Shown piece by piece: positions 1 to 64,000 of a DNA stretch of 64,000 nucleotides. Positions within the stretch are counted from its first letter, which is position 1; the number at the start of each line of letters is the position of its first letter. The position numbers were made by a program, and so were the translations under genes. Origin of the DNA: an alpha proteobacterium U9-1i (lineage in GTDB: Bacteria; Pseudomonadota; Alphaproteobacteria; Caulobacterales; Aquidulcibacteraceae); assembly GCA_000974665.1 (NCBI GenBank), contig BBSY01000003.1, positions 1,267,001-1,331,000 of the forward strand. The letters run 5' to 3'. Under the pieces are notes generated by a model. It was not told where the DNA came from and made no database searches. It saw nothing but the letters and a program-made list of their open reading frames with translations.

Positions 1-90
1 AAAACCGATCGAGTTAGTAACGACAGCTACGCCCGCCACAGCTTGACCCCCGAGTTTGTGTGGTCGCCTAATGCCGCCAGAAGCGGGGCC

Positions 91-846
91 ATGATGCGTT
101 CAAGCGGCATGAGAATCGCGGTCGCGCTCGCGCTTGGGATCGGCGCGTGGACGTGGGCGGACCATGCGCGCGCGCAAACAGCCACCGAGCCGGTGCCTAG
201 CTTGCTCCAACGCCTGAGCGCGACCGAATCCGTGACCGACATTCTGCGCGGCGCGCGTGTGCGCCTCACCCGGCCCGGCGGGTCTCTGGTCCAGTGCAAT
301 CCATTCGCGTCCTTTCGACTAGAGCGCGAGGCGTTGCAGCTGACTTGCGCACGCGGCGATCCGCACACCTACAGCTATGCGGAGCCCGTGCGCCGCCTCG
401 GTCGTCGCAGCGCCGCCATTGGGCGCCATGTGCTCGTCGATCAGCTCGACGAACCGCGCATCACGGCTTTGACCAGCGCATGGGCGACGCTCGCCATTTC
501 ATCCACGAACGACGAAACATCCGCCTTCGAAGCCGCCGTGTCGCGGGCGCGCGCCAGCGGCGTGGACCAATCCGAGACGAGGCGACGCACGCAAGTCCGT
601 GTCGAGGCCCTGCTCTCGGGCGAACGGCATTTCGACGCCGCCCTCGCCTACGCGGAAACGCTCGAAGCATCGCCGGACTGGGCGCTTGGCCACTACAATT
701 TGTCGCTCGTGCTCGCGCATCTCGAAATGTGGCCTGAGGCGATCTCGGAGATGCGCCGCTATCTGATCGTCGAGCCCAACGCGCCTGACGCGCGAGCGGC
801 GCAAGATCAAATTTATCGCTGGGAAACGTTGGCGGAGGGGCAATGA
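91..846 (+). CDS. secreted TPR-repeat protein
   Basis: Hypothetical exported protein of 251 aa. The frame is open from a TTG at 43, but ATGs at 91, 94 and 109 lead straight into a signal peptide (hydrophobic run IAVALALGIGAW, cleavage site ARA|QT), so 91 is preferred. The C-terminal 80 residues form TPR-like helices (motifs WALGHYNLSL and YLIVEPNAPDARAAQDQIYRWE cut to its core EPNAPDARA). The same C-terminal block recurs in the next gene, which it overlaps by ATGA, so the two are tandem paralogues in one operon. No catalytic motif is seen; a periplasmic scaffold or protein-protein interaction role is inference. Confidence 0.75.
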   Translation: MMRSSGMRIAVALALGIGAWTWADHARAQTATEPVPSLLQRLSATESVTDILRGARVRLTRPGGSLVQCNPFASFRLEREALQLTCARGDPHTYSYAEPVRRLGRRSAAIGRHVLVDQLDEPRITALTSAWATLAISSTNDETSAFEAAVSRARASGVDQSETRRRTQVRVEALLSGERHFDAALAYAETLEASPDWALGHYNLSLVLAHLEMWPEAISEMRRYLIVEPNAPDARAAQDQIYRWETLAEGQ

Positions 847-1652
847 CCTGGAGCTTTACACGCGCTTGTCTTGTGGTCGCAAGCTTGGCCTTGGCCGGCT
901 GCGTCGCCACCTCATCGTTGCGCATGGAAACGCTTGCGCCAACCGGCCCGCGGCTGAGCCACGACCAGGCGCGCACGCAGTTTATCGTCGCTCTCGATAG
1001 CGCGCGCGTCCATCGATGCGCGCCTGAAGACGGAGGCTATCAGCGCTTCGAATCCGCGCAATTCGACGGCGGCAGCGCGGTTCTCTCATGCTCCGACAAC
1101 AGGCGGCGAACGATCGTCTTTCGCGATTTGCCCAATCTCTACACGAGCCCTGCTTACGGCCCGCAAGTTGTTTGCGCGGGCCCCAATGTTGAAGCTTGCT
1201 TCGACAGAAACGGGCTTACGCAGCGTGATGCAGTCGCTTTCGTGCTGGAGCGCCGCGACGTCCAACCATTCGTGAACGCTTGGGCCGTGCTGGCCGGGCC
1301 GGCGTCCTCGCCGCTGGAAGACACGGCGTTCCAAGCGGCGGTCGCGCGCGAACGCGCGTCCGGGCGCGATTTCACCGAACCGCAGCGCCGCGCGCAATTG
1401 CAAGCCGAGGCGCTGGTGGAAGGCCGACGCGAAGCCGACGCCGCGAACGTGTACCGCACAGCGCTCGAACAAATGCCGCATTGGTCTCTCGGCCATTATA
1501 ATCTGGCGCTGATCGAGGCGAGCTTGTCGCACTACGCTGCGGCCGTCTCGGCGATGCAGCGTTACCTTTATCTCGAGCCCAACGCGCCCGATGCGCGCGC
1601 GGTGCAGGATCAGATTTATCGTTGGGAAGCTTTGCGCAACACAAGCAATTAG
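843..1652 (+). CDS. TPR-repeat lipoprotein, paralogue of the preceding gene
   Basis: 269 aa. The N-terminus is a lipoprotein signal with lipobox LAGC near residue 19, so the mature protein should be lipid-anchored in the envelope. The C-terminal region (WSLGHYNLAL...EPNAPDARA...QIYRWE) is clearly homologous to the upstream protein, giving a duplicated TPR module with diverged N-terminal halves. The start codon overlaps the previous stop (ATGA), implying translational coupling. Function unknown. Its partner downstream is a secreted papain-like protein, so the three probably act together outside the cytoplasm (inference from the operon). Confidence 0.78.
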   Translation: MTWSFTRACLVVASLALAGCVATSSLRMETLAPTGPRLSHDQARTQFIVALDSARVHRCAPEDGGYQRFESAQFDGGSAVLSCSDNRRRTIVFRDLPNLYTSPAYGPQVVCAGPNVEACFDRNGLTQRDAVAFVLERRDVQPFVNAWAVLAGPASSPLEDTAFQAAVARERASGRDFTEPQRRAQLQAEALVEGRREADAANVYRTALEQMPHWSLGHYNLALIEASLSHYAAAVSAMQRYLYLEPNAPDARAVQDQIYRWEALRNTSN

Positions 1653-1670
1653 CACGCAAGGATAAGGCCC

Positions 1671-3017
1671 GTGTTCAAGAACATCGCTCTCGCCACCGCC
1701 ATGCTTGCGGCATCCGGCTTGTGCGCACCGGCGCACGCCACCGAACCGGCGTGGTGGACACAACAAAAGATCGATTGCGGCGTCGATCTCGACACCGCCT
1801 ACAACGATTGGGTGGCGGCGAACTCGCCCTGCCCCCGGGCGAGCGGGCAGAGCGCAAGCGGCTCGGCGACGAGCCAGGTGGAGCGCGATCTCACCGCGTC
1901 CATGGCGATGAGCTTGATGGGCGGCGATGGGCGTGGCGCGCTGATGAGCGGCGGCCTGTTGCTGGGGCTGGGCCTGTTGAACGCCGGCAATCAGACTCCT
2001 GAACAGGCCGCCGCTCAACGGCGCGCACGCGAAGCTCAGATCGCCGCCGAAGCGCGCCGCCGGCAAGCCGCCTACGAGGAAGAGCAGCGTCAGGAACAAT
2101 TGCGGCTTGAGCGGAACCGCCAATTGCTGGCCTCGCTGCGCGGTTCAGTCGACGGCGGCGCGCTTTCGATGCGCGGGCTCGAAAGCAGCGGGCCGCTGCA
2201 ATTGCGCCCGTTGGACGCGGTGGTGGACGCAAGCGTGAGTCACCCCGCAAGCGGGCCATTTCACGGCGCGCCGACAACGCTCGAGCAATCGCATGAATAC
2301 GTCATCATCAATCAGATGCGCGCCCACGCCGCGAGTTTGGGTTGGGCGGAAGACGAGCAAGAACGGCTCGCCGACACGTTAGTCGGCCTTGCGCAAGATG
2401 TTTACGACCTCGAGCCTCGCCTGGTGCGTTATCTATGGAACGAGGCCGCGGAGCATAGCACCGATCCGGCAGTCGCGGCCTCCGCGGCCGCAGGGCAAGG
2501 CCCGGACCTCTACGCCTCCGGTTGGCAAACGGGGCGCTACAATGATTGCGTAATTTTCGCCGTCGCAACCGCAACGGGAACGCCCTACGGCGTTGTCTCC
2601 GCGCGCGCGGCGGAATTCGTGCGCGCCGCCGAATGGCGGACCGAGGCTCAGCGCGCTAATCCGTTGAGCGTATTCTCCAGCACCAGTGGCGGCTTGAACG
2701 GCGGCGAGACTGTGCTGCTCGCCGAAACCTTCGGCCGCTCGCAAGCGGTGCCCTTCGAGGATTTTGCATCGACGGTGCGGTCCGGCAGGCCGGTAATCGT
2801 ATCGGTGTGGAGTTCGAACGGAACGACGAGAAACAAGCACCAGGTAGTGGTGTCGCGCACGTTCGAACACGGCGGCGAGACCTGGTTCGAGATCATCAAT
2901 TCAAGTGAGCGCGACCCCAATCACCGCACGCGCATCCGCTCTTATGAGCTCGACCGGCTCATCACCGAGGCGGGCGTGACTATCACGCCAGAGGCGACCG
3001 TGCCCATGCTCCGCTGA
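1671..3017 (+). CDS. secreted papain-like/C39-like cysteine peptidase-fold protein
   Basis: 448 aa from a GTG at 1671 preceded by AAGGATAAGG; signal peptide ends AHA|TEP at residue 23. The order is: a Gly/Met/Leu-rich hydrophobic stretch (about 76-106), a charged Ala/Arg/Glu/Gln coiled coil (about 111-157), a linker, then a C-terminal globular domain. That domain carries a possible Cys293-His390-Asn410 triad (contexts GRYNDCVIF, RNKHQVVVS, FEIINSSE), spaced as in papain-like and C39-like folds. The family was not recognised by name; it could be an active peptidase, an amidase or an inactive fold. It is the third gene of the TPR operon, 18 nt after the lipoprotein stop. Confidence 0.7.
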   Translation: MFKNIALATAMLAASGLCAPAHATEPAWWTQQKIDCGVDLDTAYNDWVAANSPCPRASGQSASGSATSQVERDLTASMAMSLMGGDGRGALMSGGLLLGLGLLNAGNQTPEQAAAQRRAREAQIAAEARRRQAAYEEEQRQEQLRLERNRQLLASLRGSVDGGALSMRGLESSGPLQLRPLDAVVDASVSHPASGPFHGAPTTLEQSHEYVIINQMRAHAASLGWAEDEQERLADTLVGLAQDVYDLEPRLVRYLWNEAAEHSTDPAVAASAAAGQGPDLYASGWQTGRYNDCVIFAVATATGTPYGVVSARAAEFVRAAEWRTEAQRANPLSVFSSTSGGLNGGETVLLAETFGRSQAVPFEDFASTVRSGRPVIVSVWSSNGTTRNKHQVVVSRTFEHGGETWFEIINSSERDPNHRTRIRSYELDRLITEAGVTITPEATVPMLR

Positions 3018-3026
3018 GACCACAGT

Positions 3027-3443
3027 CTACGGTTTGGGATAGAGCATCATTTGCGTGCAGCGGAAGATCGCTATGGTTTTGCCGGTGGCCTCGTCTTTGA
3101 CTTCGGCGTCCCAAACTTGGGTGTTGCGGCCACCGTGGACCATGCGGGCTTCGCAGGTGATGGCGCCTTCGCGCGTGGTGCCGAGGAAATTGGTCTTGAG
3201 TTCAATGGTGGTGAAGCCGATGGCGGCTTCGGGCTTGGAGAGCACTGCGCCATAGCCGCAGGCGGAATCGGCGAGCGCGATCACGCTGGCCGCGTGCAGG
3301 AAGCCATTGGGCGCGAGATGGTGCGGCTTCACCGCCATGCGCCCGCGCACGAGTCCGACGCCCGCATCGCCCCATTCGAGGCCCATGTGATCGGGCAGAA
3401 AACCTGCTTGCCGCTCCGTCAGCGCGCCCGCGGAATTTGTCAT
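3027..3443 (-). CDS. PaaI-family hotdog thioesterase
   Basis: 138 aa single hotdog-fold domain. The segment GFLHAASVIALADSACGYG matches the PaaI/YbgC-like signature, a small-residue-rich helix followed by the catalytic acidic residue (LAD). Such enzymes hydrolyse acyl- or aryl-CoA thioesters in the cytoplasm, so substrate cannot be told from sequence. A clear SD (GGAGG, 5 nt before ATG at 3443) supports the start. It is convergent with the secreted peptidase-like gene, 9 nt apart, and divergent from the CinA-domain gene. Confidence 0.85.
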   Translation of the reverse strand: MTNSAGALTERQAGFLPDHMGLEWGDAGVGLVRGRMAVKPHHLAPNGFLHAASVIALADSACGYGAVLSKPEAAIGFTTIELKTNFLGTTREGAITCEARMVHGGRNTQVWDAEVKDEATGKTIAIFRCTQMMLYPKP

Positions 3444-3572
3444 GCGGCCCTCCTGGCTTGGCCTACGCGCACATAGTGCGCGCGGCGCCGGAACGGAAGT
3501 CTAGGGGCCTGACTTCTTGGCCCGCCACTCTGGTTCCTTGTTGGCGCCGCTCGAGGCCGCTAAATTGGCGCC

Positions 3573-4340
3573 ATGCCCCTCCCCAACGTCACGGCCGCCG
3601 TTTTGTTGATCGGCGACGAATTGCTTTCTGGCCGCACGCAGGATGTCAATTTGCAAACGATCGCCAAGTTCCTTGCGCCGCTTGGCGTGCAAGTAGCTGA
3701 GGCGCGCGTGGTTTCCGACGTGCAAGGCAACATCGTCGCGGCGGTGAACGAAATGCGCGCGCGCTACGATTACGTCTTCACCACCGGCGGCATCGGCCCG
3801 ACGCATGACGACAAAACCGCCGATGCAGTGGCGGCGGCGTTTGGCGTCGGCATCGATGTGCGCGAGGATGCGCTCAACATTCTGCGTGCGCATTACGGCG
3901 TGCAGGCCGCATCGCAACCGTTGAACGAAGCGCGGCTGCGCATGGCGCGCATTCCCGACGGCGCGAGCTTGATCGCCAATCCCGTGTCACGGGCGCCGGG
4001 ATTTCAGCTCGGCAATGTGTTCGTGATGGCGGGCGTGCCTTCGATCATGCGCGGCATGTTGGAGGACGTAGGCCATCGTATCAAAGGCGGCGCCGTCCTG
4101 CGGGCGGTGACGGTGCGCGGGCGCGGCGTGCGCGAGGGCGATATTGCCGCACCGCTTGCAGCGCTCGAAGCCGCTGCGCCCGGCGTGACGTTCGGCTCGT
4201 ATCCGTGGTTCACACCTGAAGGGTACGGGGTGCACCTGGTGGCGCGCACGGCCGAACCGGCGGCGCTTGAAAAAGCCGGCGCGGACTTGCGCGCGCTCAT
4301 CCGCTCCAAGGGCGCCGAGCCCGAAGATGTAGAGGCCTAA
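3573..4340 (+). CDS. CinA-type molybdopterin-binding (MoaB/Mog-like) domain protein
   Basis: 255 aa. Residues about 10-170 form the competence/damage-inducible protein A N-terminal domain: GDELLSGRTQDVN near residue 13 and TTGGIGPTHDDKT near residue 70 are the characteristic loops. The C-terminal nicotinamide-nucleotide amidase domain of full CinA (about 400 aa) is absent, as in the stand-alone CinA-like proteins common in alphaproteobacteria. Members have been tied to nucleotide or pyridine-nucleotide salvage, but the role of the short form is unsettled. No clear SD before the ATG; the start is fixed by the homologous N-terminus. Confidence 0.85.
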   Translation: MPLPNVTAAVLLIGDELLSGRTQDVNLQTIAKFLAPLGVQVAEARVVSDVQGNIVAAVNEMRARYDYVFTTGGIGPTHDDKTADAVAAAFGVGIDVREDALNILRAHYGVQAASQPLNEARLRMARIPDGASLIANPVSRAPGFQLGNVFVMAGVPSIMRGMLEDVGHRIKGGAVLRAVTVRGRGVREGDIAAPLAALEAAAPGVTFGSYPWFTPEGYGVHLVARTAEPAALEKAGADLRALIRSKGAEPEDVEA

Positions 4341-4350
4341 AGGTTGAAAA

Positions 4351-4437
4351 TGGTGCGAGCGGCGGGAGTTGAACCCGCACCGCCTTGCGGCGAACGGATT
4401 TTAAGTCCGCTGCGTCTACCAGTTTCGCCACGCTCGC
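4351..4437 (-). tRNA. tRNA-Leu (anticodon UAA)
   Basis: On the reverse strand the acceptor strand GCGAGCG (4437-4431) pairs perfectly with CGCTCGC (4361-4355), followed by discriminator A and an encoded CCA (4353-4351). The D arm contains GGTAGACGC, the T arm GGTTCAACTCC. The anticodon loop CTTAAAA gives UAA, and a long variable arm (TTCGCCGCAAGGCGG) is typical of a class II tRNA. All arms fold, so this is an intact tRNA-Leu decoding UUA/UUG. Confidence 0.97.
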
Positions 4438-4490
4438 GCCGGGTGGGTATGCGCCAACTAGCCTAGATTCGTCCATTGGGCGCCGCCGGA

Positions 4491-5336
4491 CTAGCCCCAC
4501 TCCCACACCTCAAACGGACCTCCGCCGGGGGTGAGAAGGGACGCGCGTCGGCCAAAATGGAAGCGGCGCGGACCGGCGAGTAAGGTCGCGCCCCCGGCCT
4601 CGGCCGCACGAACGGTGCGCGCTAGGCTTGTCGCTGTAAACACCTGCCATGTTCCCAGGTCGTCGGCGCGCCCGCCGATCCGCGACGCAAGATCGGGCGA
4701 CCCCGGCTGATGATGATGCAGCATGAAGGCAAATGATCGATTATGTTCAAGATACGGTATTGATGGCGGGAAATAGCGTTCCGTCATGGGTACAAAACCC
4801 AAGTGCTGTTCAAGCAGACCACGTGTCGGCGAAATCGCAGCCACTGGGAGTTCAAAGCCGCAATTGTAGACTTTGGGTTCGCTAAATGCCGGCGGCATCC
4901 GTGTCGGCTGCAGCACATGATGGATGATCCCAAACGGATCGGCGAACCGAATGGAGCGGCCCACGGCCACCTCGAACGGCGACAACGTCACGATCTCGGC
5001 GCCAGCCGAGCGAAGCATCGCGCTCGACGCCTCAAGATTGGCCGACTGGAACGTCAACTCAGCGTTGGCTATGTTGGGGGCGTGGAGCACGCCCTCTGAC
5101 GCCTGATCGAGATAGATTGGCAAATTGGCCGACAATCGCATGAAGCCTTGGCTCGGCGCGTATTCTCCGATCGGAAACCCAAGCCCGTCGCAATAGAAAG
5201 CCATTGCTGCGTCCAGGTCCGGCACGCGAACGAGTACGCCGTGATGGCGAACACCAAGATCTTCTTGCGCTACGGCGCTCTCAAGCACCCCAACGCCGAA
5301 CCCCGCCAACGCAAGTCGGCGCGTCATTTTCTTCAT
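4491..5336 (-). CDS. exported VOC-superfamily (glyoxalase/dioxygenase-fold) protein
   Basis: 281 aa using the ATG at 5336, which has an SD (GGAG, 9 nt upstream); the frame continues upstream but only as non-coding leader. The N-terminus KKMTRRLALAGFGVG resembles a short export signal ending near AVAQ. The first VOC module starts at HHGVLVRVPDLDAAMAFY with DGLGFP; a second degenerate module follows (about residues 150-281), giving the two-module paired-beta fold. Metal ligands cannot be assigned confidently. It lies 68 nt downstream of an AraC regulator on the same strand, so co-expression is likely. Confidence 0.75.
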   Translation of the reverse strand: MKKMTRRLALAGFGVGVLESAVAQEDLGVRHHGVLVRVPDLDAAMAFYCDGLGFPIGEYAPSQGFMRLSANLPIYLDQASEGVLHAPNIANAELTFQSANLEASSAMLRSAGAEIVTLSPFEVAVGRSIRFADPFGIIHHVLQPTRMPPAFSEPKVYNCGFELPVAAISPTRGLLEQHLGFVPMTERYFPPSIPYLEHNRSFAFMLHHHQPGSPDLASRIGGRADDLGTWQVFTATSLARTVRAAEAGGATLLAGPRRFHFGRRASLLTPGGGPFEVWEWG

Positions 5337-5404
5337 GAACGACACTCCAAGAACGACGCATAGGCGCAGCGGAGGTCGTCGGCTGTGCCAAAAGTGCGAA
5401 CTGA

Positions 5405-6286
5405 TCAGGATCGCATGCTGGAAGGCGTCGCCCCATGGCGCGCGCGGAAAGCCCGCGCGAAAGCGCTGAAGTCGGAATAGCCTACAGCAAGGGCGATCTC
5501 CGACACGCTTCGTTTGCCATTGCACAGGAGCGCCGCCGCCCGATCCAACCTAATGCGACGCAACGAGTCTGCCGGCGTCTCTCCAAAGCATGCTTTGTAC
5601 GCACGCAGAAAATGAGTTCGCGATAAGCCCGCGGCGGCGGCCGCATCATTCAAACCCACGTCATCGGCATGCATGGCTTCGAGATAGGCTCGGCCGATCG
5701 AACATCTGCGGTAGAGTTCCGCTCGTGTGGTAGCCCGCAAGGCCGGCAGCGCATCGGCGTTTCGCCAGTGTGGACGTTCCCAATTCATGGCCGCAGCAAG
5801 CAGTACGAGCGAAAAAGACTGCTGTTCCAAACGCGGCGCATACCTTTGGGCCGGAAGGGCCTTGAGCATGAGGTGAAGTGTTTCACTGGGTACCCGCTTG
5901 ACGGCGGCAAACTCGAATGCGGGACCCGCGAGGCTCGGCTCGTCCGCCAACGCCTCATCCGTGAGCGCAGCCCGGCGCGCCTCCACTTCGTCGTCCATTG
6001 AAAAGAAGATGCAGAGCGACTGAACCGGCGCATGCGAGTCTATCGTACTGGCGTATTCTTGGCCCGCATTGACCGCAAGACAATCGCCCGCCGTTACTTG
6101 CTCGGTGAAGCCGTGAACGTTGTAGCTCTCAACGCCGCGAAGCGTCGTTTTAAGAGAAAGCGGCGCCGTATGTCGCCCGTAAGCGGCCTGCTCAGCCACG
6201 TCGTTTATGACGATTGTTTCCCGTCCCCATGGGCAGAGATTCGCAACTTCAGGTGAATTAGGATTGGGCAGCGACGCAAACAGCAT
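5405..6286 (-). CDS. AraC-family transcriptional regulator
   Basis: 293 aa. The N-terminal half has a cupin-like effector region. The last 100 residues are a typical double helix-turn-helix: first helix pair around VGLNDAAAAAGLSRTHFLRAYK (cut), second with SVSEIALAVGYSDFSAFARA and the closing FRARHGATP motif. It sits directly upstream of, and codirectional with, the VOC protein gene, its best candidate target. The effector is unknown. ATG at 6286 lacks an obvious SD. Confidence 0.9.
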   Translation of the reverse strand: MLFASLPNPNSPEVANLCPWGRETIVINDVAEQAAYGRHTAPLSLKTTLRGVESYNVHGFTEQVTAGDCLAVNAGQEYASTIDSHAPVQSLCIFFSMDDEVEARRAALTDEALADEPSLAGPAFEFAAVKRVPSETLHLMLKALPAQRYAPRLEQQSFSLVLLAAAMNWERPHWRNADALPALRATTRAELYRRCSIGRAYLEAMHADDVGLNDAAAAAGLSRTHFLRAYKACFGETPADSLRRIRLDRAAALLCNGKRSVSEIALAVGYSDFSAFARAFRARHGATPSSMRS

Positions 6287-6353
6287 GCGCTATACTGGCG
6301 TATGTTCCGCGATGAGAACATCGCATTGCGACGCGTGACCGGCGCCGCAGGTG

Positions 6354-7052
6354 CTACATTTGGCCGACGACGGGCACGAGAGCGCCAGTGATCGCGCGCG
6401 CTTCTGAGCTGGCGAGGAACAGCATCACGGCGGCCAAATCTTCCGGCGTCACCCATTTCGAGCAATCCGCGTCTGGCATGTCCTTGCGGTTGGCGGGGGT
6501 GTCGATGATCGAGGGCAGTACGGCGTTGACGGTGACGCCCTTTCCTTTCAGCTCTTCGGCAAGGCTTTCGGTGAGGCGCATCACGCCGCTTTTCGACGCC
6601 GCGTACGCGCCCATGCCGGCGCCGGCCTTTAGTGCGCCCATCGCCCCGACATTGACGATACGACCGTCGCCGCTGGCGAGGAGATGGGGCAAAGCTGCTT
6701 TGCAGGCGGTGGCGGCGGTTTTTGTGTTGAGATTGTAGAGCGCGTCCCAAATCGCGAGGTCACCGCCCTCAAGCGTTTGCCAGCGGAAGCCGCCGGCGAT
6801 GTTCAGCAAAGCGTCAAGCCGACCCGTCTTGGCCTTCGCTTCGTCCATCGCCTTTGACGCCGATGCGATGTCGGTGAGATCGACGTGGCCGAGGCGAAGG
6901 CCGGGGCCTTCAGGCAGGCCGGCGACATCAATCAGAACCACATTGGCCCCGCGCGCCGCGGCTACGCGGCCGACAGCGCTGCCAAGCGCCCCGCCGCCGC
7001 CGGTTATGACGATTGTCTTGCCGTTCACTTCATCCTCGCTTGCCGTCAGCAT
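6354..7052 (-). CDS. SDR-family oxidoreductase
   Basis: 232 aa classical short-chain dehydrogenase. The Rossmann cofactor motif is unusually glycine-rich (GGGGALGSA, about residue 18); NIAGG replaces NNAG near residue 87; the catalytic Tyr-Lys pair appears as YAASK around residue 150. NAD(P)-dependent oxidation or reduction of an unknown alcohol or ketone is expected in the cytoplasm. SD GAGG lies about 7 nt before ATG 7052. It is divergent from pabB. Confidence 0.87.
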   Translation of the reverse strand: MLTASEDEVNGKTIVITGGGGALGSAVGRVAAARGANVVLIDVAGLPEGPGLRLGHVDLTDIASASKAMDEAKAKTGRLDALLNIAGGFRWQTLEGGDLAIWDALYNLNTKTAATACKAALPHLLASGDGRIVNVGAMGALKAGAGMGAYAASKSGVMRLTESLAEELKGKGVTVNAVLPSIIDTPANRKDMPDADCSKWVTPEDLAAVMLFLASSEARAITGALVPVVGQM

Positions 7053-7201
7053 TTAGGGCCTCGGCGCGTTGTCGGAAACGCTGGGCGCGTGAAAAAGATG
7101 GGCGCAACTCGCCAGGCGCCGCATCGACGGACGTCGCCAGCCCGGCTATAGCGGCGCTTGCACGACATTCAGGGGCGCGCCCCGAAGTGCATGACCAGGG
7201 C

Positions 7202-8557
7202 ATGACCGCGCAAGTTCTTGAAATTGCCTATGCAGATCCGCTGGACGCGTGCTGGACGCTGCGCGATCGGCCGATGACCTTGCTGCTACACGGCAGCGGC
7301 GCGCACCCGTTGGCGCGCTGGACTTATGTCGCGCTTGATCCGGTGAAGGTGATCTTAAGCGACGCCACCAACGGCGTCGCCGCGCTCGCGGAGGCGCGCG
7401 CTTGGCTTTTGCCGCGCATGCACGCGCTTCCGGACGGCGCACCGCCGTTCGCGGGCGGCGTGGCGGGGTTGTTCGGCTATGAGATGGGCGGTGCGTTCGG
7501 CGCGGGGCGCGCCTCGACGCACAAAACCGCCGCGCCCGATCTCGCGCTTGGCTGCTACGATATGGTCGCGGCGTTCGATCATCAGACGCGGCGTGCGTTT
7601 GTTGTGGCGCCGACGCGCGCGCGTGCGGAGGCGCTGGCGGACTTGCTATCGCGTGGAGGTGGCCGCGGCCGGGAAACTGGCGCGGGATACGTTGCGGCGA
7701 CGACGACGCGCACTGCGTTTGAGGCGGCGGTCGCTGAGACGGTAGAGCGCATTCGTAACGGCGACCTGTATCAAGCGAACCTTTCGCGCCGCTACAACGG
7801 CGTGCTGGCGGCGGACGATCATCCCTACGCGCTGTTCCAGCGGCTCTGCCGGCAGAGTGCTGCTCCATTTTGCGCCTATATGCGCTTGGACGATCACGCG
7901 ATCGTCTCGAATTCGCCGGAGCGTTTTCTTTCGGTAACGCGGCGCGACGCGAGCTTGGTGGCGTCCACCAAACCGATCAAGGGCACGCGCCCGCGCGGCG
8001 CCACGGCCGACGAAGACAAACGCAACGCCGAGTCTTTGCTCGCCAGCGAGAAGGATCGCGCTGAAAATTTGATGATCGTCGATCTGATGCGCAACGACCT
8101 GTCGAAGACGTGCATCCCCGGCAGCGTGCGCGCGCCGCACTTGTTCGCGCTGGAGAGCTTCGCCAACGTGCATCACCTCGTCTCCGAAGTTGAAGGGCGC
8201 TTGCGTCCGGACATAAGCGCGTTTGATCTGTTTGCAGGTGCGTTTCCGCCGGGGTCGATTACAGGCGCCCCGAAGCATCAGGCGATGAAGGTGATCGATG
8301 CGTACGAACAGGCCGCTCGCGGCGCGTATTGCGGCGCGCTGGCTTGGTTTGGTTTCGACGGGGCGATGGATTCAAGCGTGTTGATCCGCACCGCGACCTG
8401 CGCGTTCGGCGAAAGCGCGACGCGGATAACGTTCAATGTCGGCGCCGGCATTGTCGCGGAATCCGACCCCGCCGAAGAAGCGCTCGAGACGATCGCCAAG
8501 GCGGCAAGCCTGAAGCGCGCCATCAGCGGCGGCTTGGATGGCGGGGCATTGGAATGA
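7202..8557 (+). CDS. pabB: aminodeoxychorismate synthase component I
   Basis: 451 aa chorismate-binding enzyme. It converts chorismate plus ammonia (supplied by a PabA glutaminase, not in this window) to 4-amino-4-deoxychorismate for p-aminobenzoate and folate. Diagnostic segments are STKPIKGTRPRG, containing the PabB-specific nucleophilic lysine, VDLMRNDLSK, and FPPGSITGAPK near the C-terminus. The open frame reaches back to 7013 but the family N-terminus fits ATG 7202. The stop overlaps pabC by ATGA, coupling the two steps of PABA synthesis. Confidence 0.93.
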   Translation: MTAQVLEIAYADPLDACWTLRDRPMTLLLHGSGAHPLARWTYVALDPVKVILSDATNGVAALAEARAWLLPRMHALPDGAPPFAGGVAGLFGYEMGGAFGAGRASTHKTAAPDLALGCYDMVAAFDHQTRRAFVVAPTRARAEALADLLSRGGGRGRETGAGYVAATTTRTAFEAAVAETVERIRNGDLYQANLSRRYNGVLAADDHPYALFQRLCRQSAAPFCAYMRLDDHAIVSNSPERFLSVTRRDASLVASTKPIKGTRPRGATADEDKRNAESLLASEKDRAENLMIVDLMRNDLSKTCIPGSVRAPHLFALESFANVHHLVSEVEGRLRPDISAFDLFAGAFPPGSITGAPKHQAMKVIDAYEQAARGAYCGALAWFGFDGAMDSSVLIRTATCAFGESATRITFNVGAGIVAESDPAEEALETIAKAASLKRAISGGLDGGALE

Positions 8558-9336
8558 TTGTTTGGCGCGATGGAACCTGGATTGCGGACGCGCAACTCGA
8601 TCGCGGAGCGAGCTTGGGCGACGGCTTGTTTGAGACGATGCTGTGGCGCGATGGCCATGCCGTTCGGTTGGAGCGGCACGTGGCGCGCATGAGCGCAAGC
8701 GTCGCGGCGTTGCACCTCCCCGCCATCCAACTCCCGACGGACATCGGCGCCCTGCTTGCTGAACTCGTGGAGCGCAATGGCCTGAAGGACGAGCGCGCGG
8801 CGCTCAATCTGCGTTATGCCGTCCAAGGCGCGCGCGGGCTGGAGCGTGACGGGGTGAACGCGATTTTTTCCGCGCGCGCGGGGCCGGCCCCGGCGCCGCG
8901 CGACACGGTGACGCTCGCAAGCGTTGCGGTCCGCCGCAACGAGACGGCGCCAAGCACGCGCCACAAAACGCTTTCCTACATCGATCAGATCGAGGCGCGC
9001 CGCCAAGCACGCGCGCTGGGCGCCGAAGAAGCTGCCCAACTGAACATGGCCGGCGCACTCGCGGGCGCCGGCGCAGGCAATCTCATTCTCATCCTCGGCG
9101 GGCGCGCGCTGACACCGCCAGTCCGCGATGGGGCTCTGCCCGGAACCGTACGCGCCGCGCTGTTGGAGTGCGGCCTCATCGAAGAGGCAACGCTGACGGC
9201 CGCCGATTGCGCGCAGGCGAGCAGCGCCGCTGTGACCAACGCGCTTTTCGGCGTTCGCGCGGTGACCGAATGGGACCGCCGCACGCTGGCGCCGCACGCA
9301 GCATTCGCCGCGATGCGCAAGGCGCTGGAAGATTAA
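8554..9336 (+). CDS. pabC: aminodeoxychorismate lyase (class IV aminotransferase fold)
   Basis: 260 aa PLP enzyme of the branched-chain aminotransferase/lyase family. It would release pyruvate from aminodeoxychorismate to give p-aminobenzoate. The motif DRGASLGDGLFETM near residue 15 and the lysine in RHKTLSYIDQ (about 138) that binds PLP are in place. ATG 8554 overlaps the pabB stop; the pair is a compact pabBC operon. On sequence alone a D-amino-acid or branched-chain aminotransferase is possible, but the pabB coupling argues for PabC. Confidence 0.88.
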   Translation: MIVWRDGTWIADAQLDRGASLGDGLFETMLWRDGHAVRLERHVARMSASVAALHLPAIQLPTDIGALLAELVERNGLKDERAALNLRYAVQGARGLERDGVNAIFSARAGPAPAPRDTVTLASVAVRRNETAPSTRHKTLSYIDQIEARRQARALGAEEAAQLNMAGALAGAGAGNLILILGGRALTPPVRDGALPGTVRAALLECGLIEEATLTAADCAQASSAAVTNALFGVRAVTEWDRRTLAPHAAFAAMRKALED

Positions 9337-9393
9337 GCCCGCGTCGACGGCTGGCGCTTGTTCGGTGCGCGGCGGTGTATAGAGATGGCGCCC

Positions 9394-10923
9394 ATGATTG
9401 ACCTCGTTCCTGGCTCGGTGTCGCTTTCGGATTGGCGCGCGATTTATCGCGGCGGCGATCTCTCGCTTTCCACACGCGCGCACGCTGCGATCACCGCGAG
9501 CGCGGCGGCAGTCGCGCGCATTCTTGATCGCGGTGAGGCCGTTTACGGGATCAATACCGGCTTTGGAAAACTGGCGAGCGTGCGGATAGACAACGACGAC
9601 CTCGCGCAATTGCAGCGTAACATCGTTTTGAGCCACGCTGCCGGCGTTGGCCCGGCGATGCCAGCCGACGTGACGCGCCTGATGATGGCGCTGAAGCTCG
9701 CGAGCTTGGCGCGTGGCGCCTCGGGCGTGCGGCTGGACACGGTGTTGTTGTTGGAGGCGATGCTGCGGCGTGGCGTCGTGCCTGTGATACCCGCGCAAGG
9801 GTCCGTTGGCGCTTCCGGCGATCTGGCGCCGCTCTCGCACCTCGCCTGCGCGATGATGGGCGTCGGAGAAGCGTTGCATGAAGGCGAACGCGTCGGCGCA
9901 ACGGACGCATTGGCGCGCGCGGGCCTCAAACCGATTGCGTTCGGGTCGAAGGAAGGCTTGGCGTTGCTCAACGGCACGCAATTCTCAACGGCCTACGCGT
10001 TGGCCGGCTTGTTCGAGGCGGAATTGCTGTTCCAATCCGCGCTGCTGACCGGCGCGCTGTCGACGGAAGCGGCGAAAGGCGCTGATACGCCGTTCGATGC
10101 GCGCATCCATGCTTTGCGCGGCCATCGTGGGCAGATCGAAACGGCGAATGCGCTGCGTGGCTTGATGGCGGGCTCAGCCATTCGCGCCTCGCACCTGAGC
10201 GACGATCCACGCGTGCAGGACCCGTATTGTTTGCGCTGCCAGCCGCAAGTGATGGGCGCCGCGCTCGATCTATTGCGACAAGCGGCGACGACACTCGCCA
10301 TCGAAGCCAATGCCGTGTCGGACAATCCGCTGATCTTCGCCGACACGGACGAAGCGTTGTCGGGGGGCAATTTCCACGCTGAACCTGTGGCGTTCGCGGC
10401 CGACATGATCGCGTTGGCGCTGTGTGAGATGGGCTCTATCGCGGAGCGGCGCATCGCAATGCTGGTTGATCCAGCGCTCTCGGGCCTGCCGGCGTTTCTC
10501 ACGCCGAAACCCGGACTGAATTCGGGCTTCATGATTCCGCAGGTGACGGCGGCGGCGTTGGTGTCGGAAAACAAGCAGCGCGCGTATCCGGCGAGCGTCG
10601 ATTCCATCCCTACATCGGCAAACCAAGAAGATCACGTTTCGATGGCGGCGCATGGCGCGCGGCGGCTCGCGGCGATGGCGGAGAACGTCGCGAACGTGGT
10701 CGGCATCGAGTACCTGGCCGCCGCGCAAGGTTGCGACTTTCACGCGCCGCTGACATCGAGTGCAACTCTAGAGGCCGCGCGGCGCCTGTTGCGCGCGGAC
10801 GTGCCGACATTGACCGACGATCGTTACTTCGCCTCCGACATCGCCGCGGCGACACGCCTGGTGGAGACAGGCAGATTGGCGGCCCTCGCATCCCTTCCTT
10901 CGCTTGTGGGAGAATACGCATGA
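9394..10923 (+). CDS. hutH: histidine ammonia-lyase
   Basis: 509 aa, the usual length. It deaminates L-histidine to urocanate, the first step of the hut pathway. The MIO prosthetic group is made from Ala140-Ser141-Gly142 in [24 protein letters not shown] (residue 51) is the conserved active-site loop. ATG 9394 gives the family N-terminus; an ATG at 9385 is possible. The stop overlaps hutU by ATGA, so histidine-to-urocanate-to-imidazolonepropionate is translationally coupled. hutI, hutG/F and a hut repressor are not in the window. Confidence 0.95.
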
Positions 10924-12578
10924 CCCGCACGAGCAATCGCGTGGTCCGCGCCCCGCGCGGACGCGAGCTGAGCGCCAAAAGCTGGCTCACCGAGGCGCCG
11001 CTGCGCATGCTGATGAACAATCTCGATCCCGATGTGGCCGAGCACCCAGAGGAACTCGTGGTGTATGGCGGCATCGGGCGGGCAGCGCGCGATTGGGAAA
11101 GCTACGACAAGATTGTCGAGACGCTGCGGCGGCTTGAAGACGACGAAACGCTGCTGATCCAGAGCGGCAAGCCTGTTGGCGTCTTCAAAACGCACGCGGA
11201 TGCGCCGCGTGTGCTGCTGGCGAACTCAAACTTGGTGCCGCGCTGGGCCACGTGGGAACATTTCGACGAGCTCGATCGCAAGGGCCTGATGATGTACGGC
11301 CAGATGACGGCTGGCTCTTGGATCTATATCGGCACGCAAGGCATCGTGCAGGGCACGTTTGAGACGTTCGCCGAAATGGGCCGCAAGCATTATGGCGGCG
11401 ATTGGTCAGGCAAGTGGATTTTAACCGCGGGGCTCGGCGGCATGGGCGGCGCGCAGCCGCTGGCGGCGGTGATGGCGGGCGCGTGCTGCCTAGCGATCGA
11501 ATGCCAAAGCGACCGCATCGAAAAGCGCCTCGCAACGCGGTACTTGGACAAGCGCGCCGAGACCCTGGACCAGGCTTTGGCGATGATCGACGAAGCGTGC
11601 GCGAAGAAAGAAGCGATTTCGGTCGGCTTGCTCGGCAATGCGGCGGAGATTTTACCGGAGATGGTGAAGCGCGGCATCCGCCCCCACGCCGTCACCGACC
11701 AAACCTCGGCGCATGATCTGGTGAACGGGTATTTGCCGGCGGGTTGGAGCGTGGAGCGTTGGATCGCCACGCGCGCGCAGAATCCGGAGGCGGTGCGCGA
11801 AGCGGCGCGCACGTCGATCGCGGTGCATGTGCAAGCAATGCTCGATTTTCACAAAGCGGGCATTCCCACCGTCGATTACGGCAACAACATTCGCCAAGTC
11901 GCTAAGGACGAAGGCGTGGAGGATGCGTTCGCGTACCCGGGCTTCGTGCCGGCTTATGTGCGGCCGCTGTTCTGTCGTGGCGTTGGGCCGTTCCGCTGGG
12001 CGGCGCTGACGGGCGATCCCAACGACATCGCCAAAACCGACGCGAAAGTAAAAGAGCTGATCCCCGACGATGCGCACCTGCATCGCTGGCTCGATATGGC
12101 GCGCGAACGGATCGCCTTCCAAGGCTTGCCGGCGCGCATCTGCTGGGTCGGCCTTGGCCAACGCCATCGCTTGGGATTGGCGTTCAACGAGATGGTGGCG
12201 CGCGGTGAGATTGGCCCCTTGGTGATCGGACGCGATCATTTGGATTCGGGCTCAGTCGCCTCACCCAATCGCGAGACCGAGAAAATGCGCGACGGCAGCG
12301 ATGCCGTCAGCGATTGGCCGCTGCTCAATGCGTTGCTCAACACCGCGTCCGGCGCGACTTGGGTGTCGCTGCACCATGGCGGCGGCGTCGGTATGGGCTA
12401 TTCGCAGCATTCGGGCGTCGTGATCGTGTGCGACGGCACCGAGGCCGCGGGCAAGCGCATCGCGCGCGTGTTGTGGAACGATCCGGGCACCGGCGTCATG
12501 CGCCACGCCGATGCGGGCTACGAGGAAGCCCTCGCTTGCGCCCGCGAACAAAAGCTCGACCTGCCCGGCATACTCTAA
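10920..12578 (+). CDS. hutU: urocanate hydratase (urocanase)
   Basis: 552 aa, full length for urocanase, which uses tightly bound NAD+ to convert urocanate to imidazolonepropionate. Conserved blocks include [16 protein letters not shown], the glycine-rich [14 protein letters not shown], and near the C-terminus [15 protein letters not shown]. The longer open frame back to 10731 is only overlap with hutH; the family start MTRTSNR at 10920 overlaps the hutH stop. A GC-rich hairpin follows the stop. Confidence 0.95.
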
Positions 12579-12589
12579 GCGCAAACGAA

Positions 12590-12615
12590 AACGCGCGCCC
12601 GTGGGCGCGCGCGTT
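12590..12615. terminator. GC-rich hairpin between convergent hutU and rpmG
   Basis: Inverted repeat AACGCGCGCCC (12590-12600) pairing with GGGCGCGCG (12603-12611), 2-nt loop. Only a short T run follows on the plus strand. A shared terminator for the two convergent genes is plausible but weak by the U-tract criterion. Confidence 0.4.
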
Positions 12616-12641
12616 GGTTCAGCATTCGCCGCTCGGCCTGC

Positions 12642-12809
12642 TTACTTGATTTTGCCTTCGACGAACTCGACGTGCTTGCGCGCGATCGGGTCGTACTTGT
12701 TGAACTTCAGCTTCTCGGTCTTGGTGCGCGGGTTCTTCTTCGTGACGTAGAAGAAACCGGTATCGGCCGTAGAGTTGAGACGGATCTTGATAGTGGCTGG
12801 CTTGGCCAT
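12642..12809 (-). CDS. rpmG: 50S ribosomal protein L33
   Basis: 55 aa, the standard length, translated from ATG 12809 to TAA 12642. The sequence starts [19 protein letters not shown] and contains [15 protein letters not shown] and [12 protein letters not shown], which are diagnostic of L33. The zinc-binding Cys pairs of the C+ form are absent, so this is the C- (zinc-independent) paralogue type. Single-gene unit convergent with hutU. Basic, structural protein of the large subunit near the E site. Confidence 0.96.
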
Positions 12810-12894
12810 GACGCGCGGGTCCGAGGTGTTCTGAGGTTTAAAGGACGCGGGAAAATACGGGCGCCGGCTCCAAAGTCAATCGCCGCGGGAGCAT

Positions 12895-13569
12895 TTACGG
12901 CGCGATGAGCCGCTCCACGGTGTGTTTACCCTTGGCCCAGCGCAGAAACGGCGGTGGCTGGCTCCGGCCATCGAGCCGGGCGCGGACCTCCTTGAAGATG
13001 AAGCGGGTGATCGAGGGGAGGTCCAGCTGCTCCGCCTCGTTGAAAGAAAACCATCTGATATTAAGGAGTTCTTGGTCTCCGCCGGTCGGCTCGTCGTGAC
13101 GCAGCACGGCCTCCGCATCGGCCAGGAAGAAGCGGGCGTCGAAGCGGCGGCTGCGGTAGGGGGGGGTGATAGCGCGGCACACGAAGGCGAGCTTGGAGAG
13201 GTCCGGCCCCTCCGGTCCGCCGAGGACGAGCCCCGCCTCCTCCCGCATTTCGCGGGCGGCCGCCAGGGCGAAGGCCCGCGGCGGCCGGCGCACCGCGCCG
13301 CCGAGCCGCAGCAGCGCCTCCGTCTCAGAGGCGAGTTCAGCGGCGGCCTTGGCGCGCGCATCGCCGGGATCGACCCGCCCCCCCGGAAACACCCATTTGT
13401 CCGGCATGAACACGTGGCCGGCCGCGCGCTGGCCCATCATCACTTCGCGGCCGCCGCGCACCAGAATGAGCGAGGCCGCATCGCGTGGCTTCACGATTTT
13501 GGGACGCACGCCGCCCGGCGGATCGAACGGCGCTTCCTCGGCGTCGAGATCGTTGGTGTCGTCAACCAT
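12895..13569 (-). CDS. Nudix hydrolase
   Basis: 224 aa. The Nudix helix core REMREEAGL is at residues 106-114 and the fold's DKWVFPGGRVDPGD at 57-70. An insertion of about 25 residues separates the GG strand from the helix, so the canonical box glycine is displaced, as in the NUDT19/CoA-type subgroup. It would hydrolyse a nucleoside-diphosphate-linked substrate in an Mg2+-dependent way; the substrate is unknown. It stands 85 nt from rpmG on the same strand and divergent from an SDR gene. Confidence 0.88.
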   Translation of the reverse strand: MVDDTNDLDAEEAPFDPPGGVRPKIVKPRDAASLILVRGGREVMMGQRAAGHVFMPDKWVFPGGRVDPGDARAKAAAELASETEALLRLGGAVRRPPRAFALAAAREMREEAGLVLGGPEGPDLSKLAFVCRAITPPYRSRRFDARFFLADAEAVLRHDEPTGGDQELLNIRWFSFNEAEQLDLPSITRFIFKEVRARLDGRSQPPPFLRWAKGKHTVERLIAP

Positions 13570-13654
13570 TGCGCGTTTCTAGCACAAGCGGGGGTTTGAT
13601 TTGGAAGCGCGGCGCGGCGCGCGTAGGTTCGCGCTTCAGTCACAGGGGGAAACG

Positions 13655-14458
13655 ATGCCGCGACGGAAACCTGGAGAGGGCCAAACTGCATTGGTCACCG
13701 GCGCGTCGGCGGGCATTGGCGTCGATCTGGCGGAATGTTTCGCGCGCGATGGCTATGATTTGATCCTCACGGCGCGCTCCGCGAGCGCGTTGAGCGAAGT
13801 GGCGCAACGTTTGGCGGGCGCACACGGCGTGAAGGCGACGGCGATCACGCAAGATCTCGGAGCCATCGGCGGCGGCACGGCGTTGGCGGAAGCCGTGCGC
13901 GCGCGGGGCTTGAGTGTCGATGTGTTGGTGAACAATGCGGGCTACGGTCACGCCGGTGCGCTCACCTCCTCCGATCTGCAAACGCAACTCGGCATGATCG
14001 ATCTCAACGTGCGCGCTTTGGTGGAGCTGACCTACCATTTCTGGGACGAGATGCTGCGGCGCGGGCGCGGCGGCGTGTTGAACGTGGCCTCGACGGCGGC
14101 GTTTCAGCCGGGGCCGCTGATGGCGAATTATTATGCGTCGAAAGCCTATGTGCTCTCGTTCTCGGAAGCCATGTGGGAAGAGGCGCGGGGCACAGGCGTG
14201 CACGTGACGTGCCTGTGCCCCGGCCCGACGGTGAGCAAATTCCGCGAACGCGCGGGAACGGGCGCGACGCGCTTGGCGCAAGTGTCAAAGGCCGTACCCT
14301 CAGCACCGGTCGCGCGCGAAGGCTACGAGGCGTTCAAGCGCAATCAGCGGGTGATCGTGACGGGTGCGCGCAATGCGTTTCAGGCTGGGCTGGTGAAATA
14401 CATTCCGCGCGAAACGCTGCTGAAGATGGTGCGCAACATCCAATCGCCGACGCACTAG
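13655..14458 (+). CDS. SDR-family NAD(P)-dependent oxidoreductase
   Basis: 267 aa. TGASAGIG (about residue 16), NNAGYG (about 92) and the YYASK catalytic pair (about 162) are all intact; the following NVRALVELTYHF segment is typical of the DltE/YqjQ-like SDR subgroup. ATG 13655 has a strong SD (AGGGGGA). Substrate unknown. It is convergent with an Imm35-like gene, 38 nt apart. Confidence 0.9.
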   Translation: MPRRKPGEGQTALVTGASAGIGVDLAECFARDGYDLILTARSASALSEVAQRLAGAHGVKATAITQDLGAIGGGTALAEAVRARGLSVDVLVNNAGYGHAGALTSSDLQTQLGMIDLNVRALVELTYHFWDEMLRRGRGGVLNVASTAAFQPGPLMANYYASKAYVLSFSEAMWEEARGTGVHVTCLCPGPTVSKFRERAGTGATRLAQVSKAVPSAPVAREGYEAFKRNQRVIVTGARNAFQAGLVKYIPRETLLKMVRNIQSPTH

Positions 14459-14496
14459 GCTTTAGGTCTGCGCAAGGGCGCGAAGAGACGCTGGCC

Positions 14497-14910
14497 CTAC
14501 CCGCGCTGGCGCTTCCGCTTATATTCTTCGACGTAATATTCGAGTGATCTTGCCGTGCCTGTGGGATGGACTGAGCCGTCTGCACGATCCACGACGATGG
14601 GAGCGTTGCCGATTAGCGACAGCCGAAAGCCTCCCGTCTTCTGGTGCTCTTCGGAATCTTGGAAAAATACCCAGCCAAAATCGAGTTCCTGCGTCTGGGA
14701 GTCGACGATCACTGGCGTAAAAACTGGCCTCAGCACGCCGTCTGGACCGCCTTCATACTGCGTCTCGCCTTCGCGAATGTGATCTCCGGCGATCTTTCTG
14801 GCGGCGTCAAAATCTATCACGCAAGAAGCGTAGCGCTCGAAGCCGTTGGCGTGAAGGGCGAGCGGCCACCCCGCCGAAAACCGCACCGACACTAGCCAAC
14901 TTTTTCCCAC
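14497..14910 (-). CDS. Imm35/YrhB-like immunity-type domain protein
   Basis: Up to 137 aa. The C-terminal 90 residues match the Imm35 (YrhB-type) pattern: a helix DAARKIAGDHI, then FGWVFFQDS, then the GNAPIVVDRADGSVHPTGTA strand, then EYYVEEYK. In polymorphic-toxin loci such proteins neutralise a partner toxin, but no toxin gene lies nearby. Start uncertain: GTG 14910 overlaps the upstream gene by 19 nt; GTG 14820 begins exactly at the domain, though the intervening codons are GC3-rich and look translated. Confidence 0.7.
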   Translation of the reverse strand: MGKSWLVSVRFSAGWPLALHANGFERYASCVIDFDAARKIAGDHIREGETQYEGGPDGVLRPVFTPVIVDSQTQELDFGWVFFQDSEEHQKTGGFRLSLIGNAPIVVDRADGSVHPTGTARSLEYYVEEYKRKRQRG

Positions 14911-15533
14911 GACAGCTTCAGGACGCGCTTCACTTCGGCATCGACCTCTTTCGGCGACGACAGCACCAGGATCGCACTGTGCTTCTCCGCCCAGGGCCGG
15001 CCGCTTTTCATCGGCATTAGGCGCTTGCTTGCGCCGACGGGCAGCGGCACGCCGATTTCCGCCTTGCCGTCCTTCGCGGGGAGGATGCCGGCGAACTGGA
15101 TGTTGCGCGAGAAGCTCACAAACGTTTTGCGCGGACCGATAATGGCGGTGGGAAACTGCTTGCGCACCATCTTCGCCACGGCCTCGTAGATCGCGCGGCT
15201 GTTTGCATCTTTCCAGAGCAGATCAAGCAGTGCATCCGGCTGATCCCATGTCGGCCCCGAGGGAAACGCGACGGAGAAAATCTGCGCGGCGCGGTTGACG
15301 CCAAGCCCGTGCTTTTCCTTCAGCCATTGCGCGCGTTTGCGCGGCGCGGTTTCGGGGCACGTCTTGGCGATCTTCACCCATTGGTCGAGCGTCTTGCCCG
15401 TATCGCGCTCCAAACTCGCCCGCACGGCCGCCATCCATGCAGCGGAGCGCCCGCTCATCACTTCGCTGGCCGCGACCTTCTTGGCGGACGCCTTGTTCAA
15501 CGGCGCCTTTTTCTTTGCAGCCTGCTTCGTCAT
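14892..15533 (-). CDS. DUF4287/DUF5655 domain protein
   Basis: 213 aa. A Lys/Ala-rich basic N-terminus (residues 1-22) is followed by a DUF4287-like module (MSGRSAAWMAAVRASLERDTG cut to RDTGKTLDQW, with WLKEKHGLG) and a C-terminal DUF5655-like module (KTFVSFSRNIQFAGI, RPWAEKHSAI). These domains are often fused and of unknown function; the second resembles a small transport-like or YdhG-type fold. It is divergent from the HIT gene, 28 nt apart, and overlaps the Imm35-like gene, so the two may be co-transcribed. Confidence 0.8.
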   Translation of the reverse strand: MTKQAAKKKAPLNKASAKKVAASEVMSGRSAAWMAAVRASLERDTGKTLDQWVKIAKTCPETAPRKRAQWLKEKHGLGVNRAAQIFSVAFPSGPTWDQPDALLDLLWKDANSRAIYEAVAKMVRKQFPTAIIGPRKTFVSFSRNIQFAGILPAKDGKAEIGVPLPVGASKRLMPMKSGRPWAEKHSAILVLSSPKEVDAEVKRVLKLSWEKVG

Positions 15534-15561
15534 GGTTACACCTCCGTCCCAGGAGACATTT

Positions 15562-15996
15562 ATGAGCCTGCACGGAACCTACGACGACGCCAATCTGTTT
15601 GCGAAAGTTTTGCGGGGCGAAGTGCCGGCGGTGAAGGTGACTGAGGACGCGTTCACGCTCGCGTTCATGGATTTGTTTCCCCAATCGCGCGGGCATGTGC
15701 TGATTGTGCCGAGGGACGTTCGCGCGCGGAATTTCCTCGAGTTGGCGGACGACAAAGTCGCGCCGCTGATGGCGAGCGTGCAGCGTGTGGCGCGGGCGGT
15801 GGATAAGGCGCTGAAGCCGGACGGCATCGTGGTGACCCAGTTCAACGGCGCACCGGCGGGCCAGACGATCTTCCACCTGCACTTTCACATCATCCCCCGC
15901 TACGAGGGCGTGGCGCTGGCCGGGCATGGGCACACCAAGCGTTCCGAGATCGCCGATCTGGAAGCCATCGCGCGAGAGATCGCCGCGAAGCTTTAG
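15562..15996 (+). CDS. HIT-family nucleotide-binding hydrolase
   Basis: 144 aa from ATG 15562 with SD AGGAGA 6 nt upstream. The histidine triad HLHFHIIPR is at about residues 98-106, its middle His acting as nucleophile on an AMP-lysine or dinucleoside polyphosphate bond. GHVLIVPRDVRAR in the first half matches the Hint/HinT branch. Small cytoplasmic purine-nucleoside phosphoramidase is the likely role. Convergent with an acyltransferase gene (4-nt overlap at the stops). Confidence 0.93.
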   Translation: MSLHGTYDDANLFAKVLRGEVPAVKVTEDAFTLAFMDLFPQSRGHVLIVPRDVRARNFLELADDKVAPLMASVQRVARAVDKALKPDGIVVTQFNGAPAGQTIFHLHFHIIPRYEGVALAGHGHTKRSEIADLEAIAREIAAKL

Positions 15997-17180
15997 CGCA
16001 GCACGGAATCCTTGCCCGGCGCGAACAGCCAACCAAGCGCCGGTGTCGCCGATTTGGCCGCGCCTTCGGCGCGGTCAAGCAGCGCGCGCAACACGCGGCG
16101 AATGGCGACTTCCGCGGTAGCGCTGACAAAGTAAGCAAACGCGAGCGCCGCGAAGATTGAAAGCGCCAACGCGGCCCAGGCGTTCACGCCGTTGAGGATC
16201 AGCACGCGCAAGAGGCCCGCGCCAGCGGCGCTGTGCACCAGGAACAACGGATACGTCATCAAACCAATCCGCTTCAGCGCGCGCTGCGCGCCTGGATGCG
16301 AAACTTTGAACCAAAGCGGCCGCAAAGCGGCGGCAATGACCAGAGCAACGCCGATGAGCCAGACCAGAACAGGCGCCCACGCTGGCATTGCGCCAGCATA
16401 CGCCACTTCATTCGGCATGGCTTGAGCTCGATTGACAATCTCGACAAGACCGGCGCCGAACGCCACCGACAAACCGGCGAAGCGAACGGCATTCTTGCTG
16501 CCTCTGCTCAACATCCAAAGCCAAACGCCGATGGCAAAGAACGCGCCGTGATGCATGAGAAACAGCTCGTGTCGCCACTCCATCCAGCCGAACAGACGCT
16601 CACCGAGCAGCGACATCGTGAAATCGCGCAGGACCCCGAAGAATAATTCGTGGGCGACGGAGAGCGCGGTCAAAAACCATGGGATCGCCGCAAGCGACAC
16701 GATGCGGCGCGCGACGAGGACCCAGAACACGAGCGCGTAAAATACGATCTCAACCGCAAGCGACCAGTAGACGCCATCGATCCACGGCCCGCTGATCCAA
16801 AGGGTTATCGTACGAACAAAGTCATCGACTTGGTCGACAAGCGGCAGATGCGCGATAAGGAGCCAAGCGGCGAGCGACACGACGGCGCACACCCAAACCG
16901 CAGGATAAAGCCTGAGCACCCTCCCCTTTAGAAACGTGATGGGCGCCGCGCCGTGGGCGGAGTTGGCGATCACGAAACCGGAGATGACGAAGAAGACCTC
17001 AACGCCCACCCAGCCGAACCAAGTAAACGGCGCCAAGGCTTCGAACCGCGCGGCGTCCGCGAACATGATCGCCACCGACGCGTCGTTCGACGCCCAATTG
17101 TAGAAACAGAGATGGAACACCATAACCGCGAATGCGGCGCAAAAGCGCAATACGTCGAGCGTGTAGAGGTGATCCCGCAT
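15993..17180 (-). CDS. acyltransferase 3 family membrane protein (OafA-like)
   Basis: 395 aa with about ten hydrophobic segments. The N-terminus LYTLDVLRFCAAFAVMVFHL carries the family's R-x(n)-H signature, and a second block FFVISGFVIA follows at about residue 70. These integral inner-membrane enzymes O-acylate extracytoplasmic glycans, lipids or antibiotics. No glycan-biosynthesis cluster is adjacent, so the acceptor cannot be named. Single gene; codirectional with the upstream-lying SURF of the S41 peptidase only by distance (other side). Confidence 0.87.
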   Translation of the reverse strand: MRDHLYTLDVLRFCAAFAVMVFHLCFYNWASNDASVAIMFADAARFEALAPFTWFGWVGVEVFFVISGFVIANSAHGAAPITFLKGRVLRLYPAVWVCAVVSLAAWLLIAHLPLVDQVDDFVRTITLWISGPWIDGVYWSLAVEIVFYALVFWVLVARRIVSLAAIPWFLTALSVAHELFFGVLRDFTMSLLGERLFGWMEWRHELFLMHHGAFFAIGVWLWMLSRGSKNAVRFAGLSVAFGAGLVEIVNRAQAMPNEVAYAGAMPAWAPVLVWLIGVALVIAAALRPLWFKVSHPGAQRALKRIGLMTYPLFLVHSAAGAGLLRVLILNGVNAWAALALSIFAALAFAYFVSATAEVAIRRVLRALLDRAEGAAKSATPALGWLFAPGKDSVLR

Positions 17181-17224
17181 CCAACGATGCTAGGCGGCGT
17201 ACGTTCGCCGAGCAATGCACGTGG

Positions 17225-18559
17225 TTACTGGGCGGCGCGCCAGAAAGGCAGCCAATCCATTGTTTGACTCGGGCGCTCATAAAAGAACACCCGCTCGCGG
17301 GAGAGTTCGTCGGCTTCGGCGTCGGTGGTGTGCGTCAGCGCGATTTCGAGAGCGCGGTCGGCGCCGCCGTGGGCCTCCGCAAATGTCACAGGCGCGGGAA
17401 GGTCCGGCAGAATCCAGGGCCGCGTGTCTTGCGGATAGGAATCAAACCACGGCAGCGTGGAGACGATCGCCGTGAGGCCGGACGCCTCGCCTACAAAGGG
17501 TTGCGCATCGCCATAATGGTTGGGCGCCCCGCCGGTGGGCTCGCCGACGAAGATCGCGAAACTATCCCGTTCGAGGCGCGTCGATGGGTTCTGCGCGGCG
17601 GAGAACGTGAACGGCGAGGTGAGCACGTAGAGGCCGCCTGGGCGATTGAAGCGCGAGCGCAAGATGCGCTTACGCAGCGCTTCCGGCAGGAAGTTGTTGC
17701 CCCCGCCGTTGCGTCTCACGTCAAAGATGAGACGATCGGCGTCGGCGTTCTCCATCGCTGCAAAGCATTGACGGGTGAACGCCATGAACGGTTCGAGCTC
17801 GTCCATCGCGTTGCAGCTGATGAAAATCGCGCGGCCTTCCATGCGCACGTAATTGCCGACGGCCGCTTCACGCTCCCACATCTCGCGGCGCGACGGCGTG
17901 CGATCCCGTTCGACAAGGTCATTCCGTGCAAGCAGCCGCGGCCGCAACGCGGCGCGCACGCGGCGGCGACCGCGCATGGCCTCGACGACGATCGGCGCAT
18001 TGATGTCGCGGATCGCGCCGAGCCCCTCCAGCAACGCCGGCGAGGAAATATGCCAGCCGGCCCAGCGATGCGCCCAGGCGTCATTGCCCGGCCATTGCTC
18101 AGCAACGGCGCGCATGAAATCCACATCGCTCATCTCGCCGATACGGGTGATGCGGGTGTTGGTGAGCGGCGCGCCCTCTTCTTTCGCGGCGTTGATGTAG
18201 AGTCCGTCGTGGAAGGCGCGCGCGCGGATGGGGATGCCCACGCGGAACGGCCCTTCCGGCGGCCCGCCGGTGAATTCAAATGGCAACACGGTTGTGTGGC
18301 CGTCCTTGAACCACCCCAACGCACGACGCGTGCGTACGAAATAAGCGCCGATGCTGAGCGCATCGGCGTCGCGGGCCAGCGCGTCCCAGCGCGCGCGCCA
18401 ATCGGCGTCGGCGGCGGCTTCGCGGCCGCGCGGATGCGTGGTTTCCGCAAAGCGCCGCAGCGCTTGGACCTCTGCGCGGCGAGCGGATTGGGCCTGCGCG
18501 GCCGCCGCGCTCGCCGCACCGATTGCGACAAGTCCAGCCAAGGCGCGTCGTGTGAGCAT
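17225..18559 (-). CDS. exported S41-family peptidase
   Basis: 444 aa from ATG 18559, preceded by SD GGAGG; signal peptide MLTRRALAGLVAIGAAS with AQA cleavage, possibly Tat-like (RR). The C-terminal half has the tail-specific-protease core: LIFDVRRNGGGNN (about 285), TSPFTFSAAQN with the probable nucleophilic serine (about 325) and GEPTGGAPNHYGD (about 350). A PDZ domain is not evident. Periplasmic serine peptidase or a homologue used in polymer turnover; substrate unknown. The stop of the cupin gene does not overlap once the internal start is used. Confidence 0.85.
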   Translation of the reverse strand: MLTRRALAGLVAIGAASAAAAQAQSARRAEVQALRRFAETTHPRGREAAADADWRARWDALARDADALSIGAYFVRTRRALGWFKDGHTTVLPFEFTGGPPEGPFRVGIPIRARAFHDGLYINAAKEEGAPLTNTRITRIGEMSDVDFMRAVAEQWPGNDAWAHRWAGWHISSPALLEGLGAIRDINAPIVVEAMRGRRRVRAALRPRLLARNDLVERDRTPSRREMWEREAAVGNYVRMEGRAIFISCNAMDELEPFMAFTRQCFAAMENADADRLIFDVRRNGGGNNFLPEALRKRILRSRFNRPGGLYVLTSPFTFSAAQNPSTRLERDSFAIFVGEPTGGAPNHYGDAQPFVGEASGLTAIVSTLPWFDSYPQDTRPWILPDLPAPVTFAEAHGGADRALEIALTHTTDAEADELSRERVFFYERPSQTMDWLPFWRAAQ

Positions 18560-18660
18560 GGGACCTCCTGCGCCCTTCGGCGTACGCCCTTTGCTATGAC
18601 GCCTAAAGACGGCGCCTGTGATGCCAGCTGCGTCCAACGGCGCGGCGCACGCGACGAGCG

Positions 18661-19104
18661 TCAATCGTTGGGGCAAAGACCTGGCGCGATCTGGCCCGGT
18701 GTGCGGGTGTCGGCGTATTTCTTTTCGATGATGAGGTAGCGCATCGCATCGCCGCCGATGTTCAGCGCCTCGTGTCGCACCTCTGCGTCGCTGGTCCAGG
18801 ATGAACCGGCCGCAAGCGGGCGCTCGACCGTCCCCGCGCTGGTCGTCGTGCGCATGATGCTCTGACCTTCGAGGATGTAACCGACGTGTGGCGGATGGTA
18901 GTGCGGCTCATGCCCGACGCCTGGCGGGAAGGTGCAGTGAAGCACGCGCAGCTGCGCATCTTCGCTGATGAGTTCGCACACCGGCTCGCCCTGCCAGCCG
19001 GCGCACAGCGCGCTTGGCAGCGGGCCATCGAAGGGCGTCGAAGCGGCAGCGGTCGCGCATCCAGCCAATGTGAGCGCAAACGCCAGGTGCTTCAGCGGCT
19101 TCAT
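18661..19104 (-). CDS. cupin-fold lipoprotein
   Basis: 147 aa. Lipobox LAGC near residue 15 after ATG 19104 (SD GAGGAG). The mature part is one cupin: HEPHYHPPHVGYILEG gives the metal-binding His cluster of motif 1, and a second short motif around EVRHEALN completes the barrel. Envelope-anchored, probably metal-binding; no enzymatic activity can be assigned. It lies between clpA and the S41 peptidase on the same strand and may be co-transcribed with the peptidase (101-nt gap). Confidence 0.82.
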   Translation of the reverse strand: MKPLKHLAFALTLAGCATAAASTPFDGPLPSALCAGWQGEPVCELISEDAQLRVLHCTFPPGVGHEPHYHPPHVGYILEGQSIMRTTTSAGTVERPLAAGSSWTSDAEVRHEALNIGGDAMRYLIIEKKYADTRTPGQIAPGLCPND

Positions 19105-19170
19105 GCTTCTCCTCAACGAAAACGGCGGCCGCTTGCGCGACCGCCGCTTCGTAGCACGAATTCTGAAGGC

Positions 19171-21501
<2,331 letters not shown>

Positions 21502-21509
21502 TTGGCTTT

Positions 21510-21848
21510 CTATTCCTTTTCCATAGTGCATTGCAGCGGGTGTTCGCTGCGCCGCGCGAGATCAAGAACTTGGGCGACCTTGGTCTCGGCCACCTCGTAC
21601 GTAAAAATTCCACAGACGCCGACGCCGTGCTGGTGCACGTGCAGCATGATCTCCGTCGCCTCTTCGCGGTTCTTATTGAAGAAACGCTCGAGCACGTAGA
21701 CGACGAATTCCATCGGCGTGTAGTCGTCGTTCAGAATGAGGACACGATAAAGCGCCGGTTTTTTGGTGCGCGTCAGGGTCTTGGTCCCGATGCGGCTGTC
21801 AGCCCCACCGACCCCGTCGCCGCTGTCGTCGTTCCACTCGTCGCTCAT
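21510..21848 (-). CDS. clpS: ATP-dependent Clp protease adaptor ClpS
   Basis: 112 aa. The folded core has [17 protein letters not shown] (N-degron pocket Asn-Asp-Asp and Met), [11 protein letters not shown] with the pocket histidine and the closing [10 protein letters not shown]. An acidic, flexible N-terminal extension precedes it. ClpS hands N-end-rule substrates to ClpA, encoded immediately downstream. ATG 21848 (MSDEW) is preferred over an upstream GTG at 21866. Confidence 0.95.
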
Positions 21849-21995
21849 CGAAGCCCACAAAAGCACGTCACGACTCGTCGAGGGTCGCGCCGCATGGTCA
21901 ATTATTTATGGAGAAGACGGCCAAGGGGAAGGGCTTGTTCCCTTTGAAGACACACCCCAAGGCGCTGACGGCGCGTTGTTTCGGCAGGACGCACG

Positions 21996-22026
21996 AAAAA
22001 CGGGCCCGGCTTGCGCCAGGCCCGTT
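21996..22026 (-). terminator. rho-independent terminator of the phasin gene
   Basis: ACGGGCC (22000-22006) pairs with GGCCCGT (22019-22025) across a 12-nt loop. Read on the minus strand the hairpin is followed by TTTTT (21996-22000 region), 45 nt after the phasin stop. A T-rich tail on the plus strand (TTCTTGTTT) is weaker. Confidence 0.75.
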
Positions 22027-22070
22027 CTTGTTTCAGCCCCTCGGGACGTCTCCGGCCCGAAGCTTAAAGT

Positions 22071-22514
22071 TTAGCGACCGGCTTGGATCAGATGACCCAT
22101 GGCGCTCATGCGCTCGTTGATCGGCGCAGCGGCTTCCTTGGAAACGCCCTGCATCAGCTCTGACAGCGAGGTCATTTCAGCCACATAGGCTTCAAAGGTC
22201 GACTTCGCGTACTCGGTTTGCTTTTCCATGAATTCCTGGACGCTCTTCGAGGTCATCAGGTTCTTCGTGGCGGCGACGTGGTTCTCAAGCGCTTGCTTGG
22301 AGAACGCCACCGTGCGGGCGGAGATGGTTTCGAAGCCCTTTTGGGTCGCCGTGGCCGACGCGATGAAGGCGTCGAGGTTTTCCTTGCCGAAAGCCGACGC
22401 TTCCGACATCGCGGCGACGCCGCGATCAACATTTTCACGCCAAGCTTGCGTCGACGCCGTGGTGACGGTGTCGAAAGCTTCAGTCGCCTTACGGGCGGTT
22501 TTCGCAGCAGCCAT
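22071..22514 (-). CDS. phasin family protein
   Basis: 147 aa, all-helical amphipathic protein with the phasin-like motifs ENLDAFIASATATQKGFE (cut) and EFMEKQTEYAKSTFEAYV. Phasins coat polyhydroxyalkanoate granules and control their number and size. ATG 22514 has a near-perfect SD (AGGAGG). A sigma70 promoter with embedded CTGC-type repeats lies 80-130 nt upstream, consistent with PhaR repression as known for phaP genes. Its own terminator follows. Confidence 0.93.
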   Translation of the reverse strand: MAAAKTARKATEAFDTVTTASTQAWRENVDRGVAAMSEASAFGKENLDAFIASATATQKGFETISARTVAFSKQALENHVAATKNLMTSKSVQEFMEKQTEYAKSTFEAYVAEMTSLSELMQGVSKEAAAPINERMSAMGHLIQAGR

Positions 22515-22591
22515 GTTCGCCTCCTATGGGGGGCGCGCTCGAGGCGCCCGTCTCAAATCAGTGGCCGCGCGATGCGACCGGGGATGGCAGA

Positions 22592-22620
22592 TATATGTTA
22601 TGCTGCAGGTGCGAAGTCAA
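22592..22620 (-). promoter_or_regulatory. phasin promoter (-35 TTGACT, -10 CATATA)
   Basis: On the minus strand TTGACT (22620-22615) and CATATA (22597-22592) are separated by exactly 17 nt. The CTGCAGGTGC element at 22603-22612 sits in the spacer. The predicted transcript would start near 22585 and carry an untranslated leader of about 70 nt to the phasin ATG. Confidence 0.6.
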
Positions 22621-22641
22621 GGTCTTTTTGCTGCAGTGCAG
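22603..22641. promoter_or_regulatory. PhaR-like operator pair
   Basis: CTGCAGTGCAG at 22631-22641 is an exact CTGC-N3-GCAG, the consensus described for PhaR of Paracoccus denitrificans; CTGCAGGTGC at 22603-22612 is a near match. A third partial copy, CTGCAATGCAC, is at 22710-22720. The first two flank or overlap the phasin -35 element, where a repressor would block transcription. phaR itself is not in the window. Confidence 0.55.
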
Positions 22642-22672
22642 TATAATCATTTTCAATATATATCTCAATAGT

Positions 22673-22689
22673 TTAACTAATATTTAACC
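22673..22689. promoter_or_regulatory. CtrA-type binding site TTAA-N7-TTAACC
   Basis: Perfect match to the Caulobacter CtrA box: TTAA (22673-22676), 7 nt, TTAACC (22684-22689). It lies in the 488-nt AT-richer gap between the phasin (minus) and the D,D-carboxypeptidase (plus). A -10-like TATTAC follows on the plus strand at 22703-22708. The rest of the gap (22720-23002) holds a TTAACC half site at 22921-22926 and no convincing gene. Confidence 0.55.
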
Positions 22690-23002
22690 ACCCTGAAACC
22701 GGTATTACACTGCAATGCACTCTGTGGCGTCGCTGAAAAATGCAGCAGCGACTCGGGGCGCTCGGGGCGCGGGCGAAACGTCCCATCCGGAACTGCATTT
22801 GCCGCCGGCAGAACTGCTTTTGCTCAGTTTGAATTCAGCAGCGGCGCCTTAAACGCAAACTGACGGAGATGTTTGTTAGGCACGACGTGCGCGAAAACAG
22901 CAGATGGCGGCAACGGTCGCTTAACCTGCCCTAATCAATCTGTAAGCTGCGCGGCACGCGATTTGCCTGAAAACTCCGTACCTTGAGCGGGATTGAGTGC
23001 AC

Positions 23003-24112
23003 ATGAAGCGAGCGGGTGGTTTGAGCATCTTCGGCGCTGCAGCGGCAGCGACCCTGGCGCTCGGCATGCTTTTTGGCCTCACGGCCCCGGCGGCGGCGCA
23101 GGACCGCTACGCCGCCATTGTCATGGACGCCCGCACCAATGAGGTGCTGCTGGAGGATCAAGCGGATGAAGTCCGCTATCCCGCGTCGCTGACGAAAATG
23201 ATGACGCTTTACATGCTCTTCCAAGCGATCGAGCGTGGCGACCTGACCATGGAAACGCGGCTGACGGCGTCGCGGAACGCGTCGCGGCAGCCGCCATCGC
23301 GCCTGGGGTTGCGCTGCACGCGCCGGGGCGGTTGCGATTCCATCACCGTGGACCAAGCCATTCGGGCGCTGGTGGTCCAATCCGCCAACGATGTCGCGAC
23401 GATGGTTGCCGAACGTCTCGGCGGCAGCGAAGCACGTTTCTCGGCGACGATGACCTCACGCGCCCGCGAACTGGGCATGACGAACACGCGTTTCGCCAAT
23501 GCGAGCGGCCTGCCCTCCACACGTCACGCCACGACGGCGCGCGACATGGCGATCCTCAGCCAGGCTTTGTGGCGCGACTATCCCGAGCACTATCATTATT
23601 TCACGACGCCCAGCTTCAACTGGCGCCGCGGCGGCGCACGCAGCCACAATCGGCTGATCGGCCAAGTCGATGGCGTTGATGGCATCAAGACAGGCTACAC
23701 GCGCGCCTCCGGCTTCAACCTGGCGACGATGGCCGAACGCGGCGGCCGCCGCGTTGTGGTCGTGGTGTTGGGCGGCGAGACCGCTGCGGCGCGCGATGCG
23801 CAGGTCGCGTATCTGGTCGAAGGCGCTTACGAGGAATATGCGCGGCGCGGCGACAATGTCACCTACGCCAGCCTGCCGAACCCGAGGCTCGACCTGCAGT
23901 TCGCGCCTAACGCAGCAACCGGCACCGTGACGCAAACCGCGCGCGCGACGCCGCCGACGCCGTACCAGACGTATCAAGGCATGGTGCTCGAAACGCTCGC
24001 GCCGCAAGCGCAGGCAGCCGTGGATTCGCCGATCGCGCAGGGCGATGAGGCGGATGTGGAGGCCGAGGGCGAGTTCACGGCGGAAGAAACCACCGACGAA
24101 CCCGGCCAATAA
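23003..24112 (+). CDS. D-alanyl-D-alanine carboxypeptidase (class A LMW PBP)
   Basis: 369 aa penicillin-binding protein that trims the terminal D-Ala from peptidoglycan stem peptides. Signal peptide to about residue 32 (AAAQ). Active-site motifs: Ser62-x-x-Lys65 (ASLTK), Ser127-Ala-Asn129, Lys229-Thr-Gly231. An insertion RCTRRGGCDSI (about 104-114) brings two cysteines close to the active-site cleft, unlike the usual short loop. The C-terminal tail (after 310) is low-complexity and acidic, without a clear amphipathic anchor. ATG 23003 preferred over GTG 22997. A CtrA-type box lies 316 nt upstream. Confidence 0.93.
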   Translation: MKRAGGLSIFGAAAAATLALGMLFGLTAPAAAQDRYAAIVMDARTNEVLLEDQADEVRYPASLTKMMTLYMLFQAIERGDLTMETRLTASRNASRQPPSRLGLRCTRRGGCDSITVDQAIRALVVQSANDVATMVAERLGGSEARFSATMTSRARELGMTNTRFANASGLPSTRHATTARDMAILSQALWRDYPEHYHYFTTPSFNWRRGGARSHNRLIGQVDGVDGIKTGYTRASGFNLATMAERGGRRVVVVVLGGETAAARDAQVAYLVEGAYEEYARRGDNVTYASLPNPRLDLQFAPNAATGTVTQTARATPPTPYQTYQGMVLETLAPQAQAAVDSPIAQGDEADVEAEGEFTAEETTDEPGQ

Positions 24113-24118
24113 GCCGAT

Positions 24119-24541
24119 TCATTTTTTCCTGAGCAAACGATCCCGCGCGGCCGCAAGTCGCGCGGCTTCGTTATGTGAGCCGCCGCGATCGGGATGCGCG
24201 GCGCGCATCTTGGTGCGATAGGCGGCGCGGATCTCGCTCGCTCCCGCGCCGCGGGCCACACCGAGCGTCGAGCGCGCCGCGGCGTCCTCGGGATCCTCGG
24301 GCCCTGATTGTGGCGGCGGCGGCGGTGAAAACAGGCGCGGCTCCAGAACCCACGCCAACGCGGCGAGCGCGGCGAAAGCGATCGCAGGCCAGATCGAGCC
24401 GCGCAGCAACAAGAACACCGCCCCTATCCCCATCAGCACGGACGGCCAGCGGCGGATCAACAACGCCCGTTGCGCGCCGCCGAGGCGGCCCACGAGCAGC
24501 AGCACGAACACAAGCGCGATGGCGATGAAGAGTGGAAGCAC
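24119..24541 (-). CDS. membrane-anchored J-domain protein
   Basis: 140 aa. Two hydrophobic segments (about residues 2-20 and 34-62) are followed by a Pro-rich linker (FSPPPPPQSG) and a C-terminal J-domain with the hallmark HPDRGG near residue 117. The architecture resembles TIM14/DjlC-type co-chaperones that recruit DnaK to a membrane. GTG start at 24541 is 9 nt after the mipZ stop, so it is probably translated from the mipZ transcript. The DnaK-stimulating role is known for the domain; its client is unknown. Confidence 0.85.
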   Translation of the reverse strand: MLPLFIAIALVFVLLLVGRLGGAQRALLIRRWPSVLMGIGAVFLLLRGSIWPAIAFAALAALAWVLEPRLFSPPPPPQSGPEDPEDAAARSTLGVARGAGASEIRAAYRTKMRAAHPDRGGSHNEAARLAAARDRLLRKK

Positions 24542-24550
24542 GGGCGAGGG

Positions 24551-25426
24551 CTAGAAGCGCAGAGGCTCGCCGTCCAGCCCAGGCAGCTTCAGGGTGATAA
24601 ACAGGTCCCGGAGTTCCTGGCGAGCGGCGAGGTGGGTCATGCGCATTTCGCCTTCAACACCGTCGGCGTCGAGGTCCAGGAGCGTGAGCCCTTGCGGGAA
24701 GAGCTCACGGAAGATGACCCGCTCCGATAGCCCTGGCGCCAAACGAAAGCCGATGCGGCTCGACAGCGTTTTGAGCGCGTCGCCAACGCGCTGTTTGTTC
24801 TTCGCTTCAATCTTGCTGGCGGATGTGCGGTTGCGCATCACGATCCAGTCGATCGGTTGACGCACCTCTTGAGCTTTGCGCTTGCGGCTATCCCAGACCA
24901 TCTCGCTATAGATCGAGGGGCGAACGATGTCCGAATTGTTTGGGTCGATGTCGCCCAACAGGTCGAAATCGACGAAGCTGTCGTTGAGCGGGGTAATCAA
25001 GGTGTCGGCCGTGGCGTGCGCCAGGCGCGCCAAGTGGGTGTCCCCGCCGGGGCTATCGACGATAATGAAATCGCAGGTCTGCGAGAGGCGGCGAATGGCG
25101 GTGCGGAAGCTCGCCTCCTCCTCCGCCTCGGCCAAATCCATCTGACGCTGGCGGCTCTCATGGAGCTCAACCGTTTGCGGCGAGGGCAGATTCGCGCTGG
25201 CGCGACGGCCGGAAATCCAGCGGGCGCGATTTTCGATGTAGCGCGTTAACGACCGTTGCCGAACGTCCAGGTCGAGCGCGCCGGTGCGCCGCCCCATGCG
25301 CATCAGCGCGACGATGACGTGCATAGCGACGGTGGATTTGCCCGCGCCGCCCTTCTGGTTGCCGACCACGATCACGTGGGCGCGCCGGAGGCCGGTCTCG
25401 GAATCGGTGGCGTACGCGAGGCTCAT
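24551..25426 (-). CDS. mipZ: division plane positioning ATPase MipZ
   Basis: 291 aa ParA/MinD-superfamily ATPase. Deviant Walker A KGGAGKST at residues 25-32; DLDVRQRSLTRYIENR and the long C-terminal block matching Caulobacter MipZ (SFVDFDLLGDIDP, GLSERVIFRELFPQGLT, THLAARQELR) separate it from other ParA proteins. MipZ binds ParB at the poles and inhibits FtsZ away from mid-cell. ATG 25426 gives the family N-terminus; the open frame upstream is leader. A CtrA-type box lies 83 nt upstream in the mipZ-panC gap. Confidence 0.95.
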   Translation of the reverse strand: MSLAYATDSETGLRRAHVIVVGNQKGGAGKSTVAMHVIVALMRMGRRTGALDLDVRQRSLTRYIENRARWISGRRASANLPSPQTVELHESRQRQMDLAEAEEEASFRTAIRRLSQTCDFIIVDSPGGDTHLARLAHATADTLITPLNDSFVDFDLLGDIDPNNSDIVRPSIYSEMVWDSRKRKAQEVRQPIDWIVMRNRTSASKIEAKNKQRVGDALKTLSSRIGFRLAPGLSERVIFRELFPQGLTLLDLDADGVEGEMRMTHLAARQELRDLFITLKLPGLDGEPLRF

Positions 25427-25508
25427 ACGGCCCCCGCGCGGGAAGCCGCGGCAATCCCTACATTGGATGGCGCGCACCTCGACATGGTTGATGTGTCGCC
25501 AATCTCGG

Positions 25509-25523
25509 TTAAGGCGCGCTTAA
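25509..25523. promoter_or_regulatory. CtrA-type binding site TTAA-N7-TTAA
   Basis: TTAA (25509-25512), GGCGCGC, TTAA (25520-25523): perfect spacing for the Caulobacter CtrA box, located between divergent mipZ and panC. Either promoter could be the target; the cell-division gene is the more natural candidate (inference). Confidence 0.5.
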
Positions 25524-25562
25524 GCGCCTTGACTCTAGCCGGCTGGCGTAGGGATTCGGGGC

Positions 25563-26411
25563 ATGAGCAAAGCACTCACGATCGTGCGAAACGTCGCCAG
25601 CCTCCGCGCCGAGGTCGCCCGCTGGCGCGCCGGCGGCGAGCGGGTGGAACTCGTGCCGACCATGGGCGCGCTGCACGAAGGGCACCTGTCGCTGGTGCGC
25701 ACGGCCAAGGCGCGCGGCGGGCGGGTGATCGCGTCGCTGTTTGTGAACCCTCGCCAATTCGCGCCGCATGAGGATTTCGAGCGCTACCCGCGCGATGAAG
25801 CGGGCGATGCGGCGATGCTGGCGGCGGCGGGGTGCGACCTGCTGTTCGCGCCGGAGCGCGCGGTGATGTACCCGGAAGGCTTCGCGACCAATGTCATCGT
25901 CACCAACGTCTCGACGCCGCTCGAAGGGCAGATGCGACCGCACTTTTTTGGCGGCGTCGCCACGGTGGTGACGAAACTCCTCGCGCAGGCGCTGCCCGAT
26001 GCGGCGTTCTTCGGCGAAAAGGATTATCAGCAGCTCTTGGTGATCAAACAGCTGGCGCGCGATCTCGATCTGCCAACCGAGATCGTCGGCTGTCCGACGG
26101 TGCGCGAGCATGACGGCCTGGCGATGTCCTCGCGCAACGCCTACCTCAGCGAAGACGAGCGCCGCGCCGCGGGGCGGCTGAACCACATACTGCACGATTC
26201 CATTCGTGCGCTGCATCGGGGCGAGGCCATCGCCGAAGTTGAAAACGAAGCCGCACGTCACGTTCACGCGGCGGGCTTCAGCAGCGTTGACTACGTGGCG
26301 GTGCGCGATGCTGCGAGCTTAGACGTGATCGACACGCTCGATCGCCCGGCGCGCATTTTGGCGGCGGCGTGGTTGGGAAAAACGCGGCTCATCGACAATA
26401 TGGCGGTGTAG
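25563..26411 (+). CDS. panC: pantoate--beta-alanine ligase
   Basis: 282 aa, standard length. It condenses pantoate and beta-alanine with ATP to pantothenate, the coenzyme A precursor. Cytidylyltransferase-like motifs: PTMGALHEGHLSLV (HxGH, residue 32), FFGEKDYQQL (about 155, the KDYQQ signature) and AMSSRNAYLS (KMSKS-like, about 188). Stand-alone gene; panB is not adjacent. Convergent with a membrane protein gene, 5 nt apart. Confidence 0.96.
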   Translation: MSKALTIVRNVASLRAEVARWRAGGERVELVPTMGALHEGHLSLVRTAKARGGRVIASLFVNPRQFAPHEDFERYPRDEAGDAAMLAAAGCDLLFAPERAVMYPEGFATNVIVTNVSTPLEGQMRPHFFGGVATVVTKLLAQALPDAAFFGEKDYQQLLVIKQLARDLDLPTEIVGCPTVREHDGLAMSSRNAYLSEDERRAAGRLNHILHDSIRALHRGEAIAEVENEAARHVHAAGFSSVDYVAVRDAASLDVIDTLDRPARILAAAWLGKTRLIDNMAV

Positions 26412-26416
26412 CGGCT

Positions 26417-27148
26417 TTAATTGCAGAGCCAATCATCCGGCCAATCGGGCGGATCGCTCGCACGGCGCACGCGCGGGCCGGTTGCGCCGCATGCGATGCG
26501 CGGGCGGCGCGCTTCACGTGGCGGCGGATTTTGAACAGGCGTCGCGGCTTTCATGATCGTGATGTTCACCTCGATCGGCGGCGGCGTCGTCCCGCCGCAC
26601 ATAGAAGGCGCTTGGCGTAACGGCGCTGTAGCGCCGACGATAAACAAGATCGCTGAAACCAGGAGCAACACCAGCGCCAAGAAGACGATCCACGGTCGCA
26701 GTTTGATGAAGCAATCCTTCGCGAGATCGTCTTCCTTCTTTTCGTCGGCCTCGATCACGTCGTAGATGTCATCAAGTTCCTGTTGCTCGGCGTCCTCTTC
26801 CACGAGTTCATCATACTGAGCTCTGTTGTGAGCCACGCGAAAGGCCACGCCTTGGCGTTCCCAATGCAGGTCGTAGCTGCGCCATCGAACAAACAAGTTC
26901 AGTAGCGCTGCAAAGAAGACGATCCCAAGGCCCGTAGAAAAGGTGGCGGCCATCGCCCCGATCGCGGCGTCGTCGCAAACTTGCCCAGACGCTTTCGCTT
27001 GATAGGTGAAGACGAGCGCGCCGGTGTGGCCGAGGATGAGCCAAGTGACGAAGCGCTGCTCGTCGGCCGCGAACAGCTCCCAATATTTGAAGGCTTGCTT
27101 GGTAGCCGTTTCCGACCAAGCTTTGGCCTCTTCCGTTTTCGCTGACAT
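26417..27148 (-). CDS. uncharacterised membrane protein with acidic cytoplasmic loop
   Basis: 243 aa, family not recognised. Hydrophobic segments at about residues 33-50, 66-87 and 151-174. Between the second and third lies a highly acidic, probably helical loop (EEDAEQQELDDIYDVIEADEKKEDD, about 118-142, quoted in part). The C-terminal tail (after 180) is Pro/Arg-rich and contains two cysteines. Single gene, divergent from the acyl-CoA carboxylase. No functional assignment. Confidence 0.72.
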   Translation of the reverse strand: MSAKTEEAKAWSETATKQAFKYWELFAADEQRFVTWLILGHTGALVFTYQAKASGQVCDDAAIGAMAATFSTGLGIVFFAALLNLFVRWRSYDLHWERQGVAFRVAHNRAQYDELVEEDAEQQELDDIYDVIEADEKKEDDLAKDCFIKLRPWIVFLALVLLLVSAILFIVGATAPLRQAPSMCGGTTPPPIEVNITIMKAATPVQNPPPREARRPRIACGATGPRVRRASDPPDWPDDWLCN

Positions 27149-27303
27149 AACCGCGCCCCCGCGAGCCGACTAAAGCGGCGGCTTGGCGGTTCGCCACTCA
27201 ACTCTCTCAACCAGGGAGTGTAGCGTCGCTTTCGATCCCGCACCCCAGACGAAGGGCGCGCGAGCGGGGTGACGTTCTGGGTTGGCGCGAATACGCTTCG
27301 ATC

Positions 27304-28851
27304 ATGAGCTGGGAAAAAGACATCGAAGAACTGCGCCGACGCGAAGCATTGGCCGAGCAGATGGGCGGCGAAGAGCGCGTGGCGCGGCAGAAATCCATCG
27401 GCAAGTTGACTGTGCGCGAGCGCGTCGATGCGCTGCTCGATCCAGGCTCGTTCCACGAAACCGGCAAGATCGCCGGCAAGGCGGAGTACGGGGCCGACAA
27501 CGCGCTCGCGAGCTTTCGCGCCTCGCCATTCGTGGTCGGACGCGGCGAGATCGAGGGGCGGCCGGTTGTTGTGCAGGCTGATGATTTTTCGGTGCGCGGC
27601 GGCGCCGGCGACGCGGCGATCTGGCAGAAGCTTTTGTTTGCCGAACAGCTCGCCAACGAATATCGCCTGCCGCTGATCCGCTTGATCGACGGCACTGGCG
27701 GCGGCGGCTCGGTGAAGATGCTGGAGAAAGATCCGCGCACTTACATTCCGCAAACGCCGGGCTGGGAATGGGTGGTCGCGAACATGAGCGCCGTGCCTGT
27801 TGTGTCGCTTGCTCTGGGACCATGCGCGGGCTTGGGCGCCGGGCGCGTGGCGGCGAGCCATTACAGCGTGATGGTTCAGGGCTTAAGCCAGGTGTTCGTG
27901 GCGGGGCCGCCGGTTGCGAAGGCGATTGGCGAGGATGTCGACAAGGAGGGCCTGGGCGGCGCCGAGATCAACGGCAAGAACGGCGTCGTCGATGAGATTG
28001 TCACCAGTGAATCGGACGCATTCGCGGCGGCGCGCAAATTTCTCTCCTATCTGCCCTCTTCCATTCACGACCTCGCCGTACGCAAGCCGAACGGCGATCC
28101 AGCGACGCGGCGTGATCCCACCTTGATCGATGTCGTGCCGCGCAATCGACGGGTGCCGTACAAGATGCGGCGCATCGTCGAGGCGTGCGTCGATGCGGGC
28201 TCGTTCTACGAAACCGGGCGGCAATGGGGGCGTGGCGTCATCACCGGCCTGGCGCGCATCGACGGCTACAGCGTCGCGGTGATCGCCGGCGATCCGATGT
28301 TCCTCGCTGGCGCGTGGACGGCGGACGTGTGCCGCAAAGTGATCAAGCATGTGGACCTGGCGCAGACATTTCATCTGCCGGTCGTGCATTTCGTCGATTG
28401 CCCAGGCTTTGCCGTTGGCGTGAAGCATGAGCGCGCCGGCGTGGTGAAGCTGGGCGTGCAGGCGATGGCGGCGGTGTATCAAGCGCGCGTGCCGTGGTGT
28501 TCGATCGTGGTGCGGCAGGCGTTCGGGCTGGCGGGCTCGGCGATGATGAACCCGACGCGCACGAAATATCGCTATTGCTGGCCCAGCGGCGATTGGGGCT
28601 CGCTGCCAATGGAAGGCGGCATCGAGGCCGCGTACAAGCGCGACATCGAAGCCAGCGCCGATCCGGAAAAACGGCTCGCTGAAATTCGCGCCTGGGCGGA
28701 AGCGTTGCGCTCGCCGTTCCGGACGGCGGAAGCGTTCTACGCCGAAGAGATCATCGACCCGCGCGACACGCGTCCGCTGCTCTGCGAATGGGCCGAGCTT
28801 GCGCAACGCACTTTGGAGACGGGGCCAAGCGCGTTTGGGATGCGGCCTTAG
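27304..28851 (+). CDS. acyl-CoA carboxylase carboxyltransferase (beta) subunit
   Basis: 515 aa carboxyltransferase of the PccB/AccD5 type. Two crotonase-like halves: the N-half with RGGAGDAAIWQKLLF and DGTGGGGSV, the C-half with HFVDCPGFAVGVKHE and the oxyanion-hole region AFGLAGSAMM. It transfers carboxyl from biotin to an acyl-CoA such as propionyl- or methylcrotonyl-CoA. No biotin-carboxylase alpha subunit is adjacent, so substrate specificity cannot be fixed. Its stop overlaps the convergent DUF6958 stop by 4 nt. Confidence 0.9.
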   Translation: MSWEKDIEELRRREALAEQMGGEERVARQKSIGKLTVRERVDALLDPGSFHETGKIAGKAEYGADNALASFRASPFVVGRGEIEGRPVVVQADDFSVRGGAGDAAIWQKLLFAEQLANEYRLPLIRLIDGTGGGGSVKMLEKDPRTYIPQTPGWEWVVANMSAVPVVSLALGPCAGLGAGRVAASHYSVMVQGLSQVFVAGPPVAKAIGEDVDKEGLGGAEINGKNGVVDEIVTSESDAFAAARKFLSYLPSSIHDLAVRKPNGDPATRRDPTLIDVVPRNRRVPYKMRRIVEACVDAGSFYETGRQWGRGVITGLARIDGYSVAVIAGDPMFLAGAWTADVCRKVIKHVDLAQTFHLPVVHFVDCPGFAVGVKHERAGVVKLGVQAMAAVYQARVPWCSIVVRQAFGLAGSAMMNPTRTKYRYCWPSGDWGSLPMEGGIEAAYKRDIEASADPEKRLAEIRAWAEALRSPFRTAEAFYAEEIIDPRDTRPLLCEWAELAQRTLETGPSAFGMRP

Positions 28852-29135
28852 AGCTTGTGCAGACGCACCGGCGCGCCTTTTGCGCGGGCGATGACCTTCT
28901 TGGCTTCCAGATCAAGCTGCACCGCCTTCATCCACCAGCCGGATTTTTCACCGCCCGGATAGAGGTCGTCCGGCAGGTGCGGCAGCACCGCGTCCTGAAT
29001 TTCCGCGACCGTTAGACCTGGCGCCTTCTTCGGCGTGACCTTGAGGATCGCCGCTTTCATGGCGTCGTACATGGCCTTATCGGCGGTTTGAGTTTTGCCT
29101 GGATGATTGACGTTCTCGATCACAACGCGGGCCAT
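28848..29135 (-). CDS. DUF6958 family protein
   Basis: 95 aa from ATG 29135 with SD GGAGG. The NVNHPG N-terminus, the central LPDDLYPGGEKSGWW and the VQLDLEAKKVIAR tail match the small DUF6958 group of unknown function, with a winged-helix-like predicted pattern. Single gene. Confidence 0.8.
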   Translation of the reverse strand: MARVVIENVNHPGKTQTADKAMYDAMKAAILKVTPKKAPGLTVAEIQDAVLPHLPDDLYPGGEKSGWWMKAVQLDLEAKKVIARAKGAPVRLHKL

Positions 29136-29356
29136 CTGCGCCTCCATCAGTTCACCAGCCTAGGACGGTGCGACTAAGTCCATTCCGACATCCGCGCAAA
29201 ATCTAAACTGCTTCACGCGAGCGAATAAGCCGCTCTTGCTGCAACTGGCGCCATACCGCTGTTTCGCACTGGCGCCTTCACGCCATCTATCGCGATCTCG
29301 CGGCGATCGAACGTCGCAAGCTCGCATCACGGGCAGTAACTCTCGATGATCGCTTC

Positions 29357-29881
29357 ATGAGAATTTCTCTCGCAGTTCTGATGTTCCTCGGCGCCAGCGC
29401 ATGCGCCGGCACAAACGCCGGCACGCAGTCCGCAAGGTGCGCATCGGAAGCGCATCGGCAGATGGATTTCTTGGTCGGCGCTTGGGACACTGCCTACGCG
29501 CGGACCCCCGAGCGCCCAGCCGGACGCGATGTCTATGCCCTCTCGCTCGACGGCTGCGCGTTGATGGAACACTGGACGAGCCCTGACGGGCGCGAAATAG
29601 GTATGAGCGTCAATGCATACGACCGAAGCGCCGGCGTCTGGCGATACGTGTTCACCGATAGCGTTGGCGCATGGACGCAGATGGACGGCGTCTGGGACGG
29701 CGCGGTGTTTCGATACGAAGGTGAAGCCGCCGATCGCAGCAGCGGGGGCCTAACGCGCATACGGGCGCGCATGGAACTTGCTCCGATGGCCGACGGCCGC
29801 GTGCAGCAAACGTATTTCACCCAGTCCGAGGCCGGTGATTGGGCGCCGCGTTATCAAGTTGTGATGACGAGGAGAGACTAA
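29357..29881 (+). CDS. putative exported lipoprotein, DUF1579-like
   Basis: 174 aa. Signal peptide with a weak lipobox (GASAC, residue 16). The mature part opens with HRQMDFLVGAWDTAY, the N-terminal pattern of DUF1579/calycin-like small-molecule-binding proteins, followed by an antiparallel-strand pattern (CALMEHWTS, GVWRYVFTDS, MDGVWDGAVF). Role unknown. A strong bidirectional terminator follows its stop directly. Confidence 0.75.
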   Translation: MRISLAVLMFLGASACAGTNAGTQSARCASEAHRQMDFLVGAWDTAYARTPERPAGRDVYALSLDGCALMEHWTSPDGREIGMSVNAYDRSAGVWRYVFTDSVGAWTQMDGVWDGAVFRYEGEAADRSSGGLTRIRARMELAPMADGRVQQTYFTQSEAGDWAPRYQVVMTRRD

Positions 29882-29909
29882 AAAGGCCGCGACTTGCGTC
29901 GCGGCCTTT
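29882..29909. terminator. bidirectional rho-independent terminator
   Basis: Perfect 12-bp stem AAAGGCCGCGAC / GTCGCGGCCTTT around a TTGC tetraloop. Read on the minus strand it runs into TTTTTAG, on the plus strand into TTTCG. It serves the convergent genes ending at 29881 and 29930. Confidence 0.85.
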
Positions 29910-29929
29910 CGTTACGCGGCTTTTCTTGC

Positions 29930-31006
29930 TTACGGCGTGGCCGGCGCGGGCGTCGGCGCGCTGGCGGGCGCGGCCGGGGTCGCCGGCTGCTCGGGCGCGG
30001 GTGCTGCGGGCGCGGCCGCCGGATCGGCGGCAGGCGCAGCGGCCGGCGTCGCAGCCGCAGCCGGCGCGAGTTGCGCCAAGCGGGCGGTATCGCCTTCTAC
30101 GAGATAATAGATCTCGCGGTTGACCGAGCCCTGCGCTTGCGTTGCATCGTCGTTGTAAACTTCGAACGAACGGCCTTGCGTCAGACGCGCGGCGGCGATC
30201 AGCGCTTCCATGCGGTCATAGGTCGGGATCACGTCTTCTTCGGTGCCCGTGTAGTCGACACGGATGGCTTGGCCGGCCGGCGTTTGGCCAGCGGCGCCCA
30301 CTGCGAGCACGCGCGGAGGTGTGCCGGTGTACGGGAGGCCGATTTGGAAGCAATATTGGTTGTTGGCTTCGTCCCACGACGTTTCAACCGCGACCGGCGG
30401 GCCGGCTTCGCGCAGATTGTGACGCGCCATGATCGGACGCAGCGCCAGCAGCGATTGCGCGACGACTTCCTTGATCGCGGCAGCGTCCTGCGGGCTGCAG
30501 TTTTGCACGTAGAAGAACGGACGCGCTTCCACATTCACCACCGTGTACTGCAAGCCGACGAAGCTCGCCGCTGGCAGCGCGGTGAGGTCAGCCGTCACGG
30601 TGGTGGCGGCGGCTTCGGCAAGCGGGCCGACACCTGCGCCGGTGATGGCGCCGAAGCGGTTGAGCGGGTTGGCGCCGAGATCCTTGGCGAGCGCGAGTTC
30701 AACGCGCGAACCTTCGCCCTCTTCCGAAACGGTGTAAGTCGCCGTGCCTGTGCCGCCTTCGGCGTAGGCGACGTTGGCGACAACGACGTTGTCCGCCGCT
30801 GAGGTGACTTCGTTTTGCGTCACGCCTTCGGCGATGACAGTGCCCGCTGGCGTGGAGGCCAAGCGTGCGAACACGCTCGAAGCCGGGCGCTCAACCGTGA
30901 AAGTCTGCGTGCGCGTCGCTTGGCTCGGGAGCACGAAGAACGCCGCGCCCACAGCCACCAACACGATGACCACCAAGATACCTAGAATACGTCCCACCGC
31001 GCCCAT
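29930..31006 (-). CDS. membrane-anchored SRPBCC/GyrI-like protein with Pro-Ala tail
   Basis: 358 aa. One N-terminal membrane segment (about 7-27) as an uncleaved anchor, then RPASSVFARLASTP typical of SRPBCC (polyketide-cyclase-like) proteins, then a GyrI-like effector-binding region (about 180-290, NQYCFQIGLPYTG). The last 45 residues are almost only Pro and Ala. Ligand binding at the outer face of the membrane is a reasonable inference. Nothing in the neighbourhood suggests the ligand. Confidence 0.72.
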   Translation of the reverse strand: MGAVGRILGILVVIVLVAVGAAFFVLPSQATRTQTFTVERPASSVFARLASTPAGTVIAEGVTQNEVTSAADNVVVANVAYAEGGTGTATYTVSEEGEGSRVELALAKDLGANPLNRFGAITGAGVGPLAEAAATTVTADLTALPAASFVGLQYTVVNVEARPFFYVQNCSPQDAAAIKEVVAQSLLALRPIMARHNLREAGPPVAVETSWDEANNQYCFQIGLPYTGTPPRVLAVGAAGQTPAGQAIRVDYTGTEEDVIPTYDRMEALIAAARLTQGRSFEVYNDDATQAQGSVNREIYYLVEGDTARLAQLAPAAAATPAAAPAADPAAAPAAPAPEQPATPAAPASAPTPAPATP

Positions 31007-31199
31007 CGCTGTCCTCCATGGCTTCTGCCGAGCGCCGCCGTCCTAGCAGGTCACCCCCTGCCCGCAAAACCCCAAAAGCGGATGGCGCCGGGCGGCAAAC
31101 GGGCCGCTGTGACGCAAAATCCAACCCTTTCAGCTACTTTCGCCTTGCCGGGGGCAGTGCGCTATGGTCGCCCATGCCCAACAGGGAGGCTTCGCGCCG

Positions 31200-31997
31200 A
31201 TGAGTTCCGACAAATCCGTGACGTATGGCGGCTATCTGCGATTGCCGGAATTGCTGGCCTGCCAGCAACCCACCAGCGGGCGTCACGACGAGATGCTGTT
31301 CGTCATCCTCCATCAGACGATGGAATTGTGGATGAAGCAGACGCTGCATGAGATCGACGCGGCGCAAGCAGAGATCGCGCGCGGCGAATTGGTGCCGGCG
31401 TACAAAAGTCTTGCCCGCGTCTCGCGCATCCAAGCCGTGATGACGCAAGCGTGGGATATCTTGGCGACGATGACGCCGGCGGATTATTTGGCCTTTCGCA
31501 ACGTGCTGGGGACAAGCTCCGGCTTTCAGTCGGCGCAGTTCCGGACGTTGGAATATCGCTTAGGCCTGAAGGACGACGCGTTTCTCAAATTTCAGGACGC
31601 GGGCTCGTCCGAACGAATTGCGATGGAAGCCGCGCTCGACGCGCCGAGCTTATACGATGAGACCATCGCGCAATTGGCGAAGGCGGGCTTCGCTATTTCC
31701 GACGCCGTGCTGAAGCGACCGCGCCGGGCGCGATACGAAGCCAACGCAGACGTGGAAGCCGCGTGGATCGCTGTTTATCGCGATACGCAAAAATACTGGG
31801 CGCTCTACCAACTGGCGGAGAAATTGCTCGATCTCGACGATGCGTTGCTCACTTGGCGCCACAAGCACGTGCTGACGGTCGAGCGCGTGATCGGCATGAA
31901 ACGTGGAACCGGCGGAACGGAAGGCGTGGCGTATCTGCAGCAGACATTGCTGCGGCGCGCGTTTCCGGAAATCTGGTCGATGCGGACGAAACTATGA
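31200..31997 (+). CDS. kynA: tryptophan 2,3-dioxygenase
   Basis: 265 aa haem enzyme opening the indole ring of L-tryptophan to N-formylkynurenine. Motifs: YGGYLRLPELLACQ near the N-terminus, DEMLFVILHQTMELW with distal His38, GTSSGFQSAQFR (about 115), and the proximal-haem region WRHKHVLTVERVIG (about 219-232) followed by GTGGTEGVAYL. ATG 31200 has an SD (GGAGG, 10 nt); the ATG at 31164 is less likely. The stop overlaps kynU by ATGA. No formamidase gene is adjacent. Confidence 0.95.
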   Translation: MSSDKSVTYGGYLRLPELLACQQPTSGRHDEMLFVILHQTMELWMKQTLHEIDAAQAEIARGELVPAYKSLARVSRIQAVMTQAWDILATMTPADYLAFRNVLGTSSGFQSAQFRTLEYRLGLKDDAFLKFQDAGSSERIAMEAALDAPSLYDETIAQLAKAGFAISDAVLKRPRRARYEANADVEAAWIAVYRDTQKYWALYQLAEKLLDLDDALLTWRHKHVLTVERVIGMKRGTGGTEGVAYLQQTLLRRAFPEIWSMRTKL

Positions 31998-33163
31998 AAT
32001 CGTACAAACATCTTTTCTCACGCGCGCTCGCAGCGGCGCCGGGGCGGCTGCATTTCGCGGCGCATTCGCACCATTTGTGGCCCGATGCGTCGTATGAAGG
32101 CCATGTCGCGGCGTGGGACGACGCGGCGCGGCTTGCGGATCGCAAATGGGAGAAAATTTTCGGCGAAGTCATTCCGGCCGCGCGCGCACACATCGCTGAT
32201 GAACTGAAACTGCCCGATCCGAATACGATCGCGTTCGCGCCGAACACGCACGAGTTGGTGGTTCGCTTGTTCTCGGCGCGGCAATCGCGCCCGCCGCTCG
32301 ACGTGCTGACGAGCGACGGCGAGTACCACGCTTTTCGTCGTCAGGCCGCCCGCTGGGAAGAGCAAGGCATGGTGCGCAGACGCATCGTACCTTGCGAACC
32401 GTTCGATACGTTCACCGAACGCTACCTCGCCGCAATGAAAGAAAAGGCGCCGGACATCGCCTTCGTAAGCCACGTGATGTTCAAGACCGGACTCCGGTTT
32501 GACGGCATTGAGGAAGCGGCGTCTTACGCTTCGCCTGATGGCACGTGGGTCGTGATCGACGGCTATCACGGCTTCATGGCGCTGCCGTGCGATCTCTCGC
32601 GCGTTGCCGATCGCGTGTTCTACGTCGGCGGCGGCTACAAATACGCGATGGCCGGCGAAGGCGCAGGCTATCTGCACGCGCCGCCGGGATTTGGTGCGCG
32701 CCCAGCGAACACCGGCTGGTTCGCGGAGTTCGCGCACATGGAGGCCAAACCCTCCGGCGTGCCCTATTCCACGGACGGCATGCGCTTCATGGGGGCGACG
32801 TTCGACGCGACCGCGCTTTATCGCCTGAACTATGTGCGCGACATGCTCGCGCGCGAAGGCTTGGACACCGCGGCGATTTGCGCGCGTGTTGAGGCGTTGC
32901 GCGATCGGCTCGAAGCGGCGATCGGCGCCGGCGAAGCGGGCGTGTTGCGTGAAGCGGAATTGCTGCGCCCAAACGCGAGTGGTCCGCGCTCACGCTACCT
33001 CGCGCTACGCGATCCGCGCGCGACGGAATGGAAGGCAAAGCTGTTTGAAAGCGACGTGATTACCGATGCGCGCGACGATGTCCTGCGGATCGGCTTGGCG
33101 GTGTATCATGATGCAGAGGATGTGGGGGCGTTGGCGGGGAAGATCGCGAGGGCGCTGGGCTAA
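31994..33163 (+). CDS. kynU: kynureninase-type PLP enzyme
   Basis: 389 aa fold-type I enzyme of the class V aminotransferase superfamily. YVGGGYKYAMAGEGAGYLH (about residue 212) carries the PLP lysine in a setting like the KYLNGGPG motif of kynureninases; DGYHGFMALP holds the PLP-binding Asp. With the ATGA-coupled tryptophan dioxygenase upstream, cleavage of kynurenine to anthranilate is the best call. It is more divergent than typical KynU, so another class V beta-lyase acting in the same pathway is possible. Confidence 0.8.
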   Translation: MKSYKHLFSRALAAAPGRLHFAAHSHHLWPDASYEGHVAAWDDAARLADRKWEKIFGEVIPAARAHIADELKLPDPNTIAFAPNTHELVVRLFSARQSRPPLDVLTSDGEYHAFRRQAARWEEQGMVRRRIVPCEPFDTFTERYLAAMKEKAPDIAFVSHVMFKTGLRFDGIEEAASYASPDGTWVVIDGYHGFMALPCDLSRVADRVFYVGGGYKYAMAGEGAGYLHAPPGFGARPANTGWFAEFAHMEAKPSGVPYSTDGMRFMGATFDATALYRLNYVRDMLAREGLDTAAICARVEALRDRLEAAIGAGEAGVLREAELLRPNASGPRSRYLALRDPRATEWKAKLFESDVITDARDDVLRIGLAVYHDAEDVGALAGKIARALG

Positions 33164-33169
33164 CGTCCA

Positions 33170-33228
33170 TTCTCCCCTTGAGGGGAGAAGGTGGCCGACG
33201 AGCGAAGCGAAGTCGGACGGATGAGGGG
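33170..33228. repeat. extragenic palindromic repeat, left of DUF559 gene
   Basis: Perfect palindrome TTCTCCCCTTGAGGGGAGAA (33170-33189) followed by GGTGGCCGAC, a second small hairpin (CCGAC..GTCGG) and ATGAGGGG. An inverted copy sits at 33599-33648 on the other side of the DUF559 gene. Confidence 0.85.
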
Positions 33229-33245
33229 AACGCGACGGAGTCAGG

Positions 33246-33596
33246 ATGAAGCGCGATGAAAACGCTGTCGCTCGCGCGCGTGCTGGCCGGCACGAGCCAA
33301 CGAACGCCGAGCTGAATCTTTGGGCGTTGCTTCGCGATCGCCGCTTGATCAAGCGAAAGTTTCGCCGTCAACACGTGATCGGTCGCTACGTTGTCGATTT
33401 CGCCTGCCCCGCCATCAAGCTCGTGATTGAGGTAGATGGACCATCGCACGACGCGGCGGAGCAACGCGCGTTTGACGAACAGCGGACGGAATATCTTCAG
33501 CGATCAGGCTGGCGCGTGCTGCGCGTGACCAACACCGACGTCTACACGGCGTTCGGCGAAGTTGAAGCGATTATCGTGTCGGCTATCGGGGACTAA
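33246..33596 (+). CDS. DUF559 domain endonuclease-like protein
   Basis: 116 aa. Vsr/PD-(D/E)XK-like DUF559 core: ELNLWALLRDRRL, KFRRQHVIGRYVVDF (with catalytic-type Asp) and the LVIEVDGPSHD (E-x-D-G) motif, then VLRVTN. Small nuclease-like proteins of this family are widespread and often mobile; the cellular role is unproven. The gene is bracketed within 20 nt by inverted copies of a palindromic repeat, suggesting that gene and repeats move or are kept together. Confidence 0.88.
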   Translation: MKRDENAVARARAGRHEPTNAELNLWALLRDRRLIKRKFRRQHVIGRYVVDFACPAIKLVIEVDGPSHDAAEQRAFDEQRTEYLQRSGWRVLRVTNTDVYTAFGEVEAIIVSAIGD

Positions 33597-33598
33597 GG

Positions 33599-33648
33599 CC
33601 CCTCATCCGGCCGCTGCGCGGCCACCTTCTCCCCTCAAGGGGAGAAGG
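33599..33648. repeat. extragenic palindromic repeat, right of DUF559 gene
   Basis: Begins CCCCTCATCCGGCC, has a GGCCGCTGCGCGGCC hairpin, then CACCTTCTCCCCTCAAGGGG. It is the inverted relative of the element at 33170-33228, with the inner hairpin replaced. Confidence 0.85.
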
Positions 33649-33655
33649 GACGAAC

Positions 33656-34069
33656 CTACCAAGCCCCCAGCTCCACCAATTGCCGCCGCAGATGCTCCGG
33701 CAAATCGGCGCCGCCGCCGGCGGCTTTGAGGTCGGCGGGGGCGTCCTTCGGATCGAGGTAGCGCCAGCCTTGGAAGGCGCGGCGCGGTTGCGGCACGGTG
33801 CGCACCAGCTGCGGATCGAGGTAGAGGCCGCAGCGTTGGCCGTGATCGTCGGTCACGTCGGCGATCTCGACGATGCGTTGACGCACCAGCACCACGCCCT
33901 TGATCACCCAATAGAGCGAGCCGCCGGCGAGCACATCATCGGCGCGCTTGGGCCACATGCGCGTACCGCAATGCGGGCGCTTGCGCTTCTTGATCTGGCC
34001 CTTCTGCCAAACCGCGAGATCTTCCACGGTGTCGGCGCCGACGCAGAGTTTGACGATGTGGAGGCTCAT
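33656..34069 (-). CDS. DUF1489 family protein
   Basis: 137 aa from ATG 34069. The N-terminus SLHIVKLCVGADTVEDLA, then TRMWPKRADDVLAGGSLYWV, and the C-terminal PRRAFQGWRYLDPKDAPADL define DUF1489, an alphaproteobacterial family of unknown function with a PUA/ASCH-like look. The open frame upstream is repeat-derived. Single gene, no visible SD. Confidence 0.9.
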   Translation of the reverse strand: MSLHIVKLCVGADTVEDLAVWQKGQIKKRKRPHCGTRMWPKRADDVLAGGSLYWVIKGVVLVRQRIVEIADVTDDHGQRCGLYLDPQLVRTVPQPRRAFQGWRYLDPKDAPADLKAAGGGADLPEHLRRQLVELGAW

Positions 34070-34103
34070 TCGGAGCGAAGATAGAGTGACTCTCTCCATT
34101 CGC

Positions 34104-34243
34104 CACCCATCCCCGGATGCGACCCCGCATTTGATGCGGGGGAGCAGTCCGGGGCCCATAAACGCAAGCCGTTCAGAACGCACTGAACCGCAAGTGTTTA
34201 TGGGCCCCGGGCTCGATGCTGCGCATCGCCCCGGGGATGGGTG
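34104..34243. repeat. long inverted repeat (palindromic element)
   Basis: Outer arms CACCCATCCCCGG (34104-34116) and CCGGGGATGGGTG (34231-34243); inner arms GGGGCCCATAAAC (34152-34164) and GTTTATGGGCCCC (34195-34207 region). Each arm carries a further small hairpin. It fills most of the 265-nt gap between the DUF1489 and YCII genes; no gene is seen in it. Confidence 0.85.
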
Positions 34244-34334
34244 AAATTGGAAATGTCGGCGGCGGGCTTGCCGGGGCGTCCTGGGGCCAGCGATGCTGCC
34301 CGCCTGTGGGCGGCGCCGCAGGATGGAGATGCCA

Positions 34335-34694
34335 ATGCCGAGATTTGTCGCCGTTTATACCGGCACGCCTGAGTCACATGCCGCGTCCGGCTGGGATCAA
34401 CTCGACGAAGCGACGCGCAAGGCCCGCGAAGCCAAGGGCATGCAGGCCTGGATGGATTGGGGCGCCAAGTACAAAGACAAGATCGTCGTTCACGGCGGCC
34501 CGCTCGGCAAAACCAAAAGCGTTGGCAAGGACGGCGTGCGCGACATCCGCAACAATCTGGCGGGCTATATCGTCGTCGAAGCGGCCTCCCACGAAGAAGC
34601 CGCAGCGATGTTCGAGAACCACCCGCACTTCGCGATCTTCCCTGGCGAGTCCGTGGAAGTGATGCCGGAGCTGCCTATACCGACGCTGAGCTAG
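34335..34694 (+). CDS. YCII-related domain protein
   Basis: 119 aa. FVAVYTGTPES, the KIVVHGGPLGKTKSV loop and NLAGYIVVEAASHEEAAAMF follow the YciI/DGPF pattern of ferredoxin-like dimers that may act as small enzymes or sigma-factor-associated proteins. GGAG lies 6 nt before ATG 34335; ATGs at 34323 and 34329 are alternatives. Confidence 0.85.
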   Translation: MPRFVAVYTGTPESHAASGWDQLDEATRKAREAKGMQAWMDWGAKYKDKIVVHGGPLGKTKSVGKDGVRDIRNNLAGYIVVEAASHEEAAAMFENHPHFAIFPGESVEVMPELPIPTLS

Positions 34695-34726
34695 TTGACG
34701 CGTGAATAGGAATGTTGCTGGCGACG

Positions 34727-35206
34727 CTATTGGTCGCCAGTGACGACAACATAGTCTGGCTCGACGCCATCTTCGTGGCCGCACCATTGACAGCGAAGGC
34801 GCCCTGTGGACGCCATCTGCCAGATCGCGCCATTCTGATAGGAACCGAGCACCTTCGCCGCGCCAAAATGGCGCGGACGCTCGGTTCCCGTCGGCATCCA
34901 CCACGGCAGTTTCGCCCACGGCTCTTTAGGTCCGCTGGCGAGGAAGGAGTACGGCTTCACCTCGGCAAACAACCGTCGCCTACACCTGTCGCATTTGCGC
35001 CAGAGCCACACAATGCCGCGCGGGACGAACATAACCGCAAAAACGGTCAACATCATCAACGGGCGATCAAGGATGAACCGCAACACGTCCGGCCGTGTAA
35101 AGACAACACCGAAAACAATCGCGAAGAGAAACACGACACTGCAGATCGCGCCTATTGCAGCGGCTATGCACAGCATTCGCGTCTGAATTTGTCGATCAAA
35201 CAACAA
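34727..35206 (-). CDS. small membrane protein with CxxC pairs
   Basis: 159 aa from a TTG at 35206 (an ATG at 35176 is possible). Two membrane segments (about residues 11-37 and 50-66) precede a soluble part with CDRC (about 72) and CQWC (about 145), a likely zinc ribbon split by a linker. The last gene of the reverse-strand TIR-led operon, 3 nt after the PaiB stop. Function unknown. Confidence 0.68.
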   Translation of the reverse strand: MLFDRQIQTRMLCIAAAIGAICSVVFLFAIVFGVVFTRPDVLRFILDRPLMMLTVFAVMFVPRGIVWLWRKCDRCRRRLFAEVKPYSFLASGPKEPWAKLPWWMPTGTERPRHFGAAKVLGSYQNGAIWQMASTGRLRCQWCGHEDGVEPDYVVVTGDQ

Positions 35207-35209
35207 GGT

Positions 35210-35860
35210 TTAATTCCCGTCCGGATCGTCCGCCACCGCGCGCAGTTTGCGCATGGCGGCGGCGATTTCGCGGTCGCTGGCGTGCGGAGAGCGTTCGAGG
35301 CCGGACGCTACGCCATCATAATCGGCTTCGTTCTTGTTCTGAGAGAGCTTTCGCTTGGCTTCGATTTTGTCGACGCTGAGCGTGACGCCGACGATGGCGC
35401 GCAGCATCGCGTCGATATAGGCGCGTGGCGCATCTTCGATGGTCCATGCGTCGTCGCGCGTGCGTTCGTGGCGGTCGGAAAGCGCGCGCACGATTGCTTC
35501 CAGACCCGCGGCGTCGCTGAACCATTCGATGGTTCCGGAGAGATGCACGACTTCATAGTTCCAAGTCGGCACGGTTTTGCCGTGCTCGAGCTTGGACGGG
35601 TAAAATCCTGGCGACACGTAAGCTTCGGCGCCGCCCAGCACTGCGAGCGCGCGGCCGCTGGGTGTGAGCGTGTGGTGCGGATTGGCGCGGGCGATATGCC
35701 CGGTAAGCGATTGGCGCACTTTGTCCCAAATCATAGGCAGGTGCGTGCCGAAGGGCGCGCCATCGGCGCCGACGCTGATGAGCAAAGCGGCGTGGCGAGC
35801 GCTGAGGCGCTCGACCAGCGCGTTCGCGTCTTCAGGCGCGAAATGCGCGGAAACGTACAT
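35210..35860 (-). CDS. PaiB-type FMN-binding protein
   Basis: 216 aa split-barrel flavoprotein-like fold. MYVSAHFAPEDANAL, GTHLPMIWD, GHIARANPHH and the YEVVHLSGTIEW block match the FMN-binding negative transcriptional regulator (PaiB) family. PaiB was described as a repressor of sporulation-related genes in Bacillus, but here it is probably a flavin- or haem-related enzyme. Start at 35860 is 2 nt after the desaturase stop. Confidence 0.88.
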   Translation of the reverse strand: MYVSAHFAPEDANALVERLSARHAALLISVGADGAPFGTHLPMIWDKVRQSLTGHIARANPHHTLTPSGRALAVLGGAEAYVSPGFYPSKLEHGKTVPTWNYEVVHLSGTIEWFSDAAGLEAIVRALSDRHERTRDDAWTIEDAPRAYIDAMLRAIVGVTLSVDKIEAKRKLSQNKNEADYDGVASGLERSPHASDREIAAAMRKLRAVADDPDGN

Positions 35861-35862
35861 TT

Positions 35863-36792
35863 CTACTCCGCGGCGATGGCGGCGCCGTGTTGCTGCGCCT
35901 CGGCCCATTCGCGTTTGATCGAGGCGCTTGTCTTGCGCGAACCGTCCGGGCTCCAGCCCGGTGGGCCAAACATGTAGCCCAACACTTCGCGCAGATTCTT
36001 AGCGTGGCGCACATCGCGGAAAATGCCTGCCCATTCATGGAAGGCGACGCGGAACGGATTGAAGGTGCCGAGTTGCGAGACGATGCCGTAACGCGGCTTT
36101 TCGTTGGCGTCCTCGGGAATGAAACTCCCGAACAGGCGATCCCAGATGATGAGAACGCCAGCGTAATTGGCGTCGAGATAACGAGCGTTGATCGCATGAT
36201 GCACACGATGGTGGCTGGGCGTGTTCATCACCCACTCGAACGGGCCCATCCGATTGATCGCCTCGGTGTGGATCCAGAACTGATAGACAAGGCTGAACGC
36301 CTGGAACATCAGCACCATCGCCGGCGGGAAGCCGATATAAACGAGCGGCAGCCAGAAAATGAAACTGAGGCCCAGCGTGCCTGTCCAGGTTTGGCGCAGC
36401 GCCGTGGTGAGATTGTAGTGCTGCGACGAATGATGGATCACGTGGCTGGCCCAGAACCAGCGGCGTTCGTGGGCGATGCGATGGAACCAATAATACGCCA
36501 AGTCCTCCGCGAAAAAACACGCGACCAGAACCGGCCACGTCCAGCCGAGGTCGAACAGGCGAAACTGCGACACCCAGAAATAGCTGGCGATGGCGAAGCC
36601 GCCGACCAGGATCCCCATGATCTGGTTGCCGAGCCCCATCATCAAGCTCGATGCGGAATCCTGCGCCTGGTAACGCCCCTTCCCCGTGAAGCGCACATAG
36701 ACCATCTCGATGATGATCAGCAAAACGAAACCGGGCACCGCGTAGGTGATGATGTCGGGGATGTCGAACGGCGCTGGGACCGGCTCTCTCAC
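35863..36792 (-). CDS. sterol desaturase/fatty acid hydroxylase family protein
   Basis: 309 aa polytopic di-iron membrane enzyme. The eight-histidine pattern is intact: HRIAH (about 121), HVIHHSSQH (about 134-142) and HRVHHAIN (about 211). Hydroxylation or desaturation of a lipid is expected in the inner membrane. GTG 36792 is preferred because it has SD GGGAG and overlaps the previous stop (GTGA); the frame extends to a TTG at 36822. Fourth gene of the TIR-led operon counting from the DUF3667 gene as second block. Confidence 0.88.
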   Translation of the reverse strand: MREPVPAPFDIPDIITYAVPGFVLLIIIEMVYVRFTGKGRYQAQDSASSLMMGLGNQIMGILVGGFAIASYFWVSQFRLFDLGWTWPVLVACFFAEDLAYYWFHRIAHERRWFWASHVIHHSSQHYNLTTALRQTWTGTLGLSFIFWLPLVYIGFPPAMVLMFQAFSLVYQFWIHTEAINRMGPFEWVMNTPSHHRVHHAINARYLDANYAGVLIIWDRLFGSFIPEDANEKPRYGIVSQLGTFNPFRVAFHEWAGIFRDVRHAKNLREVLGYMFGPPGWSPDGSRKTSASIKREWAEAQQHGAAIAAE

Positions 36793-37193
36793 GTTTGCTC
36801 TCCCGCCAGGGCCTTCAGCCAAGATGGCGCTTCTTCCTTGAGCTTTAAGTTTAGCGCCGGGAAGCCGATGTCGGCAAACGCCAGCACCGCCTGTCCGTCG
36901 CGCAAGCGCAGCTTCGCGGCGTCGGCGGCGATGAGGCGCAGCGAAACGCCGTCCGCCATGACGCGGGCGATCAGCAGTTTGCCGTCAGCCAAGCGCGCGA
37001 GCGCCGCGCGTCCATCGGCGGCGAACACAGCGTCAGCAATGCGGGCTTTCGGCTCAGCGGTGGAAAGCTCGTTTGCAAGCGTTTCGGCGTCGAGTTTGGC
37101 GGCTTGGCGAAACCCCATCAGGAACGCGATCAGCACCAAGAGCGCGACGACCGCGGCCGAGCCCGCAGTGACGATGGCGTCCGTGGCTGACAT
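36789..37193 (-). CDS. hypothetical single-pass membrane protein
   Basis: 134 aa, not recognised. One transmembrane segment at about residues 8-28 (GSAAVVALLVLIAFLMGF); the remainder (30-134) is a small alpha/beta cytoplasmic domain rich in Ala and Leu. It starts immediately after the DUF3667 stop (TAG|ATG, no gap) and overlaps the desaturase by GTGA, so it is locked into that operon. Confidence 0.72.
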   Translation of the reverse strand: MSATDAIVTAGSAAVVALLVLIAFLMGFRQAAKLDAETLANELSTAEPKARIADAVFAADGRAALARLADGKLLIARVMADGVSLRLIAADAAKLRLRDGQAVLAFADIGFPALNLKLKEEAPSWLKALAGEQT

Positions 37194-38384
37194 CTAGCCG
37201 GTGAGCCCCAGAACGATGATCGCCACCAAGAAGAGTGACGCCGCGATAACGGCGAAGATGAGCATGAAGAATGTGCGCCAAAGCGCCGACCACCAGCCGA
37301 GCGCGTACGCGCCCTTCAAATGGAAGAACGTATGCACCGGCAGTGCGGTTAGGATCAGCCATCCGGTGAGGAAATTCGTGTAGGTGTTCGTCGCGACGAA
37401 TGCGATCAGCACGAACAAGAGCGACGCGAAGCAGAGCGCGTAGAGCGCATAAACCACGTGATCGTAGAGCGTGAGGCCGCGCTTCCAGACGAACAAGAGC
37501 CAGATGAAGGGAAGCGATATCGGCACAAGCAGAAACGAGAATTTGTAAGCCGCCTGTTGGACTTTGTAGAGCGCGAGATCGGGGTTCTCGAGCTTCTTGA
37601 GGATGCGCTCATCGAGCGATGGAAAGCCGGTATTGACTGTAATCTCGCCATTGCGCGCGCCGCGCTGCACTTGCTGCTGCCAAGTTTGATCTTCCTCGGT
37701 GACGGTGACGCCGTCGACGGTGGTCTCGACGGTGACGCCCTCTTGCGTCTCGCCGGATTCGGCCTGCGTGATCGCCGCCTCGACGCGCGCAAGCGCCGCC
37801 TCGCGGCGCGCCACCTCTTCCTGGGCGAGGCGCACTTCCATGCGTGCGAGGCGCTCCTCGAGACCCGCAGGTTGGTTAGGATCGGGATTGGCGAGCTTCT
37901 CGGCGAGTTCGCGCTCGGCTTCCGTCACGTCCTCGCGGGCTTCCGTGAGCGCGGCCTCAGCGCCCGCGCGCGTTTGAGTTCCGTCGAGTTCCAAGTCCGG
38001 CGCGGGGCTGCCGGTGAAGGCAAACACGGCGAACATGAAGAAGATCGTGAATAGGAACAGCGCCAACGGAGAGATGTAGCGTGCACGCTGACCGTAGATG
38101 TAATTTCGCGTCAGCGTGCCGGGGCGAAAGATCACCATTGGCAGCGTACGCCACGCCTTGGTGTCGAAGTGAATCACGCCGTGGAGGAATTCCTCGAACA
38201 CGTGGGCAAGCGTGCGGTGGGCGTGCGCGGCCTGCCCGCAGGCGTGGCAGTACGCACCCTGGAGATCAGACGCGCAATTGAGACATTTGCCGTCGCCGGA
38301 TCCATGCGCCTCGCGCCCCTCAATGGCGCCAGCTACCAGACCCGCCGTCGCCATCGCGCCAGCTGCTTCGAATTCACCGCTCAT
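37194..38384 (-). CDS. DUF3667 domain membrane protein
   Basis: 396 aa. An N-terminal zinc-ribbon-like motif CLNCASDLQGAYCHACGQ (about 34-51), then the DUF3667 signature HVFEEFLHGVIHFDTKAWRT, one membrane segment (about 107-128), a long charged coiled-coil region (145-245), and four further membrane segments to the C-terminus. Function unknown; family found in many proteobacteria and Bacteroidetes. It lies 45 nt downstream of the TIR-associated small gene. Confidence 0.87.
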   Translation of the reverse strand: MSGEFEAAGAMATAGLVAGAIEGREAHGSGDGKCLNCASDLQGAYCHACGQAAHAHRTLAHVFEEFLHGVIHFDTKAWRTLPMVIFRPGTLTRNYIYGQRARYISPLALFLFTIFFMFAVFAFTGSPAPDLELDGTQTRAGAEAALTEAREDVTEAERELAEKLANPDPNQPAGLEERLARMEVRLAQEEVARREAALARVEAAITQAESGETQEGVTVETTVDGVTVTEEDQTWQQQVQRGARNGEITVNTGFPSLDERILKKLENPDLALYKVQQAAYKFSFLLVPISLPFIWLLFVWKRGLTLYDHVVYALYALCFASLLFVLIAFVATNTYTNFLTGWLILTALPVHTFFHLKGAYALGWWSALWRTFFMLIFAVIAASLFLVAIIVLGLTG

Positions 38385-38429
38385 CGCCCGACCTTCCCCC
38401 TGTCGTGCTTAGCCTCTCGCAATCGGGCT

Positions 38430-38807
38430 TCAAGCCCGCGCATCCCGCCGCGATGGGCCCGACGTGGACGTTTCGTCTTCCGCGCGCGCGATGTAGCCCA
38501 ACGGCCCGCGCATGACAGCCATTGCTTCGCGCGTTGGACGGGCCGCGGGCGGCGCCTTGATCGCATCGGCCGTCAGCGTGATCAACGCTTCATCCTCCAG
38601 CGCCAGCGTCGCCAAGCCCTCGGCCTCCTCAATCGTGCGCGCCCATACGTAGACCGCCGTAACCGCGCCGACGTAGCGTTCGGGCCATTGCTTGGCGCGG
38701 CGGTCAAACTCGGCTTCCACCACCACACGCCAAAACGGCATGCGCGCGCGGACGAGCTTCCAGCGATGGAGCGCCGCCCAGAAGCCGCTCGGACCGCGCT
38801 TCAGCAT
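38430..38807 (-). CDS. hypothetical protein coupled to a TIR gene
   Basis: 125 aa, not recognised. Start overlaps the stop of the TIR gene (TGATG; GTG at 38810 also possible), so it is translationally coupled. Basic N-terminus, a central hydrophobic/aromatic strand-helix stretch (YVGAVTAVYVWARTIEEAEG, given in part) and a Ser/Asp/Arg tail. Tight coupling makes it a candidate partner, regulator or antitoxin of the TIR protein (inference). Confidence 0.65.
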   Translation of the reverse strand: MLKRGPSGFWAALHRWKLVRARMPFWRVVVEAEFDRRAKQWPERYVGAVTAVYVWARTIEEAEGLATLALEDEALITLTADAIKAPPAARPTREAMAVMRGPLGYIARAEDETSTSGPSRRDARA

Positions 38808-39940
38808 CACGCGGCCTCCAACAAACGCAGCACAGCGGCGGGGCGTTCAGCTTCCGGCGTCTCGAACAGTTTCAGGAACTGAACGCCAGCGAAGAAATAC
38901 TCGAAATCCTCGGGTGGCGTTGCGTCCTCGACGAACACCGGCACCAGCTTCTTGTGGTAGCGATCGGCGAGATAAATCTCGCGCTTGACGTGATCACTCT
39001 CGAACGCAGCCTTCGAGCACATCACCAGCACGCCCTTGGCGGACCTGATCGCGCGTACGATTTCACCGGCCCAACCATCGCCGGCGGCGATGCCTTGCTG
39101 ATCGACCCAGAATTTACGGCCCTCTGCTTTCGCCGCTTCGATCACCGGCATCACTTTGTCCGAGTTGGCGCGCGCATAAGACACAAATACGGCGTCGTCC
39201 TGCGGGGGCGCGGGCGCCTCCTCGGGCTCCGCGTCGGAAGCTGCTGCCCCGCTCCCGGCGCGTGGGCGCGTGAACATACTGGCGACCGACGCCGCGATGG
39301 CGCCGAACATGACGAGGATCGCGGCGAGGAAGAGCCACATCGTGACGCCGCCCGGCAGACCGTAGCGCACACCGAATGCGTCAATCCCGGCGAGCAGATC
39401 GGCGAACGTGCCAGGCGTTGGGCCGATGCGATTGGCGAGCCAAATCGACACGCTGGCCGCGAGTGCAAGCAGGCCGGGCAGGATCATGGCGATCGTCAGC
39501 AACGCCCCGCCCATGCCGCTTCTGCGCGCTGTGGGCTGCGGCGGCGAAGCGGGTGGCGCACCTTGCGGGCGCGGCGCCCGCAGCAATGTTTGGATTTGGT
39601 TGGCGAGTTCGTTCCACTTGAACTCACGTTGTGCTTCGAAGCTCGCGTCCACTGCGGGCAGATCACGCAAGCCCACCGGCGCGAAGGCGTGGTCGAGCTT
39701 CACCAGGATGAGCCGATTTTCCGTCCAGGCATCGAGCGCACGCTGTTCCAGCCGCAAACGGTGTGGCGAGAACACGAAGTCTTGCGAAAGCAGCAAGATA
39801 AACACATCGCTCGATTGCAGCGGCCGCAATGCAGTTTGACCGTCGTCGAGCTCGGAGAAATGCCCGCGGCGCTCCAGGAATTTTTCCAGCCCTTCGGCGG
39901 CGTCCTGGTTCTTGGGCGCGTGGGCGATGAACACGGTCAT
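38807..39940 (-). CDS. membrane protein with two TIR domains
   Basis: 377 aa. N-terminal degenerate TIR-like domain (1-120: FIAHAPKNQDAAEGLEKFL, SSDVFILLLSQDF, RLRLEQRALDAW), a Pro-rich linker, two membrane segments (144-170 and 197-223), an acidic linker, then a canonical TIR domain (248-377: AVFVSYARANSD, KFWVDQQGI, VLVMCSKAAFES). Glu321 in HVKREIYLA is placed as the catalytic Glu of TIR NADases; the N-domain has Glu65 in the comparable place. Both TIR domains should be cytoplasmic. First gene of a seven-gene reverse operon ending at 34727. Confidence 0.85.
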   Translation of the reverse strand: MTVFIAHAPKNQDAAEGLEKFLERRGHFSELDDGQTALRPLQSSDVFILLLSQDFVFSPHRLRLEQRALDAWTENRLILVKLDHAFAPVGLRDLPAVDASFEAQREFKWNELANQIQTLLRAPRPQGAPPASPPQPTARRSGMGGALLTIAMILPGLLALAASVSIWLANRIGPTPGTFADLLAGIDAFGVRYGLPGGVTMWLFLAAILVMFGAIAASVASMFTRPRAGSGAAASDAEPEEAPAPPQDDAVFVSYARANSDKVMPVIEAAKAEGRKFWVDQQGIAAGDGWAGEIVRAIRSAKGVLVMCSKAAFESDHVKREIYLADRYHKKLVPVFVEDATPPEDFEYFFAGVQFLKLFETPEAERPAAVLRLLEAA

Positions 39941-40068
39941 GGGGAGCGTCTTAGCATGGCGCCTCGGTTCGGCCAGGGCCGCTTCAGCGGCTCAGCGCGC
40001 TCAATGGTCGATCTGTTGCATCCAAGTCAGGGTGCGGCGCGCATCCTTATGACGCGGAGGGAAAATCC

Positions 40069-41193
40069 ATGTTTCTGCGTCGGTTCGCACCGGTTCTGTT
40101 GGCGGCGTTGGCTTACTCACAGGCGGCTGCGGCGGAGGTTGTGATCACGATCAACACCTCAATGGCGGATCGGACCCTGGCGCTGGTGTGCTCCGGCGCC
40201 GAGGTCGACGAGACGGCGGTGCGCGCTTCAGAGGTCGTGCAAGCGCAAATCCAGCACAATCTACGGCTCCGGGACACTGCAACGATGGATGCGTACGTGG
40301 CGGCGTTGCGTGCAGCCTCGGCGTGCCAGGCGCCAGCGGACGACCCGTTTCGCATCGGCGATGTGATCGCCAACCGCGCCGCCTACCGCACCAAGATCGA
40401 TGCGCTCAAGGTGCGCCAAGACGAGATCGCCGCGGTGGCGGCGGCGCGCATCGAGCCGTACCTGCCAGCAGGCATGGATTATCGCGGCGACGTGGTGCTG
40501 GCGGTGCCGTATTTTTCGTGCGGCGGCTTTGCCGCGCGCGGCCGCTTCTTCATCGACGTACGCTGCCTCGCTGACGATATCAGCGCTGATAACGAAGCCC
40601 TGACCATGCTGGTGACGCACGAAACCTTTCACGCGATCCAGGAACAGGTCTTGTTTCAGCCAGAAGTTGGCCCGAACACGACGACGCACGGCGCGCTTGA
40701 GAGCCTCTTCAGCGCGCTGATCACCGAAGGAACGGCCACCTATGTCGGTCGGGCAGACGCGGTCATGCCAGCCACGGGCGGGGGCATGCTGACGCAGATC
40801 AACCGCCGCTTCGCGGGCGACAACGCCCAGCGCATGCGCGCCAATTTTTCGCTGCTGACCATGCTGTTCGACCATGTTCGACGGGCCCGCGACCCGGAAC
40901 CGACCGTGCGCGATGCGTATTCGATCGGCTTCTCCGGCGGGACCTACCAGGAAATGGGATATTTCGTCGGCGCGCAAATGGCCGGCGACATTGAGCGCGC
41001 GTGGGGCCGAGACGCCCTTGTCTGCGTGATGCGCCTGCCGCCCGAGCAATTCGTGCTCGCGCACGACGCGGTCGCGGCGGCATCGACGGCGGACCCCGCC
41101 CTGCTCCGCCTGGGCCCGGCTGCGGAGGACGCGGCGCGTTACGTGGCCCGGCGGCGCGGCGGTCAGCACGGGTACGCCGCCTGTCGAGGGTAA
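40069..41193 (+). CDS. secreted gluzincin-like putative metalloprotease
   Basis: 374 aa with a signal peptide (AAAAE near 22) and SD GGAGG before ATG 40069. The motif VTHETFHAIQ (about 183-190) is an H-E-x-x-H zinc site, and ITEGTATYVG about 35 residues on supplies a third Glu ligand, as in gluzincins of the DUF5700/DUF2268 type. The C-terminal half has YQEMGYFVGAQMA, also seen in such families. Substrate unknown; acts outside the cytoplasm. Confidence 0.8.
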   Translation: MFLRRFAPVLLAALAYSQAAAAEVVITINTSMADRTLALVCSGAEVDETAVRASEVVQAQIQHNLRLRDTATMDAYVAALRAASACQAPADDPFRIGDVIANRAAYRTKIDALKVRQDEIAAVAAARIEPYLPAGMDYRGDVVLAVPYFSCGGFAARGRFFIDVRCLADDISADNEALTMLVTHETFHAIQEQVLFQPEVGPNTTTHGALESLFSALITEGTATYVGRADAVMPATGGGMLTQINRRFAGDNAQRMRANFSLLTMLFDHVRRARDPEPTVRDAYSIGFSGGTYQEMGYFVGAQMAGDIERAWGRDALVCVMRLPPEQFVLAHDAVAAASTADPALLRLGPAAEDAARYVARRRGGQHGYAACRG

Positions 41194-41249
41194 CATCACC
41201 CCTCATTGCGCCTTAACGAACCGGGCCTATCGTTAGCCCCGGTCACCCC

Positions 41250-43025
41250 ATGAAGCCTCGTCTTGCCGAAATACCGTTTTTAAGCGCCGCAGACCCCGAT
41301 CTGCTGGCGGCGATGGACGATGAGACGGAATGGTTTTCCGTCCCGGCAGGCTGGTCGGTGCTGAACGCGGGTGCGGCGCCCGATGGGGTCTGGTTTCTCG
41401 TTTCCGGGTCTCTGGCGGCGTTCAAGCCGGTAGATCGTGGCGACCACCAATTGCTCGGCTATATCCGCCCCGGCGAGCCGGTGGGCGAAATGGCGCTGAT
41501 CGCCCGCGAGCCACACTCGGCCAGCGTCTTCGCGATGCGCGACAGCGAATTGCTGAAGCTATCGCCGTCCGCGTTCGAGCGCTTGGTGCAACTTCATCCC
41601 AAGCTCATGGAGCACATGGCGCGGCTCATGCTGACGCGCGCGCGCGCCAACAACCGCTCAAGCCCGCGCGCCGAACCGAAGGTGTACGCCTTCATCGCCA
41701 CGTCGCCGACCATCGATCTGATGTTGCGCGCCAAGACGTTGCAGGCGGCGTTGAAGCGGCTGGGCAAACGCGTGGCCATCATTGGCGAAGAAAGCCAGGG
41801 CATGGAGAGCGTCTGGTATGACGCGCTCGAACACGACAACGACGCCGTATTCCTGATCACGCCCATCGCCGACACACATTGGTTCCGCACCTGCCTGCGG
41901 CAGGCCGATCGCATCTGGTTGTTCGCACGCGCCGATGCGCGCCCATCGCTGCCGCTGCTGCCGACGGAGGAGCCATCGCCGGCGCGGCAATTCCGGCTGA
42001 TCGACGTCGTGCTGCTGCATCACGGCATGGACCGCAAAGCCGCCGGCACGAACGAATGGCGCGAAGCGTGCGATGCGGCGCGGCTGTTCCATTGGCGCGG
42101 CGTCGACGACGCCGACAGCGCACGGCTGGCGCGTGTGATCGCCGGGCGCTCGATCGGCCTCGTGCTTTCGGGTGGCGGCGCCCGCGCTTACGCCCACATC
42201 GGCGTCGTAAGAGCGCTGCGCGAAGCGGGCCTGCCCTTCGACGTTGTCGGCGGCACCTCGATGGGCGCGATCATCGCCGCGTGCGTGGCGATGGGGTGGG
42301 ACGACAACGAGATCGAATGGCGCATCCGCAAAGCGTTCGTGGAGAGCAATCCGCTGGGCGATTACATGCTGCCGGTTGTCGCGCTGACGCGCGGACGTCG
42401 CGTGGAGGACCGGCTGCAAGAGCATTTTGGCGAGACGTTGATCGAGGACCTCACGGTCCCGTTTTTCGCGGTATCGACCAATCTGGCGCAGAACGCCATC
42501 CGCGTGCATCGCGGCGGCACGCTGCGGAAAGCACTGCGTGCGTCGATTTCCCTCCCGGGCATTCTGCCGCCGGTCGTTGACGGGCCACAAAGCCTGCTGG
42601 TGGACGGCGCGGTGCTGAAGAATTTCCCGGTGGATATTCTGAAGGACATGCATCGCGGGCCGATCATCGGCGTCGACGTAGCGCGACGCGACACCATCGA
42701 CCCCGAAGATTTCCGCGACCCGCCGGGTTTCTTCGGCTGGATCGCCGCGCACGGCCTGCAAGCCCCGCCGCCGATGGTATCGCTGTTGATGCGCGCGGCG
42801 ACCATCGCCGTCGATCCGTGGGAGGGTCGCTCCGGCGCAGACATGCTGATCGCGCCGGAAATGGCCGACATGGATATGCGCGAATGGAAGCGCTTCGACG
42901 ACGTGGTCGCTGCCGGCTACGAAGCAGCGGTGGACGCTCTCCAACGCCCGCACGGCCTCTTCCAGACAAGCGGCCCCGAAGTCGGCGACTGGACGACGAA
43001 CGACACGCTCGAAGCAGCCGAATAA
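41250..43025 (+). CDS. cyclic-nucleotide-binding patatin-like phospholipase
   Basis: 591 aa. N-terminal cNMP-binding domain (about 1-130; GEPVGEMALIAREPHSASV contains the phosphate-binding cassette) followed by a linker and a C-terminal patatin domain: oxyanion GGGARAYAHIGV (about 308), nucleophile elbow GTSMG (about 335) and catalytic Asp in VDGAVLKNFP (about 451). This is the RssA/NTE-like arrangement, a lysophospholipase or phospholipase possibly gated by a cyclic nucleotide. An inverted repeat TAACG/CGTTA lies 20-40 nt upstream. Confidence 0.93.
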   Translation: MKPRLAEIPFLSAADPDLLAAMDDETEWFSVPAGWSVLNAGAAPDGVWFLVSGSLAAFKPVDRGDHQLLGYIRPGEPVGEMALIAREPHSASVFAMRDSELLKLSPSAFERLVQLHPKLMEHMARLMLTRARANNRSSPRAEPKVYAFIATSPTIDLMLRAKTLQAALKRLGKRVAIIGEESQGMESVWYDALEHDNDAVFLITPIADTHWFRTCLRQADRIWLFARADARPSLPLLPTEEPSPARQFRLIDVVLLHHGMDRKAAGTNEWREACDAARLFHWRGVDDADSARLARVIAGRSIGLVLSGGGARAYAHIGVVRALREAGLPFDVVGGTSMGAIIAACVAMGWDDNEIEWRIRKAFVESNPLGDYMLPVVALTRGRRVEDRLQEHFGETLIEDLTVPFFAVSTNLAQNAIRVHRGGTLRKALRASISLPGILPPVVDGPQSLLVDGAVLKNFPVDILKDMHRGPIIGVDVARRDTIDPEDFRDPPGFFGWIAAHGLQAPPPMVSLLMRAATIAVDPWEGRSGADMLIAPEMADMDMREWKRFDDVVAAGYEAAVDALQRPHGLFQTSGPEVGDWTTNDTLEAAE

Positions 43026-43072
43026 ACTAGCGTAGCGCGATAGCGCCGCTATGGTCCCGCGCCGAGGGACTG

Positions 43073-43651
43073 ATGCGAAACCTTTTCTCCGCCGCCGCGC
43101 TGTTTGCGCTCGCCGCCTGCGGCCAAACCGAAACCGGCGCGCCCGCTGCCTCCACTTCTACTTCCGCCTGCGCGCGAGAGGCGACCCACGAGATCAGCTG
43201 GAGCAGCGAGGACGCGGCCGACATCGTCACCGCCAGTTCAAGCGGCCCGAGCTGCGCGCAAGCCGTGGTGACATTGATCGCTCGCGACGCGGACGGCGAT
43301 CCGCTGCTGGCGTTCTCCTCCAGTTATTACGATCTCACCGCCGGCGGCGTTGGTCCGGAGGGGCCGGCGGCGGTGTCGGACGAACAGATGGATACGTTCC
43401 TGCAAGGCTGGGCCAATGTTTCGCTCATGCCGTCCAGCGAATTGCCGGAATGGCGCGAAGGCGCTGCGACGCTCACGGAAAGCGTGCAGGGCTTTTCCTA
43501 CGACACGCCGTTTGGCCGTGAGGCTTATGAGATGCTGCGCACGAGCGGCCAGACGCTGCTGTGCTACGCCGCTTCGGCCGAAGGCTCGCAATGCCTGATC
43601 ATGGATCCAGCTACGCAAAGCTCAATTCCATTCGTGGCGTTCGGCCCGTGA
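43073..43651 (+). CDS. putative lipoprotein
   Basis: 192 aa, lipobox LAAC at about residue 16. The mature part contains six cysteines; NLFSAAALFALAACG is followed by a Thr/Ser linker and a domain with HEISWSSEDAADIVTA. Homologous in layout to the next gene, with which it shares the segment around the terminal cysteine-containing strand. SD GAGGG before ATG 43073. Function unknown; its stop overlaps the downstream start (GTGA). Confidence 0.75.
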   Translation: MRNLFSAAALFALAACGQTETGAPAASTSTSACAREATHEISWSSEDAADIVTASSSGPSCAQAVVTLIARDADGDPLLAFSSSYYDLTAGGVGPEGPAAVSDEQMDTFLQGWANVSLMPSSELPEWREGAATLTESVQGFSYDTPFGREAYEMLRTSGQTLLCYAASAEGSQCLIMDPATQSSIPFVAFGP

Positions 43652-44181
43652 GGCTGCCGCTTGTTTGCGCCGCGCTGGCGTCGCTTCTCTCGTGCGCGCC
43701 GCAAGAGCGTGCGGGTGCATGCGATGTGCGGCATGAGCGGGAGGTGATGTTCGCCAATGGCGGCGCGCAAGAAACCGTCACCGCGCGCGCGTTCGGCGCA
43801 TCGTGCGACAAAGCCATCGCACTCTACACGATCCATGATGGTGAGGGCCATCCGGTGTGGTCGTGGACTGCGCCGATGGCGCGCGCGTTCGGCGATCAAT
43901 TCGCCGCCGCCGAAGAAGAACAATTGACCACGTTCATTGAACGCTGGGCGCAGCCGCACATCACGACCACTGAGGAAGCTCCGCCTTGGGGTGCGCTGGA
44001 GCCTGGACAAACCACGCTCGACGAACTCACCTACGACGACCTGCGCGCGCGCAACCTGCCGATGCTGTGCCATCTCACAAGCGTCGCGCGCGAAAGCTGT
44101 GTGTTCTGGGAACCGGCGGCCGGCGGCGCCGGGCTGCTTTACGAACGCCTCGCCACCGCGGCCGAGGAAGAAGCGGGCTAG
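43648..44181 (+). CDS. putative lipoprotein, paralogue of the preceding gene
   Basis: 177 aa from GTG 43648, overlapping the previous stop. Lipobox LLSC at about residue 15. Shared features with the upstream protein: C-[DA]-x-R-[HE] near the mature N-terminus, HEREVMFANGGAQETVTARAFG aligned to its HEISWSSEDAADIVTASSSG (both in part), and a conserved penultimate cysteine (LCHL/LCYA). A tandem duplication of an uncharacterised envelope lipoprotein. Confidence 0.72.
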   Translation: MRLPLVCAALASLLSCAPQERAGACDVRHEREVMFANGGAQETVTARAFGASCDKAIALYTIHDGEGHPVWSWTAPMARAFGDQFAAAEEEQLTTFIERWAQPHITTTEEAPPWGALEPGQTTLDELTYDDLRARNLPMLCHLTSVARESCVFWEPAAGGAGLLYERLATAAEEEAG

Positions 44182-44328
44182 CCAAACACGCGCTTGAGTG
44201 CTTGGCGCTGCCCGTGGCGCGCGCGAATTTCGCCGCCGTCGCGTAAGCGCCGCACTTCATCGCGTCACGCAGCACATCTTCACCATCGCCCTTTTCGCGC
44301 GCCGAAATCGCACCTACCTTTCTCGTCA

Positions 44329-44345
44329 CCGGCGGCTTGCGCCGG
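44329..44345 (+). promoter_or_regulatory. hairpin just upstream of a super-SD peptide gene
   Basis: CCGGCG (44329-44334) pairs with CGCCGG (44340-44345) around GCTTG. It ends 6 nt before the extended Shine-Dalgarno of the 26-aa gene and could insulate or regulate ribosome loading. Confidence 0.35.
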
Positions 44346-44367
44346 CATTTAAGAAAGGAGGTGATCC

Positions 44368-44448
44368 ATGTCTCATTGTCACCAGTTGGGGATGATTACA
44401 CAGGCTTGGACCACCTCGAGCGCGAGCTCGGCGGGGGCTAAGGCCTAA
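44368..44448 (+). CDS. 26-aa peptide with fully extended Shine-Dalgarno
   Basis: Short ORF from ATG 44368 to TAA 44446-44448 encoding MSHCHQLGMI followed by TQAWTTSSASSAGAKA. The 16 nt before it (44352-44367) match the complete reverse complement of the 16S rRNA 3' tail, with AGGAGG placed 6 nt from the ATG. A hairpin terminator follows 30 nt after the stop. The peptide is Ser/Thr/Ala-rich with one Cys and two His; no family recognised. A secreted or modified peptide, a leader, or an rRNA-binding decoy RNA are all possible. Confidence 0.5.
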   Translation: MSHCHQLGMITQAWTTSSASSAGAKA

Positions 44449-44477
44449 CGCTTTTCGTCCTCGGGGACAGACAATGG

Positions 44478-44509
44478 AGAGGCCGCTTCGGGACGCCGGG
44501 GCGGCCTCT
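44478..44509 (+). terminator. hairpin terminator after the 26-aa gene
   Basis: Perfect 9-bp stem AGAGGCCGC (44478-44486) / GCGGCCTCT (44501-44509) with a 14-nt loop, followed by TATCATT. The U-tract is short, so efficiency is uncertain. Confidence 0.6.
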
Positions 44510-44511
44510 TA

Positions 44512-44980
44512 TCATTGCGGCGCTTGGAAGTCGCGAATGACGTAGCCCGCGATACGCTAGGCGCCATCGACGCGCCCCAGAAACCATGTCGTCTCTTCGT
44601 CCGCCCAGCGGCGGAACGGTTGGCGCCGGTATCGCGGCTGACGATCACCGCCGCGTCGCCACGGATGCTCACCGACACAATTTCTGAAGCGCTATGGTGG
44701 GGGCCCGCTTCGCGCAAGTAGTTCGCCGGCCAATCGGCCAAGCCAGGCCTTACGCGAAATAAATGTGCGCGCACGCGATTGTCGGCCGCACCGGCACTGC
44801 TCTCATCGGCAATAAGAAGCTTGGGCCGAGCGCCTCGGCAGCAGCCTCTGGCCGGTTTTCAGACAACGCCAAATGAAAGCCGTTCAGCACGCTCACCACA
44901 TCGGCGCGCTCATCGGCACGCGCGGGCGCGGCGCAACCGACAGCCAACAAAAGCGCGAGCGCGATGGCGAGTGTTCTCAT
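44512..44980 (-). pseudogene. decayed NTF2/DUF4440-like exported protein gene
   Basis: An N-terminal signal with lipobox-like VGCA (ATG 44980) continues as DVVSVLNGFHLALSENRPEAAAEALGPSF, then the frame breaks near 44813-44818 and resumes one base off as ADESSAGAADNRVRAHLF. A second shift near 44610-44615 is needed to reach RRWADEETTWFLGRVDGA, an in-frame TAG interrupts, and RIAGYVIRDFQAPQ follows to TGA at 44512. Joined, the pieces give a NTF2-like fold of about 155 aa. Three lesions make it a clear pseudogene unless the assembly is wrong. Confidence 0.75.
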
Positions 44981-45055
44981 GGCGCCATGCCCGCGCCTCG
45001 GCGCCGGTTCGATCAACGCCATTGCGTTCAAAGGCGCCCCCGCCGCGACGGACGC

Positions 45056-45358
45056 CTAACGCCTATGCGTCCCCTTCTTCGCGGCGCTCTTTCGCTTCGA
45101 GGCATTGCGCTTGCGGGTCGCGGCAGCCTTCTTCGCCGCCTTCTTGCGCGCAGCCTTCTTGGCGGGGATAGGGCTATCCTCGACATAGTCCGGCTTGCCC
45201 TTGCGCTTGGTGGACGCGAACTCGTCAAGCTGCTTTTCGCTCATCGAATCGTACATCTGCTTTGATGCGCCCTTGAGAGCTGCGCGTTTGGTTTCGCCGC
45301 GTTTGGCGGCAAGCGCTGCGCCTGCGGCTTTCTGTTGGGCTTTGGATTTGGCGGGCAT
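45056..45358 (-). CDS. DUF3008 family basic protein
   Basis: 100 aa from ATG 45358 (SD GGAG). The N-terminal two thirds, PAKSKAQQKAAGAALAAKRG and GASKQMYDSMSEKQLDEFAS with TKRKGKP, are the DUF3008 signature. The C-terminal third is a Lys/Ala/Arg tail (KKAARKKAAKKAA) resembling histone H1-like tails, suggesting nucleic-acid contact. Small stress-associated proteins of this type are common; role unproven. Confidence 0.88.
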   Translation of the reverse strand: MPAKSKAQQKAAGAALAAKRGETKRAALKGASKQMYDSMSEKQLDEFASTKRKGKPDYVEDSPIPAKKAARKKAAKKAAATRKRNASKRKSAAKKGTHRR

Positions 45359-45407
45359 GGGGTCTCCTTGAGCCCCCGCGCGACGCCGATCCAAGCGCAT
45401 GCGCGTG

Positions 45408-45437
45408 AAAAAAATGAGGCGGGATTGCTCCCGCCTC
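45408..45437 (-). terminator. rho-independent terminator of spmX
   Basis: 9-bp stem GAGGCGGGA (45416-45424) / TCCCGCCTC (45429-45437) with TTGC loop; on the minus strand it is followed by ATTTTTTT (45415-45408). It lies 34 nt after the spmX stop at 45471. Confidence 0.85.
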
Positions 45438-45470
45438 TAGGATGACCAGCACTCAAAACCTGAAACGCGA

Positions 45471-46460
45471 TTACGCGCGCTGCGCGACCGGGCGACGCGC
45501 GAAGCCAAGCCCCGCCAGCGTCAAAGCAGCGATGCCAGGGATGGCCAGGGCCATGCCCGCCATCAGATCAACGGCGTCGGCAGGCGTAGAGAACATCGTC
45601 CAGCAACCGAGACCGACAAGGCCAAGCCCGAACAACGACAGCGCGCCAAGGCCGATGACATCGGCCGGCTTGGTGAACTCCATGCGAAAAGATTCGGCCT
45701 GTACCGACGCTTCAACGACGCGTGCAACAGGCTTCGCGTGAGCTGTCACGATTTCATCCGCCTCGGCGATTTCTTCCTCGGTGGCGACGCGGGTCAGCAA
45801 GAGGGCGGCCGTCGCGGGTTCGGATTTCAGCACTGCGGTGATGATCTCGGCGTCGCTCGGCTTTGGCTTGGCTTTGCGCTTTGGCTTGTCGGTGATGATA
45901 GCGGCGCGCGGGCCAGCGGCGGCGGCGACGCGCTTGGACGGGGCGCCGAGGATGGCGGCGGCGTGGTCGATCTTCGCGCGCAGCAATGCGGACGGTGCGG
46001 GTTCACGCGCGCAATCTTGCAGATAGAGCGCCTTCTCAGCGGCGCGGCGGCGTACCAGCGCGCCGACGATTTCGAGTTCGCCTTGTACATCGCCCTTGCG
46101 CCACGCATCCATGGCACAGGCGGCGGCGACGATGTCGCCTTTGTTGGTGTGGCGGAGCACGTCGCTTTTCGCGAACGCATCCGCGCCAACTGAAAATGCG
46201 AACGACACCAAGGCGTCGAACTGCGACTGCGACACGTCGGCGGTGAGCTTCTCGCTCACCAATTCTTCGACCTCAGCTACGTCGAGCGCCAGCAGCGCCG
46301 AAGCTTGCTCTTCACTCACGGAATCACCGGGCTCGCCCGCACGCACGTGACCGTGGCCGACAACCCAATTGCCATCAGGCAATTGCGCGGGCTCGGCGCG
46401 GAAGCCTTCATGCTCACGGACGAGCGCGAGGCCGGTGTTCGAGATGGCGTGACGCGGCAT
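45471..46460 (-). CDS. spmX: SpmX-type membrane muramidase
   Basis: 329 aa. N-terminal GH24 lysozyme-like domain (1-145) with Glu18 in REHEGF as the conserved acid and LPDGNWVVGHGH, SQSQFDALVSFAFSVG, ALVRRRAAEKALYL matching Caulobacter SpmX. A charged Lys/Ala/Pro-rich linker (about 150-265) and two C-terminal membrane segments (about 270-295 and 300-322) complete the SpmX layout. In Caulobacter SpmX localises the DivJ kinase at the stalked pole; in stalk-forming relatives it recruits appendage factors. ATG 46460 is the homologous start. Confidence 0.9.
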   Translation of the reverse strand: MPRHAISNTGLALVREHEGFRAEPAQLPDGNWVVGHGHVRAGEPGDSVSEEQASALLALDVAEVEELVSEKLTADVSQSQFDALVSFAFSVGADAFAKSDVLRHTNKGDIVAAACAMDAWRKGDVQGELEIVGALVRRRAAEKALYLQDCAREPAPSALLRAKIDHAAAILGAPSKRVAAAAGPRAAIITDKPKRKAKPKPSDAEIITAVLKSEPATAALLLTRVATEEEIAEADEIVTAHAKPVARVVEASVQAESFRMEFTKPADVIGLGALSLFGLGLVGLGCWTMFSTPADAVDLMAGMALAIPGIAALTLAGLGFARRPVAQRA

Positions 46461-46612
46461 GGTCTTTACCTTGTTGTCTCGCCCACGCGCGCCGAATTGG
46501 AGCAGCCAACGCCGTGGACTTCCCCAAACAGGCAAGTGTGGCGCCACGTACGCACGCCATGCGCGATTTTTGGTTGACGCGCTGGTAGTGATGAAGGTGG
46601 TGAAACTCAGCG

Positions 46613-47353
46613 TCAGCTGAACATCACGTCGCGCGCGCTCGGCACCAAATGCTGGCCGCCGTCCACCGGCAACAACGCGCCGGTGATGTTGTCGGCGGTG
46701 GCGAAGAAGGCCACGGCGTCGGCGACCTGCGCCGGTGTTGCGCCCCGCCCAGTTAGCGTCCGGCTGTGGACACGCGCGAAATTCTCGGCTGTCTGGTCGC
46801 CACTCGGCAACATCAAGCCCGGCGCGATGCAGTTAACGCGCACATTCGGCGCAAGCGCCATCGCCAAGGTCGCGGTGGCGTGCGCAAGGCCAAGCTTGGC
46901 GAGCGTGTAGGACAGAAAATCCGGATTGGGGTTCAGCACTTTCTGGTCGGCGATGTTTACCACGAAACCGCGCCGGCCATCGGCCGCGAAACGCCGCGCG
47001 AGGTAGATCGGCGCGATCAGATTAAGCCGGATTTGGCGTTCAGCGGCGTCGAAGGTGAACGTATCGATCCGGTCCTCGATAAAGCTTGCGGCGCTGTTGA
47101 CCACGCCTGACCAGTCTCCGCGCGCGGCGAGCTTAGCGGCCATTGCGTCAATCTCACCTTCCCGCGAAAGGTCGGCACGCACGGTTTCGGCGCGCCCACC
47201 GCTGGTGATGATGCCCTTCGCGACGCCTTCAGCGTCCGCTTGCGCAGAATTGTGGTGAACCCACACGAACCATCCGTCCGCGCCCAGTCGCGCCGCGATC
47301 GCTGCGCCGACGCGCTTGCCTGCTCCCGTGACGAGGACCGCGCCGCGGCTCAT
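46613..47353 (-). CDS. SDR oxidoreductase, pteridine-reductase (FolM)-like
   Basis: 246 aa. TGAGKRVGAAIA has the Arg of pteridine-reductase-like SDRs (G-x-x-[KR]-R-[IV]-G); NSAASFIED replaces the NNAG loop, as in FolM/PTR1; YTLAKLGL supplies Tyr and Lys. The start overlaps the folB stop by 4 nt. With dihydroneopterin aldolase encoded upstream, reduction of dihydropterin or dihydrofolate is likely. Confidence 0.85.
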   Translation of the reverse strand: MSRGAVLVTGAGKRVGAAIAARLGADGWFVWVHHNSAQADAEGVAKGIITSGGRAETVRADLSREGEIDAMAAKLAARGDWSGVVNSAASFIEDRIDTFTFDAAERQIRLNLIAPIYLARRFAADGRRGFVVNIADQKVLNPNPDFLSYTLAKLGLAHATATLAMALAPNVRVNCIAPGLMLPSGDQTAENFARVHSRTLTGRGATPAQVADAVAFFATADNITGALLPVDGGQHLVPSARDVMFS

Positions 47354-47724
47354 GCGAAATCCTCACGCGCCACGTCAACGATGAGGCCGACGCCATCCAT
47401 TTCGGGAAAGATGTCGGGCTTGGAGAGATGCAGGCGCACGCGAGTGGCCGGCGTCATGGTGAATGCGGCGGAAAGGATTTGCTTGGAGAGCGTCTCAAGC
47501 TTGGCGATGTGCGGTTGACCTTCGAGCCGCTTCAGAAATGCGCGCAGCGGATCGTAGTTCACGTAGCCGCCGGGCTGCTCGTGATACGTCCGATAATCGA
47601 AAGTGAGCACCAAGTGCACGCGCAGACGCGTCGGGTGCTCGGGGTGCTTTTCCCAGGCGTGCTCACCCAGATTGACCCTGAGCTCCGCGCCTTCGAGCGC
47701 AATGGCGATTGTTGATCCTGGCAT
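47350..47724 (-). CDS. folB: dihydroneopterin aldolase-type protein
   Basis: 124 aa from ATG 47724 (SD GAGGGG). Tunnelling-fold (T-fold) family: early strand AELRVNLGEHAWEKHPEH, then VHLVLTFDYRTY, a central NYDPLRAFLKRLEG and the LETLSKQIL helix with the Glu that anchors the pterin, then RVRLHLSKPDIF. It would cleave dihydroneopterin to 6-hydroxymethyl-dihydropterin. Divergent from canonical FolB, so FolX-like epimerase activity is possible. Coupled to the SDR downstream. Confidence 0.8.
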   Translation of the reverse strand: MPGSTIAIALEGAELRVNLGEHAWEKHPEHPTRLRVHLVLTFDYRTYHEQPGGYVNYDPLRAFLKRLEGQPHIAKLETLSKQILSAAFTMTPATRVRLHLSKPDIFPEMDGVGLIVDVAREDFA

Positions 47725-47785
47725 GCCCACCCCTCGGTCCCGGCCTTCGGTTCCCAGCCTTCGGTTCAGGGGCCTGCGCGTATCA

Positions 47786-47801
47786 CGTGACCATCGTCAC
47801 G
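47786..47801. promoter_or_regulatory. palindromic candidate operator CGTGAC-N4-GTCACG
   Basis: Perfect 6-bp arms (47786-47791 and 47796-47801) in the gap between folB and the 30-aa gene, extended by TATC/GATA partial symmetry further out. Two CCTAGG motifs follow (47811-47826). The spacing suits a dimeric regulator; the regulator is unknown. Confidence 0.4.
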
Positions 47802-47874
47802 GCGATACGGCCTAGGCCGACCTAGGTTCGCTTCATCGGATCGATGGTGATCCGAACAAGAGATGGAGCGGGAA

Positions 47875-47967
47875 ATGACGAAATTCTACAGCTTGATCGC
47901 GGCGGCGGCAGTGTTCGTTCCGATGGCGTTTTCGGTGATGAACCAAGCAGCGCAGATCGTGGCCTGA
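47875..47967 (+). CDS. 30-aa hydrophobic small protein
   Basis: ATG 47875 to TGA 47965-47967, SD GGAGCGGGAA. The product TKFYSLIAAAAVFVPMAFSV plus MNQAAQIVA is a single membrane helix followed by a short polar tail. A textbook terminator follows 25 nt later, and a palindromic region lies upstream, so it is an independent transcription unit. Similar short proteins occur in related genomes (recollection, not verified); role unknown. Confidence 0.72.
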   Translation: MTKFYSLIAAAAVFVPMAFSVMNQAAQIVA

Positions 47968-47992
47968 TCTCACATGCAGAGCCAAAACGGAT

Positions 47993-48021
47993 AAGGCGCG
48001 GTCGCCGACCGCGCCTTTTTT
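47993..48021 (+). terminator. rho-independent terminator of the 30-aa gene
   Basis: 11-bp stem AAGGCGCGGTC / GACCGCGCCTT with a 3-nt loop followed by TTTT. Strong by stem and U-tract. Confidence 0.9.
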
Positions 48022-48049
48022 GCGCGTCGGCCCGCGCAGAATTGCCTCT

Positions 48050-48124
48050 TCAATTGAAGTTGAACGCCACCAGCGTCAGCGCGCCAATCGCGACAAGGAA
48101 CAAAAAGACGGGCGCTAGGGCCAT
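48050..48124 (-). CDS. 24-aa single-helix small protein
   Basis: ATG 48124 to TGA 48050, AAAGG about 7 nt upstream. ALAPVFLFLVAIGALTLVA then FNFN: one transmembrane helix with a short polar end. It sits between the terminator of the 30-aa gene and the radical SAM promoter. Hydrophobic composition and SD support translation, but no homology is known to me. Confidence 0.5.
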   Translation of the reverse strand: MALAPVFLFLVAIGALTLVAFNFN

Positions 48125-48243
48125 GATCGGTGCCTTTCGGGGCCATTGGACTGGTCCCATTCGACCAACTGCGGTGGAATCCCTTGGTTCCCTAACGCCT
48201 TCGCGACCGCAGCATTGCCCAGGCGGCAAGTCTTGATGGTTCT

Positions 48244-48275
48244 TGTTTTGTTCTATTCTTAGGACTATAGTCCTG
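48244..48275 (+). promoter_or_regulatory. promoter overlapped by a perfect 14-bp palindrome
   Basis: -35 TTGTTT (48244-48249), 17-nt spacer, -10 TATAGT (48267-48272). The -10 lies inside AGGACTATAGTCCT (48262-48275), a perfect palindrome that would let a dimeric repressor block RNA polymerase. Predicted start near 48279 leaves almost no leader before ATG 48281. Confidence 0.6.
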
Positions 48276-48280
48276 GGACC

Positions 48281-49399
48281 ATGCTCCTCCCGAACCTTCA
48301 TGGCCGGGGCGCGCGCAGCAATGCGAGCGGCCGCTACGAGCGCCTTGCGCGCGAAGCTTTTGACGACGGTTGGGCCGCCGATGAGGTGGTGCGGCTCGAT
48401 ACGATCGTGACGCCCGAGCGGGCCAAATCGATCATCAGCCGCAACCAAAGCCCGGACATCTCGTTCGACCAATCGATCAACCCCTATCGGGGCTGCGAGC
48501 ATGGCTGCGTCTATTGCTACGCCCGACCCAACCACGCCTATGTCGGCTTGTCGCCTGGGCTCGATTTCGAGACGCGCCTGTTCGTGAAGGGCAATGCGGC
48601 AGAGCTGCTCGAACGGGAGTTCGCCAATCCGCGTTATCAGCCGAAGACGATCATGCTCGGCGGCGTCACCGACATTTATCAGCCGATCGAGCGCGGTTAC
48701 GGCATCACGCGCGCGCTGCTTGAGGTGATGCTGCGCTGGCGCCATCCGGTGGCGTTGATCACGAAATCGCAGCTCGTCGTGCGCGATCTCGACATTCTGG
48801 AAAAGCTCGCCGCGCGCGGGCTTGTGAAGGCTGCGGTGTCGGTGACGACACTGGACCGACGCATTTCGCGCGTGATGGAACCGCGCGCGGCCGCACCCCA
48901 TCGGCGCATCGAAACCATCCGCAGGCTCGCGGAAGCTGGCGTGCCGACAACAGTGATGACGGCGCCAATCGTGCCTGGCATCAATGACAGCGAGATCGAG
49001 AACATACTCGAAGAAGCGTCGAAGGCCGGCGCAAGCGCGGCGGGCTACGTGATCTTGCGCTTGCCGCTTGAGATCAAGGATCTGTTTCGCGAATGGCTGA
49101 ACGAGAAGTTCCCAGATCGCGCGACGCGGGTGATGTCGCTGGTGCGCCAGATGCGCAACGGGCGCGATTACGATCCCGAATGGGGCAAACGCCAAAAGGG
49201 CGAAGGCCCGTACGCCAAGTTGATCGCCGACCGCTTTGCACGCGCGGTGCGCAAATTTGGATTGGACAAGCCGCGCCTCGATCTCGATCGCAGCCAGTTC
49301 CGCCGGCCGCTGGATTACGGCGATCAGCAGGATTTGTTCGCGGTGGGTGATGATCCGCCCGAGGTGGAGCGTGATTCAGGCATTGGCCCGGCCCGATAG
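48281..49399 (+). CDS. PA0069-family radical SAM protein (SplB-like)
   Basis: 372 aa. The radical SAM cysteine cluster CEHGCVYCYARPNHAY (about residue 72) uses the CxxxCxxC spacing and the family continues GLDFETRLFVK. Conserved TDIYQPIERGYGITR follows. Relatives of spore photoproduct lyase without a known substrate; possible DNA or protein repair. No SD, consistent with a leaderless mRNA from the palindromic promoter just upstream. Confidence 0.92.
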   Translation: MLLPNLHGRGARSNASGRYERLAREAFDDGWAADEVVRLDTIVTPERAKSIISRNQSPDISFDQSINPYRGCEHGCVYCYARPNHAYVGLSPGLDFETRLFVKGNAAELLEREFANPRYQPKTIMLGGVTDIYQPIERGYGITRALLEVMLRWRHPVALITKSQLVVRDLDILEKLAARGLVKAAVSVTTLDRRISRVMEPRAAAPHRRIETIRRLAEAGVPTTVMTAPIVPGINDSEIENILEEASKAGASAAGYVILRLPLEIKDLFREWLNEKFPDRATRVMSLVRQMRNGRDYDPEWGKRQKGEGPYAKLIADRFARAVRKFGLDKPRLDLDRSQFRRPLDYGDQQDLFAVGDDPPEVERDSGIGPAR

Positions 49400-49441
49400 C
49401 CCGTCTAAGACTCCCCTCCGAGGGTGAGGAGGACAAGTTCC

Positions 49442-50368
49442 ATGCGCATCGACAACCAGCGCCGTTCCGACAATTTCCAGGATCGCGGCACCGGCCGCGG
49501 CGGTGGTGGGGGCGGCGGCGGCGTGGGCGCTGGCGCGGCGCTCGGCCTCCTGCGGCGGCTTGGGTTTCGCGGCATCATCCTCGTCGGCCTTGTGCTCGCC
49601 GGCGTTTGGTTCTTCGCGCCGGCCGGCATCAAGAACATGGTGTTTGGGTCGCTGTTCGGCATTACGCCGGGCCAAAGCGCTGTTTCCTCGTCCGGCGAAG
49701 TGTGCGCGGCGCACGCGCAAGCGTGCGATTTCTCGCGCGCTGTGTTGGGCTCAACCGAAGACGTGTGGAACACGCAGTTCCAACAAGGCCGCATGCCGAA
49801 TTACGGCGGCAACGCCAGCGCCTATCAAGAGCCCACTTTGGTGGTGTTCGGCGAGCAAGTTGAAACCGCGTGCGGCGCGGCGCCTTCTTCGGTTGGCCCC
49901 TTCTATTGCCCCGGTGACAATCAGCTCTACATCGACCCAACTTTCTATGACGTCATGGCACAGCGCCTGAGCGCGCCAGGCGATTTCGCGCAAGCGTACG
50001 TGATCGCACACGAAGTGGGCCATCACGTGCAGAATTTGATCGGCGCGACGCAGACCCAGGTTCCGGGCGAAAACCAAAACCAAACGTCAGTGCGCGTTGA
50101 GCTGCAGGCCGATTGCTTTGCCGGCGTATGGGGCCATCAAGAGCGCGCCGATCTCGCGATTGACGATTCCGATTTGCGCGAAGCATTGAACGCCGCTCAC
50201 CAGATCGGCGACGATACGTTGCAGCGCAACTCCTCCGGCATGGTGAACCCCAGCCAGTTCACGCACGGCTCGAGCGCCCAGCGCATGGCCTGGTTCCGCC
50301 GCGGCTTTGACTCGGGCGATCCGCGCCAGTGCGACACGTTCGCGGTGCGCGATTACGGGCAACTTTAG
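49442..50368 (+). CDS. YpfJ-family neutral zinc metallopeptidase
   Basis: 308 aa from ATG 49442 (SD AGGAGG). Gly-rich N-terminus (GTGRGGGGGGGG-type stretch about 16-38), one membrane segment (about 42-60), then an extracytoplasmic zinc peptidase domain: HEVGHHVQNL (about 190) and the downstream ELQADCFAGVW (about 220) typical of the KPN_02809/YpfJ family. Membrane-anchored protease of unknown substrate. Confidence 0.93.
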   Translation: MRIDNQRRSDNFQDRGTGRGGGGGGGGVGAGAALGLLRRLGFRGIILVGLVLAGVWFFAPAGIKNMVFGSLFGITPGQSAVSSSGEVCAAHAQACDFSRAVLGSTEDVWNTQFQQGRMPNYGGNASAYQEPTLVVFGEQVETACGAAPSSVGPFYCPGDNQLYIDPTFYDVMAQRLSAPGDFAQAYVIAHEVGHHVQNLIGATQTQVPGENQNQTSVRVELQADCFAGVWGHQERADLAIDDSDLREALNAAHQIGDDTLQRNSSGMVNPSQFTHGSSAQRMAWFRRGFDSGDPRQCDTFAVRDYGQL

Positions 50369-50401
50369 CGATTTCGGTTGGAGCGCGCTCGCGCGCTCCA
50401 A

Positions 50402-52189
50402 CTACATCCGCTCGGGCACTTCGATGCCGAGCAATTCAAGCGTCAGCGTCAGTTGCTTGAGTGTTGCGCCAGCGAGCGCAAGACGTGACGCGCGCACGGC
50501 GCCTTCGGTCTGCATGATCGGGCAATGCTGGTAAAAGCCGGAGAAGGATTGAGCGAGCGTGAACGCGTGCTCAGCCAGAAAATGCGGGGCGCGCTTGTCG
50601 TAGGCCAATGTCAGCGCCGCATCGAATGCGTCGAGCGCAAGCGCCAGCGTGCGTTCGGCCTCGTGTTCGATCGCGATCGGCCCAGGCTTTGCGCCCTCGG
50701 CCTCGGCCTTGCGCAGCACGCTCTTGATGCGGATCGCTTGGTACTGGAGGTACGGGCCGGTCTTGCCCTCGAAGCTCATGAAGCGGTCGAGATCGAACTT
50801 GTAGCTGGTTCCGCGAAAATTCGAGAGATCGGCGAACTTGATCGCCGCGATCGCCACTTTGTGAGCGACGTCCTCAAACTCATCGGCTGAGAAATCGGCG
50901 CCAATATCCGCTTCGCGCAGGCGCGCGCGCGCCTTTTCTTCGGCTTGGCCGATGAGGTCTTGCAGCTTCAGCACGCCGCCGGCGCGGGTTTTGAACGGTT
51001 TGCCGTCCTCTCCGTTCATGGTGCCAAAACCGATGTGTTCCATCGCTTCGCGCGGGGCGTAACCGGCGCGCGCGGCAGCGCGGTAAACTTGTTCGAAATG
51101 GTCAGCTTGGCGCTGATCGACCACGTAGAGCATCAGTTCAGGGTTCTGATCGCGCATGCGCTGCACGATCGTCGCCACGTCGGTCGTGCCGTACATGGCC
51201 GAGCCTTCGCTCGACACAACCAACAGCGGATCGGGGCTCTCGACCTCGACCACGGAACCGTCGTCGAGCTTTTTCTTTTTCGTTTCGCCGGGCTTGGCGA
51301 CGCGCAAAATCCGCGCGCCCTGATCCTCTTCGAGCAAGCCTTTGGCTTCCATGTCGCTGACCATGCCAGGGATCAACGGATCGGCGTCGCTCTCGCCGTG
51401 CCAGAGGTCGAAATCGACACCGAGCGCGTGGAAATCGCGTTTTTGCGCCGCCATGGAAACGTCGCGCATCGCACGCCAAATGGTGCGGTGCGGTTCGGCG
51501 CCGCTTTGCAGCGCGGCTGTCGCTTTGCGCGCGCGGTCGCGAAACGCCACGTCCTCGCGCGCTTTGGCGGCCGCGGTGGGATACATGCCTTCGAGGTGTT
51601 CGAGTGTCAGCGTGTTCAGGCGCGCGTCAATCTTTGCCGCATCGGCGAAGCCGCCGAGTTCATCCTCAAGCGCGCAAATGACGAGGCCCATCTGGAAACC
51701 CCAATCGCCGAAGTGGGCGTCGCCCCACACTTCATCGCCACGAAAGCGATAGATGCGTTTGATGCTTTCGCCGATGATGGAGGCACGCAAATGCCCGACG
51801 TGCATTCCCTTGGCGACATTTGGGCCGCCATAATCGACGATCACGCGCCGTTTGTGTTCAACAACATTGGCGCCCGTGCGCGGGTCGTCAGCGATGGCTT
51901 GCGCGCGCGCCGACAGAGCGCTGGCGGTGACGTTGAAATTGAGAAAGCCCGGCCCGGCGATGGCCGGCGCCGGCGCGAGCGCGGTCGCATTCCAGGCGGC
52001 AGCGACCGCTTGGGCGATCTCTTGCGGCTTTTTGCCAGCGGCCTTGGCGGCGGCAAGCGCGCCGTTGCACTGAAACTCGCCCAGGTCTGGCCGATCAGAA
52101 CGGCGCACGTCGGCATGACGCGCGTCTAGGCCTTGCGCCGCGAACACGGCGACGTTGGCGTCGGTCAAAAGGTGCGCGAGATCTTTCAT
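50402..52189 (-). CDS. argS: arginyl-tRNA synthetase
   Basis: 595 aa class I synthetase. HIGH variant HVGH at 130-133 within [19 protein letters not shown] (cut), tRNA-recognition N-domain (1-100), KMSKS replaced by the typical ArgRS loop, and the C-terminal anticodon-binding domain ending [14 protein letters not shown]. It charges tRNA-Arg and needs tRNA for amino-acid activation. ATG 52189 fits the family N-terminus. Followed on the same strand by no coupled gene; the upstream lipoprotein is 95 nt away. Confidence 0.96.
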
Positions 52190-52284
52190 CCGGGCGGGAT
52201 TGGGGGTTTGGCGCGGCGGCGTCAAGCGCGGCCGCTCGGACCGCGCGCTCATCCATTCATGCGGGCCCTTAGGCGCTCGGCTAC

Positions 52285-52944
52285 CTACTCGCTCGGGTTG
52301 GCGCCGGCGTCGACGCGGAAGCGCTTGCCGTCGCGGTTGAACTGCAGCTGCTCGGGCGTCAGTTCAAAGCCCACCAGCACCTCAAAATTCTCGCCCGACA
52401 CATCGGCATTGGCGCGCGGAATTTGGATGCGCTCGATCTCTTCGGTGCGCGTGACGACGGTTTGGCCGCGCGGGAAGCGAACGTCGATGTCGAAATAGAC
52501 CTTCTCGATCGGCATCCGGCCACGGCGGGCGACGGCGACCCAGTAACGGTAGGTCTGGCGATCAGAGGTCGCCGCCGGGCCTCGGCCAAACGCCATGTCG
52601 ATTTCCATGGTCATGTTGATCGGGTCGGCGTCCACGTAACGGCAGAGGCTGCGCACGCCGGTGAGTTCGCCGGTGTGGGTGATGCTGGCGTAGCGCTCCG
52701 TGCCCGGCGTATCGAACGCGACAAGGCGTGAGTTATCATAGAGCACCGCCGCAAGCGGGCAGGTGCCGGCATTGGGGCGATCGTCCTGACCGAGCATGCG
52801 CTCAAACCAATTCGGCGGATCCACGACTTGGTTCTCGGCTTCTGGGTCAACGCCGCCCGGCAGCTCGTAAACGTCGTCGCGCGGCGAGGCGCAGGCCGAA
52901 AGCCCAACGAGCATCGCGACGAGAAGTGCGGACCGGAATTTCAT
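52285..52944 (-). CDS. hypothetical lipoprotein
   Basis: 219 aa from ATG 52944. Lipobox LSAC near residue 18. The mature part begins [12 protein letters not shown] and includes [14 protein letters not shown], then a beta-rich domain with two cysteines ([11 protein letters not shown] and SLCRYVDAD). Not recognised; it may belong to an alphaproteobacterial envelope-lipoprotein family. Same strand as argS, possibly in the same transcript. Confidence 0.75.
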
Positions 52945-53146
52945 GCTCACCCCTGAGAACCTTACCTGGCATCACGATTCTGGCGGCCAGAAGGCGGAGG
53001 CCTGCGGCGATTGCCGGGCTTCCCACCCTGCCTGGGCGGCTTATATCGGTCCGGGGTGATAGCTTGGGGCCCGGCAGGCCGCAACAAGCCCAGGCGCCCT
53101 TCGCGACCCTACCCCGCCGGCTACCCCCGGCTCAGATCGGAGAGCC

Positions 53147-54109
53147 ATGTCCGCCTCGGCCAAAACGCCCATTTCCGTGTTCCTGGCGGCCCCTCGGGGC
53201 TTCTGCGCCGGGGTAGACCGGGCGATCCAGATCGTCGAACGGGCCATCGGGAAATGGGGCCCGCCGGTCTATGTCCGCCATGAGATTGTCCACAACAAGC
53301 ATGTGGTCGAGCGGCTGGAGCGCCTGGGCGCGGTATTCGTCGAGGAATTGGACGAGTGCCCGCCGGACCGGCCGGTGATCTTTTCCGCCCATGGCGTGCC
53401 TAAGGCGGTGCCAGCGGAGGCACAACGGCGCGAGATGATCTTTGTCGACGCCACCTGCCCGCTGGTGTCGAAGGTGCATGTGGAGGCCGAGCGGCACCAC
53501 GAAGCCGGCCGCGAAATCGTCTTGATCGGCCATGCCGGGCATCCCGAAGTGATCGGCACCATGGGCCAGCTTCCGGCCGGCGCCATCAGTCTGATCGAGA
53601 CCGTGGAGGACGCTGAAGCGTTCGCGCCGCGCGACCCGCGCAGTCTCGCCTTCGTGACGCAGACGACATTGTCGGTAGACGATACCGCCGAGATCGTCGG
53701 CGTGCTGCAGCGGCGCTTCCCAGCCATGAGCGCGCCGCACAAGGAAGATATTTGCTACGCCACGACGAACCGTCAGGACGCGGTCAAAACGCTCGCGGAG
53801 CGCGCGGAATTGGTGCTGGTGATCGGTTCCCCCAAAAGCTCCAACTCGGTTCGGTTGGTGGAAGTCGCCAAACGCGCCGGCGCGCGCGATGCGCACCTCG
53901 TCAACTCCGCCGACGACGTGGATTGGCGTTGGTTCGACGGCGTGACCAATGTGGGGATCACCGCAGGCGCAAGCGCACCGGAAGATTTGGTTGAGGATCT
54001 GGTCTCGGCGATCGCTTCGCGCTTCGATGCGAAGGTGGAAGAGATCGTGGTCACCGCTGAAGGCGTCACGTTCAAATTGCCGCGCGTGCTGCTGGACGAA
54101 CGTGTCTGA
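53147..54109 (+). CDS. ispH: 4-hydroxy-3-methylbut-2-enyl diphosphate reductase
   Basis: 320 aa, last step of the MEP pathway yielding IPP and DMAPP. Three conserved Cys ligate the iron-sulfur cluster: [12 protein letters not shown] (Cys20), [11 protein letters not shown] (about 103) and [10 protein letters not shown] (about 204). EEL-type acid and the GSxxSSNS motif ([11 protein letters not shown]) bind the diphosphate. SD GGAG 5 nt before ATG. Its 3' end overlaps the next start by 8 nt, beginning an ispH-kinase-thrB unit. Confidence 0.96.
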
Positions 54110-54878
54110 TCCGCTTGCTGACTTGATCACGCAGCTCGTCGCGGACGCGCGCGCCGCGCATCCGGAGCGGCCAGCCTTGATTGGTGTCGGTGGCGCGCAA
54201 GGTTCAGGCAAAAGCTTCCAATGCGCGGCGTTCGCCAAAGCCCATCCCGGTGTCGCGCATTTCTCGCTGGACGATGTGTATTTGACGCGCGCCGAACGCG
54301 AACAGCTGGCCGAAGCACTGCATCCGCTGTTCGTGACGCGCGGCCCACCAGGCACGCACGACCTCTCGCTTGCGCGCGGGGTGATCGCGCGCCTCGGCTC
54401 GCCGCTGGTGACGGAGCTGCCTCGGTTCGAGAAGGCCGCCGATGATCGCGCGCCGGAAATCACTTGGCCGACGTTCCAGGGGCCGGCCGAGACGATCCTG
54501 GTTGACGGCTGGTGCATGGGCGCGGTCGCGCCGGCGATGAGCCCAGCGTTCAACGAGGTTGAACGCGCTGATGACGAAGGCGCTTGGCGCGAAGCCAGCG
54601 CGGCATTCCTCGACACCGATTACACGCCTTTCTTCGACGCCTTCGACGCAATCGTGTATTTGCAGGCGCCCAGCTTTGAGATCGTGCGGCGCTGGCGCGG
54701 GGAACAGGAAGAAAAGATGCTGGGGCGCGCGATGACCGAGAGCGAACGTGCAGCGCTCGATCGCTTCATCATGCATTATGAGCGACTGACGCGCTCGATG
54801 CTGGCGGGCTTTCATCGCGCGGGCTGGGTTGTGCATCTGGACGAAGCGCGGAATGTTGTCCGCCTCGAAGAACGCTGA
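54102..54878 (+). CDS. D-glycerate 3-kinase-like P-loop kinase
   Basis: 258 aa from GTG 54102, overlapping ispH by 8 nt. Walker [12 protein letters not shown] (about 24-34), SLDDVYL and [12 protein letters not shown] match the plant-type glycerate kinase/Tda10 family, and [10 protein letters not shown] the DGWCMG block. It would phosphorylate glycerate or a similar small substrate. Overlap with ispH and a 1-nt overlap with thrB place it in an essential operon, but substrate is not proven. Confidence 0.82.
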
Positions 54879-55837
54879 TGGCTGTTTACACGCACCTCTC
54901 CGACACTGAGTTGAACGCGCTGCTTGCGGATTATGATCTGGGCGAGGCAACGGGCTTTCACGGCATCGCCGAGGGCGTGGAGAACACGAATTTCGCGCTG
55001 ACGACGACGAAGGGCCGCTTCATTCTCACATTGTTCGAGAAGCGCGTGGCGGAAGCGGATTTGCCGTTCTTCGTCGGCGTAATGGCGCGGCTGGCGGAGC
55101 GCGGCTTCCCCGCGCCGCAACCGGCGCCGACGAAAGCTGGCGCGCGCATCACGCGGGTGAAGGAGAAGCCCGCGGCGATCGTGAGCTTTCTCGACGGCGT
55201 CTGGCCGCGGGCGCCGAACGCGCGCCATTGCGCGGTGATCGGCGAAGCTTTGGCGCGCATGCACAACGCGCTTAGCGGCTTTGAGACGGAGCGGCGCAAT
55301 GCGCTTGGCCCGCAAGGCTGGGCGCCGTTGATCGAGCCGAATTTGCGTCTGGCGGATGAACTGCGGCCGGGCCTCGCGGCGGATATTTCCGCCGACCTCG
55401 CACACACCGTCTCTAGCTGGCCGCGCGATCTGCCGCGCGGCGTGATCCATGCGGATTTGTTTCCGGACAATGCGATGTTCGTGGGCGAGCGGCTCTCCGG
55501 CGTGATCGATTTCTATTTCGCCTGCACGGATTTCCTCGCTTACGATTTGGCGGTGTGCCTGAACGCCTGGTGCTTCGAGCGCGAGCGCGATTTCAATTTC
55601 ACCAAGGGCCAAGCGATGATCGCGGCCTACGAAAAAGTGCGCCCGCTGACGAACGCCGAACGCGACGCGCTTCCCCTGCTCGCGCGCGGCGCCGCTTTGC
55701 GCTTCTTCGCGACGCGCCTCGCCGATTGGAGCGCAACGCCGGAGGGCGCGCTGGTGAAGCCGAAGGATCCGCTGGAATATGCCAACAAGCTCGCGTTTCA
55801 TCGGACTGCGAGAAACGTCGCCGACTACGGCGGATAA
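54878..55837 (+). CDS. thrB: homoserine kinase (APH-fold, ThrB2 type)
   Basis: 319 aa choline/aminoglycoside-kinase-like fold, the alphaproteobacterial non-GHMP homoserine kinase. YTHLSDTELNALLADYDLG opens the family; catalytic loop GVIHADLFPDNAMF (about 185) with Asp and Asn, then VIDFYFACTDF as the DFG-like motif. It phosphorylates homoserine for threonine synthase, encoded at 62 kb. Start overlaps the kinase stop by 1 nt. Confidence 0.93.
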   Translation: MAVYTHLSDTELNALLADYDLGEATGFHGIAEGVENTNFALTTTKGRFILTLFEKRVAEADLPFFVGVMARLAERGFPAPQPAPTKAGARITRVKEKPAAIVSFLDGVWPRAPNARHCAVIGEALARMHNALSGFETERRNALGPQGWAPLIEPNLRLADELRPGLAADISADLAHTVSSWPRDLPRGVIHADLFPDNAMFVGERLSGVIDFYFACTDFLAYDLAVCLNAWCFERERDFNFTKGQAMIAAYEKVRPLTNAERDALPLLARGAALRFFATRLADWSATPEGALVKPKDPLEYANKLAFHRTARNVADYGG

Positions 55838-55844
55838 ACATATC

Positions 55845-55946
55845 CGTCATCCCGGACGCGCGGAGCGCGATCCGGGACCCAGGGGCAAACGATGCGCCCT
55901 ATGACCCCCTGGGTTCCGGCTCTCGCTCCGCGAGGCCGGAATGACG
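55845..55946. repeat. long inverted repeat between thrB and rnhA
   Basis: Left arm (55845-55886) and right arm (55904-55946) are imperfect inverted copies of about 42 nt: outer CGTCATCCCGG versus CCGGAATGACG, inner GGACCCAGGGG versus CCCCCTGGGTT. Each arm also contains a small CGCGGAGCG hairpin. Intergenic; could form a large hairpin in the thrB-rnhA transcript. Confidence 0.85.
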
Positions 55947-55961
55947 TAGAGTGTGATTCAC

Positions 55962-56396
55962 ATGAGCATCATTCACATCTGGACAGACGGTGCCTGCAGC
56001 GGGAACCCTGGGCCCGGCGGCTGGGGCGCTGTGTTGCAACTCGGCGCTCACGAGAAAGAACTCTCCGGCGCGGAAGCGGCGACGACCAACAACCGCATGG
56101 AGCTGATGGGCGCGATTGAGGCGCTCAATGCGCTGAAGAAGCCCAGCAAGGTGAAGCTGCACGTCGATTCAAAATACGTGATGGACGGCGCCACCAAGTG
56201 GATTCACGGCTGGAAAAAGAACGGCTGGAAAACCGCCGACAAGAAGCCGGTGAAGAACGACGATCTCTGGCGCGCGCTCGAAGCCGCGCTCGCGCCGCAC
56301 GAGGTCGAGTGGAAATGGGTGAAGGGCCACGCCGACGACGAGATGAACAACCGCGCCGATGAACTGGCGCGGAACGCGATCAAAACGCTGCGCTAG
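55962..56396 (+). CDS. rnhA: ribonuclease HI
   Basis: 144 aa. Active-site carboxylates Asp9 ([13 protein letters not shown]), Glu47 ([10 protein letters not shown]), Asp69 (HVDSKYV) and Asp133 (NNRADELAR) are all in place, with His123 in KGHADD. The basic handle region WKKNGWK is present, so this is a standard HI enzyme degrading RNA in RNA-DNA hybrids. ATG 55962 is the homologous start. Probably cotranscribed with thrB despite the intervening repeat. Confidence 0.96.
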
Positions 56397-56839
56397 GCGC
56401 GCTTCACTTTCAGCGTGACGCCGTCAACCGCGTCCACCTGCACGCTTTCCCCGGACGTCAAAGCTTCGTCGCTCACCGCGCGCCACACCGTATCGCCGAG
56501 CTTCACGGCGCCCGCGCCGTTTGCGAATTCCGTGACGATTCCTCGCGTGCCGATCAACGCCTGGCCGCGCTCGTTGAGATTGGAGTCGTCTCGTTTGCGC
56601 AGGCTTTGCACCAGCGGACGGCCGAAATAGGTCAGCGCGATCACCAGCACCGCGAACAATGTGAGCTGAAGCCACGCATCGACGCCAAAGAACGCCACCA
56701 AAGCCGTGATGAACGCCGCCACCGCGGGCCAGAGCAAATACGTGGTGCCGCTCGCCATCTCGGCGATCAACAACACCAGGCCAAGCACGAGCCAATGTTG
56801 CGGCTCGATCAGTGCAAGGAGAGCCAGAAGCGCGTCCAT
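56393..56839 (-). CDS. NfeD-family membrane protein
   Basis: 148 aa. N-terminal membrane segments (about 15-35, 38-55, 60-80, ending [17 protein letters not shown]) and a C-terminal OB-fold (about 88-148, [29 protein letters not shown]). NfeD proteins partner SPFH proteins; the qmcA-like gene is 72 nt upstream on the same strand, so a membrane microdomain complex is likely. Convergent with rnhA, 4-nt overlap. Confidence 0.9.
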
Positions 56840-56911
56840 GGAAAGATGCTACCCGATCAAAAGCTACGTCGCCAGAAGGATTGCTCCCGCCCCCTCGCTG
56901 AAGGCTCGACG

Positions 56912-57838
56912 CTAGCGCGTCGGCGGAACGGAGGTAAAGCTCTCGCCCTGCGCGTTCAGCGCGCGCAAGCCCTCAACCAAGCCCGAAAGGCCCGAAAGGT
57001 CAGCGGGCACGATCACGGTGCGTTGCTGGTTCGACGTCGCGAGTTGGCCAAACGCTTCCACGTACTTCAAGCCAAGGAAGTAGCGGATCGCGTTGACGTC
57101 GCCCTTGGAGATCGCCGCCGACACCATTTCAGTGGCTTTACCTTCGGCTTCCGCTTCGCGTTCGCGCGCTTCAGCATCGCGGAAAGCGGCTTCCTTGCGG
57201 CCCTCCGCTTCAAGAATCGCCGATTGCTTGGCGCCTTCGGCGCGCAGGATCGCCGCTTGCTTGTCGCCCTCGGCTTCAAGGATTTGTGCGCGGCGTTCGC
57301 GTTCGGCTTTCATCTGCCGCGCCATGGCTTGGGTGAGATCCGCCGGCGGCGCGAGATCCTTGATCTCGACGCGCATCACTTTTGTGCCCCAGGCCGTCGT
57401 CGCCGCGTCAATCACGCCAAGCAGACGCGCGTTGATTGAATCGCGCTGCGACAGCACTTCGTCGAGGTCCATCGAGCCGACGACGGTGCGGATGTTGGTC
57501 AGGCAGAGATTGAGGATCGCCTGCTTGTAGTTTTCCACCTCGTAGGCGGCGCGGCCGGCGTCGATCACCTGAATGAACACGACGGCGTCAACGGAGACGA
57601 CGGCGTTGTCCTTGGTGATCACATCTTGGCGCGGCACGTCGAGCACCGCTTCCATCATCGACATGCGATGGCCGATGCGATCGACGAATGGGATGATGAA
57701 CGTGATGCCGGGCTTCAGCGCGCCGGTGTATCGGCCGAAGCGTTCGATCGTGAACTGCCGGCCTTGCGGCACAACCTTGATGGCGCTGAACGCCAGGAAC
57801 AACGCCATAATGGCGAGGAAAATCGGGACGGAGAACAT
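56912..57838 (-). CDS. qmcA: SPFH/band 7 paraslipin
   Basis: 308 aa. One N-terminal membrane hairpin (about 2-22), SPFH domain with [18 protein letters not shown] and [34 protein letters not shown], then a coiled coil rich in Glu/Ala (about 185-255). This is the YbbK/QmcA-type stomatin; together with NfeD it scaffolds membrane domains or protects against envelope stress. ATG 57838, expression possibly continuing into nfeD. Confidence 0.9.
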
Positions 57839-57848
57839 TCTGAGCTCC

Positions 57849-57930
57849 TAGGGATTAGGAATTTGGGAATAGGGATTAGGAAGAGGTTGCGCCGCGCGCT
57901 CTGATCCCCAATCCCCAGCCCTAATCCCTA
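57849..57930. repeat. TAGGGATTAGG repeats between qmcA and peroxiredoxin
   Basis: TAGGGATTAGG at 57849-57859 and 57870-57880, inverted CCTAATCCCTA at 57920-57930, partly within the peroxiredoxin stop. Short telomere-like direct and inverted repeats typical of extragenic elements in some alphaproteobacteria. No gene between them. Confidence 0.7.
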
Positions 57931-58407
57931 CAATTGCGTGAGCATGTGCTCGGCGCTGGAAACCTTGTATTCACCACCTTCTTCGACGTTCAGCTCTCGT
58001 ACCACGCCGTCCTTGACGATCATTGAATATCGCTTGGAACGCGTACCCATGCCGAACTTTGAGAAGTCCGCGTCGAGGCCTGTCGCTTTGGCGAAGGCGC
58101 CTGAGCCGTCCGCGAGCATGGTGATGTCGTCGGCGCATTCTTGCTGCTTTGCCCACGCGCCCATGACGAAATGATCATTGACCGCCGTGCAGGCGATCAA
58201 ATCCACGCCCTTCGCTTTCAACTCGGGGGCCTTTTCCTTGAAGCTCGGCAGATGCTTCACGGAGCATGTCGGCGTGAACGCGCCCGGCACGGCGAACAAA
58301 GCCACCGTTTTGCCGGCGAATACGTCCGCCGTGCTCATGGTTTTCATGCCGTCCGGGCCTGGCACGTTGAAGCTGGCTTCCGGAAGCTTATCGCCGACTT
58401 TGATCAT
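57928..58407 (-). CDS. peroxiredoxin, Prx5 family
   Basis: 159 aa. Peroxidatic Cys48 in PGAFTPTCS, the Prx5/AhpE-type active site; the opening GDKLPEASFNVPG and the DFSKFGMGTRSKRYSMIV region (about 113-131, given in part) confirm the family. A second candidate resolving cysteine is Cys73 (LIACTAV). Reduces H2O2 and organic peroxides with glutathione or thioredoxin. Single gene, divergent from algH. Confidence 0.94.
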   Translation of the reverse strand: MIKVGDKLPEASFNVPGPDGMKTMSTADVFAGKTVALFAVPGAFTPTCSVKHLPSFKEKAPELKAKGVDLIACTAVNDHFVMGAWAKQQECADDITMLADGSGAFAKATGLDADFSKFGMGTRSKRYSMIVKDGVVRELNVEEGGEYKVSSAEHMLTQL

Positions 58408-58515
58408 GATTTTTGTCCCTCTTCGGATGGCTCCGCTCGCCTTAATGTAGGCGCGTGCAGGCGGTTATGCGAGCGCCCTCTTGCGCGCGAGGCGCGACGG
58501 GGCAAGATCAGCACC

Positions 58516-59076
58516 ATGACCGATACGCTCGCGGGAAAACTGCTGGTGGCCATGCCGGGGATCGGCGATCCCCGCTTCGATCATTCCGTCATTCTGATGT
58601 GCCAGCACGACGGCGAGCACGCGATGGGCTTGGTGATCAACAAACCAAAAGAGCAGCTGACGCTGTCTGACGTGCTCGATCATCTCGGCATCAGCGCGAC
58701 CGGCGCTTCAGCGCAACGCGCGGTGATGGATGGCGGGCCAGTGCGGCCCGATCGCGGTTACGTGCTGCATACGCCGGACTTCACCACCAAAGGCGCGACG
58801 CAGCCGGTGGCGCCTGGCATCAACCTCACGGCAACGCGCGACGTATTGGAAGCGGTCGCCGGCGAACACGCGCCAGAACGCTTCGTCCTCGCCCTCGGCC
58901 ATTCGGGCTGGGGTGCTGGCCAGCTTGAGGATGAGCTAAAGAAGAACGCTTGGCTCGTCGTCGAGGCGAGTGATGCGATCGTGTTCGGCGAAGGTCACGA
59001 CGACAAATGGCAGCGCGCCATCAAATCACTGGGTATCGATCCGGGCCAATTGATGGGCGACATGGGGCGGGCTTGA
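58516..59076 (+). CDS. YqgE/AlgH family protein
   Basis: 186 aa UPF0301 protein. GKLLVAMPGIGDPRFDHSVI at the N-terminus, GLVINKP and the C-terminal LGHSGWGAGQLEDELKKNAWL are diagnostic. AlgH in Pseudomonas affects alginate, but the molecular role in this family is not known; a fold related to peroxidase-associated regulators has been seen. Intact, stand-alone. Confidence 0.93.
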   Translation: MTDTLAGKLLVAMPGIGDPRFDHSVILMCQHDGEHAMGLVINKPKEQLTLSDVLDHLGISATGASAQRAVMDGGPVRPDRGYVLHTPDFTTKGATQPVAPGINLTATRDVLEAVAGEHAPERFVLALGHSGWGAGQLEDELKKNAWLVVEASDAIVFGEGHDDKWQRAIKSLGIDPGQLMGDMGRA

Positions 59077-59125
59077 GCCGGCGCTGCGTGAGCGCCCGCC
59101 CTGCGCCGCTTGGGGAGCGGGCGAG

Positions 59126-60148
59126 ATGACCTACAAAGCGTTCTTTAGTTACAGCCGTGCAGACGGCAAGCTTGGCGCATGGCTGCACCGTAAGCTCGAT
59201 TCCTTCCGAACGCCGAGCGCGTTGGTCGGCGCTCCAGGAGTATTCGGATCGGTATCGGCTACGCTTCACCCTATCTTCCGTGATCGCACAGATATGTCGG
59301 GCGGCGGCTCTCTATCGCAGCGCATAGAAACCGCCTTAGCTGAAAGCGAAGCACTTGTTGTGCTCTGCAGTCCTGCTGCGGCCACAAGCAAGTGGGTGAA
59401 CGACGAGGTCCTCGCTTTTCAGAAACTAGGCAAGGGTGACCGTATCTTTCCGGTGATCGCACCGAGCTTGCCTGAAGCTGATGATATTGAGCGCGCCTAC
59501 TTTCCTCCAGCCCTTCGCGGGCACGGGCTTCTCGCCGCCGACTTACGCGAAATCCGGCGAAAGCAACGCCTTGTCGGAGATGGACGCGAAACGGGGCTCC
59601 TGAAGCTCGTCTCCGGCCTGCTGGGCGCGCCACTGGACGCCCTACTCCAGCGCGAGCGACGCCGTCAGCGGACGCTCACGGCGATATTGGCCATTGCTAC
59701 TTTCACCTTTGCCATTGTCGCAATGGCGGCGACTCTGCTCACCTTCGTTGCGTTCTCAGCGTTTGAATGGGTTGCACGGAGTGAGCAAGAACTGGTCGTC
59801 GCTGAGTTTGAGGACCTACGGCGGACATACACCAGGGGAGGCATAAACCAGGTAAGTCAGGCGATCGTCGAGCGCACCTACCGTCCCAGCCAGTTGTGCT
59901 ACGCGCTCACTGATTCTGACGGCGGCGTTCTCGTCGGCGACTTCAGTGCGCTTCCGATAGTGCCGACCTCGGATGAGACCGAGCGCGTCGAGTTTTCGTT
60001 TGACGTTGGGGGCGAACTCGTCGTGACGCGCGGTCGCGTAGGGCGTCTCTTGGGGGGGCCAATGTTGCTTGTCGCCACTTGCCAAAGCGCGCCACCACTC
60101 ATGTACATGGAATATCGCGCACTCGGGAGATGGCTCTCATCACTTTAG
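59126..60148 (+). CDS. TIR domain protein with a histidine-kinase-type sensor region
   Basis: 340 aa. TIR domain 1-170: KAFFSYSRADGK, the LHRKLDSFRTPSALVG insertion, IFRDRTDM (BB-loop region), LVVLCSPAAATSKWVNDEV with Glu94 in the catalytic position. One membrane segment (184-210). Residues 217-330 lack a second membrane segment and resemble the periplasmic sensor of alphaproteobacterial histidine kinases: EFEDLRRTYTRGGINQVSQAI (in part), then CYALTDSDGGVLVGDF. Predicted topology is TIR inside, sensor outside. The kinase and HAMP parts are missing. Confidence 0.85.
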   Translation: MTYKAFFSYSRADGKLGAWLHRKLDSFRTPSALVGAPGVFGSVSATLHPIFRDRTDMSGGGSLSQRIETALAESEALVVLCSPAAATSKWVNDEVLAFQKLGKGDRIFPVIAPSLPEADDIERAYFPPALRGHGLLAADLREIRRKQRLVGDGRETGLLKLVSGLLGAPLDALLQRERRRQRTLTAILAIATFTFAIVAMAATLLTFVAFSAFEWVARSEQELVVAEFEDLRRTYTRGGINQVSQAIVERTYRPSQLCYALTDSDGGVLVGDFSALPIVPTSDETERVEFSFDVGGELVVTRGRVGRLLGGPMLLVATCQSAPPLMYMEYRALGRWLSSL

Positions 60149-60187
60149 CGGTGCGGCTGCGCTACCAAGTAGTGCTTCCAGCCGGTC

Positions 60188-60760
60188 TCACCCAATTTTG
60201 CAAACGCCCCAAAGCAAATGATCGCGCCAGGCGCCGTTGATCTTGAGATACGCCTTCGCTTGGCCTTCGTGCGTGAAACCCGCTTTCTCCAGCACGCGGC
60301 GTGAAGCGAGATTGTCCGGCTGGCAGGCTGCCTCGACGCGATGCAGACCCACATCGTCGAACGCGTAGGCGACGACAGCGCGCACAGCGGCGGTGATGTA
60401 GCCCTTCCCCGCGTGCTCCTGCGCCGCCCAATACCCGCACGACGCCATCTGCGCGACGCCACGGCGAACGTTGGAAAGCGTGATGCCGCCAACGAGATCG
60501 TCATCATCTTGGCGGAACACGAAGAACGCATAGGCGCGATCGTCACGTGCGTCCTCGGTGTAGCGGCGGAGCTTGTAGCGGTAGGAGCCGCGCGAGAGTT
60601 CATCGGCTGACCATGTCGGCTCCCATGGCAGCAGATAGGCGCGGCTCGCTTCGCGCAAATCGGCCCAATCCTGATAGTCGCGCAGCTCCGGCGCGCGCAG
60701 ATACACGCCCTGGCCGTCGACGCGGCGCGCACCCGATTCATCTCTGCGCATCAGCACCAT
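60188..60760 (-). CDS. GNAT N-acetyltransferase, RimJ-like
   Basis: 190 aa GNAT fold. LRAPELRDYQDWADLR opens the RimJ/RimL pattern, GYWAAQEHAGKGYITAAVRA (in part) is the acetyl-CoA P-loop (Q/R-x-x-G-x-G/A variant, here EHAGKGY), and NLASRRVLEKAGF the V-motif. Would acetylate a ribosomal-protein N-terminus or a small amine. Start 3 nt after the M16 peptidase stop, so operon with the thrC cluster. Confidence 0.88.
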   Translation of the reverse strand: MVLMRRDESGARRVDGQGVYLRAPELRDYQDWADLREASRAYLLPWEPTWSADELSRGSYRYKLRRYTEDARDDRAYAFFVFRQDDDDLVGGITLSNVRRGVAQMASCGYWAAQEHAGKGYITAAVRAVVAYAFDDVGLHRVEAACQPDNLASRRVLEKAGFTHEGQAKAYLKINGAWRDHLLWGVCKIG

Positions 60761-60763
60761 GGC

Positions 60764-62023
60764 TCAGGAGTGTGCCTGAAACGCCTCGATCGCGCCATGC
60801 CCCGCCTTGGGGCCAATCACAGCGACGCAGCCGGGGCCGGCAAGCGCCTTGGCGGCGAGCGCGCGGATCGCCTCCGGGGTCACCGCTTCGATGCGCGCAA
60901 CGATCTCGGTTTCCGGTATGAGGCGCCCATACAGGAAAGCCTGCGCGGCGCGCGCGCCAGCGCGTGAGGACGGCGCCTCCAGACCCATCAGCAATTGCGC
61001 CCGTGCGATCGCTTTGGCGCGCGCGAGTTCGGCGGTGGTGACGCCAGTCGCGGCGATCGCCGCAAGTTCGGCGCGAACGATCTCGGCGACGGCTGGTGCG
61101 TTGGCGGCGGTGCAGCCGGCATAGACGCACAGGCGCCCGTCATCCTCGAACGTGTCGAGGAAAGAATCGATCGTGTAGACGAGGCCGCGCGTCTCGCGGA
61201 CCTCTTGAAAGAGGCGCGAGGCCATGCCGCCGCCGAAGATCTCCGACAGCAGGCGCACCGCGAAACCATCCGAAGATCCCGCTGCCGGCGCTGGCCACGA
61301 GAACACGACATGCGCTTGCTCAAGCTTGCGCGCTTCCTTGGCCACGCCCGCAACGGCGCGCGCTGGCGCCCGCTCTTGCGCAGGCTTTGCCGCTATCGCA
61401 CCGAACCGGCGCTGCGCCGCGTCGAGAAACACCTCGCGATTGAACGCACCGGCGATCGAGATGATTACTCGCTCGGGCGCCAAGTGCGCTTCGCGAAACG
61501 CTTCAAGCGTCTCGATGCTGACATTCGCGAGGCTGGCCTCTTCACCCAGGATCGGCCGGCCGAGCGGCTGATCGGGATAGAGCGCGGCTTGGTGGAGCTC
61601 GAATACGCGGTCGTCCGGCACATCGAACGCCTCGCCTCGTTCCTGCGCAACGACGCCCTTCTCTTTCTCCAGATCGTCCGCGTTCCAATGCGGCGCGAGT
61701 ACGATGTCGGCCAGCATATCGAGCGCCATCGGCGCGTGTTCGGCGAGCACCCGCGCGTAATACGAGGTGCGCTCATAGCTGGTTGCGGCGTTGACGACGC
61801 CGCCAACGTTTTCGATCGCTTCGGCGAACTGGCGCGCGTCACGGCTGCCTGCGCCTTTGAACGCCATGTGCTCGAAGAGGTGCGCGACCCCATTAATCGC
61901 CGCCGGCTCCCAACGCGCGCCGACCCGCTGCCAAACGCCCAGCGCGGCGGTGCCGATGCCCGGCATAGGGTCGAGCGCGACGCGAACGCCGTTGGGGAGC
62001 GTGCGGAGTTCTAGCTCGCTCAT
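60764..62023 (-). CDS. M16-family zinc peptidase
   Basis: 419 aa. Inverted zinc motif HLFEH at residues 48-52 with the distal Glu in the LEKEKGVVAQERGEA helix, as in mitochondrial-processing-peptidase-like M16B enzymes. C-terminal M16_C domain includes the GGGMASRLFQEVRE signature of the pair interface. SD GAGGAGGGGG for ATG 62023 lies within the adjacent palindromic repeat. Soluble or membrane-associated peptide processing is expected; catalytic subunit since HxxEH is intact. Confidence 0.93.
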   Translation of the reverse strand: MSELELRTLPNGVRVALDPMPGIGTAALGVWQRVGARWEPAAINGVAHLFEHMAFKGAGSRDARQFAEAIENVGGVVNAATSYERTSYYARVLAEHAPMALDMLADIVLAPHWNADDLEKEKGVVAQERGEAFDVPDDRVFELHQAALYPDQPLGRPILGEEASLANVSIETLEAFREAHLAPERVIISIAGAFNREVFLDAAQRRFGAIAAKPAQERAPARAVAGVAKEARKLEQAHVVFSWPAPAAGSSDGFAVRLLSEIFGGGMASRLFQEVRETRGLVYTIDSFLDTFEDDGRLCVYAGCTAANAPAVAEIVRAELAAIAATGVTTAELARAKAIARAQLLMGLEAPSSRAGARAAQAFLYGRLIPETEIVARIEAVTPEAIRALAAKALAGPGCVAVIGPKAGHGAIEAFQAHS

Positions 62024-62026
62024 CTT

Positions 62027-62050
62027 CCCCCTCCTCTTGAGAGGAGGGGG
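62027..62050. repeat. palindromic repeat, left copy (thrC-M16 gap)
   Basis: Palindrome CCCCTCCTCTTGAGAGGAGGGGG, continuing TTAGGGGGTGGGGTGA. An inverted, diverged copy is at 62120-62158. On the minus strand its purine-rich arm acts as the Shine-Dalgarno of the M16 gene. Confidence 0.8.
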
Positions 62051-62119
62051 TTAGGGGGTGGGGTGAAGCGCGACGTTTGCCGCGCAGGTGCAAGGCGCAA
62101 ATCTCCAGAGGCCGGAGCA

Positions 62120-62158
62120 TCACCCCGCCCCCTGCCCCCTCCCCTCGAGGGGAGGGGG
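62120..62158. repeat. palindromic repeat, right copy (thrC-M16 gap)
   Basis: TCACCCCGCCCCC, then the perfect palindrome CCCCTCCCCTCGAGGGGAGGGG. Inverted relative of the left copy; the same family, with a different spacer, also flanks the DUF559 gene at 33.2/33.6 kb. Confidence 0.8.
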
Positions 62159-62171
62159 TGCGCGCGGCACA

Positions 62172-63599
62172 TCAACTCCATGCCCGGCTCCGTTCGCGGA
62201 TGAAGCGCTTCACCGCTTCAGCGTCAGCGGGGAGCGTGTCGACACGCTCGGGGCGGTCGAACAGATCGGCGCACTTGGCTGGCAATGGCGGGCGCACGCC
62301 TGTCGCCTGCTCCACTGTGTCCGGGAATTTCGCGGGGTGGGCGGTGGCGAGCGTGACGAGCACGCCGCCAAGCGGCGAGGCGAGCTTTGCGCGTGCATAA
62401 AGGCCCACCGCAGTGTGCGGGCACGCGAGATAGCCGAAATGCCCGTCATTCCAGTAACCGCGCATGGCGCGTTGCGTTTCTTCATTGCTCACAGACGCCG
62501 CATCGAAATGTTCGCGCAAGAAGGCGAGCGCGGGCTCGGGAATGTCGAAGCCGCCGGATTGGGCGAACTGGTGGTAGAGGCGCTGCACGACGGCGCCGTC
62601 GCGGCCAACCGCTTCGAATAGAATGCGCTCGAAATTGCTCGCGACTTGGATGTCCATCGCCGGCGAAAGTGTGGCGTGCGAGTGCGCGGCGCGTTCGTAG
62701 CGGCCGGTTTTCAGCGCGCGGACAAGGATGTCATTGGCGTTCGTGGCCATGACGATCTTGCCAATCGGCGCGCCGCACATTTTGGCGACAAAACCTGAGA
62801 ACGCGTCGCCGAAATTGCCGGTCGGAACGATGTAATTCACCGGACCGGACGCGGAAAGGATGTTCGCGGAGACGTGGAAGTAGACCGATTGCGCGACGAT
62901 GCGCGCCCAATTGATCGAGTTCACGCCCGAGAGCCGCGCGCGCGCGGAGAAATCGCGATCCGCGAACAAAGCTTTCACGATGGCCTGGCAAGCGTCGAAA
63001 TCGCCGTCGATGTCGATCGCGTGGACGTTCGCGGCGCCGGACGCGGTCATGAAACGCTTCTGCACGTCGGAGACGCGGCCCTTGGGCATCAGCACGAATA
63101 GATCGCTGCGCGCGCTGCCTTGGATGGCTTCAACCGCCGCGCCGCCGGTATCGCCGGAGGTGGCGCAGACGACGCTGAGCTTTTCGTTGCGCTGCGCGAG
63201 TGCGTGATCGAACAGCGGGCCAATGAACTGCATCGCCACGTCCTTGAACGAGAGCGACGGCCCGTGGAAAAGTTCGAGTATCCAATCGCCAGGGCCGAGG
63301 TGGACCAGCGGAGTAACAGTTTCCGGCCACTTCGCGCGCCATTGCGTTTCGTCGAGTGTGGGCGGGTCAATGTACGCTTTATTCGCGAGCTTCGCGCAGG
63401 TCTCGGGATTGAGATCGTCGCCAGCGAACGACGTCAGCACGTTCATCGCCGCGCCAGCATAGTGGCCGGTCGCGGAGATGCTGATGATCGTGGGCCAGCT
63501 CTCAGGCACATAGAGCCCGCCGTCCGGCGCGAGCCCCGCGAGCACGGCGTCGAGAAATCCGACGGCAGGCGCCTGCCCGCGTGTTGAGATGTACCGCAT
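62172..63599 (-). CDS. thrC: threonine synthase
   Basis: 475 aa PLP enzyme, last step of threonine synthesis from O-phosphohomoserine. YISTRGQAPAVGFLDAVLAG is the family N-terminus, PLP-Lys119 sits in HGPSLSFKDVAMQF, and VVCATSGDTGGAAVEA binds the phosphate. ATG 63599 overlaps the SURF1 stop by one base (TGATG). The matching thrB is 7 kb away, near rnhA. Confidence 0.96.
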   Translation of the reverse strand: MRYISTRGQAPAVGFLDAVLAGLAPDGGLYVPESWPTIISISATGHYAGAAMNVLTSFAGDDLNPETCAKLANKAYIDPPTLDETQWRAKWPETVTPLVHLGPGDWILELFHGPSLSFKDVAMQFIGPLFDHALAQRNEKLSVVCATSGDTGGAAVEAIQGSARSDLFVLMPKGRVSDVQKRFMTASGAANVHAIDIDGDFDACQAIVKALFADRDFSARARLSGVNSINWARIVAQSVYFHVSANILSASGPVNYIVPTGNFGDAFSGFVAKMCGAPIGKIVMATNANDILVRALKTGRYERAAHSHATLSPAMDIQVASNFERILFEAVGRDGAVVQRLYHQFAQSGGFDIPEPALAFLREHFDAASVSNEETQRAMRGYWNDGHFGYLACPHTAVGLYARAKLASPLGGVLVTLATAHPAKFPDTVEQATGVRPPLPAKCADLFDRPERVDTLPADAEAVKRFIRERSRAWS

Positions 63600-64000
63600 C
63601 AGTCTTCCGGCGGGCGCGGCGGCGCGAGGACGAGCCGCTTCACGCTCACATGATAGGCGAAATAGATCACCAGCAGCACCAGCGCGAGGCCATACCACGT
63701 CAGCGCGTATCCAAGGTGCCGTGCCGGGGGCAATTCGTCCGCGCCCGGCGCGCGCGCGAACGGATTGCGATGGGCGCGACCGTCTTCGCCGACATAATCG
63801 CCAGCGAGGTAATAATCGGCGACATGCTCGGCGCCGGCGTTGCGGCCCATGGCGTCGAGATCGACCGCGAACCAAAGCCGTTCCAACGGGCGTGGCGCGA
63901 GCGTCAACGGCGCCGGCGGACTAGGCCGAATGGATGCGCCGCTGAACGGCTGGCTGTAGCGCAGCGACGCCGGCACGCGCACTTCGCGCGGATCGGGCGG
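63599..64000 (-). CDS. SURF1 family protein (5' truncated by the window edge)
   Basis: C-terminal 133 residues, open to the last base of the window; the true start lies beyond 64000. The penultimate membrane helix HLGYALTWYGLALVLLVIYF and the segment DLDAMGRNAGAEHVADYYL belong to SURF1/Shy1, an assembly factor for haem insertion into cytochrome c oxidase subunit I. The SURF1-thrC coupling suggests a cytochrome oxidase (cta/cox) cluster just outside the window. Confidence 0.9.
   Translation of the reverse strand, partial: PPDPREVRVPASLRYSQPFSGASIRPSPPAPLTLAPRPLERLWFAVDLDAMGRNAGAEHVADYYLAGDYVGEDGRAHRNPFARAPGADELPPARHLGYALTWYGLALVLLVIYFAYHVSVKRLVLAPPRPPED

Follow-up and report, generated by a model that had tools for sequence, protein, structure and literature searches.

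A TIR domain joined through one membrane helix to a histidine-kinase-type periplasmic sensor in the alphaproteobacterium U9-1i

The window, a stretch of 64,000 nucleotides from the alphaproteobacterium U9-1i, contains between two convergent genes a gene for a protein that combines a TIR domain, a single membrane segment and the sensor of a histidine kinase, with no kinase attached (Table 1). As a description of the protein's anatomy this layout is strongly supported. The GC contents at the three codon positions of the whole gene (GC1 0.659, GC2 0.491, GC3 0.635) form a coding-type pattern, and GC3 in the TIR part (0.611) and the sensor part (0.664) is low beside that of six measured neighbouring genes (0.746-0.792). 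Neither a ThsA partner nor, by Pfam, any defence gene was found at the locus among the two flanking genes (DUF179 and GNAT).

Table 1. Features of the locus, in window positions
Feature	Position	Strand	Basis or remark
YqgE/AlgH-like (DUF179) gene, left neighbour	58519..59076	+	PF02622, 164 bits
Interval between the convergent neighbours, window gene the only gene inside	59077..60187		Empty-site comparison; six relatives have almost no interval here
Candidate ribosome binding site GGGGAG	59112..59117	+	8 nt before the ATG; read from the sequence
TIR-TM-sensor gene	59126..60148	+	Intact open frame, ATG to TAG, 340 aa
TIR domain region, residues 1-180	59126..59665	+	Pfam TIR_2; alignment of 28 TIR N-terminal parts
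W90-xxx-E94 motif	59393..59407	+	E94 invariant in all 28 rows; W90 present in 90% or more of them
Single membrane segment, about residues 183-215	59672..59770	+	Hydropathy; RERRRQR just before; joins the stalk helix in the AlphaFold model
Periplasmic sensor domain, residues 216-318	59771..60079	+	BLASTP to own kinase, profile, AlphaFold, VIA-align
C-terminal tail, residues 319-340	60080..60145	+	Unlike the kinase (alignment A6); pLDDT <50 in the AlphaFold model
GNAT acetyltransferase gene, right neighbour, convergent	60188..60760	-	PF13302, 95.5 bits

The gap between the YqgE and acetyltransferase genes measures 1,111 nt in the window genome. We compared this site across 30 YqgE loci, one per genus genome and including that of the window. 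In six relatives (L105, L107, L110, L111, L116 and L117) the acetyltransferase gene abuts YqgE tail to tail, separated by a few bases at most or with overlapping stops; at 22 of the 30 loci the acetyltransferase gene fell outside the fetched flank. With the gap empty in these six relatives and GC3 low in both halves, the window gene looks to have been acquired as one unit. A different small ORF, with a CxxCH motif recognised by eye, lies between the two genes in L102; insertions may have landed in this convergent gap more than once.

TIR is an enzyme domain familiar from immunity. A sequence-only reading of this stretch had described a full TIR domain with a catalytic-type Glu94, followed by one membrane segment, and both descriptions held. 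Pfam TIR_2 (PF13676) scored 44.2 bits (cut-off 28) over residues 49-116 and PF08937 scored 32.1 bits (cut-off 21.2), while PF01582 stayed under its cut-off in this protein (19.8 vs 21.3 bits). Eleven positions, E94 among them, are invariant across the 28 aligned TIR N-terminal parts, and the motif reads W90-V-N-D-E94. According to a passage in PMC11374754, the NADase activity of most bacterial TIR domains depends on the WxxxE glutamate. PADLOC matches of the protein were weak and partial, the best being TIR-SAVED (7.3e-07, residues 49-111), and a sequence search of solved structures with the TIR half gave weak matches only (best E 0.38). The Kyte-Doolittle profile shows a single hydrophobic stretch, in which 19-residue windows above 1.4 start at residues 181-199. 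The RERRRQR patch that precedes it would place the TIR domain in the cytoplasm by the positive-inside rule.

Pfam gave no match within residues 182-340. By BLASTP, the sensor half aligned with a histidine kinase of the same genome over residues 184-317, that is, over TM1 and the periplasmic part, at 38% identity (E 3e-25), a homology that on sequence grounds is far beyond chance. This kinase (L029:3148-4548) carries HAMP, HisKA and HATPase domains and comes after a DegP-type protease (trypsin/PDZ) and a response regulator of OmpR type, a cluster on which our literature search found nothing. Across the order, a sensor profile detected the domain in 253 of 299 genomes, with a single copy in almost every case. 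The AlphaFold model of the sensor consists of a long helix and five strands in a predicted extracytoplasmic PAS/Cache-like fold, and VIA-align matched the model to extracytoplasmic PAS/Cache sensors; a sequence search of solved structures with the sensor returned nothing significant, the best hit (E 0.014) being an unrelated capsid fusion. Homology, profile and fold comparison thus all bear out the proposal of the sequence-only reading that the C-terminal region is the periplasmic sensor of a histidine kinase. In a tree of 30 sensors the window copy grouped with family kinases in a clade of 11 rows (support 97/94). Its branch (length 1.64) was flagged as long and its composition as odd, and the exact parent kinase is therefore unsure.

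The protein does not read as a truncated histidine kinase. Its frame opens with the TIR domain, and Pfam gave no HisKA or HATPase_c match in it, in agreement with the earlier statement that it has no kinase. The remnant of HAMP or kinase parts that had been suspected behind a frameshift was not found either: by eye, no TM2-, HAMP- or kinase-like frame follows the stop in three frames of 60146-60232, and the next gene, on the opposite strand, ends 39 nt past that stop.

Residue conservation was compared over 115 columns, with 23 family kinases as the reference and 20 more distant kinase sensors alongside. The window sensor retains 18 of the 27 columns that are invariant in the family kinases and 15 of the 35 conserved at 85-99%; of the 31 columns at 60-85% it retains 11, and of the 22 at less than 60% it retains 4. 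The more distant sensors retain 16-22 of the 27 columns and 9-18 of the 35. Of the nine invariant columns that the window sensor has lost, five (212, 214, 216, 318 and 319) are located at the two ends that face the membrane, so that the sensor core is kept and its membrane contacts are altered. The near-invariant R-D that stands ahead of TM2 in the kinases is absent (R318T, D319C), as is TM2 itself, through which kinase sensors usually pass on their signal, and the C-terminal tail stops about where TM2 of the kinase would start. This conservation pattern fits a sensor that may have been re-fitted to one helix, and part of its branch may predate the fusion.

The same half of the protein could instead belong to a chance chimera in decay, produced when a TIR-TM gene recombined with a kinase fragment; its C-terminus would be a mere anchor, or drifting, and the TIR domain would not be tuned by the envelope. 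Such a history would agree with the restriction of the fusion to a single genome, with the long branch and odd composition of the sensor, and with the loss of the residues ahead of TM2 and an unconserved tail modelled at low confidence. We consider it rather unlikely, in that all 340 codons are intact and show a coding-type base pattern, GC3 is low in both halves, and the substitutions spare the kinase-invariant columns to an extent within or near the range of the distant sensors, on a branch that may partly predate the fusion.

The full protein identified no other TIR-sensor fusion among 60 family genomes, and none was found among 385 genomes of the class, of which 8, the window's own included, gave a match at 1e-15. 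The sensor profile gave no further candidate among the matches listed for the 299 order genomes; those listed were kinase-length frames, except for the window gene, a broken frame in genome G014 and one frame at a contig edge. Genome-contig and viral-contig collections searched with the single protein yielded no relative. Matches came from 9 of 72,556 plasmid records; they were confined to the TIR half and never spanned 80% of the query. In the open-licence literature we found no publication on fusions of a TIR domain with either a kinase sensor or an MCE domain.

Two candidates from G014 were rejected. The closest homologue (L010) matches residues 1-301 at 52%, but its C-terminus is unlike the sensor (best E 0.73); the match is an extension of the TIR match. 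A short frame of 174 aa in the same genome proved to be a kinase gene broken between frames, in the usual cluster, rather than a second fusion. At this position (L070:3224-4600, + strand) a change of frame interrupts the conserved sensor kinase, perhaps through a sequencing error in the draft genome. In the survey of homologues that the sequence-only reading had advised, the fused architecture was found in one genome only and cannot be called a conserved receptor.

A junction present in a single genome might also be an assembly artefact, the genome being binned. This is highly improbable, as neither half is near-identical to another locus (the sensor is 38% identical to the genome's own kinase and the TIR half 33-43% to its paralogues), contig C3 is 1.41 Mb long and the frame is unbroken through the junction.

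The window genome (4.05 Mb) contains 25 TIR_2 matches in 23 ORFs, and four of its genes (the window gene, L031, L032 and L033) fall into a TIR-TM-X subfamily. The window protein shares the conserved positions of the subfamily (alignment A1) and has a single TM by hydropathy. In the TIR tree it sits in a four-row clade (100/100) with L010, L011 and L038. Its nearest TIR relatives are 57-64% identical, and the three paralogues of its own genome 33-43% over the aligned N-terminal parts. L011 and L038 match propeller models, and L010, which has no Pfam match, appears propeller-like by eye. When the C-termini of 24 relatives were scanned, WD40/propeller models matched in 10, TPR models in 3 above the cut-off and weakly in 1, and FGE-sulfatase and RHS repeat models in 1 each; 2 had weak matches only and 6 none. 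A kinase-sensor model matched none of the 24 C-termini. Conversely, a propeller or repeat domain is absent from the C-terminal part of the window protein, which gave no Pfam match and only E 0.73 against the C-terminus of the nearest relative.

Among the paralogues, L032 ends in WD40 repeats and L033 in a region with a sub-threshold DUF4350 match. L031 (L031:3250-4272, - strand, equivalent to G000:C3:1053249-1054271) is a TIR-TM-MlaD (MCE) fusion of 341 aa with an MlaD match of 27.9 bits (cut-off 25.1). In its TIR half L031 shares 72% identity with L032, the TIR-WD40 protein, which indicates that the C-terminus of L031 was exchanged recently; its MlaD part matches an MlaD-like protein of the same genome (E 3e-12). 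Among the 60 family genomes the full-length TIR-TM-MlaD arrangement was found in the window genome only; a match in G072 that reached residue 315 of the TIR-MlaD query is not an MlaD relative, with a best E of 3.2 and a WD40-like sequence. Since MCE and kinase-sensor domains are periplasmic in their parent proteins, the TIR domain would lie inside and the sensor outside. Extended from these two periplasmic-type fusions to the TIR-TM-X family, an orientation with TIR in and C-terminus out is likely.

TIR domains also occur in other settings. In the window, 38807-39940 (- strand) encodes two TIR_2 stretches around two apparent membrane segments (by eye). Elsewhere in the genome a TIR domain is fused to a ParA-type ATPase (AAA_31/CbiA; L057:2166-3548, + strand, and L036:2736-4007, - strand) and to a dynamin-type GTPase (L058:1056-3545, - strand), and one protein has a WD40-Roc-TIR order (L055:826-3798, + strand).

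Integrated domains of plant NLRs act as decoys, and the ectodomain of the window protein could likewise mimic a host envelope sensor, as that of its sister mimics MlaD, so that an attacker acting on the kinase or on the lipid-transport machinery would trip the TIR domain. Two C-termini in one genome are indeed versions of resident periplasmic proteins (the kinase sensor and MlaD), and they sit on TIR-TM modules of different clades. Even so we judge a decoy improbable: we know of no phage or other attacker here that targets the kinase or MlaD, the cases number only two, and no other relative has a C-terminus that is evidently copied from host machinery.

We propose, with about even confidence, that the window gene encodes a type-II single-pass membrane TIR receptor in which an envelope signal controls NAD+-consuming TIR activity. 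The N-terminal TIR domain, retaining its catalytic-type WxxxE glutamate, would sit in the cytoplasm, and the single helix would span the inner membrane and extend as a periplasmic stalk bearing the PAS/Cache-type sensor. The sensor would derive from an envelope-sensing histidine kinase, kept once by nearly all relatives near a DegP-type protease and an OmpR-type regulator, and would have joined a TIR-TM module whose relatives bear beta-propellers or other C-terminal domains. Kinase sensors usually work as dimers, and in kinases of this kind the signal exits via TM1 and TM2. The sensors of the window protein would pair as in kinases, through stalk and sensor, and only the TM1 path would be left, running backwards into the TIR domain; because TIR precedes TM1, this route would be geometrically simple. 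An envelope event, be it a ligand, protein stress, or a phage entering or lysing the cell, would then shift the helix pair; the TIR domains would come together and either use up NAD+ or produce an ADP-ribose signal, so that the cell would be stopped or its partners alerted. The adjoining DegP-type protease of the parent kinase suggests envelope stress as the class of signal, which is a guess. Any part in defence is likewise conjectural.

A different use of the same pairing would make the protein a modulator of the resident two-component system, its ectodomain pairing with the kinase and its TIR domain serving as passenger or scaffold, not as an enzyme. The homology to the resident kinase sensor includes TM1, and the general tendency of kinase sensors to dimerise would favour such an encounter. 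At 38% identity, however, the pairing surface is uncertain, and the catalytic-type glutamate and other invariant residues kept in the TIR domain are unexpected for a passenger; a modulator therefore seems a distinctly unlikely reading. Against the receptor itself stand its occurrence in one genome, a long branch of odd composition that also fits relaxed constraint, the loss of R-D and TM2, and the lack of an adjoining partner gene. The reading is weakest in resting on one example, and strongest in having a sister protein of TIR-MlaD type and a parent domain that is found across the order.

The novelty lies in a new combination among TIR effectors with varied sensors, an already known kind. TIR-TM-propeller/TPR proteins of Alphaproteobacteria share with the window protein the same 11 invariant TIR positions, the basic patch and the single TM, but they lack its kinase-sensor C-terminus; our search of the open-licence literature found no characterised member. 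The sensor histidine kinase of the DegP/OmpR cluster shares TM1 and the periplasmic sensor (38% over residues 184-317), whereas the window protein has no TM2, HAMP, HisKA or HATPase and carries an N-terminal TIR domain instead. ThsB of Thoeris, TIR-SAVED, TIR-STING and SpbK share its TIR fold family and catalytic-type glutamate, and to our knowledge sense inside the cell; the window protein adds a membrane helix and a periplasmic sensor to the plan of such bacterial TIR defence proteins. Animal Toll-like receptors, as outlined in part of PMC7075850, comprise an ectodomain, one membrane helix and a cytosolic TIR domain. The window protein is inverted relative to them, with its TIR domain N-terminal and a PAS/Cache sensor in place of leucine-rich repeats (Pfam found no LRR match in it), and the likeness is one of layout only.

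More broadly, bacteria of this group may have modular membrane TIR receptors that mirror the Toll-like topology, with outward domains that are swapped and can be recruited from envelope proteins of the same cell (a kinase sensor here, MlaD in the sister gene), and these may act as guards or integrated decoys that turn interference with the envelope directly into NAD+ loss; we consider this wider view doubtful. Because the genome has kept the parent kinase as well, both sensors could be compared under the same signal, and through the two recognised periplasmic domains of the TIR-TM-X set the topology of a so far uncharacterised family can be tested. If the proposal is true, a TIR domain wired to a periplasmic sensor would couple envelope events to an NAD+-consuming output in one protein, with no kinase and no second gene.
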